Source: a virus. Taken from it: DNA of 47,102 nucleotides. The stretch is from IMG/VR virus record IMGVR_UViG_3300037247_000506, positions 1 through 47,102 of that record. The stretch is one strand, 5' to 3'. Positions 1-47,102 of this stretch are shown here, piece after piece; the first letter of the stretch is position 1; each line of letters opens with the position of its first letter. The position numbers and the translations under genes are program-made. The notes under the pieces were generated by a model that saw only the letters and a program-made list of their open reading frames with translations, did no database searches and was not told the DNA's origin.

Positions 1-127
1 GCGCTGCTTCTCAGCCTCTTCTGCCGAGAAGGCGCGGGCCTCTTCCTCTAGCTGCTGGCGCTGCCCGAAGGTGAGACCGCCGCCGCCCGTAGGGCCTGTT
101 CCCAGAATACCCGCTGCGGGGTCTAGT
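1..127. repeat. Terminal direct repeat, left copy
   Basis: Identical to the last 127 bases of the window. It lies inside a gene that continues in frame across the joint. A 127-base exact overlap matches a common maximal assembly k-mer, so this is more likely the overlap left by assembling a circular or circularly permuted molecule than a biological terminal repeat. Confidence 0.95.
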
Positions 128-432
128 CCACTAAGAACAGCACGCTCCTCAGTCACCGTCAATGACATCGGCCCCCTGAGCAGCTTGCCAGTAGAATCCA
201 ACTCGAAATACTTGCCGTCGAAGGTCTGGAACCAACCCGAGACAGGGCCCCGCACCGACCTACTAGGATCGTCGGGATCGGTAAAGATGACGCGGCCATC
301 GGCAGTAACACCGACCCGCACGGCTTGGCCACCGAGGGTGCGAACGCGCGTGCCGCGAGGTAGCCCTACATCTGCAAGAGGGCCACCATCGCCATCGTCG
401 CCATCAGCAAAACGTGGATTACCGTTCGACAT
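1..432 (-). CDS. Virion protein with GEAGPE motif, N-terminal part (continues across the joint)
   Basis: Codons 1-144 of a 540-residue protein; the rest is at the right end of the window (45785 to the joint). ATG at 432 overlaps the upstream 105-residue gene by 14 bases. The N-terminus is Asp/Gly-rich (starts MSNGNPRFADGDDGDG) and is followed by an SH3-like beta-rich stretch; residues from about 120 turn helical and Glu-rich. It sits directly after the portal and its small partner. I do not recognise a family for this half. The in-frame continuation was checked base by base through the repeat. Confidence 0.85.
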   Translation of the reverse strand, partial: MSNGNPRFADGDDGDGGPLADVGLPRGTRVRTLGGQAVRVGVTADGRVIFTDPDDPSRSVRGPVSGWFQTFDGKYFELDSTGKLLRGPMSLTVTEERAVLSGLDPAAGILGTGPTGGGGLTFGQRQQLEEEARAFSAEEAEKQR

Positions 433-736
433 TCTCAGCCTCCTCTGCTAGCTCCCTGTGGGCGCGGAGCAGGCGGTGTACGAGCCGCCTCGGTATCGGC
501 TTCTCAGGCGTTAGTTGGTACTGCGCCGACATCTGATCGAACATCGCCGCAATGTTGTCAGGGCTGGCCAAAAGGGCGCGGGCTTGGGCAAGGCGTTGCC
601 GCTTGTCCAGCTTGGTGCCCACAGCAGGCCCCTGGATAAGTTCCTTGCCTTCCCGGACAAGCTCCAGGTTCAGTTCGGACGCGACGCCCATCGCTTCTCG
701 GCCCCAGGCCATCATGTCGTCAGGAGTGGTAGTCAT
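419..736 (-). CDS. Small protein downstream of portal
   Basis: A 105-residue, largely helical, charged protein (starts MTTTPDDMMAWGREAM). ATG overlaps the portal stop codon as ATGA, and its 3' end overlaps the next gene by 14 bases, so it is translationally coupled within the late head operon. The position after the portal would suit a head-completion or internal protein, but no family is recognisable. Confidence 0.85.
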   Translation of the reverse strand: MTTTPDDMMAWGREAMGVASELNLELVREGKELIQGPAVGTKLDKRQRLAQARALLASPDNIAAMFDQMSAQYQLTPEKPIPRRLVHRLLRAHRELAEEAENVER

Positions 737-2625
737 GGCGCTGTCACCGTCGGCTTTGGCCCGCCGGGCAGGGCACTCAAAGGCGCGCCCGCGCGACTCG
801 CGCTGCGGGCGGCCGCGCCGCGAATCGTCTGGTTGACGCCGGGCGCACCAGCAAGGGGCCCAGCAGCCGTGCGCTCGAACTCCTCCATGCCCATACCCTC
901 GTCACCTGCCATCTCGATGTCCGCTTCCTCTTCCATGATCTTGTCACGCCACGCAGCCATGCGGTCGCCGAGAAGGAAGCGTTCGATCTCGGACTGCTTG
1001 AACTCCTCGAAGGGCTGTTCGCTGTCCAGCATGACTTCCATAATGCGGAACCGGCTGAGCGGAAGTCGGTGCTGTGTAATCATCACGAGCGCCTGGATAG
1101 CCGTCTGGATCATGGCGATTCTGGAGGTCGGGGACTGTAGTTTGTATTCGCCCTTCAGGCGCGGCACCCAACTGGGCAAGTCCTTCGGATCAAGCAGCAC
1201 CGTCCCGCCCTCGTCATCGCTCCGCATCAGTTCAATCGGCTCACCGAACGCTTCCACGGCAGCCATGAGGGTTTCAGCGTGGTCGATGTGGGCGGCGACG
1301 ATGGCGGTGGTGAGTTCCTTAAGACGCGACTTCGCCTGCTCGGTGATCTGATTCAGGGACCACGCGGGCATGGACGCGGCCAGTGCTCCACCGCTCAACG
1401 CCTCGTGCGCGCCCGTCTGGTCGCGGATGGTGTCGCGGAGGAGGCCAATCAGTTCGGCGTTCTGCTTCCCGAACTCTGGGATGTGGATCGCCTCGATGTC
1501 CTCGCGGCCCTCATCAGGCGTCCCCGCCTTCAACTGAACGAAGTCTTGCTGGAGCAGCTTCATGATGCGGGAGCCGCCCTCTTCGCCTTCGTCCTCTTGG
1601 AACCAGCCCTTGAGCCAGGGCATGACAGAGACGTAGGAGGCTGTCGCGGCCTCTGAGGCGCGTCTATCCAACTGCGGGATCATGAAGCGGACATCGTGGA
1701 GCACCGACTTCCAGTGTTCGCCGGGCACCTTCGCAGTCCCCGTCAGGCCAGCTAGGATGCGGATTGGGCAGCGGTTCATCCCGTGCTCGATAGAGCGGAG
1801 AATCTTGGTGTCCTTCGCGCCACCAAACTCGAAGCCCATAACCCGGTGAGGTTCTTGGTCAACGATGACCCCGTAAGCGACGAACTTACGGTTGGCGTAG
1901 ATGACGAGCTTGACGGGCTCGAACCAGTTCTCTTTCTCCTCTGGTATCGCACCGCTCAGTTCCTCGGCGCTGAAGATGTCCGAGAGTTCGTACCATGTGG
2001 TCTTGAGCGTCGAGAGTGCCAGATCGTTCAGGGAGCCCATGCTGGGCGGGAAGGTGCTCTCGGCAGGCAGGTCGCGCCAGAGGATCGGGATAGGGGCTTT
2101 GCGCCTCCAGTCGGCGGTGCGCTTCTGGAAGTCAACCTCTGTTTCGTCGTCGCGCTTCTTCGGGTACTTCTCACTCCAATAGGCGCTGCCGGGAAGGTAT
2201 ATCCCAGCCTCCCGGCCCAGGCCGATAAGCTGTTTCGTCTGCCGCTTCCAAGGTGAGTCCGTAGGCGGATTGAGTTGGTCCATCATCTCGCCCACGGCGA
2301 TCTCTAGGCTGTCCGACTTGGCGACATTGCGAGTGCCGGTGCCGAACCACTGGAAGCCGATGCGGGGCATGACGGAGTGGAGATTGTAGAGAATGCCCAC
2401 CGTGCGCGCCGCCTCGGCGAGGGACATACGCTCGGGTTCCAGCCTGTTCTTACGTTCGGGATTGTCGGTGTCCTGGTGCGCGACCGCGTGGGCGTCGCGG
2501 ATGAGGTCTATGAAGATCGTGTCGAGGTTCTGCTGCGCCTTCCAGCCCGAACGGCTGTTGTCGATCCAGTCGAAGAGTTCGCGGACTTGGATTTCGGTAG
2601 GTTTGGAGTCGAGGTCGCGTGGCAA
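733..2625 (-). CDS. Portal protein
   Basis: A 630-residue protein, the size of podovirus-type portals. The portal forms the dodecameric DNA entry and exit ring at one capsid vertex and docks the terminase. The call rests on its place two genes after the large terminase, its length, a mixed core with an acidic C-terminal helical region (EEEADIEMAGDEGMGMEEF near residue 575), and a Pro/Ala/Gly-rich tail. The start is TTG at 2625, 8 bases after GGAGG; an ATG lying between them is in another frame and opens only a short frame. It has its own upstream promoter at 2661-2689. Family assignment is contextual. Confidence 0.75.
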   Translation of the reverse strand: MPRDLDSKPTEIQVRELFDWIDNSRSGWKAQQNLDTIFIDLIRDAHAVAHQDTDNPERKNRLEPERMSLAEAARTVGILYNLHSVMPRIGFQWFGTGTRNVAKSDSLEIAVGEMMDQLNPPTDSPWKRQTKQLIGLGREAGIYLPGSAYWSEKYPKKRDDETEVDFQKRTADWRRKAPIPILWRDLPAESTFPPSMGSLNDLALSTLKTTWYELSDIFSAEELSGAIPEEKENWFEPVKLVIYANRKFVAYGVIVDQEPHRVMGFEFGGAKDTKILRSIEHGMNRCPIRILAGLTGTAKVPGEHWKSVLHDVRFMIPQLDRRASEAATASYVSVMPWLKGWFQEDEGEEGGSRIMKLLQQDFVQLKAGTPDEGREDIEAIHIPEFGKQNAELIGLLRDTIRDQTGAHEALSGGALAASMPAWSLNQITEQAKSRLKELTTAIVAAHIDHAETLMAAVEAFGEPIELMRSDDEGGTVLLDPKDLPSWVPRLKGEYKLQSPTSRIAMIQTAIQALVMITQHRLPLSRFRIMEVMLDSEQPFEEFKQSEIERFLLGDRMAAWRDKIMEEEADIEMAGDEGMGMEEFERTAAGPLAGAPGVNQTIRGAAARSASRAGAPLSALPGGPKPTVTAP

Positions 2626-2660
2626 ACGGCATACCTCCGCACGGGCACACCGTCGCTTCT

Positions 2661-2689
2661 AGGCTACTTGCTGGGATTCAGCCTGTCAA
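2661..2689 (-). promoter_or_regulatory. Sigma70-like promoter for portal and late head genes
   Basis: On the minus strand TTGACA (2684-2689), an exact 17-base spacer, then TAGCCT (2661-2666). It overlaps the last bases of the 89-residue gene and lies about 35 bases before the portal start. The same layout recurs at 7762-7790 and 41843-41871. Confidence 0.65.
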
Positions 2690-2955
2690 GAGCGCCAGGT
2701 TCTGGAGTGAACAACCATGAGGTGCCCCAGGCGCTTCTTCGCTCGAATATCTCGGACTTCCCGCACAGCCCAGCGCATCTTCCGGCGGGCGAGGTAGCGT
2801 CTAAGCATCAGGCCAGCTCCAACGATATCCTGATCTCCCAGGACCGCCATTCTGGCCGGCGGAAAATGTCCACTGTCGGCTCTCCAGATCGCGCTATCCA
2901 GTTTTCTCGCCGCTGCCAGCCGAGCATCAGCCTGCGTGAGGAACTCAGGCATCAT
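2686..2955 (-). CDS. Small basic protein between terminase and portal
   Basis: An 89-residue basic protein (starts MMPEFLTQADARLAAARK) with several Arg/Lys-rich helices. Tandem ATG codons at 2955 and 2952 overlap the terminase stop, so start choice is ambiguous by one residue. The placement suggests a packaging or head role, but the family is unknown. Confidence 0.75.
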   Translation of the reverse strand: MMPEFLTQADARLAAARKLDSAIWRADSGHFPPARMAVLGDQDIVGAGLMLRRYLARRKMRWAVREVRDIRAKKRLGHLMVVHSRTWRS

Positions 2956-4352
2956 ATATCTCCGTACACCCTCACGGCTTTCGTCTGCCGCTTGCCAGGC
3001 AGCTTCTTACCATCGTACTCGAACAGCACGTTCGCCAGCGCGTCGAAATAGTGGTCGGGGTCGCCGCGCTCGAAGTCGTCGGTCATGATCTCCTCCGCTG
3101 AGCCCTGGAGTTTCGTGCGTCGCCAGGACAGCCCCTCCAGTTCCCCGATCCCATTCGGGGACTCGGGCGTGATGTAGAGGCCCGGCATCTTCGTCGCAGA
3201 GTCCACGTTGAGCCGTGCGCCGACAACTTGGACACGGAGAGCAATCCTGTTCCCGTGACGGGCCTTCTGGACCTTGAAGCCCATCGCCCGGAGCGCGTCG
3301 ATCTGCGCCTTCCCTGAAGGATCGGCGATCCACTTCCTGATCCCACAGCGGATCTGCATGTCGGCCATCGCCTTCCCAAGTTCGTCCATCGTGGCTTCGC
3401 GCTTGTACCATTCCTCGAAGGCCCAGGCGCGGCCGCCGGCGCCGATGCCTACAGCCACAAGCGCAGTCGGCGACACGCCGCCGAAGTCGATGCCGCCGAT
3501 GCGGTCCTTGAGGAGAACCCGGCCCGCAGCGTCCAGCGTCTTGACGTGATCGTAGCGGGTGAACTGGGGGAACACCTGGCCGGCCATCTGGAGCCACTGG
3601 CCGCCGAGTTCCTGCCTGGCCAGCGGGTTGTCCCAGCCGCCGTAATTCTCTAGCAAGCGTGCCGTGTATCCTGCCGGGGCCAAGCCTGCATCTTCGGCAG
3701 CCTGAGTTTGGGCAAAGAACCGCGCCACGCGGCCATTTGGTCCGGTCATAGGCTTGTCAACATAACGCCGCCAGACCCAGTTGCGCCCCTTGGGCGTCCC
3801 CGTTGCCTTGAGTTGATGAAGGTAGCCAGCCTGACGTATACGCCCATCAAGAATGAGGAAGGCTTCTTCCTGCTTCCCCAGGGTGAATTCGTCCATGAGC
3901 ACGCGCGCGAGGTTGGGGCCGCGCAGCCGGTCGGCCTGAACGTCCACAGAGCGAAACCAGAGCGTAGAGCCGTTGGCGAACGTAATGTCAACGGGAGGGC
4001 TCCGCGTCATAGAGAAGAATGTGCCCAGCTGTCCACCATAGCATTCCTCGACGGTGGGTATGAGAATGTCGGACACCATTTGCCAAGTTGGTTCAGTCAT
4101 AACCTGGCGCGACCCAGGGCAATTCCAGGCGTAATCAAACGCATCAACCACCAGAACGCGAGTCTTGCCGATGTTGATGCCGCCGTGGTAGAGCGCATAG
4201 AAGTCGCGAGAGTTGTAGAAGTCGCGTTGCGGATATGTGCAACCGCAGTTGGGCGGGTGGGGCTTTACCTTGGCGTACTGGCAGACGCCGCTGGGCGCGT
4301 GGCGGATCAGGGAGAAGTCGGTTGTGGGGCGAACGTCAGTTGCGACGCCCAC
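2952..4352 (-). CDS. terL: Terminase large subunit
   Basis: A 466-residue packaging motor: an N-terminal ATPase that translocates DNA and a C-terminal RNaseH-fold nuclease that cuts concatemers. Visible signatures are Walker A GGINIGKT at residues 57-64, Walker B-like VLMDEF near 152, a coupling motif ATGTPKG near 186, then nuclease acidic residues in GGIDFGGVSPTAL (about 288), WIADPSG (about 340) and DPDHYFDAL (about 440). Start is GTG at 4352 after a GGGAG ribosome site. The upstream CxC cluster in residues 24-38 is unusual but not diagnostic. Length and motif order are normal for the family. Confidence 0.93.
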   Translation of the reverse strand: MGVATDVRPTTDFSLIRHAPSGVCQYAKVKPHPPNCGCTYPQRDFYNSRDFYALYHGGINIGKTRVLVVDAFDYAWNCPGSRQVMTEPTWQMVSDILIPTVEECYGGQLGTFFSMTRSPPVDITFANGSTLWFRSVDVQADRLRGPNLARVLMDEFTLGKQEEAFLILDGRIRQAGYLHQLKATGTPKGRNWVWRRYVDKPMTGPNGRVARFFAQTQAAEDAGLAPAGYTARLLENYGGWDNPLARQELGGQWLQMAGQVFPQFTRYDHVKTLDAAGRVLLKDRIGGIDFGGVSPTALVAVGIGAGGRAWAFEEWYKREATMDELGKAMADMQIRCGIRKWIADPSGKAQIDALRAMGFKVQKARHGNRIALRVQVVGARLNVDSATKMPGLYITPESPNGIGELEGLSWRRTKLQGSAEEIMTDDFERGDPDHYFDALANVLFEYDGKKLPGKRQTKAVRVYGDI

Positions 4353-4364
4353 GCCTCAGCTCCC

Positions 4365-4619
4365 TCACAAGTCGGGCTCCTGGTGTTCGATGTCCAGTGC
4401 GGCGTCACAATCCAAAGCGTGAGCCCATCCGCTCATGCCCATCTTGGTATGGAAGGGCATACCCAGGGTGACTGTCCGTACCAGAACTTCGTCACCCCGT
4501 AGGCCGATCACCATGACGTGTTTCCACTCCTGCCTCTCGGCCTCCGTGAGCGCCTCTTGGAGGGTGTCGGCGACAGAGCCATCTGTGGCATTCACGGCGT
4601 CGGCGAGCGACTCACTCAT
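4365..4619 (-). CDS. Unknown 84-residue protein
   Basis: Start chosen at ATG 4619, which overlaps the stop of the upstream RHH-type gene as ATGA; the longer in-frame extension is a shadow of that gene. An acidic N-terminus is followed by a compact alpha/beta domain (WKHVMVIGLRGDEVLV). Immediately precedes terL. No family recognised. Confidence 0.75.
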   Translation of the reverse strand: MSESLADAVNATDGSVADTLQEALTEAERQEWKHVMVIGLRGDEVLVRTVTLGMPFHTKMGMSGWAHALDCDAALDIEHQEPDL

Positions 4620-4918
4620 CCCGGCCGCGGCTCCTGCATCTTGGCCTCGGCCTGCTCGCGGTCTTTCGCCGTGAGAGCCTGTGCGCCGAAGTGGGGGCTG
4701 GTGTCGGGCCTCAGTGTCACACATAGGGAGCCGTGGGGCTCGCCAGGAATGGTTGAGCAACAGAACCGCCTCCCAGAACTGATGGGGTTGTTGAGCACCT
4801 TCCGCAGCATGTGCCGCGCCTGGGCGTTGATCTTCCTGTCCTCCTTGTCCGCCAGATCCCTGAGCTGCTTGTAGTCCGCCTCCTCGAATGAGACGTGCAC
4901 GCTGTGCTTCTTGGTCAT
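4616..4918 (-). CDS. Ribbon-helix-helix-like protein
   Basis: A 100-residue protein whose first 45 residues (MTKKHSVHVSFEEADYKQL) fit an Arc/CopG-type beta strand plus two helices, the family of small dimeric DNA-binding repressors. The remaining half, with FCCS and SLCV cysteines, is unrecognised. ATG overlaps the upstream Tat gene stop. It could regulate the late genes, but RHH-like folds also occur in small packaging proteins. Confidence 0.7.
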   Translation of the reverse strand: MTKKHSVHVSFEEADYKQLRDLADKEDRKINAQARHMLRKVLNNPISSGRRFCCSTIPGEPHGSLCVTLRPDTSPHFGAQALTAKDREQAEAKMQEPRPG

Positions 4919-5148
4919 GAACCTTTCCTCAGAAGCGTGCTCGTTATTAACGTCCCGTCCGTACCGTCCTCAATGATGATGTCCCCACCCTCAAGCGAAT
5001 TGCCAGTGATCATCGCGTTCTTTGCCCCACGCTTCACAATGATGTTGCCGCCAGAGGTTAGGGCCTTCTCCGTCAGCACGGGAGCGACCGCGACCAACGG
5101 CACCAGCGGCGCCGAGGCCAGAGTCTTTAGAAACTCGCGTCTGTTCAT
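4915..5148 (-). CDS. Tat-signal exported small protein
   Basis: A 77-residue protein starting MNRREFLKTLASAPLVPL. The twin arginine in N-R-R-E-F-L-K followed by a hydrophobic, Ala/Pro-rich h-region is a textbook twin-arginine (Tat) signal, which exports folded proteins across the inner membrane. The mature part is only about 50 residues and looks like a short beta ladder (GGNIIVKRGAKN ... GGDIIIEDGTDG). Start is ATG 5148 behind a strong GGAGGA site. Tat signals are rare in phages; it could be a cell-envelope modifier or superinfection factor, but function is unknown. Confidence 0.75.
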   Translation of the reverse strand: MNRREFLKTLASAPLVPLVAVAPVLTEKALTSGGNIIVKRGAKNAMITGNSLEGGDIIIEDGTDGTLITSTLLRKGS

Positions 5149-5327
5149 GAATCCTCCCTTTCCCCTGCTAGTATCCTGGGAAAGCCCGGTACCGGTGTGT
5201 CGTCGCACGGCTCAACCGGCCAGTGCTTGGCGTCGCACTTCCAGCAGGGCGGCAAGGTAGGACGCAACCGCTCTCGCGCTTCGGCGACGAGTATCTTGAT
5301 GGCCTGCTCTCGCGTCGGGAAGATCAC
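5145..5327 (-). CDS. Zinc-knuckle small protein
   Basis: 60 residues; GTG start at 5327 overlaps the upstream stop as GTGA. An N-terminal helix is followed by CWKCDAKHWPVEPC, a C-x2-C ... H ... C zinc-type cluster. The HWP-x-E/N-x-C element recurs in the gene at 5944-6336 (RHWPNERC). Function unknown. Confidence 0.75.
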   Translation of the reverse strand: MIFPTREQAIKILVAEARERLRPTLPPCWKCDAKHWPVEPCDDTPVPGFPRILAGEREDS

Positions 5328-5431
5328 AGCACCCCCGCAATGCCCAGGCCCCAGACGACAAGCAGGCCGATGAGCACAGCCATGAGTATGCACACCAGGG
5401 CGGCCTTTTCCTGATCCGAGACTTGCTGCAT
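5324..5431 (-). CDS. Single-span membrane mini-protein
   Basis: 35 residues: a short polar N-terminus (MQQVSDQEKAA) then one hydrophobic helix rich in Leu, Val and Gly reaching the C-terminus. ATG shares its A with the upstream stop (TGATG) and the stop overlaps the next GTG, so it is tightly coupled on both sides. Confidence 0.7.
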   Translation of the reverse strand: MQQVSDQEKAALVCILMAVLIGLLVVWGLGIAGVL

Positions 5432-5583
5432 CACGCCTTCCTCCATCGTCGGAAGATGGCCAACGCCTGCCGTAGGAGGCCACTCTTGGATATCTCCTCT
5501 AGCCGCTTCTCGTCCCGCTCGGTCAGCAGCGGCGCTGGCGTCCACCCACGAAAATACTCGGCTGGCATGCGTGGCCGGCCCAT
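5431..5583 (-). CDS. Small basic helical protein
   Basis: 50 residues, start ATG 5583 behind GGAGGAAG, coupled by TGATG to the genes on both sides. Basic ends and an amphipathic middle (LTERDEKRLEEISKSG). No family recognised. Confidence 0.7.
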   Translation of the reverse strand: MGRPRMPAEYFRGWTPAPLLTERDEKRLEEISKSGLLRQALAIFRRWRKA

Positions 5584-5954
5584 CACTTCCTCCCCCTGTA
5601 CGCAGCCTCGTGATTGCGCTCCTCGATCCAACCAGTGACATCGTCCTGGGACATCTTCGTTGACATTGCGGGAATCCGCAACGGGGTGCCCTCAGCGACG
5701 TCCTGAACTTCGCTCTCCAGCATGGACGCGTTGTAGGGGATGAGTTGGCAGGTTGACCGAAACGCCTCAGAGGTGAGGGGCTTCTCGCAGTGGGGACATC
5801 GCCCCGCCGTCACGCCCGTCTGGTTCTTGTACGGAAGAATCGGCTCAGCAGAATCTAGGGGCACCTGGCCCCAGACAGCTCGGTTGCCAACGAACGCCAC
5901 GGGCCCGCCCTGGATGAACAAACCCCCACACAGCGGACACGCCCTAGGCTCCAT
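5583..5954 (-). CDS. Zinc-ribbon-like protein
   Basis: 123 residues with two knuckles, CPLCGG near residue 6 and CPHCEK near residue 53, forming a likely zinc ribbon, followed by a helical tail. A dispersed TTGCG dyad (5666-5681) is embedded in its coding sequence. Function unknown. Confidence 0.75.
   Translation of the reverse strand: MEPRACPLCGGLFIQGGPVAFVGNRAVWGQVPLDSAEPILPYKNQTGVTAGRCPHCEKPLTSEAFRSTCQLIPYNASMLESEVQDVAEGTPLRIPAMSTKMSQDDVTGWIEERNHEAAYRGRK
5666..5681. repeat. TTGCG dyad, site 1
   Basis: TTGCG-GGAATC-CGCAA; read on the minus strand it is TTGCG-GATTCC-CGCAA. Lies inside a coding region. One of 11 perfect copies of the dispersed palindrome. Confidence 0.7.
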
Positions 5955-6336
5955 GTCGCTCCCTCCACGCTGCCTGTCGCTGCGCGTTCTTGCTCGGCAT
6001 CTTCCTCTCGCACAGAGCGCAGTCCTCGCCAGGCTCAGGCTTGACGTTCAGGATACGCCTGATATTGCGGTGCTCCTCTTCTTGGCACTCGTCGTCGCAG
6101 ATGTGGTTCTGAACCGTCGGCCGCTTCACCTCGTCACACGTCGGACACTTCTCCCCAGGCTCTATAACAGATGTTATCACATCCGCCCGTCCCATAACAG
6201 GTGTTGCGCCGTCGGCGACGATAGGAGGCTTGGTGGTAACGGGTGTTACCGGCGTGAAGAGGCACCGCTCGTTCGGCCAGTGTCGCGTCCCAAAGTCGCA
6301 GTTACCTGTGCGGCACAGTGGTGGTTGCTTAGCCAT
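5944..6336 (-). CDS. Multi-cysteine zinc protein
   Basis: 130 residues from ATG 6336 (a GTG one codon earlier is possible). Cysteine clusters: C-x4-C-x6-HWPNERC at the N-terminus, CPTC ... C ... C mid-protein, and CALCERKMPSKNAQ at the C-terminus, the last resembling short zinc knuckles seen near HNH proteins. Low-complexity Val/Thr/Pro linker between. Function unknown. Confidence 0.75.
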   Translation of the reverse strand: MAKQPPLCRTGNCDFGTRHWPNERCLFTPVTPVTTKPPIVADGATPVMGRADVITSVIEPGEKCPTCDEVKRPTVQNHICDDECQEEEHRNIRRILNVKPEPGEDCALCERKMPSKNAQRQAAWRERHGA

Positions 6337-6548
6337 CACTCCTCCGTCTCACGTGAAAGATCGACTACTTCGTCGTAGGTTCCAGGGCGGATTAGGATTC
6401 GCCCCTTACCCTTGCCGCCCATAGCAGCCTGGAGAGTACGGTACATGCGCCACGTCCGGTCCGGCCCCGCCGTATACTCCCTACCCTCCGCGCCCCTGTA
6501 CGCAGAGTCCACAACCGCATCGTAGAATGGCTTAGTAGGGTTAACCAT
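6336..6548 (-). CDS. Unknown 70-residue protein
   Basis: Start ATG 6548 chosen because the longer frame upstream overlaps a membrane-protein gene. A compact alpha/beta protein ending RILIRPGTYDEVVDLSRE; the RPGTY-type strand resembles phage head or tail fragments but is too short for assignment. Stop and next ATG overlap as TGATG. Confidence 0.65.
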   Translation of the reverse strand: MVNPTKPFYDAVVDSAYRGAEGREYTAGPDRTWRMYRTLQAAMGGKGKGRILIRPGTYDEVVDLSRETEE

Positions 6549-6576
6549 TAGGATTACACCTTTCTCATTTCTGGCT

Positions 6577-6762
6577 TCACTCAGGATAGGTGGTAAACTC
6601 GGCCAGCAGATTGCGATCCCGCGTACACCACACAGTGAGAACGAAGGCCGAGAGGCTGCCCACTGCCCCCAGTAGCAGCCATCCCCAGTGCGCCCCAGCT
6701 TCAACCGCACCGCCTGTCCCCATCCCCATCCCGAATACGAACAGCAGCAGAATCACTCGCAT
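6577..6762 (-). CDS. Two-span membrane protein
   Basis: 61 residues with two hydrophobic helices (about residues 3-18 and 26-46) separated by a short Gly/Ala/His loop and followed by a basic tail (CTRDRN). The size and topology would fit a small holin or membrane effector; no family match visible. Confidence 0.7.
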   Translation of the reverse strand: MRVILLLFVFGMGMGTGGAVEAGAHWGWLLLGAVGSLSAFVLTVWCTRDRNLLAEFTTYPE

Positions 6763-6778
6763 CTCTGTACCTCCCTGC

Positions 6779-7072
6779 TCAAAGCCCCGCTACCTTCTCG
6801 CAGAACGAGCGGAGGGCAGCGCAGATGGGGCAAGTTAGTGGCCTGTCCTCCGGGTTGTCTAAGTGTACTTCGCGGTCATGATTGACCCATAACCCGTCGA
6901 GTTCCGCCAGCGCCCTCGCCAACATCACCTCGACAACGCTAGGGATCAGCGGGTTGTTGTGGTTCCACAGGCCGTTTTGCGTTAGGCCGTCGGCTTTCGC
7001 AATGGCCACAGAAATGCGCTCAGTCCGGGTGGGCAACTGTGCGGAAGGGTTAGCCATTGCGTTTTCGCTCAT
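6779..7072 (-). CDS. Small protein with C-terminal CxxC
   Basis: 97 residues from ATG 7072 (an in-frame TTG precedes it and an ATG at 7057 is possible; no strong ribosome site decides). Helical, ending in CPICAALRSFCEKV, a likely metal knuckle. The layout resembles phage accessory proteins with a PSVVEVMLARALAELDGL helix. Function unknown. Confidence 0.7.
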   Translation of the reverse strand: MSENAMANPSAQLPTRTERISVAIAKADGLTQNGLWNHNNPLIPSVVEVMLARALAELDGLWVNHDREVHLDNPEDRPLTCPICAALRSFCEKVAGL

Positions 7073-7123
7073 CAAGTTTCTGGCGGATACCGCACGCCTA
7101 TATAGACTCGGCCTGCCGGGGTC

Positions 7124-7375
7124 TTAGGCTCCCCTGGGCACTTGGGGCACCCCGGCTGCCACCTCCCGCTGCCGGCTGTGGCACACGGCGTGGCAAGGGT
7201 AGCAGAGCCAACGTAGAGAGAGGGGATCATCGTAGTCATCGTGGTGGCCGACTAGCTTGGCCTCGACCCCGCACTCCGCACACTCGTCACCCTTGGGTAC
7301 CAGGCCAGAGCGCACAGCCAGCGTGGCCTGGTAGCGGGCCTCATATCGATGCATCCTCTCCTCCTGTGTTAGCAT
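7124..7375 (-). CDS. HNH-fold small protein
   Basis: 83 residues. C-x2-C (CAEC) then GHHDDYDDPLSLRWLCYPCH and a final H give the treble-clef pattern of a widespread small phage HNH-like family. It lies next to the small terminase, where HNH proteins often assist packaging cleavage in other phages. Whether it retains nuclease activity cannot be told from sequence. TGATG coupling to the terminase gene. Confidence 0.75.
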   Translation of the reverse strand: MLTQEERMHRYEARYQATLAVRSGLVPKGDECAECGVEAKLVGHHDDYDDPLSLRWLCYPCHAVCHSRQREVAAGVPQVPRGA

Positions 7376-7725
7376 CACTCCTCCAGGTCGTCCAGGCAGT
7401 GTGCCTCCCCCGTTGGCAGGGCCTCTAGGGCCTCCTGGGGTGCTATAGGGGCCAGGTCACGGCCCACCGCGCCTATCAGGGCGTGGAGAGGCCTCTCAGC
7501 GTCTCCTGAGACTGTGATCGACTGGGCCGGGGTGCCAAGGTGCCGGTCCACCATGTACTTGATGGTGCCGGGGTCGCCGGCGTCCACCAGCTTGTCCAGG
7601 GCCAGGGCTATCTTCTCGTAGGGTATCTGGGACCGGAGCACGTCCATCAGCTCCTTGGCCTCGGTGGGGCGGCCTGTGAGGTTGCGGCGCGGGTCGTAGC
7701 CGGGCTTAAAGGCGCCGGGGATCAT
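7375..7725 (-). CDS. terS: Probable terminase small subunit
   Basis: 116 residues. The N-terminus FKPGYDPRRNLTGRP matches the GxSGNxxGRP-like opening common to small terminases and DUF5681 proteins, followed by a helical core (MDVLRSQIPYEKIALALDKLV) and DPGTIKYMVDRHLG. It would recognise phage DNA and load the large subunit. First gene of the minus-strand late transcript, 37 bases after a TTGACG-N17-TAGCCT promoter. The ribosome site is weak. Confidence 0.7.
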   Translation of the reverse strand: MIPGAFKPGYDPRRNLTGRPTEAKELMDVLRSQIPYEKIALALDKLVDAGDPGTIKYMVDRHLGTPAQSITVSGDAERPLHALIGAVGRDLAPIAPQEALEALPTGEAHCLDDLEE

Positions 7726-7761
7726 TCCACTTAGTCCAGTTCTCTGGGGCCATCACCCCAA

Positions 7762-7790
7762 AGGCTAGCCCATCGGTGCTGATCCGTCAA
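7762..7790 (-). promoter_or_regulatory. Promoter of the minus-strand late block
   Basis: Minus strand: TTGACG (7785-7790), 17 bases, TAGCCT (7762-7767), 37 bases before the small terminase ATG. Matches the two other late promoters in -35, spacer length and the TAGCxT -10. Confidence 0.65.
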
Positions 7791-7838
7791 GGGGCGGGCA
7801 GTCTGGTCTATCTGTATAGGCGGGTGCTCCGTCTTTAT

Positions 7839-7856
7839 TTTGCGGATTGGCGCAAA
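7839..7856. promoter_or_regulatory. Operator-like dyad between divergent promoters (TTGCG site 2)
   Basis: TTTGCG-GATTGG-CGCAAA, 6-base perfect arms, located between the two divergent promoters and ending 5 bases before the plus-strand -35. Position fits a repressor or activator site. It is also a member of the dispersed TTGCG dyad family. Confidence 0.6.
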
Positions 7857-7861
7857 GGGTA

Positions 7862-7890
7862 TTGACAAGGTTGGCCAGGTGTGGGATGCT
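7862..7890 (+). promoter_or_regulatory. Promoter of the plus-strand early block
   Basis: Perfect TTGACA (7862-7867), 17-base spacer, GATGCT (7885-7890) with a TG two bases upstream (extended -10). Predicted start near 7897, exactly where the structured leader begins. Confidence 0.6.
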
Positions 7891-7896
7891 AGGGTC

Positions 7897-7969
7897 GTGG
7901 ACAGGCGAACGAGCCCTATTTCTTTCGCCAGTTGCGCCCCGGCTGCGAGTCTGTCCACACAACGGGCTC
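7897..7969 (+). ncRNA. Candidate structured 5' leader RNA (three-way junction with pseudoknot)
   Basis: Four helices fit without conflict. P1: 7897-7904 (GTGGACAG) with 7951-7958 (CTGTCCAC), 8 perfect pairs. P2: 7905-7909 (GCGAA) with 7924-7928 (TTCGC). P3: 7929-7934 (CAGTTG) with 7940-7945 (CGGCTG), including two G-U pairs. Pseudoknot: 7911-7916 (GAGCCC, in the P2 loop) with 7964-7969 (GGGCTC). P1/P2 and P2/P3 abut with no unpaired base. The 36 bases after it carry TAGGAGG and the first ATG (8006). It could be a riboswitch-like control, an RNA-protection element or a small RNA. Based only on hand folding. Confidence 0.5.
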
Positions 7970-8005
7970 TAGCGGTCGGGGCGTTCTGGGTTCTAGGAGG
8001 TAGAG

Positions 8006-8134
8006 ATGGCAACGGAGCGACAGGCAACGCTGACGGCGCTGAGGCTCATTCGTAAGCAAGTCGCGCAGCGCCACACAAACATCGCCAAGATAATGCTGGA
8101 CGGGCTCATCACCCAGCTAGAGCTGAAGAGCTAG
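8006..8134 (+). CDS. Small basic helical protein
   Basis: 42 residues, ATG 8006 behind TAGGAGG. Entirely helical and basic (ALRLIRKQVAQRHTNIAK). First gene of the plus-strand block and the direct target of the structured leader. Function unknown. Confidence 0.7.
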   Translation: MATERQATLTALRLIRKQVAQRHTNIAKIMLDGLITQLELKS

Positions 8135-8181
8135 CATCCACGCGGTGTGTCGGCGCCGGCAGGGAGGAGAGGAGAGGCGAC

Positions 8182-8499
8182 GTGAGAATTGCCATGATTC
8201 CGGGGTGTTGCCAGCACCTACACAACGATGCAGACATTTGGCCGCTTGTCGCTGCTGGGAGCGATGTCTTGGTAGTAAGCGCACTAACCCGCAAGCCCAG
8301 CATCCGAATCACGCGGCACTACCAGGCGCCCGGGCACTACCAGGCGCCCGGGCACTACCAGGCGCCCGGGCACTACCGGCCATCATACAGCGACCGCGAG
8401 ACACAGGCCGCCGATCTATGGGACCGCGTCCGCCGCGACGACCCCACGGCTATAACTGGCGTTGTTGCCCGCGCCCGCAAGCTGGGCCTAACCGCCTAG
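8182..8499 (+). CDS. Protein with in-frame HYQAPG tandem repeat
   Basis: 105 residues, GTG 8182 behind GGAGGAG. An alpha/beta N-terminus (MRIAMIPGCCQHLHND) leads into three perfect HYQAPG repeats around residues 46-63, then a helical C-terminus. The repeat is an 18-base tandem array and is likely length-variable. The N-terminal half vaguely resembles a small nucleotide-binding or SLOG-like strand-loop, but this is not secure. Confidence 0.65.
   Translation: MRIAMIPGCCQHLHNDADIWPLVAAGSDVLVVSALTRKPSIRITRHYQAPGHYQAPGHYQAPGHYRPSYSDRETQAADLWDRVRRDDPTAITGVVARARKLGLTA
8317..8370 (+). repeat. 18-bp tandem repeat, three perfect copies
   Basis: Unit CACTACCAGGCGCCCGGG, units at 8317, 8335 and 8353, followed by a partial copy (CACTACC). 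In frame, each unit encodes HYQAPG; each unit ends in the palindrome CCCGGG. Confidence 0.95.
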
Positions 8500-8527
8500 G
8501 CCCCACCAGTAGAGAGGAGAAGCGACG

Positions 8528-8704
8528 ATGGCATACTTCGGCTGCCCTACATGCCAGGAGACGGTAAGGGGACCGCACGAATGCGGCGGGGAAACGGTAT
8601 GGAACCGCTGTCGCGGGTGCAGTAAGAGGATTGGCGTAGGCGGCATCATATGCGGGGATTGCAGCCGCAAGATCACCCAGAAGCTAGCGAGTAGGCGAGC
8701 CTAG
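8528..8704 (+). CDS. Double zinc-ribbon mini-protein
   Basis: 58 residues with four knuckles: CPTC, H-E-C, CRGC and CGDC, enough for two zinc sites. Basic C-terminus (SRRA). Ribosome site GAGAGGAGAAG. A nucleic-acid-binding role is plausible for this fold but not shown. Confidence 0.75.
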   Translation: MAYFGCPTCQETVRGPHECGGETVWNRCRGCSKRIGVGGIICGDCSRKITQKLASRRA

Positions 8705-8706
8705 TC

Positions 8707-8880
8707 ATGAGCCAACGCGAAGTAGAAGAGATTCGAGCCGAACACGACGAAATGCTGGCTATTCTACGCTTCATCGTCAAACTTGAGGGTGCGCCCATTC
8801 GAGGGCGTTACCAGAAGGCCCGACAGATGGCTCTTGCAGGTATAGACATGGTTGCGAAAGGCAGCCAGGCCCAAGCCTAG
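8707..8880 (+). CDS. Small helical protein
   Basis: 57 residues, starting 2 bases after the previous stop. Acidic N-terminal helix (MSQREVEEIRAEHDEML) and a second basic helix. No family recognised. Confidence 0.7.
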   Translation: MSQREVEEIRAEHDEMLAILRFIVKLEGAPIRGRYQKARQMALAGIDMVAKGSQAQA

Positions 8881-8944
8881 CGTCCATGCCTGGTGTCGGC
8901 TGGGGCGAGAGCAAGGCCGAGAGGCCGGAAAGGGAAGGAACGCG

Positions 8945-9265
8945 ATGGCAAAGCCGCAATTTCGCTTTCGGGTACAAGAGCGTTCGCCTGGGCATACAAC
9001 ATTCCAGATGTTTGTTGGTCAGCCTGGCCAGGGAGGCAACGCCGGGCGGCTTACGCTCACCAATGAGGAGTACGACCAGCTCGCACCGCTGTTCCTCGCA
9101 GCGCCAGACCTGCTAGCGGTCGCAGAGGAAACCCTGATAGCCTTCGAGAACACCATGCCCAAGCACCTCTACAAAAACGGCTGCTTCAACTGGGAGACAC
9201 AGCCCGACAACTGCCCGTGCCTAGCTCACAAGTTGCGCGGAGTCATCGAAAAGGCGACCGCCTAG
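8945..9265 (+). CDS. Paralog A1: NGCFNW-motif protein
   Basis: 106 residues, ATG 8945 behind AAGGGAAGGAA. The C-terminal about 35 residues (FENTMPKHLYKNGCFNW ... QPDNCPC ... AH) match the gene at 22467-22718 residue for residue at most positions, with the motif MPxHxYxNGCFNWxTQP and three conserved Cys plus one His, probably a metal site. The N-terminal beta domain (FRFRVQERSPGHTTFQMF) is not shared. Function unknown. Confidence 0.75.
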   Translation: MAKPQFRFRVQERSPGHTTFQMFVGQPGQGGNAGRLTLTNEEYDQLAPLFLAAPDLLAVAEETLIAFENTMPKHLYKNGCFNWETQPDNCPCLAHKLRGVIEKATA

Positions 9266-9347
9266 CGCGTCCTCCTACCATGCGGCCCAGCGACACCTCG
9301 TTGGGCCGGACGGTGAGATGGACAGAGTTGGCCAGAAAGGAGCGACC

Positions 9348-9566
9348 ATGCCGTTCACAGTCACGACACTCCAGCGCGGCGACAGATACCGCATTTCGGT
9401 TGGCGATGGGAGTCCCGTCACAGCGCAGAACTTCAACGAACTAGGGGAAGCACTTCGCCACTATTATGGAAGGCCATCCCACTACGCAGCTCGGCGCGAG
9501 GACATTTGCCCCTTCTGTCGCGCTGCAAGGGAGGCCCTGATCGCCCACGTGAAGAAAGGAGCATGA
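9348..9566 (+). CDS. Small protein with CPFC knuckle
   Basis: 72 residues, ATG 9348 behind AAAGGAG. Short beta meander (TVTTLQRGDRYRISVGDG), a helix, then CPFCRAAREALI. Function unknown. Confidence 0.7.
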   Translation: MPFTVTTLQRGDRYRISVGDGSPVTAQNFNELGEALRHYYGRPSHYAARREDICPFCRAAREALIAHVKKGA

Positions 9567-9569
9567 GAC

Positions 9570-10124
9570 ATGGCACACACAGAAGAGCTGGGGGCGGAGC
9601 CGGCGGAGCCGCAACCCTGCTGGAACTGCCAGGGCACGGGCTACGTTCCCGTGCGGGTACCAGTAACACGGGACATGGAACTTGACGCCGAGATAGAGCC
9701 TGGCAGTGGCGGCTATGTCACCGAGGGCGAACCCTGCATGGAATGCGACCGCACAGGCCAAGCCCCCGACGGCATGGCCCGCCTACAGCATGACGTGGTG
9801 ACGCTGCCGGCCGACCAGCAGGCCCTAGGGCTCGTGGAGGCGATCCTGGAGCAGAGTCGCGTCGTGCCGTCCGAAACCGTGTGGAGTGCTGCGACACAGG
9901 AACACCTTCTCGTTGATCTCGGCATCATCCAAGGGCTAGCCGAGCGCCTGAAGGTACTGCTGAAGAAGCAGCCCGCGCTGCTGGAGACGCTGAGAGAAGC
10001 CGTACCTATCATTCGCAGCCACCACGAAGTAACGAGGCGTGGCGACGAGGCATCTTGCGAGCAGTCTTGTGCCGTCCGTGACTTCATAGACCGCGCCCAA
10101 GCTGCCATCGAGGCCGCGTCATGA
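9570..10124 (+). CDS. Paralog B1: DnaJ-type zinc motif plus helical domain
   Basis: 184 residues. CWNCQGTGYV and CMECDRTGQA form the CxxCxGxG pair of a DnaJ-like zinc-binding hairpin (residues about 17-65). Residues about 85-130 (ALGLVEAILEQS ... LKVLLKKQ) resemble residues 10-55 of the gene at 22123-22470. A small C-terminal helical region carries C-x4-C. Function unknown; a binding rather than catalytic role is likely. Confidence 0.75.
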   Translation: MAHTEELGAEPAEPQPCWNCQGTGYVPVRVPVTRDMELDAEIEPGSGGYVTEGEPCMECDRTGQAPDGMARLQHDVVTLPADQQALGLVEAILEQSRVVPSETVWSAATQEHLLVDLGIIQGLAERLKVLLKKQPALLETLREAVPIIRSHHEVTRRGDEASCEQSCAVRDFIDRAQAAIEAAS

Positions 10125-10306
10125 AGGCCGCACGCATCCTAGAGGGCAGGGAGTGCCAGTGTGGGCGCGAGGTGGTCTGGCTCGTCAAGGGGCGGCTGGA
10201 GGTGTGCCGCGGCTGCGCCTGCTCCCCGCCCTTCTGCACCTGTCACGCCGTGGGCCTCTACGCGGGCCTGGGGGCCATCATGGCTGACATCAGGGGCAAG
10301 TCATGA
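10121..10306 (+). CDS. Cysteine-rich small protein
   Basis: 61 residues, ATGA overlap with the previous gene. Seven Cys and one His in CQCGREVVWLVKG, CRGCAC and FCTCH suggest two metal sites, followed by a short hydrophobic helix. Function unknown. Confidence 0.75.
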   Translation: MKAARILEGRECQCGREVVWLVKGRLEVCRGCACSPPFCTCHAVGLYAGLGAIMADIRGKS

Positions 10307-10491
10307 TCCACCTACGCCACAAGTGGGAAGCCAAAGCAATCGAGCACCTGTATCGGGGCAGCATCTTCGACAGCCGCCCGCCCGCTGAGCCCCTGACCGC
10401 CGTACTCTACTACTGCCCCACATGCAAGCGAGTCAAGGAAGAACGCATCACTGGCCACTGGACGCTGGAGCAAGTGAAAGGAACGTCATGA
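10303..10491 (+). CDS. Small protein with CPTC knuckle
   Basis: 62 residues, ATGA overlap upstream and downstream. Helical N-terminus, one YYCPTCKRVKEE hairpin. Function unknown. Confidence 0.75.
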   Translation: MIHLRHKWEAKAIEHLYRGSIFDSRPPAEPLTAVLYYCPTCKRVKEERITGHWTLEQVKGTS

Positions 10492-10565
10492 GCGCCGTTA
10501 TCGTCGGCAGCACGATCGCCTGCCTTATCGTCCTACACTCTTGGTGGCGGCGCGAACACCTCTAG
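10488..10565 (+). CDS. Membrane mini-protein ending the plus block
   Basis: 25 residues: MSAVIVGSTIACLIVLHSWW plus a charged tail, a single transmembrane helix. Its stop TAG at 10563-10565 overlaps, on the other strand, the stop of the convergent gene, both using the same CTAG. Confidence 0.6.
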   Translation: MSAVIVGSTIACLIVLHSWWRREHL

Positions 10566-11008
10566 CCCTCACTGCCCGTGGCGGCGGGCTCGTGCTCCCC
10601 GTGATCATGGCCGCGCTCAAGAATGCAGACTCTCTCCCCACCCACGTAGCGCCAGCAGAGCGGGGGAACATCTGCCTCATTAAACGCATGAGGCTGGGCC
10701 TGTCGCATCCCTTCGTGCCAGCGGGCGGGTTCGGGCGCTTGCGGATCTCGCAATAGCTCACGGGCCTCAGTCCTGATCTGATTCAGCACCCGAAAGCTCG
10801 ACCCCTTCTCAAGCGGGGCGTTGGCTATCACCCCCAGCGCCCCCACCACCGTGTCCACGTCGCGGCAGAGGCGGCGCATCATCTCGTTATCGCTAAGCTC
10901 AACATCGGGGTACGGGCGCTCATCATCTGCCGCCCTGGGCGTAGGGCGTAGCCGCCACTCAGCCAGCGCCGCAAAGCCTAACCGCTCCCGTTCCGTCGTC
11001 TCTAGCAT
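10562..11008 (-). CDS. Accessory protein with C-terminal Cys/His cluster
   Basis: 148 residues, ATG 11008. Its ribosome site AGGAGGTGAC is formed by the last two Arg codons and stop of the preceding HNH gene. Long helical body (MMRRLCRDVDTVVGAL), then a C-terminal cluster CWRYVGGERVCILERGHDHG likely binding zinc. Last gene of the leftward accessory block. Function unknown. Confidence 0.75.
   Translation of the reverse strand: MLETTERERLGFAALAEWRLRPTPRAADDERPYPDVELSDNEMMRRLCRDVDTVVGALGVIANAPLEKGSSFRVLNQIRTEARELLRDPQAPEPARWHEGMRQAQPHAFNEADVPPLCWRYVGGERVCILERGHDHGEHEPAATGSEG
10739..10753. repeat. TTGCG dyad, site 3
   Basis: TTGCG-GATCT-CGCAA on the plus strand, inside the coding region of the 148-residue gene. 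Confidence 0.7.
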
Positions 11009-11009
11009 G

Positions 11010-11315
11010 TCACCTCCTATGCCCGCGCGGCCACCAGTCCCGGCGACGCAGGTAGCCAAGAATCTCCTCGCGGCGTGGGTGGTTCCGCTTCACCAGCCAC
11101 ACCCAATTCATTGAGTGGCCACGCTTTCCATTACACTCCAGGCAGGCCACGACCGTATTTTGCCCACCGCCAGGTAGGATGCCACGGCGGCGCGGGCGCA
11201 GATGGTCGCGGCTAGCAGCCAGGGGCGCTTCCTTCTGGTCCTCCGCGTAAGTCACCCGGCGGTCACACCAGAAACAACGTTCGCCGCCCCACCTGTACTC
11301 TTTGATAATGCTCAT
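11010..11315 (-). CDS. HNH endonuclease
   Basis: 101 residues. CFWCDRRV, then ASRDHLRPRRRGILPGGG, and ACLECNGKRGHS give the C-x2-C, D-H, N and C-x2-C-N pattern of compact HNH nucleases. Such proteins nick or cut DNA and are either free-standing homing nucleases or accessory factors. Normal length for a compact HNH. Confidence 0.85.
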   Translation of the reverse strand: MSIIKEYRWGGERCFWCDRRVTYAEDQKEAPLAASRDHLRPRRRGILPGGGQNTVVACLECNGKRGHSMNWVWLVKRNHPRREEILGYLRRRDWWPRGHRR

Positions 11316-11339
11316 GAGGCTAGACAGCCACGACCCCGA

Positions 11340-11522
11340 TTACAGCCAGCACCACACGGGACGGGCTAGGGGCATTTGCACCACGGGGAGCACCCGGCCT
11401 CTCATCACCCAGGCACTCAGGGCTCTATCTGGGAGCGACAGATCATGTCTGTTCGCCTTTCGGCTACCTGCCTGCCTATGCTCATAACCCCCACTGGTTT
11501 CCCGGCGGCTGTCCAGCCTCAT
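11340..11522 (-). CDS. Doubtful 60-residue protein
   Basis: ATG 11522 sits next to the stop of the upstream membrane gene, behind GGGAG, so translation coupling is possible. Composition is Arg-rich and shows no recognisable fold. It could equally be non-coding spacer. Confidence 0.35.
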   Translation of the reverse strand: MRLDSRRETSGGYEHRQAGSRKANRHDLSLPDRALSAWVMRGRVLPVVQMPLARPVWCWL

Positions 11523-11524
11523 GT

Positions 11525-11752
11525 TCACTCTCCCTTCTCGTGGTAGTGCGGGGGGCGCGCTTCGCGCGACTCGTACCGCGCCGACACCCGGCCAGCCATG
11601 TAATTCGCAAAGGCTACGATCATCAGGCCGACACTTCCCGCCACAATGCGCCAGAAGCTATCGAAGTCAAAGCCCTGGAATGTTACGCCGATGCCTATCG
11701 TAGCCATCAGCAGGTACGCCCAAATCTTCGGCACGCTGAAACTCTCGATCAT
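11525..11752 (-). CDS. Two-span membrane protein
   Basis: 75 residues from ATG 11752 (ATGA overlap; the longer frame is a shadow of the previous gene). Two hydrophobic helices (about 9-22 and 32-51) then a basic His-containing tail. Function unknown. Confidence 0.7.
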   Translation of the reverse strand: MIESFSVPKIWAYLLMATIGIGVTFQGFDFDSFWRIVAGSVGLMIVAFANYMAGRVSARYESREARPPHYHEKGE

Positions 11753-11985
11753 CCCTCTCCCTTCTGGTGATAGTGCTTCTGGTCCTTGGGCACCTCGCAG
11801 CCCCCACAGAGCACCAGCTCGCCGGCCGCTATCGGCGCCAGCTTCCACTTCTCCGCGCCCTCGAAGACGATCACGGCATCGCCTGGCCGGCGGTGCTCCC
11901 ACCACCAGCGCTCGTTGCGAACCATCGTGTGCGCCTTCATCGCCGCCAACTCGCGGTCCAGGTTGTCCAGGCCGGGGTCATTCAT
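11749..11985 (-). CDS. Unknown 78-residue protein
   Basis: Helical N-terminus, Trp-rich middle (RNERWWWEHRRPGDAVIVFEG) and a C-x2-C (CGGC) near the end. The first codon directly follows the preceding TAG. Function unknown. Confidence 0.75.
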   Translation of the reverse strand: MNDPGLDNLDRELAAMKAHTMVRNERWWWEHRRPGDAVIVFEGAEKWKLAPIAAGELVLCGGCEVPKDQKHYHQKGEG

Positions 11986-12162
11986 CTAGAGAACAGGCCC
12001 CGATGGAACCCGATAGCAGTAGCGTTCCAAGCCGAGGAAGCGCCAACCATCCTCCACCTCATCGGGGTGTACGATCTTCCAGCTAGAGGCCAGCCACGCC
12101 CCTAGGCCATCAATCTCCCAGGGCCATGAGAAGCCCCACCGATTCTGACGTGTTCCTCCCAT
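11986..12162 (-). CDS. Unknown 58-residue protein
   Basis: Starts at tandem ATGs (12165/12162) overlapping the upstream stop and ends immediately before the next ATG. Trp-rich (WGFSWPWEIDGLGAWLAS), likely a small beta fold. Function unknown. Confidence 0.65.
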   Translation of the reverse strand: MGGTRQNRWGFSWPWEIDGLGAWLASSWKIVHPDEVEDGWRFLGLERYCYRVPSGPVL

Positions 12163-12446
12163 CATTCCTCTCCCTTCCGCTTCAGGGCGGCCAGCACCAT
12201 GTCTGCGGGCTCACCCTCTGGCACACCCTCCAGCATTTTCTTCGCGTCTCTCTCTAGGATTTCCAACCTACGCAGCGCCTCAATCGCCGTCAGGGCGTTC
12301 TCTGAGTACGCGGGCACGTAGTCAGCGGCGCCGTTCTTGTTCGGGCAGCGGACGAAGTGGGGCGCGCCAAGCTCGTACAGGACGTGGCCCTTGCTCGTCT
12401 CCACCCAGACGAGGCGCTTCTTGCCGCAATCTCTACAGTCCGGCAA
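12162..12446 (-). CDS. Zinc-knuckle protein with helical tail
   Basis: 94 residues. CRDCGKKRLVWVETSKGH with a further Cys gives an N-terminal rubredoxin-like knuckle; the second half is a charged helix. Overlaps the preceding gene by 14 bases. Function unknown. Confidence 0.75.
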   Translation of the reverse strand: MPDCRDCGKKRLVWVETSKGHVLYELGAPHFVRCPNKNGAADYVPAYSENALTAIEALRRLEILERDAKKMLEGVPEGEPADMVLAALKRKGEE

Positions 12447-12903
12447 AGTCGCCCTTCCTTACCTTCCGCTTCTTCCCCCGGTACGTCGCTTCGCACCGAA
12501 GGCAAGTGTATTCCGGCGTAATAGCGACCGTCTCGGTGTGCATGGTCCCGATGCGCTCCTCGCCCGGCTCGTGCCCGTCCTTCGCGCAGATGGCCTTCTT
12601 CCGCCGAGACTCTGCTTTCTCCGCCTCCCAGGAAAGGAACCCCTCCATTTCCTCCTCAAGCGACACATAGATACAGTCGTCCATGTAGTCGCCCTCGTCG
12701 ATCTTCTGGTGCCCGAACTTCAGAGTAGGTGCGGCTTCGCACAGCACGAGTTCGGGCTGGACACCTCCGCATCGAAGACAGGCTGGATGTCCGCTGGGAC
12801 AATTCGGGCAGGGCGCACGACCGTCCCACTCCGCCTCTAAGAACCGCCTGCGCAGATCGTCACGCACGGACACTTGGACAGCGTTGGCTGTTTCGTCAGT
12901 CAT
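12433..12903 (-). CDS. Multi-zinc-ribbon protein
   Basis: 156 residues. N-terminal helix, CPNC ... CLRCGG ribbon (residues about 32-47), an acidic helical middle, then C ... H ... CLRCEATYRGKKRK at the C-terminus. Basic end suggests nucleic-acid contact. Function unknown. Confidence 0.75.
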   Translation of the reverse strand: MTDETANAVQVSVRDDLRRRFLEAEWDGRAPCPNCPSGHPACLRCGGVQPELVLCEAAPTLKFGHQKIDEGDYMDDCIYVSLEEEMEGFLSWEAEKAESRRKKAICAKDGHEPGEERIGTMHTETVAITPEYTCLRCEATYRGKKRKVRKGDFAGL

Positions 12904-13154
12904 AGGGCCTCAATCTCGGCGAGGACATGCAGGAACTCGGGCCTTTCCTCTGTTGTCATCACGCCAGTGCCGAAGTCAGCCCAGCAGGCTTTCGCTGCGG
13001 CACGAGCCGACGCCAGGGCCAGGGCGCGCTTGGCCATCTGGTATTCGAGTCCCCAGGCCTTCCGTACCTTCGGCCCCTGACCAGCCTTGAGGGCACGGAG
13101 GCTTGCGACAGCACCATCCAGCCTGGCAGCCGCTTCCTTGATAGTCTCACTCAT
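12900..13154 (-). CDS. Small Ala-rich helical protein
   Basis: 84 residues, ATGA overlaps on both sides. Two long Ala/Leu/Lys helices. No family recognised. Confidence 0.7.
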   Translation of the reverse strand: MSETIKEAAARLDGAVASLRALKAGQGPKVRKAWGLEYQMAKRALALASARAAAKACWADFGTGVMTTEERPEFLHVLAEIEAL

Positions 13155-13348
13155 CGTCCCAGCCTCTCAATCTCGGCCAGCCGCTCAGCGTGTGGGCCGC
13201 ACAGCTCCTCCCGCGTACACGGGTAATGGTTCACGTAGCAGCGCCAGAACACGGCGACGGCCAGGGCGCGGGCACACGCGAAGGTGTCCTTACCGCCGTG
13301 TGCGTGGTAGTCGTAGTCCAGCGCAGCCCACGCTTCATCGATACTCAT
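13151..13348 (-). CDS. Unknown 65-residue protein
   Basis: Helical protein with His/Cys scattered (YHAHGGKDTFACARALAVAV). ATGA-coupled. Function unknown. Confidence 0.7.
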   Translation of the reverse strand: MSIDEAWAALDYDYHAHGGKDTFACARALAVAVFWRCYVNHYPCTREELCGPHAERLAEIERLGR

Positions 13349-13533
13349 CCACTTTCCTCCTTGAGCACTGGACGATCAGGCACCGGAACCCCTTCCCGGA
13401 CCAACGCGTCCTCGAACCGCAACCGAAGCGCCGGCCAGTCAATCGCGAGCGAGAGATCGTCCTTCCCAAGCTCAGCCTGGACACAGGCGATCCCGTACAT
13501 GTCCCGGAGTAGCTGGCCAGTGTCACGCATCAT
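13345..13533 (-). CDS. Unknown 62-residue protein
   Basis: Tandem start codons GTG-ATG-ATG at 13536-13530 leave the start ambiguous. Acidic-helical, ends PDRPVLKEESG. Function unknown. Confidence 0.65.
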   Translation of the reverse strand: MMRDTGQLLRDMYGIACVQAELGKDDLSLAIDWPALRLRFEDALVREGVPVPDRPVLKEESG

Positions 13534-13543
13534 CACTCACTCC

Positions 13544-14299
13544 TTACTGCCGCTTCAGGCGCTCATGCCGTTCCCGCGAACGGCGCTTCCCGCACTCACG
13601 GCACTCGCGGTTCCCCGTTTTGCTCTGAGTGTAGGTGCTCTCAGGCGTCAACTCATGGCCCCACTTGCAGTGGGTCTGCTTGTTGCCCCCACCGTACATG
13701 GCCCCCAGCTTCTCAGACCAGCAAGCCTTGTGGTACTTGTTCGTGGCATGGCCGGAACGCGCTTGGTTCTGCATACCCTTGGAGATGTTGAGCGGCAGGC
13801 CGCAAGCCTCGCAGGTAAGAACCTCGATAACGCACCGAGCCCGAAGCCGCTGGCAGACGAGGCACTTGCCGAGGGTGCTCGTATTCTCGGCACGCAGGTG
13901 CCCGCGTATGCAGAACTTGCTCCGATCCTCTTGGCTACAACGACGACAGTGGGAAGACATATGGTTCCAGTTGCGCTCGTTCTCGAAGGTTGACCGGGCT
14001 ACCCTGATCCACTTTCCGCAGCCTGGGCACTCCCACTCCAGTACGATCCCCCGATCTGGCCAGGGAATGTCATACTGCCGGATAATCTGCTGAACCCGCT
14101 GATAGGTAACGCCCATCACGGCTGAGATTTCCCGCATGGTAGGGGTGGGCTCTCGGGCCGCTAGTTCACGCACCCGAACCACGCTGGGACCTTCAGGCTT
14201 GATTGGCTTCCGCCTCTCAAGTAGCATTCCCCGCCGCCCGTCTAGGTAATGATTCCTGTAAGCGCTCGGCTTCGGATACTTGACTCGCGGCACTAGCAT
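13544..14299 (-). CDS. HTH plus multi-zinc DNA-binding protein
   Basis: 251 residues from ATG 14299 behind AAAGGAC. Residues about 50-80 hold a helix-turn-helix (TMREISAVMGVTYQRVQQII). Then CPGCGKW, a CRRCSQEDR knuckle, CIRGHLRAENTSTLGKCLVC, CEACGLPL, and CKWGHELTPEST ... CRECGKRR. The repeated CxxGH-x11-CxxC units are typical of DNA-contacting modules attached to HNH homing enzymes, but I see no HNH core. A sequence-specific binder is likely; it is one candidate reader of the dispersed TTGCG dyads. Confidence 0.75.
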   Translation of the reverse strand: MLVPRVKYPKPSAYRNHYLDGRRGMLLERRKPIKPEGPSVVRVRELAAREPTPTMREISAVMGVTYQRVQQIIRQYDIPWPDRGIVLEWECPGCGKWIRVARSTFENERNWNHMSSHCRRCSQEDRSKFCIRGHLRAENTSTLGKCLVCQRLRARCVIEVLTCEACGLPLNISKGMQNQARSGHATNKYHKACWSEKLGAMYGGGNKQTHCKWGHELTPESTYTQSKTGNRECRECGKRRSRERHERLKRQ

Positions 14300-14343
14300 C
14301 ACTACGTCCTTTCGCACTCCGCAGGATTTACCAGGGTGGTGAG

Positions 14344-14364
14344 ACGGGGACAGGGAGCCCCCGT
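14344..14364. repeat. Intergenic hairpin upstream of the HTH/zinc gene
   Basis: ACGGGG / CCCCGT, 6 pairs with a 9-base loop, in the 70-base gap before the 251-residue gene. No U-tract. Could affect leader folding; weak evidence. Confidence 0.35.
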
Positions 14365-14370
14365 ACCCCC

Positions 14371-14583
14371 TCACGGCTGCGGCTCGAAGCCCTCGCAATC
14401 CTCGTCCCGCTCCTCTCCGCCCGTGTACCATGTCCGCCGACACTTCCGAGGATGCAGCGCCCAGCCCGTGTTGTGGCAATAGACAGCATGAGTATCAACC
14501 CGATTCCCGAACCGACAGGGCTGATCGAATGCGAACTCCCCTGCCAGCACCTCGACAAGCTCAACAACATCCGGAACTTCCAT
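14371..14583 (-). CDS. Unknown 70-residue protein
   Basis: ATG 14583 behind AAAGGAG. Acidic, with Cys at C-x12-C-x11-C spacing and an aromatic cluster (CHNTGWALHPRKCRRTW). Preceded by a 381-base non-coding stretch. Function unknown. Confidence 0.7.
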   Translation of the reverse strand: MEVPDVVELVEVLAGEFAFDQPCRFGNRVDTHAVYCHNTGWALHPRKCRRTWYTGGEERDEDCEGFEPQP

Positions 14584-14964
14584 CCTCGTCTCCTTTCAGG
14601 GCGCAGGGGGCCATCGGCAGGTTGCCCTGCCCCATCTTAGATCCCGGCATGACACCGATGAGGCCAACTCCAGGGTAGCAGTCGGGACTATGGAACCTGG
14701 AGCGTCCCTCTGTCGGCGGGTGCGGACCGTGGCCCAACCCCTCCCGCACCGCGCTTTGTTCGCACCGGCCCAATGCCGTTGGTGGCTGGTGTATAGCAGG
14801 GCTGGTACTGGTGGAGCCTGTCGAAAGACAGGGACTTAGAACCTTCCAGCTACCTGCTGGATGGCGCACGCCCGAGGATTGTGGTACTGTATGGGTGACG
14901 ACATCTTGCCTGTACCTTACAGGTGCGCCACGCCCTAGGTCAACCCCTGGGGCGTTGGTGTTTG
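14584..14964. other. Non-coding stretch with two CCTGT hairpins
   Basis: No convincing gene on either strand. Contains CCTGTC-GAAA-GACAGG (14817-14832), a 6-pair stem with a GNRA loop on the plus strand, and CCTGTA-CCT-TACAGG (14909-14923). A minus-strand TTGACC (14938-14943) with GTAAGG 17 bases on is a weak promoter candidate for the gene at 14583. Could be a leader, small RNA or replication or recombination site. Confidence 0.45.
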
Positions 14965-15255
14965 TCAGCAAAACAGCCTGATCTCTTGCTCGGCCTGCCT
15001 GAGCAGCCGGTCGTATTCCTGCTGGGGCAGCTTGCCCGCAGGTGGAACGCCTGGTGCAAGGTACGTATTGCGAATCCCAGCCTCAACCGTCGTCTCACGT
15101 AGCCCCAGGGCGGCCTCACAGCGCACTGAGGGTGTTTCTACTGCGGGAGCGGCGCCTTCCTGTACGGGGTCATAATGCGCCCACACCTTGAGTCCCACAA
15201 TTGCGGCAACGAGCACTAGCACGATGACCCCTGCGATGATTATGTCTCGCTTCAT
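14965..15255 (-). CDS. Membrane-anchored small protein
   Basis: 96 residues from ATG 15255 behind GGAGG. MKRD then a strong hydrophobic helix (about residues 5-22), and a soluble domain with a coiled tail ending in Cys. N-in, C-out topology expected. The shape resembles an inner-membrane spanin subunit, but no partner is nearby. Confidence 0.7.
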   Translation of the reverse strand: MKRDIIIAGVIVLVLVAAIVGLKVWAHYDPVQEGAAPAVETPSVRCEAALGLRETTVEAGIRNTYLAPGVPPAGKLPQQEYDRLLRQAEQEIRLFC

Positions 15256-15287
15256 CCTTCCTCCTTGGTGGGGCGTTCCCTCTCCGG

Positions 15288-15488
15288 TCATGGGGCGGGC
15301 TCCTTGCGGCGCAGATGATCTAGCATCAGGCTCCAGTAGTACGGAATATCCAGAAGATTCTTCATGATGGCTGCTCGAAGTTGATCCGTCGCGGGGCCAG
15401 ATCGAAGTCCCGTGACCTGGGCAGTTTCAGCGAAAGCATTCGTGATAGCTGACTCCATAGTTAGGCGCAGGTCGCTCTCGTCACTCAC
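15288..15488 (-). CDS. Unknown 66-residue protein
   Basis: GTG 15488 overlaps the previous stop as GTGA; AGGAG lies 9 bases upstream. Helical, ends YYWSLMLDHLRRKEPAP. Function unknown. Confidence 0.65.
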   Translation of the reverse strand: MSDESDLRLTMESAITNAFAETAQVTGLRSGPATDQLRAAIMKNLLDIPYYWSLMLDHLRRKEPAP

Positions 15489-15664
15489 GTCAGCTTCTCC
15501 TTTGCTGCTAGGCGGGCCTCTGCGGCCTTGTGCCAGCCGCGCTTCACCTGTAGCTCCTCCAGCGAGGTGCGCCAGGTCTTCTTGGTCCCACACTTGCGGC
15601 AGGACGCGCTCACGGTCTCGCCGTTGGGCGGGGGGATCACGAAGCGACAGGGCGGGCAGGTCAT
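15485..15664 (-). CDS. Zinc-ribbon mini-protein
   Basis: 59 residues from ATG 15664. CPPC and CRKC, 18 residues apart, form a classic zinc ribbon, followed by a Lys/Ala-rich helix. Function unknown. Confidence 0.75.
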   Translation of the reverse strand: MTCPPCRFVIPPPNGETVSASCRKCGTKKTWRTSLEELQVKRGWHKAAEARLAAKEKLT

Positions 15665-15673
15665 CACGTGGTG

Positions 15674-16165
15674 CTATCCGGCGACTCTTGCATATCGGGC
15701 CTGAGCGCATGTTCGGCAACGACGGTGACCGTTTGGCCTGAAGTGCGTATTCAAGAGGTCAAAGGCGTGGCCGTTCTTACAATGCGTAGCTTTGGCGCAT
15801 CGCGCTGAAGGGTTGTCACCTCGTAGCATGTTCTCACGGTGCGTCACGGCTTCGACATGTGTGGGGCGAACACACGAGGGAGTGCGGCAAAGGTGATCGA
15901 GTTCTAGCCCCGGAGGAATCGGGCCGTATGCTCCCTCGTATGAGAAGCGGGGGGCAGGAACAAAGCGTTGGCCAGCACCCCAAAATCGCCCGCAGCCATG
16001 AGGATCGCGCTTGGCTGTCCATAACCAGCACGGCCCGAGATGCGGAGCGTAGGTAGAAACAGGACCGTTCTTATCGACCTTCGCCCAGAAGCGCTGTGCA
16101 GGGCTCACGCGCGCATAGCACCCATTGCTCAACCGGACTCGTGGGGTGGTAAGATGAGAGGGCAT
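15674..16165 (-). CDS. HNH homing-type endonuclease
   Basis: 163 residues from ATG 16165 behind AAGGAAGG. The core LELDHLCRTPSCVRPTHVEA then VTHRENMLRGDN is the HNH_3 signature (D-H, C-R-x3-C-x-N/R-P-x-H-L/V-E, N). A C-terminal CKNGHAFDLLNTHF ... CRTCAQARY module repeats the CxxGH/CxxC DNA-contacting unit also seen in the 251-residue protein. Likely a free-standing homing nuclease. Confidence 0.85.
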   Translation of the reverse strand: MPSHLTTPRVRLSNGCYARVSPAQRFWAKVDKNGPVSTYAPHLGPCWLWTAKRDPHGCGRFWGAGQRFVPAPRFSYEGAYGPIPPGLELDHLCRTPSCVRPTHVEAVTHRENMLRGDNPSARCAKATHCKNGHAFDLLNTHFRPNGHRRCRTCAQARYARVAG

Positions 16166-16199
16166 CGGAATCAACCTTCCTTTGCTATGAGGTCCGGCG

Positions 16200-16514
16200 C
16201 TACTCACGCTGGGCCTCTCTCATCATACCACCTTCCCCCTGGAGGGCGGTGGCACCTCGGGCCTTGGCGCGCTGGTAGCTCTCCTCCATACGCAGCACCC
16301 AGCCAACGCGGTGCGGGCCGCTATCGAACTGGGTGTGCCAACTATCTAGCTCCTCTAGCGCGTACTCAAGCGCCTCCGCCAGCTCGGCGATGCGCTGCTG
16401 GGCGGTGTCCATGTCCACTACCAGGCGGAGGTTGTCGGCCCTCTGGGCGGCAATCAGCCCGTGGTCGCACACCTTGAAGTCCCCGCCGCAGGTGCCGCAT
16501 TGCTTGTTGGCCAT
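16200..16514 (-). CDS. Coiled-coil protein with zinc hairpin (module family member 1)
   Basis: 104 residues from ATG 16514. CGTCGGDFKVCDHG knuckle, then a coiled coil (TAQQRIAELAEALEYALEEL) nearly identical at its start to the next gene upstream. Typical of phage Ea22/ead-like accessory proteins, which are mosaic and of unknown function. Confidence 0.7.
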   Translation of the reverse strand: MANKQCGTCGGDFKVCDHGLIAAQRADNLRLVVDMDTAQQRIAELAEALEYALEELDSWHTQFDSGPHRVGWVLRMEESYQRAKARGATALQGEGGMMREAQRE

Positions 16515-16861
16515 CACGTCAGCGCCTTCTTTGCGGCATCCGCAACGGTGGCGAGGGCGGCGCGGTCTTCGGCCATCGGACTATTGGGCCAAGCCAGCGC
16601 GCGGGCATCATCGCGGGCTTCATCTCCACCACAGTCACACACATGCGGCAAGTCGCAATCGACGCCACGGTGCATGTGGGGGCGACGTATCTCACCGCAC
16701 TTCTGGTGCCATCCTTCCAAGCTGCGCTGCAAGGAGCCCCGCAGCCGCTCGTTCTCCCCCTCCAGCTCGGCGATGCGCTGCTGGGCGGCATCTCTCGCAA
16801 TACGTACTCGTATAAGTGCCCGCTCTAGCACAACGGGGTCTCGAGTCTGCTCCTGTTCCAT
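16514..16861 (-). CDS. Coiled-coil accessory protein (module family member 2)
   Basis: 115 residues. Coiled coil AAQQRIAELEGENERLRG, then a Cys/His cluster (CGEIRRPHMH ... CDLPHVCDCGG), then the terminal module ATVADAAKKALT shared with the gene at 16861-17196. TGATG coupling. Mosaic accessory protein of unknown function. Confidence 0.7.
   Translation of the reverse strand: MEQEQTRDPVVLERALIRVRIARDAAQQRIAELEGENERLRGSLQRSLEGWHQKCGEIRRPHMHRGVDCDLPHVCDCGGDEARDDARALAWPNSPMAEDRAALATVADAAKKALT
16531..16545. repeat. TTGCG dyad, site 4
   Basis: TTGCG-GCATC-CGCAA; minus strand TTGCG-GATGC-CGCAA. Encodes part of the shared VADAA module. Confidence 0.7.
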
Positions 16862-17196
16862 TACCCCAGCGCCTCCTTTGCGGCATCCGCAACCGTGGCG
16901 AGAACCTTAGCCGAGACATCATGTGGGCAGCCATCCTTGTGGTCGCAGTAGCACGTATCGACGCGGCTCTCCAGCGCCTTCACCACCAGGGGCAAGCTGT
17001 TCACGGCCAGAGCGGCGAGGGCCGTGTTCGCAGCACACTGTTCTGGCGTCTCCCAATCGTCATTCGGTTCCACGTGGCCATGTAGGATCGGGCCAGCATA
17101 AGCTTGATAGACAAACCGAGCGTCAGCTTCCCACGGCCTCGGGCTCGCCTTCTCCCCTAGCTGCGCTACCACGTCGGATGCGGTTGGCTCACTCAT
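16861..17196 (-). CDS. Ead/Ea22-like protein (module family member 3)
   Basis: 111 residues. SPRPWEADARFVYQA ... CAANTALAALAVNSLPLVVKALES is the pattern of the widespread phage ead-type family. It then carries CYCDHKDGCPH and the terminal LATVADAAKEALG module. The TAA stop overlaps the next ATG. Function unknown. Confidence 0.75.
   Translation of the reverse strand: MSEPTASDVVAQLGEKASPRPWEADARFVYQAYAGPILHGHVEPNDDWETPEQCAANTALAALAVNSLPLVVKALESRVDTCYCDHKDGCPHDVSAKVLATVADAAKEALG
16878..16892. repeat. TTGCG dyad, site 5
   Basis: TTGCG-GCATC-CGCAA, in the second copy of the VADAA module; same-origin duplicate of site 4. Confidence 0.7.
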
Positions 17197-17495
17197 CGGG
17201 CGGCTCCTTTCAGCGTCTCTGCGATTTCGTCCCAGTGCCGGGGCCGGCAGACCGCGGCATGGACGAACTTCACTTGCTTGAGCTGGGCGATGGTGGCTTC
17301 TTGCTCGGCTGTCACCTTGCCCGTCTCAGACTTTATTTCCAGGAACAGTAGCGTCGCCCCCCTCCAGAGAGCGAGGTCCGGCCAGCCAGAATTGGAGCGC
17401 CGAGAATCGTAGGTGTGATAAACCGCCCAGCCCGTTGCCTCAGCCAGCTCGACTATCTGGGCCTGGTACTCGGCCTCCTCGCGGCGCCGGGTCAC
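17193..17495 (-). CDS. VRR-NUC domain nuclease
   Basis: 100 residues from GTG 17495 (GTGA overlap). RRSNSGWPDLALWRG ... LLFLEIKSETGKVTAEQ is the PD-(D/E)XK pattern of VRR-NUC: G-x-PDL, E-x-K and a downstream Q. These small nucleases are thought to process branched or damaged DNA. Length is normal for stand-alone phage VRR-NUC. Confidence 0.85.
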   Translation of the reverse strand: MTRRREEAEYQAQIVELAEATGWAVYHTYDSRRSNSGWPDLALWRGATLLFLEIKSETGKVTAEQEATIAQLKQVKFVHAAVCRPRHWDEIAETLKGAAR

Positions 17496-18346
17496 CACGG
17501 CAGCTCCTTCCTCCCCAGGTATCCCGGCAAGGGCTGGCCAGGGCGCGTAGCGGCGCGCTGCTTCCCATAGTAGGGCACGCGGGCGACATCGCACTGGACG
17601 GACAGCCTCTCGACCCACGGCATCGCCATCTCCCTATAGCCAGGCCCGCTCTCTCCGCCAACTACACAGGCATCAAGGCCCGGTAGCGTCTCAATGTACT
17701 GGGCTATATCGACTCGCTCTAGCAGCGGCTCTATGCTCGCCCACCTGTGCGCGGCGGGCGTCTTCAGCAGCGGGGGTATCCTCTTGTCGGCCATGCGCTG
17801 ATTCTCGGCCGTCACGCCCAGCCAGACGTTGGGCAGGGGCCAGATCATGGAGGGCATGTCGCGGCCGGCGATCTCTTCGCCGCGCAGGCCGATGTTGTAG
17901 ATGCGCTTCGGGCTGTCCTGGAAGAAGGCGTGCATTCTCTCGGCCCGCTTCGTGAGAAAGAGGTAGCGATGGAGGCGCGCTACCCAGGTCACGGCCAACA
18001 CGCGCTCTATGAACTCGTCTGGCACGTCTGGGTGCCACAGGTCGCCCATGAAGCAGACGGCCACGGTGCGCGGCTTGCGCCAGCGTAGGGGCTGCGAGAG
18101 GCGGTCGGGGAGAAGCTGGATCTTGCTGAAGCGCTGATCATATTGACGAGGGAAAGGCAACGCCATACCAGCCTCACGCACACGCGCTGCTGCGTTGAAG
18201 CCGATTGCTGCCCCACCAGCAAGCATCGCATTAGAGGTCCAGCGGCGCTCGTGCAGCTTCATGGCCCAGCAATTCTTGCAGCCCTCGCTGACGGGCTCAC
18301 AGCCGATAGCGGGATTCCAGGACTTTGGCGCGTAGCTGATCGGCAT
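17492..18346 (-). CDS. Phage Gp37/Gp68 family (DUF5131) protein
   Basis: 284 residues. Clear family landmarks in order: SWNPAIGCEPVSEGCKNCWA (three-Cys cluster, residues about 9-28), VCFMGDLWHPDVPDEFIERV, FLTKRAERM, NVWLGVTAENQRMADKRIP, ASIEPLLERVDI, and VVGGESGPGYREM. The C-x6-C-x2-C cluster is reminiscent of radical-SAM Fe-S binding and the family has been proposed to be radical-SAM-like; its substrate is not known to me. Coupled to the VRR-NUC gene. Confidence 0.9.
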   Translation of the reverse strand: MPISYAPKSWNPAIGCEPVSEGCKNCWAMKLHERRWTSNAMLAGGAAIGFNAAARVREAGMALPFPRQYDQRFSKIQLLPDRLSQPLRWRKPRTVAVCFMGDLWHPDVPDEFIERVLAVTWVARLHRYLFLTKRAERMHAFFQDSPKRIYNIGLRGEEIAGRDMPSMIWPLPNVWLGVTAENQRMADKRIPPLLKTPAAHRWASIEPLLERVDIAQYIETLPGLDACVVGGESGPGYREMAMPWVERLSVQCDVARVPYYGKQRAATRPGQPLPGYLGRKELPW

Positions 18347-18541
18347 CTAGCCCTCCTCTCCTGCGGGCGTGGCGGCGGCGCGCTTCACGCCACGGCTGGC
18401 AGACCACCCGGCCAGGAAGTAGTAGGCGGCGTCCTCCCTCTGCTCGTCGGTGATCCCGCGCTCCCAGCCGTCCACCCACGTTCGCTCCGTCACAGCCTCG
18501 ATAAGCGCCGCGCGCTGCTCTGGGGTTAGGTCAGCTAGCAT
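18347..18541 (-). CDS. Unknown 64-residue protein
   Basis: ATG 18541 chosen over an upstream in-frame start that overlaps the lysozyme-like gene. LTPEQRAALIEAVTERTWVDG helix, then AAYYFLAGWSASRG. Stop abuts the ATG of the DUF5131 gene. Function unknown. Confidence 0.7.
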   Translation of the reverse strand: MLADLTPEQRAALIEAVTERTWVDGWERGITDEQREDAAYYFLAGWSASRGVKRAAATPAGEEG

Positions 18542-18564
18542 CAGTCCCCTCGTCCGGCTTGCGG

Positions 18565-19104
18565 CTACGGGGTACAGGCGGTCCAAGCTGCCCATCCGTT
18601 GAGGTCGGTGTACGCTGCAACGAACTCAATTTGTTCGTAAGGGTTCCAAGGATCAGCGAAGCCCCCGGCAAAGAAGGCGGGTAGTACACCAGCAGGGTGA
18701 AGCTGGAACAATCCTCGTTCCCCGTCCCGCCCGGTGGTGGGGCCGTAGATGACATCGGGTCGAAAGCCTCCTGATTCACAGCGCGCTACCTCCCACGCGT
18801 ATTCCCATCGGTCGCCGAAGGCTTCCTGGAACGCGGCCTCGGCTCCGTCGCGCCATTGGCCGGCGTCCACGGTTGCGTTACGGAGGCGCTGATCTCCCTG
18901 CTGCGCCGCATCTCTAGCAGCCGCGCCTCGGTCCGGCGTTGGAGGCGGCGTTGGCCACGATCGTGCCATCGCGGCAGCACGAACCACACCCAGGCGTTCG
19001 CCAGCAGCATCGCTATCGCGGCTCCGATGATCAGTGATGGTATGTCCATGCGTTCCTCCTAGCGCCGCTGCGACCACGAGCCCCAGAAGCGCGGCGCGTT
19101 TCAC
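18565..19104 (-). CDS. Secreted lysozyme/transglycosylase-like protein
   Basis: 179 residues, GTG 19104 (GTGA overlap). MKRAALLGLVVAAALGG looks like a signal peptide; residues about 22-85 are Pro/Ala/Arg-rich linker; from about 88 a lysozyme-like domain reads EYAWEVARCESGGFRP, ERGLFQLHPAGV and GWAAWTACTP, with the catalytic Glu expected in C-E-S-G-G. It would cut peptidoglycan glycan strands. The linker region also encodes another protein in a second frame (18786-19049). Confidence 0.75.
   Translation of the reverse strand: MKRAALLGLVVAAALGGTHGHTITDHRSRDSDAAGERLGVVRAAAMARSWPTPPPTPDRGAAARDAAQQGDQRLRNATVDAGQWRDGAEAAFQEAFGDRWEYAWEVARCESGGFRPDVIYGPTTGRDGERGLFQLHPAGVLPAFFAGGFADPWNPYEQIEFVAAYTDLNGWAAWTACTP
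18786..19049 (-). CDS. Embedded membrane protein in second frame (spanin/holin-like candidate)
   Basis: 87 residues in a different minus-strand frame, nested in the lysozyme-like gene. ATG 19049 follows TAGGAGGAACGC, a strong ribosome site. MDIPSLIIGAAIAMLLANAW is a membrane helix, followed by a basic heptad-like helix (LQRRTEARLLEMRRSRE). Its last 30 residues look like plain out-of-frame sequence. Could be an Rz/Rz1-style overlap or a membrane anchor joined to the lysozyme domain by frameshift. Confidence 0.5.
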   Translation of the reverse strand: MDIPSLIIGAAIAMLLANAWVWFVLPRWHDRGQRRLQRRTEARLLEMRRSREISASVTQPWTPANGATEPRPRSRKPSATDGNTRGR

Positions 19105-19283
19105 TTAGGCCAGCACTCTCGGCACGGCTTCAGGCCACGCTCCTCTAACTGGAAGTCCTCGTCTGCTGGGTAACGCTTCAAGAACATCCTGTCATCGCAG
19201 TGTGCCCATAGCGGGGCACCCTTCTTGGGGCGGTGGTAGCAGGGCGAACCGATGAGTGTGCCGATCATGGCTGTGTGGCCCAT
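19101..19283 (-). CDS. Small Cys/His protein
   Basis: 60 residues, ATG 19283 behind AAGGGAGACTGA. SPCYHRPKKGAPLWAHCDD and CREC suggest a zinc site. Function unknown. Confidence 0.7.
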   Translation of the reverse strand: MGHTAMIGTLIGSPCYHRPKKGAPLWAHCDDRMFLKRYPADEDFQLEERGLKPCRECWPK

Positions 19284-19307
19284 GCTCAGTCTCCCTTCCA
19301 GTGGTCG

Positions 19308-19523
19308 CTAGGCGCTCGCGCCGGTTGGGTAGTCGAGTTCCTCCGCCTTCGCCTCCCAGCCCCTCTTGACGTAGGTGCATATGCCAATCTGCTGAGCCAG
19401 TACGGCCTCCACTACCGATCCCGAGGGCGTTTGCAACCCCCCGGCCATCTTGAGTAGCGAAATCAGTATGTCGATGTCGTTTTCCGCCTTCCCAACTATC
19501 GCGCTTACCGCAACTGCCTTCAT
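19308..19523 (-). CDS. Unknown 71-residue protein
   Basis: ATG 19523 behind AAGGGAGACTGA, the same leader as the previous small gene. Helical, with Gly-rich turn (LLKMAGGLQTPSGSVVEAVL). Function unknown. Confidence 0.7.
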   Translation of the reverse strand: MKAVAVSAIVGKAENDIDILISLLKMAGGLQTPSGSVVEAVLAQQIGICTYVKRGWEAKAEELDYPTGASA

Positions 19524-19525
19524 CG

Positions 19526-20302
19526 TCAGTCTCCCTTCTTGGTGTGGGTGTCCCCGCAGGCGCAGGTACACATCTCGATTGCGCGATCCGCAATGGGATC
19601 GCCTTTCAATACTGCCGAAATCTGTAGCGCGGTTTTGTGTTCGGCGTTCAGGTCCAGGGCCTTCTCCAGGGCGGCGGGCCTCTCCTCCGCCGGGCGCCTC
19701 GTGATGGCCAGCGCCACGGTCATGCCCAGCTTCTCCATGTCCAGCCACCGCCCCTTTGGGTGTTCCTCCGTGGGGCCGAACAGTTGCATCAGGTCGCACC
19801 GCTCGTACACACGGCGCCAGTGGACGTGCTTGCCCTGCTCGCCCAGGATGTCCGCCGCCCGCTCGTACCACTTGTGGGTGGTGTGGGAGTAGCGTTGCCG
19901 GAGCGCGTCGGCGATCTCGCACTGTACCTGGAAGGCGCTCACTGCGTTGCTGTCGGCGTCGGCCCAACCCTTCGCCAGTGCGAGGTCGCTCCAGTAAAGT
20001 TTCTCCTTCGCCCCGCCAGCCGACACGTAGTCCGAGAGCACCAGCCCGCGCCGCCCGATCACCCAGCCCTCGTCGCCGGGGGCCAGGATCTCTACCATGC
20101 CGTCCACCACCCGGAAGCTCCAGCGCTTCTCGTGCAAGTCCCGATGGCAGCCACGGCAGAGCGGGTAGAGGTCGTGCTCAGGCCAATCCTTGGCCCCACC
20201 CATGCCTTTCCCCTGAGACACGTCGTCAGGGCGGCCATGGTGCTCCTGTGGGGCTGCTGGGAAGCCGTCCCTCAGGCAAGGGGCGGGGATAACGTCGGTC
20301 AT
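19526..20302 (-). CDS. HNH-type protein with large C-terminal domain
   Basis: 258 residues, ATG 20302 (ATGA overlap). N-terminal treble-clef: C ... EHHGRPDDVSQ ... LYPLCRGCHRDLHEKR, an HNH-like arrangement. Residues about 80-258 form a helical domain (HTTHKWYERAADILGEQGKH, KLGMTVALAITRRP) and end in CTCACGDTH. A replication-associated binding role is possible, but nothing diagnostic is present. Confidence 0.7.
   Translation of the reverse strand: MTDVIPAPCLRDGFPAAPQEHHGRPDDVSQGKGMGGAKDWPEHDLYPLCRGCHRDLHEKRWSFRVVDGMVEILAPGDEGWVIGRRGLVLSDYVSAGGAKEKLYWSDLALAKGWADADSNAVSAFQVQCEIADALRQRYSHTTHKWYERAADILGEQGKHVHWRRVYERCDLMQLFGPTEEHPKGRWLDMEKLGMTVALAITRRPAEERPAALEKALDLNAEHKTALQISAVLKGDPIADRAIEMCTCACGDTHTKKGD
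19579..19593. repeat. TTGCG dyad, site 6
   Basis: TTGCG-CGATC-CGCAA; minus strand TTGCG-GATCG-CGCAA. Near the 3' end of the HNH-type gene. Confidence 0.7.
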
Positions 20303-20715
20303 AGAAAGCACTTCCCGCAGAGCCGGCGCCCCGTAGCCCCAGGCGTGGTGCTGAACTCAATCTCGGCTACACCATCGAAGCCCCCACACTCGTCACACTG
20401 CCAGGGTGGCCCCTCCCCAAGAATCTCGCAGACGCACGGCTTCCCTGGGTGCTCTGGGCACGCCAACTTCCAAAGCGGGTCATTGAACTTGAGCCGACCG
20501 CGCTCACGGTCTACGTCCTTGACGATTAGCTGCGTCTCTGTCCAACGCTGCTCATGGAGGTCGCCCAGCACCCATGTCTCCGTCCGCCACAGCTCGTAGC
20601 GGGCCTGGCTGCGCGTGTCAGCGGCCACCAGGTCACAGAGCACGTAGGTTTCTGGCGGCTCCCATTCGCGCCCGTAATCGGTGACCTCGCCCGCGCTGAC
20701 GAAGTAGACGTTCAC
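20299..20715 (-). CDS. Unknown protein with C-terminal zinc ribbons
   Basis: 138 residues from GTG 20715 (GTGA overlap; upstream extension is a shadow). Beta-rich N-terminus (VYFVSAGEVTDYGREWEPP) typical of phage proteins near recombination genes, then CPEHPGKPCVC and CDECGGF ... CGKCFL. Function unknown. Confidence 0.7.
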   Translation of the reverse strand: MNVYFVSAGEVTDYGREWEPPETYVLCDLVAADTRSQARYELWRTETWVLGDLHEQRWTETQLIVKDVDRERGRLKFNDPLWKLACPEHPGKPCVCEILGEGPPWQCDECGGFDGVAEIEFSTTPGATGRRLCGKCFL

Positions 20716-21359
20716 GCTTGGGGCTCCGTGATGCTGATGATCTCCTTGCAGCGCTCCGGCGTGATCACCGAGAAGTCGATAGTGGTGCCAGAGATACACC
20801 CCGGCTCGACCTTCTCCATGTAGTCGAAGGCGGCCTTTTCGTCTACGCCGAACTTCACCGTGAGTACCTTGCGGAGATCGCTACGGGCCTTGCCCGGCTG
20901 CTCTGTAGCCTGGGTGGCTTCCCGCGCACCGTCGTATGTGGCGGCGCGCTTGGCCGGAGCTTTGCGAGTCCGCGCAACGGGCGCGTCGGCTACGCTACCA
21001 TCCTCTGCATAGTCGTCGCAGAACTGGGAGCCGAACCCCAACGCAGCAAGGGCGCGGCCTACAGCCTTCGTCTCGGCCTTCTCCAAGTAGTCGCCGAAGT
21101 CCGTCTTGGTTTCAGCACCCCAGCCGGTAGCCGAGCCGCCTGTAGGGATTGTGACGGTCGCCGTGAAGATAGCCTCCGCCTCATCATGAGAATGTAGGCG
21201 CGTCTCTATGGTTGCGTCCGGGTATCTGTCGCGGAGCCACACCAGCCGCCACTTGACCTCTAGGTATTCGGTAACGACTTCGACCCAGACGTTGCCCTGC
21301 TTCTTGTTGCGGGTGAGCGGCAGCATGTGCTCGGCGGGGTTGAACTCTTTGTCGCTCAT
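20712..21359 (-). CDS. Putative single-strand annealing recombinase (Rad52/ERF-like)
   Basis: 215 residues. The core EVKWRLVWLRDRYPDATIET, ... TATVTIPTGGSATGWG, then GDYLEKAETKAVGRALAALGFG follows the Rad52/ERF-type layout (beta sheet, long helix with A-E-T-K-A-x-G-R-A-L, Gly-Phe-Gly). A basic linker (RTRKAPAKRAA) and a C-terminal helical domain follow, also usual. Would promote annealing of phage ssDNA. Family call is by motif, not alignment. Confidence 0.6.
   Translation of the reverse strand: MSDKEFNPAEHMLPLTRNKKQGNVWVEVVTEYLEVKWRLVWLRDRYPDATIETRLHSHDEAEAIFTATVTIPTGGSATGWGAETKTDFGDYLEKAETKAVGRALAALGFGSQFCDDYAEDGSVADAPVARTRKAPAKRAATYDGAREATQATEQPGKARSDLRKVLTVKFGVDEKAAFDYMEKVEPGCISGTTIDFSVITPERCKEIISITEPQA
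20962..20977. repeat. TTGCG dyad, site 7
   Basis: TTGCG-AGTCCG-CGCAA inside the annealing-protein gene; spacer lacks the GAT seen at most sites. Confidence 0.65.
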
Positions 21360-21589
21360 CGTTCCTCCATTTCTGCCCGCTCCTCGCGTTCTTCCATCGG
21401 CGGGTTGGGGTCGTGCTGCATTCCGAGCTTCGCGCGTTCGGGTGCCGTCAGGGGCAGGTCTGCCTGACTCCAGCCGCCGTTCTCCCTCTCGTGGTACAGC
21501 CCCAGGCGTGCCCGCCGGTCTTCCCAGAGCGGGTCGCCGAGATCGTGCTCCAGGTCCATCTCCCAGAAATCATCTTCGGGATCGCTCAT
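21356..21589 (-). CDS. Acidic small protein
   Basis: 77 residues, very acidic at both ends (MSDPEDDFWEMDLEHDLGD; EEREERAEMEER). Overlaps its neighbours by ATGA. Next to the annealing protein, an SSB-tail-like or modulator role is conceivable but unsupported. Confidence 0.7.
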   Translation of the reverse strand: MSDPEDDFWEMDLEHDLGDPLWEDRRARLGLYHERENGGWSQADLPLTAPERAKLGMQHDPNPPMEEREERAEMEER

Positions 21590-21669
21590 GGCACCATCCT
21601 CTTCTTGCAGTAGCAGCAGACGCGCCGCCCCTCATCGTTCCACTCGCAGAAGCAGTGCTTGCAGGTCAT
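21586..21669 (-). CDS. 27-residue zinc mini-protein
   Basis: CKHCFCEWNDEGRRVCCYCK: two C-x2-C pairs 12 residues apart, a minimal zinc ribbon. ATGA overlap upstream. The length makes it easily missed. Confidence 0.6.
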   Translation of the reverse strand: MTCKHCFCEWNDEGRRVCCYCKKRMVP

Positions 21670-21914
21670 GGCTTCTTGGGCCGGCCAACCCAAAGGCGAC
21701 CGTTCCATGTGCTTACCTTGAGTCCGAGATCGTGCCCCCCGAAGTGGCGGCTCAGGTGACTCGCAACGTTTGTGACCTTTCTGCCGTTCAGCAGGTCTGT
21801 AATCTCTAATGCCTGGCCTTCGGGGATTGCCTCCCACTCACCATACGGCCAAACCGGTGGCCGCCCAGGGTATTTGAAAGCAGGCAACTCGGTCATGTCG
21901 ATGTATTTGCTCAC
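21666..21914 (-). CDS. Unknown 82-residue protein
   Basis: GTG 21914 (GTGA overlap). Mixed alpha/beta, motif KVTNVASHLSRHFGGHDLG. Not recognised. Confidence 0.7.
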   Translation of the reverse strand: MSKYIDMTELPAFKYPGRPPVWPYGEWEAIPEGQALEITDLLNGRKVTNVASHLSRHFGGHDLGLKVSTWNGRLWVGRPKKP

Positions 21915-22126
21915 TTGTCATCTCCTCTCAGCCGCACCGCCTCTAGCTGGGCCTGGGCGGCGTCCGTCTTGTGAGTACACCGGCACTGGACCAGCCTGCC
22001 CGGCGCCGGCTCAGTCATGCCCCAGCACCGGCCTGCGTGGAGTTGGTGGGGGCAGGCAGCACAGGTGGCGGCCCAGGGCTGGCGCTGCCGCATCGCCCGC
22101 AGGTATTCGTTGAGGCGTTCGCTCAT
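21911..22126 (-). CDS. Small Cys/His protein
   Basis: 71 residues. CAACPHQLHAGRCWG and CRCTH make a likely zinc site between two helices. Function unknown. Confidence 0.7.
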   Translation of the reverse strand: MSERLNEYLRAMRQRQPWAATCAACPHQLHAGRCWGMTEPAPGRLVQCRCTHKTDAAQAQLEAVRLRGDDK

Positions 22127-22470
22127 GCCGCACCGCCTCGGGCTGCGGCGCAGATTGCTTCGGCCTTGGCCACCACCGCAAGCGCGTCTTCGCGCCCACT
22201 CGGCCCTGGCGATGGCATGCCCACCTTGTCATCAACGACTTGTATGAGCGCCTTCAGGTTAAGCGTCGTCTCGTCCAGCGCCGCCAGCATCTCCCTCGCC
22301 GCCGCGTCCCGCTCGGCCAGCAGCGCCTTCAGCTCATTGGCTTTGGCGTGAACGATGCCCATCGCCATGGCATACTGGCTCGCGCTGCCACCAGTAGGCC
22401 ACGATTGCTCCAGGATCGCCTCCACCAGCGCCTTCGCGTCGGGCGGCACCTCGGCTGCTTGGGGGGTCAT
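22123..22470 (-). CDS. Paralog B2: helical protein
   Basis: 115 residues. ALVEAILEQSWPTGG ... MGIVHAKANELKALL matches the helical segment of the plus-strand gene at 9570-10124, without its zinc hairpin. Function unknown. Confidence 0.7.
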   Translation of the reverse strand: MTPQAAEVPPDAKALVEAILEQSWPTGGSASQYAMAMGIVHAKANELKALLAERDAAAREMLAALDETTLNLKALIQVVDDKVGMPSPGPSGREDALAVVAKAEAICAAARGGAA

Positions 22471-22718
22471 GATGTCCTCGGGGCGGGCTTGCCCTCGACG
22501 GCCTTGCGGATCATGTGGGCCGTGCAGTGGCAGTCGGTGGGCTGTGTTCGCCAGTTGAAGCAGCCGTTACGGTACATGTGGCTGGGCATCGCCTTCTCGA
22601 ATACCACCAGTGCTATTTCGGCGGCTGTCACCAGCCTATCGTGGCAGGCCCGCAGGTCGTCGGTGGTATCGTCGTACGGGCATTCGTGCTGCTGTGTTGC
22701 TTCCTGCTGGTCGGTCAT
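22467..22718 (-). CDS. Paralog A2: NGCFNW-motif protein
   Basis: 83 residues, ATG 22718 behind AGGAGA. FEKAMPSHMYRNGCFNW ... CHCTAHMIRKAVE is the same motif as the plus-strand gene at 8945-9265. First gene of the leftward accessory block, so both blocks carry an A/B pair. Function unknown. Confidence 0.75.
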   Translation of the reverse strand: MTDQQEATQQHECPYDDTTDDLRACHDRLVTAAEIALVVFEKAMPSHMYRNGCFNWRTQPTDCHCTAHMIRKAVEGKPAPRTS

Positions 22719-22751
22719 GGTATTCTCCTAGTAGTGACTCCTCGGTTTGCA

Positions 22752-22782
22752 CGGCCCCCTCGGCCTCCCGCTGAAGGGGCCG
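22752..22782. promoter_or_regulatory. Imperfect 12-bp hairpin in the leader of the leftward accessory block
   Basis: CGGCCCC / GGGGCCG closing stem (7 pairs), a C-A mismatch, then TCGGC / GCTGA (5 pairs with one G-U) and a 5-base loop. Lies 33 bases before the ATG at 22718. No U-tract follows, so it is a leader structure rather than a standard terminator. Confidence 0.45.
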
Positions 22783-23103
22783 CGCTGTGTCGGCTGGCAC
22801 CCCCTTTCCTCTAGGTTGCCCCGCGCTCCATCTCCTCGGACTTCAGCACGGGCGCCGGGGCAGGAACACAACACCCTAGTGCAGACACCCGCTTGAGGTT
22901 CGCGACGCGGCTGCATCTGCTGCGCTCCTGTGATTCCCCGGCGTCCATGCTGGAGCCCCGCGCGGCGCTTCCCTGCGCCTCCCTGCTTCGCAGCCCTGCG
23001 AGCAAGCGCGAGGAAGAGGAGACCAGCGCTCGGCGGGGCACGCCGGGGGAAGTGACGCACCACGCTGATCCCCTCCTCTCCGTGCTTGATCATGGAGCGT
23101 CGC

Positions 23104-23152
23104 AAAAGAGAAGGGCGCCGCGCCGGCGGCTGAGTGGTGGCTCCCAGCGCCC
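23104..23152 (-). terminator. Possible terminator of the late block
   Basis: Minus strand: GGGCGC (23147-23152) can pair with GCGCCC (23113-23118) and is followed by TTCTCTTTT (23104-23112). The loop is long (28 bases, with further GC pairing), so strength is uncertain. Position, after the last late genes, fits. Confidence 0.4.
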
Positions 23153-23182
23153 TGGCGGCCGCGCCCCTCCCTTCCACGGTGC

Positions 23183-23365
23183 TCATGAGACTGGCCGTAC
23201 ACGGCCGTACATGGCCGCACATTGAATCGGTAGCGGCTTGTCCTGATGGCGATCAGGGAAGCGCTTGATCGCGTTATAGTTTTCGCCACACGCCTTGCAG
23301 TGTCCTGGCGGATGCGGTTCGTGAGGGCAGCCGCAGCCATCGCGGTGGCCGTTGCTACTTGGCAT
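23183..23365 (-). CDS. Possible zinc mini-protein
   Basis: 60 residues from ATG 23365, which overlaps the end of the RHH gene by 11 bases. CGCPHEPHPPGHCKACGENY is a plausible metal cluster. The C-terminus is encoded by the 10-bp tandem repeat. Weak ribosome site. Confidence 0.5.
   Translation of the reverse strand: MPSSNGHRDGCGCPHEPHPPGHCKACGENYNAIKRFPDRHQDKPLPIQCAAMYGRVRPVS
23192..23221. repeat. Three 10-bp tandem repeats
   Basis: TGGCCGTACA, CGGCCGTACA, TGGCCGCACA in direct tandem, i.e. one helical turn apart. Contains the palindromic CGGCCG and overlaps the 3' end of the 60-residue frame. Could be a protein-binding array. Confidence 0.7.
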
Positions 23366-23504
23366 CGGGGGTGAACTCTCGCATGATCCTGATGGCTTCT
23401 TCGATGACACGGGCAGGGCGCTTCCCCTGCTCCGCCGCCTTGACCCACAGCCAGGTCTTCAGCTCTCGGTCGAGGTTGACGTGGACGGAAATTGTATCGG
23501 CCAT
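23355..23504 (-). CDS. Ribbon-helix-helix transcriptional regulator
   Basis: 49 residues: MADTISVHVNLDRELKTWLW (strand plus first helix), AAEQGKRPARVIEEAIRIM (turn and second helix). This is a minimal Arc/CopG RHH repressor, which acts as a dimer of dimers on DNA with the strand residues reading bases. It sits just downstream of a promoter containing an inverted repeat, the usual autoregulated arrangement. Confidence 0.8.
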   Translation of the reverse strand: MADTISVHVNLDRELKTWLWVKAAEQGKRPARVIEEAIRIMREFTPDAK

Positions 23505-23510
23505 AGATAC

Positions 23511-23539
23511 AACTTACAGTACGTCGGTACTAAAGTCAA
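23511..23539 (-). promoter_or_regulatory. RHH gene promoter with internal operator
   Basis: Minus strand TTGACT (23534-23539), 17 bases, TAAGTT (23511-23516). The spacer holds AGTAC-CGAC-GTACT (23518-23531), a perfect 5-base inverted repeat, suited to repression by the RHH product. The gene starts 7 bases after the -10, so the transcript may be leaderless. Confidence 0.5.
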
Positions 23540-23575
23540 TAGGCTAGCTCGGAAATCGGTTTCACCCTTCCGCCA

Positions 23576-23589
23576 TTGCGGTGGCGCAA
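23576..23589. repeat. TTGCG dyad, site 8
   Basis: TTGCG-GTGG-CGCAA in the gap between the Acb2/Tad1-like gene and the RHH promoter; shortest spacer of the set. Confidence 0.65.
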
Positions 23590-23635
23590 GGGCTAGCGCG
23601 TCGCGTGAGTGGGTAGCCCGCTGAGGCTGCTCGCG

Positions 23636-24028
23636 CTACGAGGTGTGTGGTTCGTTCTTCCCTTCGACGCCCTGCTCTACCCGGACGGCAGTCCGGTGCT
23701 CAAGCCAGAGCGTGGCCTCTTCGATCTTGGTGATGGCGATGCTATTCTCCCGACAAGGGAAGGCTGCATTCAACGCCCGTAGCCGCATGGCGAGCAACTT
23801 CAGCACGTCCTCGTTCTGGATCCCGTTGACACCGTTCTCGCCGACGGGACCGTGCTGGAACTGGATGGAGCAGGCGGCGAGGGAGTCGGCACCGGGATGG
23901 TCGGGGTCGGAGATCTCGATGGTTCCAAGGTCCCGGTCTGGGATGTAGGTGATGTCGGGGCGGATGACGCGGTAGACGGGTGTCGTAGGGGTGTATCTCG
24001 GGGTGTCGTCCCTTGGGGTGTCGGCCAT
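23636..24028 (-). CDS. Acb2/Tad1-family anti-defence protein (candidate)
   Basis: 130 residues, start behind AAGGAGG. After a variable, Pro-rich N-terminus and short strands (YRVIRPDITYIP), residues 54-125 read SIQFQHGPVGENGVNGI, a helix, then PCRENSIAITKIEEATLWLE and RTAVRVEQGVEG. The GxNGV, CREN-x-x-A-x-T-x-x-E-E-A-x-x-W-L and R-GVEG signatures are those of the Acb2/Tad1 hairpin domain. Known members form hexamers that sequester cyclic nucleotide or gcADPR signals of CBASS and Thoeris. Length matches Tad1 better than the shorter Acb2. Ligand is not predictable. Confidence 0.75.
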   Translation of the reverse strand: MADTPRDDTPRYTPTTPVYRVIRPDITYIPDRDLGTIEISDPDHPGADSLAACSIQFQHGPVGENGVNGIQNEDVLKLLAMRLRALNAAFPCRENSIAITKIEEATLWLEHRTAVRVEQGVEGKNEPHTS

Positions 24029-24069
24029 TTTGGCCTCCTTCCTGCGTGTTGCCTCAGCGGGCCGCCTCT

Positions 24070-24097
24070 ATCCTACCACGGATTGCGCGTGCCGCAA
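24070..24097 (-). promoter_or_regulatory. Candidate promoter of the Acb2/Tad1-like gene
   Basis: Minus strand TTGCGG (24092-24097), 16 bases, TAGGAT (24070-24075). The -35 is poor. It overlaps a TTGCG dyad (24083-24097), so a bound protein would cover the -35. Confidence 0.4.
24083..24097. repeat. TTGCG dyad, site 9
   Basis: TTGCG-CGTGC-CGCAA in the 72-base gap upstream of the Acb2/Tad1-like gene, overlapping its putative -35. Confidence 0.7.
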
Positions 24098-24100
24098 AGG

Positions 24101-24751
24101 CTAGGGCTCCAGCGCCTTGAGCCGCTTCTCCTGGTCGGTCGCGATCTTGGCCAGGTAGTCGATGCGAGCCCAGGTGGCCTTCATGACGACATTCTGGTAA
24201 TCGTGGATCGCCTTTTGCTGGGCCACGAAGGCGTCGAAGTCTGCTTGCGATACCATGGCGTCCTCCACTGCGGGGATGATGATGTCCCAGCAGATTCTAC
24301 CACTTGGGCATTCTGTGTAGGGCGCGCCGAAGCGCGTCATCTCCTTGTGTTCCCAGGCTTGCACCTGGCGCTTGAAGTCCTGCCAGCCCTCCTCCTTCTT
24401 GTACCACTTGGCCAGGTCGATGAGGTTCTGAACCTGGCTTTCGGTCAGGGGCTCGCCGGCCATACCCTCGCTCTCGCAGGCATCGAAGGACACGTTGGCG
24501 GCGAGGCTGCCGTTGGCCCAGATGTTGGTGCCGCGCTCGTAGTGCTGAATGAGGCGGCCCTTCTTGGGGTTGCTGAACGTCCAGGAGGGCTCGCCCGGTG
24601 CCTGGATGATGCGGCGCATGGAGAACAGGCCGCCCTCTGCGCTGTGATAGACGAGGCCGCGCTTGGCCTTGGGCTCGGCGACACCCTCGTAGCCGTGGGC
24701 CAGCGGGTGCCCCGGCTCACGGACGGCTCCTGGCATCCAGCGGGCTGTCAC
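24101..24751 (-). CDS. Endolysin, N-acetylmuramoyl-L-alanine amidase
   Basis: 216 residues, GTG 24751 (GTGA overlap). Amidase_2-type zinc site: H36 in GLVYHSAEGG, H135 in WEHKEMTRFG and C148 in the TECPSGRICWD signature. The enzyme cuts between muramic acid and the stem peptide. The C-terminal 50 residues form a coiled helix (WARIDYLAKIATDQEKRLKA) possibly for oligomerisation or wall contact. No signal peptide, so release needs a holin; candidates are just upstream. Confidence 0.88.
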   Translation of the reverse strand: MTARWMPGAVREPGHPLAHGYEGVAEPKAKRGLVYHSAEGGLFSMRRIIQAPGEPSWTFSNPKKGRLIQHYERGTNIWANGSLAANVSFDACESEGMAGEPLTESQVQNLIDLAKWYKKEEGWQDFKRQVQAWEHKEMTRFGAPYTECPSGRICWDIIIPAVEDAMVSQADFDAFVAQQKAIHDYQNVVMKATWARIDYLAKIATDQEKRLKALEP

Positions 24752-24906
24752 TTGAGCCCCAACTCTTTCTTGACTTCCTTCCAGGGTCGGCCCCGATCAC
24801 CAGCCAGATAAGCCTTCATCCCCTCGCGTGCCCCAGCCATGAACTCGGGGTCGGCGAGGGCGGCCTGGCGAATGGCCTCTTGTTCCTGCGGGGTCTTCTC
24901 TTTCAC
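24748..24906 (-). CDS. Small helical protein upstream of endolysin
   Basis: 52 residues, GTG 24906 behind GGAGGAAAT. Acidic start (VKEKTPQEQEAIRQAALADP), ends GRPWKEVKKELGLK. The layout resembles small antitoxin-like or DNA-contacting proteins (PW-x-E-V-K-K-E-L), but family membership is not secure. Confidence 0.65.
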   Translation of the reverse strand: MKEKTPQEQEAIRQAALADPEFMAGAREGMKAYLAGDRGRPWKEVKKELGLK

Positions 24907-24967
24907 TCATTTCCTCCTCTTCTTCTCGGCCATCGCAATATGCTATCATCATCATTGCCAACTCCTT

Positions 24968-25012
24968 GAGCGGCGAGGGTGGGTCTGGACAACCAATGGG
25001 CCCTCGCCGCTC
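24968..25012. promoter_or_regulatory. Perfect 12-bp inverted repeat in the lysis cassette
   Basis: GAGCGGCGAGGG (24968-24979) and CCCTCGCCGCTC (25001-25012) with a 21-base loop. Very stable stem, no U-tract on either side. Lies between the membrane-protein genes and the endolysin genes; AAGGAG follows the minus-strand 3' arm. A 46-codon frame (24903-25043) spans it but is doubtful. Confidence 0.65.
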
Positions 25013-25039
25013 GTCTGATCTCTGCGAACCAGCGGCCAC

Positions 25040-25123
25040 TCATACGTCCTCCCCTGCCCAGCTAAGCCACAACCAGGCCCCCCAGAGCCGAATCTGGGCG
25101 ATTAACCAGATTACCCAGCACAT
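25040..25123 (-). CDS. Trp-rich hydrophobic mini-protein
   Basis: 27 residues, MCWVIWLIAQIRLWGAWLWL then a short acidic tail. Seven Trp, probably membrane-bound. Starts 2 bases after the previous stop; ribosome site GGAGG lies inside the previous gene. May cooperate in holin action. Confidence 0.5.
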   Translation of the reverse strand: MCWVIWLIAQIRLWGAWLWLSWAGEDV

Positions 25124-25124
25124 C

Positions 25125-25280
25125 CTACTTGCCCTCCTGGTGGCGCTCCATGCGGTCAATGAGTCGGTCGATGGCGTTGGTCAGCCGGTCGAGCTTGCCG
25201 TTCATGCGGAAGAGGACGAACGACGCCACCGCTATCGGGAAGCCCACGTCCTTGATGAGTGCTATGAAGTCCTCAAGCAT
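25125..25280 (-). CDS. Holin-like protein, YvrJ/BhlA type
   Basis: 51 residues. MLEDFIALIKDVGFPIAVAS then FVLFRMNGKLDRLTNAIDRL matches the short-N-terminus, VGFPIAVA membrane helix, R-x-(N/E)-GKL and amphipathic tail of YvrJ/BhlA-like holins. Would open the membrane for the amidase encoded downstream. Ribosome site AAGGAAG. Confidence 0.75.
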   Translation of the reverse strand: MLEDFIALIKDVGFPIAVASFVLFRMNGKLDRLTNAIDRLIDRMERHQEGK

Positions 25281-25293
25281 TCCGTCTTCCTTT

Positions 25294-25386
25294 CTATAGC
25301 CAGAGCAGAAGCCCGATTGCGGCGCCTGTTCCTGGGGCCAGCATACAGCCCAGGATAGCCACGAACCACTCCAGCTTCTCGCGCAT
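25294..25386 (-). CDS. 30-residue membrane mini-protein
   Basis: MREKLEWFVAILGCMLAPGT then a Gly/Leu-rich end: one transmembrane helix. ATG shares its A with the upstream stop (TGATG). Likely part of the lysis cassette. Confidence 0.6.
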   Translation of the reverse strand: MREKLEWFVAILGCMLAPGTGAAIGLLLWL

Positions 25387-26642
25387 CAGTACACCCCCAC
25401 ATTCGCGCTGGCCAGTGCAGCGCCGCCCGTCACCTCGACCATACGGGGTGTCGCCGAGGGGAAGTCTCCCGGCACAGCGTGGGGGCCATCGATCATATAC
25501 TCCAGACCGGCCTGGGTGAGCTTGAAGGTGCCCCCAGAGGCGACTAGTGGGAGTTCTAGGCCAATCTGTAGGCCGTTGAACAGCACCTCCGTGATCGTCT
25601 TGCCGTTGACCTGGTTGAAGGTTTTCGGCTTGTCAGGCTGCCCGCTCGCTGAATCTCTGACAGCCCCCAACTCGCGGTAGGCGCTACCAGCAATATAGGT
25701 TACCCCGAAGTCCCGTGTGCCACTCTCAAGGATGTACGTCCTGGCCTGAGTGCCAGGGTTCCCAGTCTTTCCTCCAGAGCCAATCACCTGGATGGCGAGA
25801 GGCGTATCCCCACCGTCCGCGTCGGCGATCTCATAGCTATTCTTCTCGCCGGTCGCGTCTCCCGTATCACGGGTTGTGTCGCCATCTGGCGGGATCTCTT
25901 TGACGTCGTTCCAGTCCGGCGCGCCGCTGTCGAAGTCTTGGTCAGTGCCATCCCCGGTGGGCACCTTGAACTTCGCTACCAGGGAACCGATCGGTGTTGT
26001 GTTGGGTGAGACATTGAGGAACTGAGTGCCCATCTCTTTGACGTAGAACGGACCGCCAGCCGTGGGAACCGTCTTCGCAACAGCGCTCCCAAAGGTCAAG
26101 AGGGAAATGCCTGAAGGATCGCCGTCCCCGTGGCCGCTTACATCGATGATGTTCGTCCACCCGATGCCATCATGCACCCAGACAATATCCCGCGAGGCCG
26201 CTTCCACTCGCAGGTCTACATACCAAAGAATCCAGTAGTCGGTATCGGCGGTAAGGGCACCCGCCGCAGTACCGATCTCATCTTCTGTCTCGTCCACGAT
26301 CCCCAGTTCTTCGTCGCTGTTCTGGATGAGGCGGCGGGCTATCGTGCCAGCGCCGAAGCCTGCTCCCAGTTCCGCAACAGCAATCGCCGCGTCGAAGTCG
26401 GCCTCGAAGCGGTATCTAAACATGACAGTGAGGAAATTGGGCTGGGTCAGGCGGGTTTGCCAGCCGTAGGTATCAAGGACGCCGTTGACTGGATCGACCT
26501 GGAAGGCGAAGTTGCCGGGGTCAGCGTCAAACGGCGAGGCGATGATGATGTCGGTAACTGGGGATACGGGCGTGTAGAAACCGGAGCCCTGAAGCGCGGC
26601 GGACTGCTCCGCCTCAGCTCCAGCGAACGCCTGGAAGGTCAT
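25386..26642 (-). CDS. Tail-associated beta-sandwich protein
   Basis: 418 residues, starting MTFQAFAGAEAEQSAALQGS, entirely beta-rich. Residues about 30-200 look like a concanavalin/laminin-G-type jelly roll (TRLTQPNFLTVMFRYRFEAD ... TDYWILWYVDLRVE), a fold used for glycan binding in phage fibres. Then a TGDATGEKNSYEIADADGG-type linker and a C-terminal beta domain. Follows the spike genes, so probably host-contact structure. Confidence 0.65.
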   Translation of the reverse strand: MTFQAFAGAEAEQSAALQGSGFYTPVSPVTDIIIASPFDADPGNFAFQVDPVNGVLDTYGWQTRLTQPNFLTVMFRYRFEADFDAAIAVAELGAGFGAGTIARRLIQNSDEELGIVDETEDEIGTAAGALTADTDYWILWYVDLRVEAASRDIVWVHDGIGWTNIIDVSGHGDGDPSGISLLTFGSAVAKTVPTAGGPFYVKEMGTQFLNVSPNTTPIGSLVAKFKVPTGDGTDQDFDSGAPDWNDVKEIPPDGDTTRDTGDATGEKNSYEIADADGGDTPLAIQVIGSGGKTGNPGTQARTYILESGTRDFGVTYIAGSAYRELGAVRDSASGQPDKPKTFNQVNGKTITEVLFNGLQIGLELPLVASGGTFKLTQAGLEYMIDGPHAVPGDFPSATPRMVEVTGGAALASANVGVY

Positions 26643-27158
26643 CTACCCCGCCTCCATGTGGTCGGTCACGGCCTGGCGCTCGCCGACGTAGAACCAGAAG
26701 CCTTCGTAGTCGGGGATGATGCTCGTAGCTGGGTCAATCTTGACGGTCGCGCCGTCCACCTTCTTGCACGCGCCAGCCGCAGCCGCGAGGTCGAGAAAGC
26801 CCGTCATGTGCTCGGCCGTCTTGGGCACCAGCCCCCACACCTTCTCGGCCCCTACGCTCGCCATGTGGGCATTGATGGCCGCGATGTTCTTGACGTAGGC
26901 CGGCAGCAAGTCCTTCACCCGCTCCAGGTTCGCCACCCAGTACTTGATCTGGACCTTCGCCGCCGCGTCGATGGGGCAGGGCGAGTCGGCCTCCAGCGCC
27001 ACAGCCACCAGCGGCGTGCCGTCTGGCGCCCGCTCGGAGAGAAGCGTGTAGCCCTTGCGCTCCAGCCAGCGGTCGCTCACGTTGACCAGCTCGCGGTGCC
27101 GCGTGTCGATGGCTCCTAGGAACCGGATAGCGTCTTGGACTGTGGACAGCGTTGGCAT
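26643..27158 (-). CDS. Unknown virion-region protein
   Basis: 171 residues from ATG 27158 (TAATATG junction; the longer frame is a shadow). Helical N-terminus, a strand pair, then a long helix (KYWVANLERVKDLLPAYVKN). Placed between spike and lectin-like gene; could be a fibre chaperone. Not recognised. Confidence 0.65.
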   Translation of the reverse strand: MPTLSTVQDAIRFLGAIDTRHRELVNVSDRWLERKGYTLLSERAPDGTPLVAVALEADSPCPIDAAAKVQIKYWVANLERVKDLLPAYVKNIAAINAHMASVGAEKVWGLVPKTAEHMTGFLDLAAAAGACKKVDGATVKIDPATSIIPDYEGFWFYVGERQAVTDHMEAG

Positions 27159-27159
27159 A

Positions 27160-30100
27160 TTATTCGTCCGATGCGTTGTTGGTACCGTAGCGGATGTAGA
27201 TCGTGAGCAGAGGAGCCTCTTCTGACATGGTTCCCCCCGTGCGTTCAATCTCCCAGATCACGAGGTCGCCGCCCGCCGGGCTGCCCGCAATTGTTAGGGC
27301 GCCGCTCTCGTCGGCCTTGTGGTACCGACCCACGCCCGTCAGAAGCGTGTCCGTGATAGTCACCTGGCCGCCTTGCGCCTCGCCGATCAAGTCGCCGTTC
27401 TGGGTAGAGCTGCCCCGAAGGCCGAAGATCACGGTGTCCCCCGCCGAGGAGCCTGTCGGGGAAATCCATGCGTACCACCAGGTCACCGTGCCGCCATCGT
27501 AGTTCTCGGGAAGGAACATCTCCATGCTACCTTGCTCGTTGGCAGCGAAGGCGCGGGTGATGTAGTTCTTCCCGCCAGTCCCCGTTTCACTCTGCTCAGC
27601 ATCAGCGCACGGGTCGGTGGTGTTCGGCGTCAGCGTGGCGGCCCTGATGATGATGCTGCGCTTGGGGATGGTAAAGACTGGCGGCGTGGCTGCGCCTTTG
27701 CTCTCAAGTATGCCGCCTGCCGCACTCAGCGCCACTTCCTGCTGGTCCCCAGAGCCGTCGCTATGGAACACCTTCCAGTTGTTGAACTCGGTGTGCTTGG
27801 CGATGCCGTGGACAGCGTTGTGGGTGACGCCGTGGCTGGCTGAGAAAGACAGGTTGCCGCTGGCATCAGTGACTAGGGCCTCATTGGCGTTCCCATCGGC
27901 ATCAGGCAGCACCCATATCTTGTTCGCACCTAGCGCCGGTGCCTTGAAGCCCACGTAGTTGCCGTTGTCATGGAACCTAAGTTCACCCTGGTTTGGTATC
28001 TCAAGGTAGCCATCACCAACTACGAGTATGGCGATAGAGTTCTTCGTAAGGACGTATTCGTTAGCACCCCTATCGTACACAAGGAAGTCAAGCTCACCAC
28101 CATCAGTGTCAAAGATTATTGTCGGGGCGCCTCCTACCAAGAGTAGTCCATAAGCAGCGTCGCCGACGGTGAGCGAAAGAACCTTCTCTGTGTGGATGTG
28201 GTTGCCGATGATGCGTGCATTGCCCGGCTCCCAATCGCCCGTGAGTGGCTTCGAGCCGTCTACGTCAAGGTGGGCGGCGTGGTCAGAGTCCCCCAGCCCT
28301 GCCAGGTCCGCACCGTGGTCGATTGTCCCGTCCGACTGAGACGTAAGTGCAATGACCCCACTTGCATTCGGCCACGTCAGAGTCCGCGTGTTGTCTGCCG
28401 CCACCTGATCGAGTTGGAAATTACCAACCTTGGTATTGGTCGTCGCATCGAAGATGTTGAAGGTGCTATCAGCGAACTCTGTCTCAGGTGAGGAAGCACC
28501 ACCCCTAGCTCCTAGGAGGTCCCCCCTCCTCAGGTCTACAACAGAGCCAAAGGCCCAGGTGCCCGCCTGCTTCTGCACAGTCAGCCTGGCGATGAGGAAC
28601 GCTGTTGATGATTCGAGGTCGAACTCACGGGGCAGGTCGAAGTTGTCGAAGCCTGAGATGTCCTGCTCCGCGCTGGCCTGCGTATTGTAGAAGCCAGATG
28701 GTAGGTTGATCATCGCTGGCTCGTAAGTACCCGTCTTGTTCGCCACGCCCCAGATGACGAGGTTGAACCATTTGTTGTTTCCAATGGGATTCCCACCCGA
28801 GTCCTCCACGATGTCAAAGAGGTTGGTGATATTGTGGTAGGCCCCCTCTATGTCAGGCCAGTTGACGACGAGCACTTCGTCCCCGCCTGAAGTATCAACA
28901 GCAGCAGAAGTGTGCCTGTGCATCTGGAAGATGACACCTGATGTTGCCTTGTAATCAACGGTCGCACCTACGATAGTCAAGTAGCTAGTCGTGCCAGCAG
29001 AGTTGATACCGCTGAAGTATCGTGCGCTGGTCAGGCGTTCACGCTCGGCCATGTGGGCCAGGTGCCCCATATTGTCTGTCCCCATGCGGTGGTCGTTCCA
29101 CTGCTGCTGGATATAGCAACGAGCACCCCCGCCAGCAGCGACGAATGCCGCAGATGGGACAAGGTAGTAGCCGACTTTGATGTGCTCGGTTGCAGGCCAC
29201 TGGGAAGTGCTCTTAGTCAACTGCGTCTGGTCGGACTCAAGGATGTAGATGTAGTTTGCCTGCGGTGAATCGTCGTCCCCGAGAGTCAGCGCAATAGTCT
29301 TGGGAGTAGACAGTGTAGTAAGGCCACTTGAGAAGCGCATCGTGAGATCGCCACCGCCCTCCTGCTGGAGGGAGAGAGTGACTACGCCGCCGGCCTCGGT
29401 GATGTCCGCATCTAGCGTCTCAAGAAAGGTGCCGTTGAAGAAGTCCTTGAAGATTTCGTCGTTTCCCAGCACCGCTGTTTCCTCGGTGATGCTATCGATG
29501 TCCCCGCTGGACGCCACTACGACACCTAGGGGGATGCTTCCGAGCGTGTAGCCGGTAGTGTTGCTACTGACGCTGGAGCCCAGCACCTCGACATAGCTGG
29601 TGTCGTCGTCGGCGACGTTGAGCGTGCTCGCCGAGATGTTGTTGATGACGTTGTCTTCGCGGGTGATGAAGGCGTTCCAGCCGACGCTCAGGGAGCCGTT
29701 ATCGTAGAGCAGGTTGAGCTTGTCGCCCGGTGCAACTGAGACGATTCCGTCTCCTATGACATCCCCCGTGCCCACGTACAAGTTCTTCGTCCCGCCCAGT
29801 ATCTCTACCTCGAAGTCTGCGGGGCAGTTGGGGCCGAAGACCGACCGCTCGAAGTAGCCCTTGACGGTGTAGGAGCGGCTGGTGGTCGGCAGGTCTTCCA
29901 TGCGGTTGCCCGAAGAGTCTTCGATGAGAGAGTTGCCCACAAAGGCCACATGGACGTAGCTACTGCTGTGGCTCAGGTCGTCAGGTGCCCACAAGAAGTG
30001 GATTGGGGCCTCACTGTCCGCTGGGAGGTTCGGCACATCTACGGTACAGCCAGTGATTGCTAGGTTCAGGAAGAGGGCCTGCACTCCATTCACCGATCCG

Positions 30101-31368
30101 ATCTTTATGAAAGCCCACTCAGCCGAATGATCGTCATAGCCAAACCAGCAACCAGAGAAGAGTAGGTAATCCATGTCAGACGAACCGAGGCTGCCAGTGC
30201 TCCCAAGTGCAAACGCAGCAACAGACGAACTATCTCCGTCAATCTGGCAGCCAACAAAATGCACATAACTCGACATGCTGCCAACCTGAATACTATTTAG
30301 GAAGAGGCAGTCGGTGAACGTCACGCCGTTCGCAAATCGTGATTTGCTACTCCCCTGCTTTGCGAAGAAGGAGAACTTGCCACCCCACGCGCAACGGTTA
30401 AACCTAGTGCTGCCCAAGACAACTGCCAAGCCATTATCATCGACACCACCAGCAAATCGACAAAGCTCGAAGCTCAGATAGTCGGCAACAACGATGATGG
30501 TGTCGGACTTGAATTGCAGGCTGCCACCCACATTAAGATTGACGAACTGAACACTCCGCACGTCCCGATCATTATCGCTACTCAGTATCAGATTATTCGT
30601 CAGCTTGAGGTTCTCGATGCGGGACTCAGGATAGCCGTTGAATACATTCCCCAAGGGCCCAGAGAGGGTCAGGCTGCCAACGAATGTCATGTCCCCTGGA
30701 GGGGTAGTGATCGTGATCCTATTGACGCCGCCAATCAGGTGGGATTCAACGGTTACATCCTCTCCGGTATAATCCCCCGGCACGATCAGGATGCTCTGAT
30801 CCCCACCAGCCGTGACCCAGCCATCCACGGCGCTCTGAATGACGCTCCAGACCTTGAAGGTGTGACCGTGGAGAGTTGTTACCGTCATCCCCTCTGTGCC
30901 ATCGCCCGCAGAGACTACAGCTGCGAAGTCAGCGTCAACAAGATGGTCGAACTCGAACGGGCCGATACCTGCGTTAGCGATGTCGAGCCGCAGATTGTTG
31001 GGCCAGGAGGCCCGCGTGAGCTTGATACCGCTCGTAGCATTGAGTTGGTAGCCGAAGCCCTGCGACACCGCATCATCCATGCCCTCGACGGACATCTCGT
31101 GATGGTGGCCATCCTTCACCTTGCGACGATAGGAGTTGTTGGGGGTCTGGTTCTCTAGCGCCCGGACACGGGGGAGTGACTTCTCAAACGCTTCCTCTAG
31201 CGCGGAGAGCCGCCTGGGGAGCCCTAATGCCGCGCGGTCGCCATCCACTAGGCTTTCCTGCGCCCACGTCTCTATCGCCGTCAGGGCTTCAGGAGAGAGA
31301 ACGCCACGCAGGGCGTCTAGGAAGTCCGAGCGTTGCTGGCCGGGCGGAAGATTGCCGTGCTCCACCAT
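27160..31368 (-). CDS. Giant tail spike/fibre with beta-helix
   Basis: 1402 residues. An N-terminal helical/coiled segment with RRLSALEEAFEKSLPRVRAL, an HHHE patch, then from about 190 a right-handed beta-helix pattern with repeated N/D-G turns (FNGYPESRIENLKLTNNLIL, GVTFTDCLFLNSIQVGSMSS), typical of polysaccharide-binding or cleaving tailspikes. The middle has long beta repeats; near residue 1080 IDHGADLAGLGDSDHAAHLD is a stock fibre motif; the end is a small beta sandwich. The beta-helix part is visibly richer in A/T than its neighbours, suggesting recent exchange. Confidence 0.8.
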   Translation of the reverse strand: MVEHGNLPPGQQRSDFLDALRGVLSPEALTAIETWAQESLVDGDRAALGLPRRLSALEEAFEKSLPRVRALENQTPNNSYRRKVKDGHHHEMSVEGMDDAVSQGFGYQLNATSGIKLTRASWPNNLRLDIANAGIGPFEFDHLVDADFAAVVSAGDGTEGMTVTTLHGHTFKVWSVIQSAVDGWVTAGGDQSILIVPGDYTGEDVTVESHLIGGVNRITITTPPGDMTFVGSLTLSGPLGNVFNGYPESRIENLKLTNNLILSSDNDRDVRSVQFVNLNVGGSLQFKSDTIIVVADYLSFELCRFAGGVDDNGLAVVLGSTRFNRCAWGGKFSFFAKQGSSKSRFANGVTFTDCLFLNSIQVGSMSSYVHFVGCQIDGDSSSVAAFALGSTGSLGSSDMDYLLFSGCWFGYDDHSAEWAFIKIGSVNGVQALFLNLAITGCTVDVPNLPADSEAPIHFLWAPDDLSHSSSYVHVAFVGNSLIEDSSGNRMEDLPTTSRSYTVKGYFERSVFGPNCPADFEVEILGGTKNLYVGTGDVIGDGIVSVAPGDKLNLLYDNGSLSVGWNAFITREDNVINNISASTLNVADDDTSYVEVLGSSVSSNTTGYTLGSIPLGVVVASSGDIDSITEETAVLGNDEIFKDFFNGTFLETLDADITEAGGVVTLSLQQEGGGDLTMRFSSGLTTLSTPKTIALTLGDDDSPQANYIYILESDQTQLTKSTSQWPATEHIKVGYYLVPSAAFVAAGGGARCYIQQQWNDHRMGTDNMGHLAHMAERERLTSARYFSGINSAGTTSYLTIVGATVDYKATSGVIFQMHRHTSAAVDTSGGDEVLVVNWPDIEGAYHNITNLFDIVEDSGGNPIGNNKWFNLVIWGVANKTGTYEPAMINLPSGFYNTQASAEQDISGFDNFDLPREFDLESSTAFLIARLTVQKQAGTWAFGSVVDLRRGDLLGARGGASSPETEFADSTFNIFDATTNTKVGNFQLDQVAADNTRTLTWPNASGVIALTSQSDGTIDHGADLAGLGDSDHAAHLDVDGSKPLTGDWEPGNARIIGNHIHTEKVLSLTVGDAAYGLLLVGGAPTIIFDTDGGELDFLVYDRGANEYVLTKNSIAILVVGDGYLEIPNQGELRFHDNGNYVGFKAPALGANKIWVLPDADGNANEALVTDASGNLSFSASHGVTHNAVHGIAKHTEFNNWKVFHSDGSGDQQEVALSAAGGILESKGAATPPVFTIPKRSIIIRAATLTPNTTDPCADAEQSETGTGGKNYITRAFAANEQGSMEMFLPENYDGGTVTWWYAWISPTGSSAGDTVIFGLRGSSTQNGDLIGEAQGGQVTITDTLLTGVGRYHKADESGALTIAGSPAGGDLVIWEIERTGGTMSEEAPLLTIYIRYGTNNASDE

Positions 31369-33464
31369 CAGACCACCCAGCGATCTATCGTCACCTCGAT
31401 GGCGTAGTCCGGCGCGCTGCCATGAACGTCAATCACCGCCACCTGCACATCCCTGACGTACCCGGTGAATGGCGTATTGAACCCAGGTTCCAGCACAGGG
31501 ACGCCCTCGCCGCTCTTGAGGGCTTCCAGCTTGAGCTTGGCATCCTTCACCCCGAGGCTGCCTGTCATGTGATCCTTGTCCACCGGGATGCGCGCGACAT
31601 ACGTGTGCGGCGTGACGGCGCGGATGCCGAAGGCGCGGATGCGCGGGTCGGCGGTCGCAGGGCTGAAAGCACCAGACTGGTTGGTATCGAAGCGGATAGA
31701 TGCCATCACTTCGTAGCAGGTGTCACGGTTGCTCGCCGCTGTGCCCGCCGCGCCACCACCGCTTGTGACGTTCACGGGGATGCTGAAGGTGTTGGCGCTG
31801 ATCCAGGTGACGACGTGCTCGCCGTTGATGTCGGGCGCGCTGCTGTGCCCCTTGATCGTCACAATGTCGCCCGAGATGAAGCCGTGGGCCGTGACCGTGA
31901 GCACCGTCGGGTCGGCCGTAGAGGATGAGGTGATGGCTGTGCTCTTGTTGTTCGGCGTGAACTCGAAATGGCCCGGCCCGTCGTCGGAAGTCAGGTCGCT
32001 TCCGAGTTGGATCGAGGTCTGGATGCGGTCGCGGTGGATGCGCGCCTCGATGTCCACGTTGGCGTACTCGTTGTTGTCGATGTCCAGCCACATCATGCGG
32101 ATGCGCTTCTGCTTCTCCGGCTCGCCGAAGTCCGTACCGGGCATCCATATCTGGCCCTTCTCGTTGTCCCCGCCACGGTAGGTGGTCGCAAAACCGTCAA
32201 CCCTGACCTGGCGGATAGAGCCATCCAACTCCAGGTCGAACATAGCAAAGCGGCGTGAATCATCCACCATCCACAGGATGGGGTTAGCCGAAGTGGTGGT
32301 GATGCCGATGCGTAGCTTCGCGCTCCAATTGGTTTCCTGGGGCGAGATGAGGTTCCCCATCCACCTGATCGTGCCGTCGCTCTCCAGCCAACCGATATGG
32401 AGCCCGGTGTTGCTGTTGACCGCATAGGCCCAGCGCCCCCAAGCGGCGAAGCCGAACCATCCGAGAGGAGTCGGCGTCAAACCGTCCAGGTTGATGGGCG
32501 TCCAGTTGGCCGGCGCGTCCGGGCCAATTGGTATCGCCGAGTCGCCCCACACTCTCCACAGGCCCGTGCTGTGCGCCCAGTAGGCGTAAGGGCCGTGCGC
32601 CCCGCTGTTGGCACCGTCCAAGCCCTGGTAGTTCGTGAGGTAGCCGCCTGTCGCTTCGACAAACTCGATGATAGGAATGCTGTTGCCCTGGGAGTCGAAG
32701 CGGTAGGGCCGGTCAGGCTTGGAGACGAACAGTTCGCCGCTAACGCTGAGCAGGTCGGTGATCTGGAAGCTGCTGTCGCCCACCTCGAAGTCGCCGGCAA
32801 AACTGGACTCGTCAGCCGCCGTAGCGGACGTAGAAATCAGGTTGGTGCTGTGCGCCCGCCACATCTGGGCCACGCCTTCGTTCATCATCTTGTTCAGGTG
32901 CAGCGCCAAGTAATCCATCGACTGCCACGAGTCGTTGGTGATGGCGTCAGCCCCGACAGTATCCAGCCGCTCTACGAAGGCACCAGCAGTCCCGCCGAAC
33001 GGCACATACCACTTGCTCTCGAAGTAGACTGGGCGGCCGGCCTCGCCGTTAGTAATCGTAGTGCTGCTTGTCTCCTGGGTAGGAGTCCCGGTTCCACCCG
33101 TGCCCAGGTCGATCTTGTAGATGCGGTTGGCGTTGACGATGTAGAGGTATTCCTTGCTGGAAGGGCCATCCATGACGAAGCCGTAGGCGGGCTTGTCCGC
33201 GTCTATGCCCGCAGACAACGTGAGCGCCGCGACTCTCGCCCCCTTCCGCATCCGCAGGTAGGGGAAGGTAGAAGTGTCAAGATTCACGGCGTTGTAGATT
33301 TGGTTCGGCGCGGTGATCTGCTTCTCGGTGAAGAAGCCCATGCCGCCGTTGAAGCCTGAGTCGTAGCGCCGCTCTAGGGTGCGCGCTGCGGAGGAGGTCT
33401 GCCAACTAGAGCAAGGATACTGAATCCCGTCGATGGTGATGATGAGCGGCGGTCGATCTGCCAT
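31368..33464 (-). CDS. Tail protein, propeller-like (possible nozzle/hub)
   Basis: 698 residues, TGATG-coupled to the spike gene. Recurrent short strands such as YLYIVNANRIYKIDLG, AYAVNSNTGLHIGWLESDG and LWMVDDSRRFAMFDLE suggest a beta-propeller, as in short-tail nozzle proteins. Near residue 510 it carries an ITSSSTADPTVLTVTAHGF ... GHSSAPDINGEH module also found in the neighbouring 501-residue protein. The final part binds with a beta domain. Role assigned by context. Confidence 0.6.
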   Translation of the reverse strand: MADRPPLIITIDGIQYPCSSWQTSSAARTLERRYDSGFNGGMGFFTEKQITAPNQIYNAVNLDTSTFPYLRMRKGARVAALTLSAGIDADKPAYGFVMDGPSSKEYLYIVNANRIYKIDLGTGGTGTPTQETSSTTITNGEAGRPVYFESKWYVPFGGTAGAFVERLDTVGADAITNDSWQSMDYLALHLNKMMNEGVAQMWRAHSTNLISTSATAADESSFAGDFEVGDSSFQITDLLSVSGELFVSKPDRPYRFDSQGNSIPIIEFVEATGGYLTNYQGLDGANSGAHGPYAYWAHSTGLWRVWGDSAIPIGPDAPANWTPINLDGLTPTPLGWFGFAAWGRWAYAVNSNTGLHIGWLESDGTIRWMGNLISPQETNWSAKLRIGITTTSANPILWMVDDSRRFAMFDLELDGSIRQVRVDGFATTYRGGDNEKGQIWMPGTDFGEPEKQKRIRMMWLDIDNNEYANVDIEARIHRDRIQTSIQLGSDLTSDDGPGHFEFTPNNKSTAITSSSTADPTVLTVTAHGFISGDIVTIKGHSSAPDINGEHVVTWISANTFSIPVNVTSGGGAAGTAASNRDTCYEVMASIRFDTNQSGAFSPATADPRIRAFGIRAVTPHTYVARIPVDKDHMTGSLGVKDAKLKLEALKSGEGVPVLEPGFNTPFTGYVRDVQVAVIDVHGSAPDYAIEVTIDRWVV

Positions 33465-33468
33465 ACAT

Positions 33469-34974
33469 CTATACGCTCACCAACTGGTTAGGGACGATCC
33501 GCGTTTCCTTGAGGTTATAGCCTAGCGCCAGTTCGCGTGCGCGCCGGCGGCGTGCCCAGCGGCGGAAGTCGGCCTGCTCATCCCAGTCGCGGTAGAACCG
33601 CGCGATGATGGCCGCTACCAGGTAGTCCCGATCGCAGGTGGTGGTTGTGGTGTTGTCGGTGAAGGCGTCGAAGCCACGCGACAGGACGATGCCTACCGGG
33701 CGGCTCCAGACAGCTCGCAGCACTATCCTCAACGGGTTCACGCCGCGAGCCTCATTGATGAAGGTGGGCGCTGGTGCCTGGGCGCTGCGCCACTGCCGCG
33801 AGAGAGCCACGTAGGAGTCCGCATCCTCGCTCACCCTACCCTGGGGCATGTAGAAGGCGTAGCGCACCTTCTCCTCGCTCACGAACCACGAGGGGGCTGT
33901 GTAGGGCCGCATGTCGCCCGTCACCTGGACGATCACCGGCGCGGCCATGTAGAAGTCGTCAGCAGCGGCCGCAGACAGGATACGAATCCGCATCTGCTCG
34001 CAGTTGTCCGGCACCGTTTCCTGGAAGCGGATCTCGGTCCAGGCAGGCTCATCTATCGTCACGGCCTTGACGACTTCGGGAGCCGTTTCGTTGTAGAGCT
34101 GGACGATGACGGAGCCGACGGCGGCGCGCACGGTGACGGACACCATCAGCGTCTCTGTCTCATGGACATCAAAGGTCTGCGAGTTCCAGCCCTGGCCCGC
34201 ACCGTCTGCAACGCCGTGAACCGACTGCTGGCCGAAGAGGACATTTGCGGATGTCGCAACGAGTTCCGTCGCCGTACCCCCAGGCGCTACTACATCCGGC
34301 CAGTCGGTGGCCACGTCTATAGTCTCGATAGCCGAGTCGTTCACCAAAGAGGGGAAGTAAACGTAGGGCGCATCCGTCTGGCGCAGGATCTCGTCGGCAA
34401 CCTGGTCGAGCATGTCGCCCGATACCCCGTGGGGGTATAGCAGGTACTTCAGCCCAACCGCAGGCAGCACCGTGACTGCCGGCGAGTAGGTGAGGGTCGA
34501 GGTGCCATTGAAGCCACCATCGTCCACCGCCACATAATCAGAGAGTTCCGTGATCGTCCCACCAGTCCCCCCGGTTGTAACCACGACGGGGATCGTGGCC
34601 GTACTGGCGCCTGTCTGGGTGGCCAGCCACTCGCCGTTGATGTCGGGCACGCTTCCTATGTGGCCGCTGATGACAACGCTGTGTACGAGCCCCGCGCCAT
34701 AGCCGTGGGCACTGGCCGTTGTGATAACCGTGGGGTCGGCAATCGAAGACGAGGTGATGGCCACACTCGCCAACTCGCTCATGATCTCGACGCCACGAGC
34801 GTCGTACTTGTTGGGGTTTGTCGTGCCGCGCCCGAGCTTCGTGTCGATGAGCGTGGTGGTGTTACCCGCAGTGGTCAGGGACAGCGGCACCGGCAGCGCC
34901 TTCAGCGCCTCGTCACGCTTGTTGAGAACGCGAAGCACGTCGTACTTCGTCACTAGGCGCGTCACGGTGCCCAT
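33469..34974 (-). CDS. Tail/adaptor protein with E1-FCCH-like and carbohydrate-binding-like domains
   Basis: 501 residues. Residues about 70-140 hold an ITSSSIADPTVITTASAHGY ... GSVPDINGEWLATQ module resembling the FCCH-type beta insertion common in phage tails. Residues about 220-350 form a beta sandwich (AWTEIRFQETVPDNCEQMRI) like a carbohydrate-binding module. The C-terminus is helical and basic (RDWDEQADFRRWARRRRARE). Precise role unknown. Confidence 0.65.
   Translation of the reverse strand: MGTVTRLVTKYDVLRVLNKRDEALKALPVPLSLTTAGNTTTLIDTKLGRGTTNPNKYDARGVEIMSELASVAITSSSIADPTVITTASAHGYGAGLVHSVVISGHIGSVPDINGEWLATQTGASTATIPVVVTTGGTGGTITELSDYVAVDDGGFNGTSTLTYSPAVTVLPAVGLKYLLYPHGVSGDMLDQVADEILRQTDAPYVYFPSLVNDSAIETIDVATDWPDVVAPGGTATELVATSANVLFGQQSVHGVADGAGQGWNSQTFDVHETETLMVSVTVRAAVGSVIVQLYNETAPEVVKAVTIDEPAWTEIRFQETVPDNCEQMRIRILSAAAADDFYMAAPVIVQVTGDMRPYTAPSWFVSEEKVRYAFYMPQGRVSEDADSYVALSRQWRSAQAPAPTFINEARGVNPLRIVLRAVWSRPVGIVLSRGFDAFTDNTTTTTCDRDYLVAAIIARFYRDWDEQADFRRWARRRRARELALGYNLKETRIVPNQLVSV
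34245..34259. repeat. TTGCG dyad, site 10
   Basis: TTGCG-GATGT-CGCAA inside the 501-residue tail gene. Confidence 0.7.
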
Positions 34975-35117
34975 CAGCGCCTCTTTCGCTTCACAGGTGC
35001 GCCACCAGCCCTAGCGCCGAAGAAGCCGCGCTGACGCTTACTGAGGGGCCTTCCCTGGGCACGACCCTCGCGTAGTATCTTCCTGGCCTTTGGGCGGCTT
35101 ACGCTCTTGTGGGGCAT
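34974..35117 (-). CDS. Small very basic protein
   Basis: 47 residues, ATG 35117 behind GGAGGCG. MPHKSVSRPKARKILREGRA, then LSKRQRGFFGARAGG and KRKRR. The K/R-A-x-x-I-L-R-E-G ... G-x-P-L-x-x-R-Q-R-x-F-F-G pattern matches small phage proteins found beside head and tail genes, role unknown; probably DNA- or RNA-contacting. Confidence 0.7.
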   Translation of the reverse strand: MPHKSVSRPKARKILREGRAQGRPLSKRQRGFFGARAGGAPVKRKRR

Positions 35118-35125
35118 GACGCCTC

Positions 35126-35878
35126 CTAGCTGTAGCTGACCCTCGCCCAAGCCATCTTCAGGAAGTTGGAGCCCCCGCTCTGCACACCGATCCCGAAGTT
35201 GACGGGGAACTCGTCCGTTTCCAGCGCCAAGAGCGAGGTCGCGTCGTTCTGGGGCACCCCGTCCACAAACCACTGCACCCCAGACGAGGTGATCTTGATC
35301 TTCCAGTGATGCCAGTCGGTGTCATCAACCGGCCCAGCGGCACTCGTGGTCGCACCGCTCCTCAACTTGAAGTTCGTGCCATCTGAGTGGATAACGGCCA
35401 GCGCATCGGCGGCAGTGACGATAGAACCGCCGCCCTCAACAAAGCCGAAGCCTGACGCCGTTTCGACGCCGGTGGCATCTAGGAAGGCTGCGAAGATCTC
35501 AAGGGTGAGCGTTGTCGGGCTGAAGCCCAGGAATTGCCCCGCCAACTGCCCGTGGGCATAGCTGCCGAAGATGGTGGGCGAAGTCAGCAGATCAGAGGCA
35601 GCGTTGAAGTGGAGAGATGAGGGGTCTTGATCTGTGGAATCAAGGAAGCTCCCATCAGAGCCCACGTCCTCAACGATGCTTGTTGTTACCCAGCCGTGAA
35701 CGGCCAGTACGTCTAGCCCCTGGCCCGTGGCCACCGTTGCCTCGGCGGGGCCACCTGCTATCCAGAAGTCCGTCCCTGCCGATTCAGCCCAGTTGCGCGG
35801 GTTGGTGACGTGTTCCCGCAGGTTGTGGCTAACTCGGACGATTCCATGGCCCCTTGGTGTGACCAAATCCGTTGACAT
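35126..35878 (-). CDS. Lectin-like (LamG-type) structural protein
   Basis: 250 residues, ATG 35878 behind AAGGAGAAGG. N-terminal FWIAGGPAEATVATGQGLDV, then a jelly roll ending TDWHHWKIKITSSGVQWFVD, DGVPQNDATSLLALE and FGIGVQSGGSNFLKM, a concanavalin-like glycan-binding fold. Probably on the virion surface. Confidence 0.65.
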   Translation of the reverse strand: MSTDLVTPRGHGIVRVSHNLREHVTNPRNWAESAGTDFWIAGGPAEATVATGQGLDVLAVHGWVTTSIVEDVGSDGSFLDSTDQDPSSLHFNAASDLLTSPTIFGSYAHGQLAGQFLGFSPTTLTLEIFAAFLDATGVETASGFGFVEGGGSIVTAADALAVIHSDGTNFKLRSGATTSAAGPVDDTDWHHWKIKITSSGVQWFVDGVPQNDATSLLALETDEFPVNFGIGVQSGGSNFLKMAWARVSYS

Positions 35879-35890
35879 CGTCCTTCTCCT

Positions 35891-36607
35891 TTACTTGTGC
35901 GCGCCCAGCTTGTGACCTCGCACCTGGTTCGGGGTGCCCTCGAAACCGACGCACCCTTCCACATCGCAGGATTCCACCTCAACAGGCGCAGCCTGGTTGC
36001 TGCGCGCCAACTGAAGGATGGCTTCGTTCTGGGCCATCGTCGCCTCGAACTGCCGGTCCTGGCGCTCAATCGCCTGCTTTTCCTTCTCATCCGAGACGTG
36101 CTTCTGCCAGATGTCCCAGGTCTTGACGTGCTTCCCGCTCTCGTGGATGTACTTCGCGTAGGCATTGGCCAGTTGGCCGGCAGGACAGAGTTTGCCCTGT
36201 AGCCCCAGGCTGTCCATCAGCGCTCGGTCAGGAGAGTCCTTGTGAAGGAAGCACTTCACGTCGCCCTTCCTGTAAGTCGGAACCTGGTCGGCCTTAGCCC
36301 GAAACATGGGCCTTCCGTCTGGGAGCTTGCGCTGAAACAATATGCGCGCGCGTTTCTGGGTGACGAGAAGCGGCTCACCATCCAGCGTGGCATAGATGAT
36401 GGCCATCGGCCTTCGGGGCGACGTATCCTGAAACAGGATTTCGGAGTCGTCTCGCTCGATACCCTCGACCTCCTGAAGCAGGTCACGGCGCTCCTCTTCG
36501 CGTTGTGCCACGAGTGCCATTTGCCTCTGGGTATCTTCCTCGGTGACCGTCTCCCCTGTCCGCTCCTTGGCCATCTCGGTCTGGGTGGGAACGCTAGGTG
36601 TGCCCAT
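35891..36607 (-). CDS. Unknown protein with C-terminal C2H2 finger
   Basis: 238 residues. Helical Glu-rich start (EEDTQRQMALVAQREEER), a middle beta domain (MAIIYATLDGEPLLVTQKRA), a helical region, then CDVEGCVGFEGTPNQVRGHK-LGAH: C-x4-C-x12-H-x4-H, a classic C2H2 zinc finger, unusual in phages. Overlaps its neighbour by 14 bases. Confidence 0.7.
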   Translation of the reverse strand: MGTPSVPTQTEMAKERTGETVTEEDTQRQMALVAQREEERRDLLQEVEGIERDDSEILFQDTSPRRPMAIIYATLDGEPLLVTQKRARILFQRKLPDGRPMFRAKADQVPTYRKGDVKCFLHKDSPDRALMDSLGLQGKLCPAGQLANAYAKYIHESGKHVKTWDIWQKHVSDEKEKQAIERQDRQFEATMAQNEAILQLARSNQAAPVEVESCDVEGCVGFEGTPNQVRGHKLGAHK

Positions 36608-37076
36608 TCTTTCGCTCCTTTGCTCTGTCTCTCAGGGCTCGTACTGCGGTCTGTTCAGGCCAGGCATTACGCTCCGCCCTGAAGTGAGGGCCTACGACGG
36701 TGCGGTTGCTCTTGGCCTTGTAGCGCAGTTCTACCTGGGCAACCGCATCCTCAACTAGCGTCGATTCCGCCATCATCTCCCGGCGCCGCTCCATGTACTT
36801 CGTCTCGTGTCGGTTCTTCTCGGCGTGGGCCTGCAACTCCGCAACCGTGTTCTCCCCGAAGCTGGGCATCAAGAACGGCAGCACCTTGTTCTCGTAATCC
36901 TCCACCGGCCCGATGTCCCAAATAAACTTGGCTATCGCATCGTCCCGGATGACGAAGACACGCTGGACCCAGCGCATCCGCATACCGGGCCCGTCCGGGC
37001 GCGGCATTGCCAACGGGCCTTCGTGAAGGCCGTGGCACTCTTCGTCCGGGAACACGCGGTCGGTCACGATGTGCAT
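36594..37076 (-). CDS. Unknown 160-residue protein
   Basis: Beta N-terminus (MHIVTDRVFPDEECHGLHEG), WVQRVFVIRDDAIAKFIWDI, then a long charged helix (ELQAHAEKNRHETKYMERRR). Overlaps the 38-residue gene by 13 bases. Could be a head-tail connector by position only. Confidence 0.65.
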   Translation of the reverse strand: MHIVTDRVFPDEECHGLHEGPLAMPRPDGPGMRMRWVQRVFVIRDDAIAKFIWDIGPVEDYENKVLPFLMPSFGENTVAELQAHAEKNRHETKYMERRREMMAESTLVEDAVAQVELRYKAKSNRTVVGPHFRAERNAWPEQTAVRALRDRAKERKNGHT

Positions 37077-37180
37077 TCGTGGCGCTCAGCTTTCCGCTTG
37101 GCGAGCTTTGCATCTGGCGCGAAGACAGGCTCTCCGCACTTCTCGCAGGCGACCCAACTTTGCACCTTGACCTTCGGCAT
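37064..37180 (-). CDS. 38-residue zinc mini-protein
   Basis: CEKCGEPVFAPDAKLAKRKA then ERHEC: C-x2-C ... H-x-C. ATG shares its A with the previous stop (TGATG). Confidence 0.55.
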   Translation of the reverse strand: MPKVKVQSWVACEKCGEPVFAPDAKLAKRKAERHECTS

Positions 37181-37257
37181 CACCTCTTCGGCTTCGCCGC
37201 CTTCGGCTGGTACTTCGGGTCGCTGCTGCAACACTCGCAGAGTTTCGGACAGGGCAT
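37180..37257 (-). CDS. 25-residue Cys-rich mini-protein
   Basis: MPCPKLCECCSSDPKYQPKA plus a basic end. ATG 37257 behind GGAGG. Four Cys in nine residues; coupled to both neighbours. Confidence 0.5.
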   Translation of the reverse strand: MPCPKLCECCSSDPKYQPKAAKPKR

Positions 37258-37258
37258 G

Positions 37259-37519
37259 TTACTCCTCCACTTCGATCTCAGTGATGAGCCCGTTCTCGAT
37301 CTTGACCTTCTTGAACGTCCCCTCGTATTCACCCGTGAGCCCACCCCCACCAACGGGCGTGCCCGCTACCTTGAGCGAGTCAAAGCCGTCCTGCACCATG
37401 TCCCACTGGCCCGTAGAGGCGTTGTAGACCCTGGACTGGCCCGTGCTGGGCTGATACCAGCGGCAACCTGGGCCAGCGCCAGCAGGCTCGGACTCAGCAG
37501 TGAATGTCGCGTTAGCCAT
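37259..37519 (-). CDS. Small beta structural protein
   Basis: 86 residues from ATG 37519, sharing its A with the upstream stop (TAATG). CRWYQPSTGQSRVYNASTGQ and a GGGGLTGEYEGTFKKVKIEN strand pair; looks like a head or tail decoration. Not recognised. Confidence 0.65.
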   Translation of the reverse strand: MANATFTAESEPAGAGPGCRWYQPSTGQSRVYNASTGQWDMVQDGFDSLKVAGTPVGGGGLTGEYEGTFKKVKIENGLITEIEVEE

Positions 37520-38337
37520 TACGGAGCCAACTGGAGCATGTAGAGCTGGTCGCCTCCTCCACCGGAGGTCTTGGGCAAGAGGTAGCCGGCCCTCTGGTAG
37601 CCACCAGCGACAGCTGCCTCTGCCTCGATGTGTCCGTACAGCGAACCGTTGCCGCCGAAGTAAACCTCGCGGTCGAACGAGGTCACGCCCGGCACGGTGC
37701 TGATGACTCTGCCGTAGCACGGCCCCCAGGTCTGGCCCCAGTAGTAACTCCCCGAGGCTATCACGGCGTTGGGCACACAGACGACACTCGCAAACTCGGT
37801 CGAAATCTGGCGTGTATCGAAGTAGATGCTCGGGTAGCCCGTGACCCATGTGCTAGCACCGACAATGGCTGCCTCCAGCCCACCATCTAGGTAGAGCTTC
37901 GTGTCAGTTCCGTCCGAGGCATCGTTACCCAGAATCCGGCGGATCTGGAGGCGGTTAGTGAAGATAGCCACCCACCCGCCCTTGTATTGGTCCTCAGTGG
38001 CGGTCGTATTGACGACCTGGATTTCGGTTGCCCCGATGGCAGCAGACTGGTTAGGCGCTTCGTTGGTGAGGCTCCAGGCATCGTTGTTAGATGCGCCATC
38101 CCACCGCTGTAGGGAACCGCCAGCCCTAGAGTAACGATATACCCGCTCATCCACCGACAGCCTTGTGCCCAGGTCGTAGAGTTGCGTGGTACTGCCCTCG
38201 TAAACCTGCGGCGAAGGGCCCGAAATCTTGTCGTAGGTCGGGGTTCCTCTCCCTGGAGGAGCATCGGACACTACGATGTCGAGCGTGTTCCTCCCGGCGT
38301 CTCTTCGCCACCCTCTGTGAGTTGGTGAATCTAGCAT
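37519..38337 (-). CDS. Virion structural protein
   Basis: 272 residues, beta-rich (GGWVAIFTNRLQIRRILGND, YPSIYFDTRQISTEFASVVC). Follows two decoration-like genes and a double hairpin. Ends LYMLQLAP. Likely capsid-associated or fibre-like; no family identified. Confidence 0.6.
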   Translation of the reverse strand: MLDSPTHRGWRRDAGRNTLDIVVSDAPPGRGTPTYDKISGPSPQVYEGSTTQLYDLGTRLSVDERVYRYSRAGGSLQRWDGASNNDAWSLTNEAPNQSAAIGATEIQVVNTTATEDQYKGGWVAIFTNRLQIRRILGNDASDGTDTKLYLDGGLEAAIVGASTWVTGYPSIYFDTRQISTEFASVVCVPNAVIASGSYYWGQTWGPCYGRVISTVPGVTSFDREVYFGGNGSLYGHIEAEAAVAGGYQRAGYLLPKTSGGGGDQLYMLQLAP

Positions 38338-38355
38338 TGTTGTCCCTTTCTAGTA

Positions 38356-38407
38356 GCGGCTTAGGGCCGCACCTGATACTAGCGGGGGTGTTTCTCGGCA
38401 CACCCCC
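38356..38407 (-). terminator. Two tandem hairpins after the capsid cluster
   Basis: GGGGGTGT / ACACCCCC (38384-38391 with 38400-38407; 8 perfect pairs, 8-base loop) and, next in transcription, GCGGC / GCCGC (38356-38370, 5 pairs). There is no U-tract, so partial termination or protection of the capsid mRNA is more likely than full termination. Confidence 0.45.
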
Positions 38408-38421
38408 ACAAGCCGACTATG

Positions 38422-39165
38422 TTAGAATCTCCAGTCCCTACCAGCCTCTCCGGAGAAGTAGTCCACTTCAAGGATGCGGGCGTTGCTGGATCGTTCCTCC
38501 ATGAAGAGGCACGGGAAGAACAAGTCGGTATTCGTCAGCAGGGTTCCTGCATCGAACCGCTTGACCAGCCTCAACGGGTTCATGAGAAGGGCGTTGGCGA
38601 TCCCCGAATGGCCGAACCAGCATTCACCCGAGCCGTCCTCGTTCAGGATGAACTCGGCCTCGAACCACCGATCAGCCGTTAGGGTGGCTTTGGCGCGAAT
38701 ACCGGCACCCGTGTCCGAGATGACGGCGGAGCCGTCAGCCATGAAGGCGCGGAAGTCGTCAGTAGTCGCATCCGCGTCATACGCCAGGCCCAGGATTCCA
38801 CCGCTTCCGTTCACAGCCAGCGTGGTCCCGTTGAGTTCGATGGGCATGACGGGGGTGCCGACATTCAGCGTCTCCGTAAACCCGACAAAGACCGCACAAT
38901 CCACGTTGTTGTACTTGAACCGCGTCCGCAGGACCATCTTGCCGTCGCGTGGCGAGAACGGGCCAGCGCGAAGAACCGCGCTGTCATCGTCCCCTCCAGC
39001 AGTTGTGATCGCTACTATCCCACCAGCTTCGTCCGTGGTGGCGGCGTAGGACTCAGAGCCTTCCCCGAAGGCTTGGACTGTAGCGTCCAGCACGGCGGCG
39101 GAACCGTTGGCCCCAACGAAGTCCGAGCCGAAGTAGAGCTTACCGCTGCCAATCGTGCCGGTCAT
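38422..39165 (-). CDS. Decoration-like structural protein, paralog 2
   Basis: 247 residues, starting MTGTIGSGKLYFGSDFVGAN, about half identical to the next gene throughout. Beta-rich jelly-roll pattern (KMVLRTRFKYNNVDCAVFVG, TADRWFEAEFILNEDGSGEC). The placement right after the major capsid protein suggests an abundant head surface protein. ATG abuts the TAG of its paralog. Confidence 0.7.
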   Translation of the reverse strand: MTGTIGSGKLYFGSDFVGANGSAAVLDATVQAFGEGSESYAATTDEAGGIVAITTAGGDDDSAVLRAGPFSPRDGKMVLRTRFKYNNVDCAVFVGFTETLNVGTPVMPIELNGTTLAVNGSGGILGLAYDADATTDDFRAFMADGSAVISDTGAGIRAKATLTADRWFEAEFILNEDGSGECWFGHSGIANALLMNPLRLVKRFDAGTLLTNTDLFFPCLFMEERSSNARILEVDYFSGEAGRDWRF

Positions 39166-39912
39166 CTAGTACCTCCAGTCCCGCCCAGCCTCGCCGTAGA
39201 AGTAGTCGATTTCCAGTGTGCGAGCCGACCCTGTACGCACCTCGATCATCAGTGCGGCGAAGAAGAGGTCGGTTGGCGTCAGCAGGGTTCCTGCATCGAA
39301 CCGCTTGACCAACTTCAGATTGGGCCTCGTGATGATCGTCTGCACGTCGCTGGAATCGCCCAGCCAGACCTCACCCGAGCCATCTTCGTTTAGGATGACT
39401 TCAGACTCGAACCAGCGGTCGGCGGTGGTCGTGGCGTTGGCACGGATGCCCGTAGACGAATCCGAGATGGCCGCAGAGCCGTCACCCATCCCCGCACGCC
39501 AGTCATCTGTATTGCCATCGGTGTCGATCCCAATGCCGATCATCCCGCCGGGGTTGTAGGTCATAGCGGTGCCGCTGAACTCCATCGGCATGACGGGGGT
39601 TGTAGTATCCAACGTCTCGGCCCAGCCGAACCATACGGCGATGGTCGTGAAGACGGGGTACTTGAACCGCGCTCGCACAACCATTTTGCCATCTCGCGGC
39701 GCAAACGGGCCGCTGCGGATAAGAGCGTTGTCGGCATTGCTGCCGCCCGTGCCAAGGGCCAGGATGCCGCCGCTCTCATTGACCGTCGCAGCGTAGGTTT
39801 CGGTGCCTACGCCGAACGCCTGAACGTCTGCATCCAGCACGGCTGCGGAGGCGTTAGCCCCCACAAACTCCGACCCGAAGTAGAGCTTGCCACTTCCGAT
39901 TGTTCCTGTCAC
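39166..39912 (-). CDS. Decoration-like structural protein, paralog 1
   Basis: 248 residues, GTG 39912 behind AGAAGGAG. Same fold pattern as paralog 2, with near-identical start (MTGTIGSGKLYFGSEFVGAN) and end (LEIDYFYGEAGRDWRY). Tandem duplication with divergence. Probable head decoration; a laminin-G-like fold is possible. Confidence 0.7.
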   Translation of the reverse strand: MTGTIGSGKLYFGSEFVGANASAAVLDADVQAFGVGTETYAATVNESGGILALGTGGSNADNALIRSGPFAPRDGKMVVRARFKYPVFTTIAVWFGWAETLDTTTPVMPMEFSGTAMTYNPGGMIGIGIDTDGNTDDWRAGMGDGSAAISDSSTGIRANATTTADRWFESEVILNEDGSGEVWLGDSSDVQTIITRPNLKLVKRFDAGTLLTPTDLFFAALMIEVRTGSARTLEIDYFYGEAGRDWRY

Positions 39913-39963
39913 GTTGTTCTCCTTCTCCCCTTACGGGGTGCGTAACACGCGGCTACGCTCTAT

Positions 39964-40848
39964 CTAGCTGGCCGGCGCTGCCGCGTCCGACAAGTGGCGC
40001 TGCGCCCACACCTGCGTCCCCGCAGAGGTGCGCTCAATGAAGCCGTACTCGTCGGTCATGATGATCAGGTCTGCACCGCCGCCGAAGAGGTGGTCGCGGT
40101 CTGTCGCAGGCTTGCGAACCATGCCCATGACGGCCACAACGCCCTCTAGCGCGTGAGTCGCGCCGTTCGCGTCCGGTGTAGCATCGACAGTGATGTTGCC
40201 GTCCTTGAAGACGTTGGAGCCGGACACCGTGCCCCTGAACCCCCGGCGGAAGACTTCTTCCGAGAGGCCATTGGGGATGGTGTAGGTGCCGATGCCAGCG
40301 ACCAGTTCGGCCTGGATGTCGTAAATCTGGAAGCCGTGCAGCACCGTCGAGATGGTGCCCATCGAGGGCTCCGTTACGTTGCTCTCGATGTTCGCCACAG
40401 CCGCCGAGATGTGGCCGAAGGAAATCGGGTTGCCGGTTCCCGGCGAAGTCGTGGTAGCGAAGCCCGAGAACAGTGAAAGGTAGTCCTCGTCCTTCTTGCG
40501 TTCCATTGCGTTCTGGGCGAGTCCGCCCATCTTGGCCGAGACCACCGCCGCAATCTTGCGGAAGGTCCGGTCGGTGATCTTGATGACGATCTGGGTCATG
40601 TCGGGTTCGAGTTCGAGCAACTGACCAGAGAGCTGCTGGAAGTTCTCGTTTCGGGTCGTCTCGGTGATGTCCGACGCCTGAAGCTGGTTCAGCGAGAACT
40701 CCTGCCACTCAAGGCCGGTGCCCTTCTTCTGCATGATCAGATCAGTGGTGCGCTTGTACGTCCCCTCGTCCTCGCGGATGATTCGCGCCTGTGCGATGAT
40801 CTCAGGGAGAGCACCACTTAGTGATCCAGTGGTTGTTTCTCCTGGCAT
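39964..40848 (-). CDS. Major capsid protein
   Basis: 294 residues, right after the scaffold gene. N-terminal GALPEIIAQARIIREDEGTY, a long spine-like helix region (DRTFRKIAAVVSAKMGGLAQ, then NAMERKKDEDYLSLFSGF), strands around GNPISFGHISAAVANIES, and DLIIMTDEYGFIERTSAGTQ. Size, order and the pattern of a long helix followed by an alpha/beta core fit an HK97-fold shell protein of the type seen in environmental phages. No cleavage signal stands out. Confidence 0.8.
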   Translation of the reverse strand: MPGETTTGSLSGALPEIIAQARIIREDEGTYKRTTDLIMQKKGTGLEWQEFSLNQLQASDITETTRNENFQQLSGQLLELEPDMTQIVIKITDRTFRKIAAVVSAKMGGLAQNAMERKKDEDYLSLFSGFATTTSPGTGNPISFGHISAAVANIESNVTEPSMGTISTVLHGFQIYDIQAELVAGIGTYTIPNGLSEEVFRRGFRGTVSGSNVFKDGNITVDATPDANGATHALEGVVAVMGMVRKPATDRDHLFGGGADLIIMTDEYGFIERTSAGTQVWAQRHLSDAAAPAS

Positions 40849-40857
40849 GTCCTACTC

Positions 40858-41742
40858 CTAGGCTCTAGCCTTTCGGCGAGCCGTAATCTCTCGTATTACG
40901 TCGATGTGCGTTTCTGGGTTCATCAGGATTTCGTCTTCTTCCGCCCTACTCTTGCCGCCCCCACCAGCGCCGCCCGGCGGGTTGGCCGGCGGTGCTTGAC
41001 CGTTGCGCTGAGCATCACGCACCTCTTTTTCGAGGCGGGTGATCTTCGCGTCCTTTTCCTTGAGTTCTGCCTTGAGCGGTTCCTTGGCGGAGTCCGCAAT
41101 CGCGTCCACCATGTCGGTGAAGACTGAGGAGTCCGTGTCGCCGCGCTGCATCCGTTCCAGCCGAGGGCGGAAGTCGCTGGTGAAGGAATCCGACTTCATG
41201 GCGTCCGCGAGCTCTTTGACGAGCCCGGCAGCGCCACTCCAGATACCTTCGTTGCGGTGCATCCCACCAAGCGCAGCAAAGGCTTCCCGGTTATCGTCCA
41301 GCAAGTCCTGGAGACGCGCTGGGTCAACAGTCGGTTTGCCATCCTCATCCTTGGCGCGGGCAAGGCGGTTCCACTGTGAAGTGAACTGCTCCACCTTGTC
41401 ATTGATGCCGCGCAGAGTGTCCTGCTGGCGATCCATGAGAGGTTGCAAGCGCTTGTGCGTCTCGGACGCGCCTTCCTTCTTCGCAGTCTCACGGGCGGCG
41501 GTCAGGCGCTCCTCATGGAGCGGCTTTACACTCTCGTGCTCGAAGAGGTCTTCAGCGCTTGTAACCGTCGCCCAGGCTGGGGGTTCTGGCTTCTCTGCGC
41601 CGTCCTCACCGCCTTCGACCTGCGCGGGCTCGTCACCAGTCTGTTCCTGGGTCTGTAGAGACGCAGGCTCAAGCGTAGCGGCGGGTTCCGGGCTGTCGGT
41701 GGGGGTTGGGGCGGGGCTTACCAGTGCGTCCTCGTCAGGCAT
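40858..41742 (-). CDS. Scaffolding protein
   Basis: 294 residues, highly charged and helical. Pro/Glu/Ala-rich N-terminus (PAPTPTDSPEPAATLEPASL), a long coiled coil (KAELKEKDAKITRLEKEVRD), a Gly/Pro linker and a basic C-terminal helix (HIDVIREITARRKARA) of the kind that contacts the shell protein. Directs procapsid assembly. Its ribosome site lies in the 3' arm of a hairpin and its promoter is 100 bases upstream. Confidence 0.82.
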   Translation of the reverse strand: MPDEDALVSPAPTPTDSPEPAATLEPASLQTQEQTGDEPAQVEGGEDGAEKPEPPAWATVTSAEDLFEHESVKPLHEERLTAARETAKKEGASETHKRLQPLMDRQQDTLRGINDKVEQFTSQWNRLARAKDEDGKPTVDPARLQDLLDDNREAFAALGGMHRNEGIWSGAAGLVKELADAMKSDSFTSDFRPRLERMQRGDTDSSVFTDMVDAIADSAKEPLKAELKEKDAKITRLEKEVRDAQRNGQAPPANPPGGAGGGGKSRAEEDEILMNPETHIDVIREITARRKARA

Positions 41743-41749
41743 AACAGAA

Positions 41750-41780
41750 CACGCTCCTTTGGGTACACCCTAGGAGCGTG
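41750..41780 (-). promoter_or_regulatory. Hairpin sequestering the scaffold ribosome site
   Basis: Perfect 9-base inverted repeat CACGCTCCT (41750-41758) and AGGAGCGTG (41772-41780), with GGGT/ACCC able to pair inside the 13-base loop. In the minus-strand mRNA the GGAG used by the scaffold gene falls in the 3' arm, 11 bases before ATG 41742. Could throttle translation or time head assembly. Confidence 0.6.
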
Positions 41781-41842
41781 CTTTGACGGTCTGCCCTAGA
41801 TGAGACGAGACGGCACGCCCCTAAGGCATACCGTCACCAGAT

Positions 41843-41871
41843 ATGCTACCTACTCAATTCTAGTCTGTCAA
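41843..41871 (-). promoter_or_regulatory. Promoter of the scaffold/capsid operon
   Basis: Minus strand TTGACA (41866-41871), 17 bases, TAGCAT (41843-41848), just after the stop of the 1248-residue gene. Best match to consensus among the three late promoters, fitting the high demand for capsid protein. Confidence 0.75.
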
Positions 41872-41875
41872 GCGG

Positions 41876-44800
41876 TTAACGGCGTAGGAGTTCGTCGACG
41901 ACCCGCCGCGTATACAGATTCGGGTAGAACAGCTTTAGTTCAGCTCCGTGTTCGCCGAGGAAGTCGACGTAGGCTGGATTGTAGTTCTCAGCCCGATCTC
42001 GCTCGCTAGTGAGCGCTCGCGTCCAGTTGATCAATCGGCTGTCGTAGCCCAGGTTCTCGCCTTCGCTGTCGATATACCAGCGTACCGGAGCCAAGTCCCG
42101 GCCACGGCGGGCAGGGTCGGCAAAGGCTTCGTTTCGGGCTTGGGTCACGGCAGCTCGGAGGCGTTTCACCAACTGATAGTCTTCGCGGCTCAGGCCCTCA
42201 AACTCACCGATCTCCTCTACCTGGTTTCGCAACTCCCGTGCAGCGTTGTAGCGCGCTTCCACGTCCTGCAATTCAGGCGGTAGGCGGAGCTTCAACCGAT
42301 AATCTTCCTGCCACGCTTCTGGCATCTGGGCAAGCAGTTCGTCTCTGGCGTTCTCGAAGCCCACCCAGTCCGTGGTGAACGTACCCGTCTCAGGATCGCC
42401 ATCAAGGAAGTCGATTGGCGTGATCTCGTAGAACTCGGCGAGTATCTGGCCGTCAGGTGTGCTCGGGTCAGGGATGTCTCTACCAGAGACAGACAACTCC
42501 GCTGCGCCGGCCGCGAACGTCTTCCAGTCGGAGAACTTCTCGCCGAACTGGCGGCCAGCGTTCTCGTTGCCCGCGCGCACACCCTCGGCGAATTGCGTCA
42601 GGGAATCGCGTGCCGCCTGCTGCACTACGTCCTCACGGGCCTGGGCCGCCAGGGCGCTCTCAGCGCCCACAGCAATGCCCTGCTGCCGCATCTCCTCTAG
42701 GATAGGCGCTGTCTCTGGCAGCCGTGCCGCACGGCCCCAGTCCGTCTCGCGGTTGAACGTCTCGCCCGTGGCTTCTTGGAACCGGCGACCCAGCAACTCG
42801 AACAGCGGCTCGGCGCTCACGTTGAAGCCTGTCGTCTGTATCGCGCCCCCAACCACGCCGATGCGGCCGCGCTCAGTGCCAGCAAGCCCTGAGACGGAGA
42901 TCGGGGAGGCTTGGTTGAGCAGGAACTTCCCGGCATCTCCCAGGCCCTCTACGCGCTCACCAAAGGCGGGCGGCTCGCCACGCGAGATCGCCATCAAGTC
43001 CAGCACCATCCTGGGCAACTGGCCCAGGCGCGTCCGGGCCGCGAAGCCAGGATCGAGAGCCCAGCGAAGCGGCGTGTCAGCCTGCCCCAGCAAGTCCAAG
43101 TATCGCTTGCGCCCATCCGGCCCCCGGCCAGGCAATTCGGGCCGAAGAAAGCCGGTGTTGAAACTGACAAACGGGATGTCGCCCTTCAGCAACTCAGAGG
43201 GCTTCACATCATCCTTCTCAAGTCGGACTGGGTTTAGTTGATCCAGACTTAGAGGGCGACCTGTAAAGGCGAGGTTCATCATCTCAGCGATGGCGACGGT
43301 GGTAGCCATCATGCCCGCGAAGCCCGCAGGCGCTTGGACGGGAAGGCGGAACCAGGCTTCCAGCTCCCCTGTGGCGAAGAAGGGGAACTTCATCGCGTCT
43401 CGGACAGTCGCCGACTTCCAGACGCTCTGCCATGCGGGAATGCTGGAGAAGAACACGTTCGTTTCTTCAACGGCCATGCGGGCCGCTTCCTCCAGCGGAA
43501 GGCCCTTCCGAAGATTCTTCTCAAGGTTCACGAGTGCCGCCTGTTCCAACATCTCTGTATGGAACCGCCCATACCACTTGCTGGTGACGGTTTCTAGCAC
43601 CTGCTTTAGGCCAGGGATTGGCCCCAGTTCGCCCGCAACATCCCGTAGTGCCGTCTCAGAAAATGAGGGGTCAACTCCAGCCGCTAGGCCGTTGTCGTAG
43701 AGAGCGACTAGGTTGGGGTTCTTGAGCGCGGCCTTGTTGAAGGCATCATCGATACCAGGTGAGAGTCCCCTTGCCATTGCGCGGGGCCACGCAGCGACAG
43801 CCTTGAGGGCCTGCCGAGGACGGCCACGGGCGACCTCGCTAACACCCAACCCCAGCGAACGCCACATGAAGTCGAGTTGCTGAAAGAGTCCGCCGAAGAC
43901 CTTGAGCGCGAAGCCTACGGTTCTCCCCTGCTTTGCTACCTTCAGGACGCCGTGCTCATCGAAGGCGGACTTACCAAACATTTGCTCCATCGTCTGCGCG
44001 AACTTCGGTTCCATGACGTGGTTCTGTAGCGTCTGGCGCAGCCTGAACGGCGCGAAGTCGGGGCGTACCCAGTCGGCGGGAGCCTGGTTGGCGGGAAGGA
44101 TCATGTTGGCGGCCTTGCCGCTACGGATGGCTTCGAGGCTGGCGATGTAGTTGTCGGCAGCGGCCTCGTGGCGGGTAACGAAGTCCACGGGGTCCCAACT
44201 CACCAGGTCGAGGTCGGGGCGATCCCTCAGTATCTCGCCCAGCGTTCCCTTGAGTGTGCGTTCGCGCTTGAAGCCAGGCTTGGTGGTAAACCCCTTCGGC
44301 TTACCCAGCGTGCGGCGCGCACCAGGCTTGATGGGCTTGAACAGATGGGGGAAGTAGTCAGACAGGGCGATACTGGCGAACTCTGGGTCAGCGCTCAACA
44401 GTCGCGCGGTCGTGCGGTCGAGCCTGTCGTAGAGCGATTGGACGAAGGGCTGCTGGTTCTCGGCGAACTCCGTGACGGGAGCACGCTGTTCGTCCATGAC
44501 GCGCTCCATGATGCCGATGACATCGTCGGTCTGGTTCTCGCTACGGGCCGCGATCTTGAAGCCGCCCGTCTTGGCATCCCCGTAGACCTGGCGCGACCAC
44601 ACAGAGCGTTCCTTGGTCGAAAGCTGACGGGCACCGAAGAAGCGCCGCCAGACTTCACGCCCTTCAGCCTTGCCACTCTGCGGTATCGCCTCGGAGACGA
44701 GATCAGCGCCAGCGGCACGGCGGGCTTCGATCTCGGCCCCAGTAAGCGGAACGCCCCCCCCTGCACCACCCGCAATGGGTCGCTCTACCACCAACGCCTC

Positions 44801-45622
44801 TAGGGCTTCTTCCAACAACTGACGTTCTGAGGGATCGGTGCTGCCCGTGATCAGGCGTCTCGCCCCAGCCGCCAACTCATCTAGTTGGGCACGGGTTGCC
44901 AGTCGCCCCTCAGCCTTCAGGAGCCGCGCCGCCAGAGGCACGCCCTTTGCGAGAAGCCGCAAAGCGTCATCCAGAATCGGGATGGGAAGCAAGTTGGAGA
45001 GCACCAGCACTTCAGGGCCGCCAACGGCACCAGCGGTCTCGGCTGCCCCTAGTACCCGCTGACGGCCAGGGACATCAGGGACGCCGAGGGCCCGCAAGGG
45101 CAAGGGTGTGCCCGGTAGAGCCAATTCTGCGGCCCCGCGCCCTAGTACGCGGCCCACGGGTTCAGTCAGGGGGCGACCAAGTTCCACTTCCGTCTCCAAT
45201 TCCCTGACCAGCCCACGCAAGTTTTCCCCGATACCCATTGGCCTCCGCCGCTCCTCCGTCACCGTTCGCATAGCCGCAAGGTCTTCCAGGCCAAGGTCAA
45301 CATCAGGGCCGGGGCCGATGGGCCTAACAAGTGTCGGCGGCTGGAGCCCCAGCAGCGGCCCCCTCTCAGGCGGTTGGGGTGTGGCGATAGGCGGCGGGGG
45401 TAGGGGGCGAGGGCCAGGGCCGATAGTGGGCGGCCGCAGGTTCAGCATCCCCTGGGCCTGCTGGAGTTCGGTGAGGCTCTGGGTGGTGCTCTCGGCGGCG
45501 CTACGCAGCCCGTCCACCACGAACGGGCCGAGGAAGTCTACTACCTGAGCGCGGTTAGTCTGAAACCGCTCGGTGCGGGCTCTCGCGCCAGGACTGTCAA
45601 ATACGCCGGGTTCGTTGGGCAT
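41876..45622 (-). CDS. Large virion-associated protein (possible ejection/internal protein)
   Basis: 1248 residues. Pro-rich N-terminus, then long helices. Landmarks: YFPHLFKPIKPGARRTLGKP near 430, VTRHEAAADNYIASLEAIRS near 490, EETNVFFSSIPAWQSVW and AMKFPFFATGELEAWFRLP near 770-800, with an adjacent hydrophobic stretch (AGFAGMMATTVAIAEMMNLA). C-terminal region is charged and helical (ARYNAARELRNQVEEIGEFE). Size, helix content and a place between portal and scaffold fit podovirus internal or ejection proteins. Alternatively a tape-measure substitute. No catalytic motif seen. Confidence 0.6.
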   Translation of the reverse strand: MPNEPGVFDSPGARARTERFQTNRAQVVDFLGPFVVDGLRSAAESTTQSLTELQQAQGMLNLRPPTIGPGPRPLPPPPIATPQPPERGPLLGLQPPTLVRPIGPGPDVDLGLEDLAAMRTVTEERRRPMGIGENLRGLVRELETEVELGRPLTEPVGRVLGRGAAELALPGTPLPLRALGVPDVPGRQRVLGAAETAGAVGGPEVLVLSNLLPIPILDDALRLLAKGVPLAARLLKAEGRLATRAQLDELAAGARRLITGSTDPSERQLLEEALEALVVERPIAGGAGGGVPLTGAEIEARRAAGADLVSEAIPQSGKAEGREVWRRFFGARQLSTKERSVWSRQVYGDAKTGGFKIAARSENQTDDVIGIMERVMDEQRAPVTEFAENQQPFVQSLYDRLDRTTARLLSADPEFASIALSDYFPHLFKPIKPGARRTLGKPKGFTTKPGFKRERTLKGTLGEILRDRPDLDLVSWDPVDFVTRHEAAADNYIASLEAIRSGKAANMILPANQAPADWVRPDFAPFRLRQTLQNHVMEPKFAQTMEQMFGKSAFDEHGVLKVAKQGRTVGFALKVFGGLFQQLDFMWRSLGLGVSEVARGRPRQALKAVAAWPRAMARGLSPGIDDAFNKAALKNPNLVALYDNGLAAGVDPSFSETALRDVAGELGPIPGLKQVLETVTSKWYGRFHTEMLEQAALVNLEKNLRKGLPLEEAARMAVEETNVFFSSIPAWQSVWKSATVRDAMKFPFFATGELEAWFRLPVQAPAGFAGMMATTVAIAEMMNLAFTGRPLSLDQLNPVRLEKDDVKPSELLKGDIPFVSFNTGFLRPELPGRGPDGRKRYLDLLGQADTPLRWALDPGFAARTRLGQLPRMVLDLMAISRGEPPAFGERVEGLGDAGKFLLNQASPISVSGLAGTERGRIGVVGGAIQTTGFNVSAEPLFELLGRRFQEATGETFNRETDWGRAARLPETAPILEEMRQQGIAVGAESALAAQAREDVVQQAARDSLTQFAEGVRAGNENAGRQFGEKFSDWKTFAAGAAELSVSGRDIPDPSTPDGQILAEFYEITPIDFLDGDPETGTFTTDWVGFENARDELLAQMPEAWQEDYRLKLRLPPELQDVEARYNAARELRNQVEEIGEFEGLSREDYQLVKRLRAAVTQARNEAFADPARRGRDLAPVRWYIDSEGENLGYDSRLINWTRALTSERDRAENYNPAYVDFLGEHGAELKLFYPNLYTRRVVDELLRR
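44947..44962. repeat. TTGCG dyad, site 11
   Basis: TTGCG-AGAAGC-CGCAA, extendable to CTTTGCG / CGCAAAG; inside the 1248-residue gene. Confidence 0.65.
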
Positions 45623-45625
45623 GGG

Positions 45626-45781
45626 CTAGTAGAACTGGACGATAGCGTCGTTCCAGCGAGGGACAGCGCCCTTCGCCTCTACCTGCATGATCCTGTTGAA
45701 GGGCTGCTCGATCTCTAGTTCTGCCTGGAGCACTTTAAAGCGCCGCCGCGCAATCCAATCGGGAATCTTATACCACTTCAT
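45626..45781 (-). CDS. Small protein between the two large virion genes
   Basis: 51 residues, ATG 45781. MKWYKIPDWIARRRFKVLQA then a strand and VPRWNDAIVQFY. Basic N-terminal helix. Starts 3 bases after the upstream stop and ends 3 bases before the next ATG; no other frame covers this gap. Confidence 0.65.
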   Translation of the reverse strand: MKWYKIPDWIARRRFKVLQAELEIEQPFNRIMQVEAKGAVPRWNDAIVQFY

Positions 45782-45784
45782 ATC

Positions 45785-47102
45785 TCACCTCAGCGCGGCA
45801 GTGGCGAACTGGCTGGCGGTGCCCCTCGGTGTGAAGAAGCCCAGTTCCCGCGCCTGTTCCCCGACACTCTTACCCGCGAGCGTCCAGGCACTAGACAGCA
45901 GCGATTTCGTCTCAGTATCAAGCGTGCGCCAGACACCGGCGAATTGTCGCGGTGCGGGGATGAAGATGCTCGGGCCGCTTCGGTCGGGCAACCCCTGAGC
46001 GTCCACCGATAGCGGAATCCGCAACGGTGACGGCTCCTGGGCGAAGGGTTGGAACGTCGCAGTCGGCAATTCGGTCAGCGTGCCACCTCCGAACTCACCC
46101 ATCTCCGCTATCTCGGACATCGGCAGGACGGTAATCTGCTCAGTCGCCGTCCCACCCAAGCCCAGCGCACCCAGCTCGGCAAAGCCGCCAATCTTTTGAA
46201 TCTGGCCTTCGGGTGTGCGGAAGAAGAACTCGTTCGTGCCCTCAGCCTGGAGTAGCGAAGGGCTGACACCCAGGCGGGCAAACGTCTCCGCAGCCTGGCC
46301 GGGGTCGAGGCTCAGCCCACCACCTGGCCGTCCGAACGCACCAGCGATTGACTGGCCGAACGGGCCGGTGCGCGCCAACGGCACCAGGCCCTCGAAGCCC
46401 AGATGCTCAAACGCTGGCTGTAGTGCTCGCCCGATGGCCGCTGGTGTGTTCCTGAACGCGCCTGTGTCTGGGTCGCGTGCAAAGGTGGGGCTCGGTGCTA
46501 TGTTCTCGAAGGGATTGAACTCCTCCAGCCCGCCCTGGGCCTTCCTAGTGAGCGGGATAACGCGCACAGTGCCCTGGGGGGTGAACTCGACTACCTCGGG
46601 GCCAGCCTCGCCCACGAGCATCCCCTCTCCTGTGCCTTCGGAACCGTGGGCGAAGCCCAGCGGCGTGCCGGGGCGAGGGAGGCCGCCCTGCGTCGCCTGC
46701 GTGAGTTCGCCCACGCGCTCCTGTAGTTGGGGGATTGTCGCTCCAGCGCCGAGGGCCCCAGGTATCGGCTGGGCCGCGACACCGCGTAGCACGTTCTCCT
46801 GGGCACGTTGGGGCGTTGTGCCGATGGTGAGCGCCCCCTGAGCGCCCAGAGAGCCGCGTAGGACATCCTCGCCGAACGTCTCGGTAACAATGTTACGCGC
46901 CTGCTCACGCAGGCCCACGAGTTCGCGGGTGAGTGCCCCGGCCTCGGCCGTAAGGTCGCGCTTGAGTGCGAACTGGCGCTGCTTCTCAGCCTCTTCTGCC
47001 GAGAAGGCGCGGGCCTCTTCCTCTAGCTGCTGGCGCTGCCCGAAGGTGAGACCGCCGCCGCCCGTAGGGCCTGTTCCCAGAATACCCGCTGCGGGGTCTA
47101 GT
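45785..47102 (-). CDS. Virion protein with GEAGPE motif, C-terminal part
   Basis: Residues from the joint to the end of the 540-residue protein begun at 432. A coiled region (AEAGALTRELVGLREQARN) leads to GEGMLVGEAGPEVVEFTPQG; G-E-A-G-P-E is the signature found in tape-measure and other tail-interior proteins. A GGTLTELPTATFQPF beta stretch and a short helical end follow. With no other tape-measure gene in the genome, this and the 1248-residue protein are the best candidates for tail-interior or ejection components. Confidence 0.75.
   Translation of the reverse strand, partial: LDPAAGILGTGPTGGGGLTFGQRQQLEEEARAFSAEEAEKQRQFALKRDLTAEAGALTRELVGLREQARNIVTETFGEDVLRGSLGAQGALTIGTTPQRAQENVLRGVAAQPIPGALGAGATIPQLQERVGELTQATQGGLPRPGTPLGFAHGSEGTGEGMLVGEAGPEVVEFTPQGTVRVIPLTRKAQGGLEEFNPFENIAPSPTFARDPDTGAFRNTPAAIGRALQPAFEHLGFEGLVPLARTGPFGQSIAGAFGRPGGGLSLDPGQAAETFARLGVSPSLLQAEGTNEFFFRTPEGQIQKIGGFAELGALGLGGTATEQITVLPMSEIAEMGEFGGGTLTELPTATFQPFAQEPSPLRIPLSVDAQGLPDRSGPSIFIPAPRQFAGVWRTLDTETKSLLSSAWTLAGKSVGEQARELGFFTPRGTASQFATAALR
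46976..47102. repeat. Terminal direct repeat, right copy
   Basis: Exact copy of bases 1-127. Removing one copy gives a circle of 46,975 bp in which the gene at this joint is uninterrupted. Confidence 0.95.

Follow-up and report, generated by a model that had tools for sequence, protein, structure and literature searches.

A putative structured RNA leader kept ahead of unrelated genes in two related phages

The stretch of DNA analyzed here, hereafter the window, is the 47,102-base virus record IMGVR_UViG_3300037247_000506, the genome of an uncultured phage. The large terminase gene (TerL; Pfam Terminase_6N) lies on the minus strand at 2952-4352, and the open reading frames suggest that portal, capsid and tail genes are likely on this strand as well, while the small plus-strand genes form a short block from 8006 to about 10491. 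The divergent gap between this block and a minus-strand gene for a 116-aa protein (7375-7725) holds the leader described below. The 116-aa product, for which family searches gave no family, occupies the position of a small terminase subunit, and the order beyond the gap is this short protein, then an HNH endonuclease and TerL. Among the collected bacterial genomes, TerL has a single close relative, L228 (JAUVHW010000292.1), 80% identical and from an Ardenticatenales (Chloroflexota) MAG, a match that suggests, but does not prove, a host among the Chloroflexota. The features of the gap and its right border are as follows.

7762..7790, minus strand: divergent leftward promoter-like sequence (TTGACG 7790-7785, 17-nt spacer, TAGCCT 7767-7762), which would serve gene 7375-7725
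7862..7890, plus strand: rightward promoter-like sequence (TTGACA 7862-7867, 17-nt spacer, GATGCT 7885-7890, extended -10 TGG)
7897..7904, plus strand: P1 5' strand, GTGGACAG, pairs with 7951-7958; identical in both members
7905..7910, plus strand: single-stranded GCGAAC between P1 and X; identical in both members
7911..7916, plus strand: PK 5' strand, GAGCCC, which is segment X; partner 7964-7969, or partly 7941-7944
7919..7933, plus strand: conserved loop ATTTCTTTCGCCAGT; 7920-7933 differs at one position between members, G7927A
7928-7931, plus strand: P5 5' strand, CCAG; CCAG/CTGG identical in both members
7935..7946, plus strand: P4 5' strand, CGCCCCGGCTGC, includes segment Y (7941-7944); pairs with 7972-7983
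7951..7958, plus strand: P1 3' strand, CTGTCCAC; identical in both members
7964..7969, plus strand: PK 3' strand, GGGCTC, which is segment V; same register in the relative
7972..7983, plus strand: P4 3' strand, GCGGTCGGGGCG, which is segment Z
7986..7989, plus strand: P5 3' strand, CTGG, identical in the relative; detectable conservation stops here
7912-7915/7941-7944, plus strand: Px, the alternative helix X:Y
7993..8000, plus strand: Shine-Dalgarno-like TAGGAGG of the first rightward gene
8006..8134, plus strand: first rightward gene, 42 aa, ATG at 8006; family searches gave no family

The rightward promoter-like sequence predicts a transcription start at about 7897, where P1 begins, which agrees with the original prediction that P1 opens the transcript; the strong TAGGAGG site that it placed after the leader is likewise present, just upstream of the ATG. 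A stricter sigma-70 scan returned 0 sites and so did not call the rightward sequence. In a related phage, L002 (same record as L060 and L074; TerL 81% identical), the counterpart reads TTGACA-17-GATGGT with TGA, so that hexamers and spacing are kept, and the hexamers and spacer of the leftward promoter-like sequence are the same. From this arrangement we infer that 7897-7989 is a transcribed leader.

Relatives with the same gap (L002 and L003) were located by protein anchors, and one of them, L002, carries a homologous leader on its minus strand at 1757-1647. A covariance model built from the window alone recovers it with 44.7 bits (E 2e-8). MAFFT misplaced an insertion in the L002 linker; P4 was therefore put in register with a covariance-model alignment, and PK with the linker justified to the right. 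All eight pairs of P1 are kept, with identical sequence. P4 keeps 12/12 pairs through six substitutions, one of them a double change (G7936-C7982 to C-G) and four single-sided changes absorbed via G-U. PK stays in register and keeps five of six pairs; it shows three double compensatory changes and one G-G mismatch, and is longer in L002 (10/11 pairs), where the linker between P1 and P4 is 18 nt longer and has a hairpin of its own. The P1 strands and the GCGAAC and TTTCTTTCRCCAGTT loops are nearly invariant, the spacer past the element is not alignable, and similarity downstream of P5 is not above the shuffled control. That the leader is coding, or translated leaderless from a GTG, was rejected, as in L002 this frame meets a stop after 14 codons and contains gaps that shift it.

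The original prediction drew a three-way junction within the first 73 bases, formed by P1, P2 and P3, with the P2 loop further paired to the 3' flank. All four helices can be drawn as described, and P1 (7897-7904/7951-7958) holds up in the comparison, as PK (7911-7916/7964-7969) mostly does, but P2 (7905-7909/7924-7928) retains four of five pairs and P3 (7929-7934/7940-7945) four of six, both with uncompensated changes. The P3 strand pairs instead with 7972-7983, so the junction gives way to P4, and the 3' boundary proposed at 7969 moves, with conserved pairing continuing through P4 and P5 to 7989. The observation of a conserved structured RNA is thus partly confirmed and its interpretation partly supported, the fold having been half right; P1, P2 and P3 may exist together briefly before the 3' strand of P4 is transcribed. 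Because P4 replaces P3 and P5 continues to 7989, we delimit an element of ~93 nt, for which the alignment gives moderate support to an H-type pseudoknot of P1 and P4, perhaps crossed by a third helix. Its loops of 30, 4 and 13 nt would be compatible with an ordinary H-type pseudoknot.

Statistical support is concentrated on P4. Among 20,000 dinucleotide shuffles of 7850-8010, a test that addresses the revised fold and not the original one, none had a P1 of at least 7, a P4 of at least 10 and a PK of at least 5 pairs in this arrangement. P4 ranks first in a blind scan of stacks kept in both sequences; a kept stack of at least 12 occurs in 0.03% of column shuffles, and the survival of P4 has p 0.003. 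Jointly, P4 and PK retain 17 of 18 pairs despite 13 substitutions (p about 0.0002 for random placement, 0.012 for the same positions); support for PK by itself is weaker, with p 0.004 if its register is fixed and 0.075 if every register is permitted. The region 7897-7990 folds better than shuffles (z -4.05) owing to P4, which lies partly beyond the originally proposed range, whereas the 73-nt stretch 7897-7969 alone does no better than shuffles (z -1.1). By energy alone, the nested minimum-energy fold of the leader in the window contains an inner helix, 7947-7954/7962-7969, and not P1 with PK; this hairpin was dropped since only 3/8 of its pairs are kept in L002. At the level of sequence, then, P1 and P4 are conserved across two members, and PK is moderately supported. 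Px keeps 4/4 pairs with two double changes, but a stack of at least four with two double changes arises in 17% of column shuffles. It is incompatible with PK and, through the shared segment Y, also with P4; with Px kept in full and PK in large part across the members, either helix, or a switch between the two, would fit the comparison.

Further members were sought widely. Pattern and protein-anchor scans of viral and genome collections yielded no third member, nor did 400 Chloroflexota genomes searched with the model; phage and plasmid records gave no real match, although the whole-record DNA search overlooked even the L002 copy, so its empty answers do not establish absence. L231, from an Ardenticatenales MAG, proved to be a chance match inside a tail-sheath-like coding region, L252 (E 0.008 in the 400 genomes) lies in metabolic coding DNA, and L093 and other pattern matches were rejected for want of P4 or of context. 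Two members are known. The leader is absent from L003 (TerL 77% identical) and from the fragments L232 and L234, where a promoter-like -10 lies close to the ribosome-binding site, and it is therefore dispensable in the wider family. In agreement with the original statement that the RNA matches no nameable class, a search of Rfam 15 (4227 families) returned 0 matches at the gathering threshold in the window, the best permissive match (E 1.6) reaching 14.8 bits of the 62 needed.

The genes behind the leader differ between the two phages. The rightward proteins have no same-position homologs in L002, the first genes are not homologous, and one window protein, none of the others, weakly matches elsewhere in the L002 genome. 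A leader kept before unrelated genes points to an action on the transcript or the polymerase as a whole, and favours a gene-independent role in cis over a gene-specific riboswitch. We therefore tentatively favour, at somewhat less than even odds, a reading in which 7897-7989 is the structured 5'-terminal leader of a short rightward transcript and acts in cis on all of it. P1 would close first, probably once the first 62 nt are made; as the 3' flank appears, the first loop would pair with the P1-P4 linker to form PK; and transcription of 7972-7989 would allow the strong P4/P5 stem to form across P1, yielding an H-type pseudoknot whose 3' edge falls a few bases short of the ribosome-binding site. 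The finished leader might then modify the RNA polymerase that made it, in the manner of HK022 put RNA, or protect the 5' end, with which the data appear equally compatible. The fold leaves the ribosome-binding site uncovered and is followed by no U-run, so it looks like neither a simple terminator nor a switch that masks the site. Against antitermination, a scan of the plus strand of the rightward operon to 11000 found no intrinsic-terminator-like site that an antiterminator could act on.

Several other functions were weighed against a leader acting on the whole transcript. An unlikely one is a riboswitch-like device in which Y pairs either with X (7912-7915, enclosed by P1) or with Z, a ligand or protein deciding between them and altering translation of the operon from the adjacent downstream site. 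X:Y and the 12 pairs of Y:Z are both kept though mutually exclusive; the changes in Y (G7942A, T7944C) compensate X while G-U pairs with Z absorb them; the 5' half of the L002 leader alone folds into P1 plus X:Y; and the conserved unpaired loops resemble a binding core in a fold that abuts the ribosome-binding site. That site is covered in neither state, however, no terminator is formed, the great stability of the P4/P5 stem would make X:Y short-lived, the column shuffles readily produce stacks like Px, and the differing downstream genes would be unusual for a gene-specific riboswitch. The translational pseudoknot riboswitches SAM-II and preQ1-II/III are likewise H-type, and their conserved loops sit near a ribosome-binding site; here that site is outside the fold, the gene context is variable, and SAM-II and preQ1 covariance models gave no match in the Rfam search. 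The T4 gene 32 leader exerts autogenous control of one defined gene, that for gp32. A comparable operator, bound by a phage protein that spreads into the start site, seems quite improbable here: a pseudoknot at the predicted 5' end, shortly upstream of a ribosome-binding site, has its precedent in the gene 32 leaders of T4 and RB69 (PMC535899), but the first genes of our two phages are unrelated, downstream genes are not conserved, and family searches gave the tested rightward genes no resemblance to single-strand-binding proteins.

That the element is DNA (an origin, operator or packaging site) with inverted repeats that merely resemble RNA helices also appears improbable, if slightly less so. 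The site is divergent and intergenic and adjoins the short protein, HNH endonuclease and TerL genes, L232 and L234 hold GGACACGCGT arrays in the equivalent gap, and the P1 arms show the invariance expected of protein sites. Against this, the P1 motif is not enriched in the window (five occurrences against 2.2 expected), so a role for P1 as a recurrent operator was rejected; cumulative GC skew does not reach an extreme at the leader; and the downstream edge of conservation coincides with the end of P5. Moreover, each of the four non-Watson-Crick pairs that P4 has across both sequences is a plus-strand G-U, with no A-C among them, which fits RNA rather than a DNA cruciform; these pairs, few as they are, and the conservation spanning promoter to P5 favour plus-strand RNA. 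Finally, the pairs might survive by chance in two related phages, shared by ancestry with no function. The leader (80% identity) is about as similar between the phages as the neighbouring gene (78%), and there are just two sequences, yet sequence past the leader cannot be aligned, the shuffles never produced the arrangement, and P4 survives more substitution than chance readily allows. We give this little credence, and consider the leader real, structured and probably functional in its two known members.

To our knowledge, gene-independent leaders of this kind are rare, the best-studied being put RNA. The putL RNA of phage HK022, ~70 nt long, is found just downstream of PL and needs no dedicated protein; it consists of two stem-loops and a short triplex, and the text of PMC9378689 mentions no pseudoknot (PMC9378689). 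Like put, which follows an early-type promoter, the leader would be a phage RNA with a conserved fold, here directly behind a promoter-like sequence, and put too acts regardless of the genes downstream. Put brings about antitermination and antipausing in a factor-free manner. Put, however, has two consecutive stem-loops, whereas the kept helices P1 and P4 cross; the host group is another and there is no sequence match. Antitermination is proposed here by analogy. As the two-stem-loop fold of put is not found, we do not file the leader as a put RNA. Flavivirus xrRNA-type exonuclease-resistant RNAs are compact multi-helix pseudoknots that could protect an RNA end; their helix topology and order are unlike those of the leader, Rfam gave no match, and resistance here would be hypothetical. 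Should the favoured reading be real, this would be an undescribed structured RNA that starts a phage transcript and is kept while the genes behind it are replaced, in phages of a host phylum that is probably one with little-studied phages, and a compact test case for an RNA acting on its own polymerase or guarding its own end. A bolder version, to which we assign a low probability, is a phage leader of a new class whose helices P1, PK and P4 cross mutually (abcABC) as a closed three-helix knot, with a strand exchange from X:Y to X:V plus Y:Z during transcription and protein-free modification of the host polymerase.

Repeats recur elsewhere in this material. The phage-like contigs L232 (1330-1640) and L234 (400-680), of the same MAG, carry GGACACGCGT/GGATACCTAA-like repeat arrays where the RNA is absent; the L232/L234 gap also has a long hairpin that keeps its pairing although the two contigs differ in its stem sequence. 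Three unrelated phage contigs, L131 and L195 on the minus strand and L159 on the plus strand, contain clustered GTGGACAG/CTGTCCAC repeats, perhaps iterons or operators. In the window, the 105-aa rightward ORF at 8182-8499 has an in-frame tandem repeat, GGCACTACCAGGCGCCCG (HYQAPG), at 8318-8378, and the intergenic CGCGGTGTGTCGGCG behind the first rightward gene (8140-8160) is identical in L232 (1978-1992), where the preceding gene differs.
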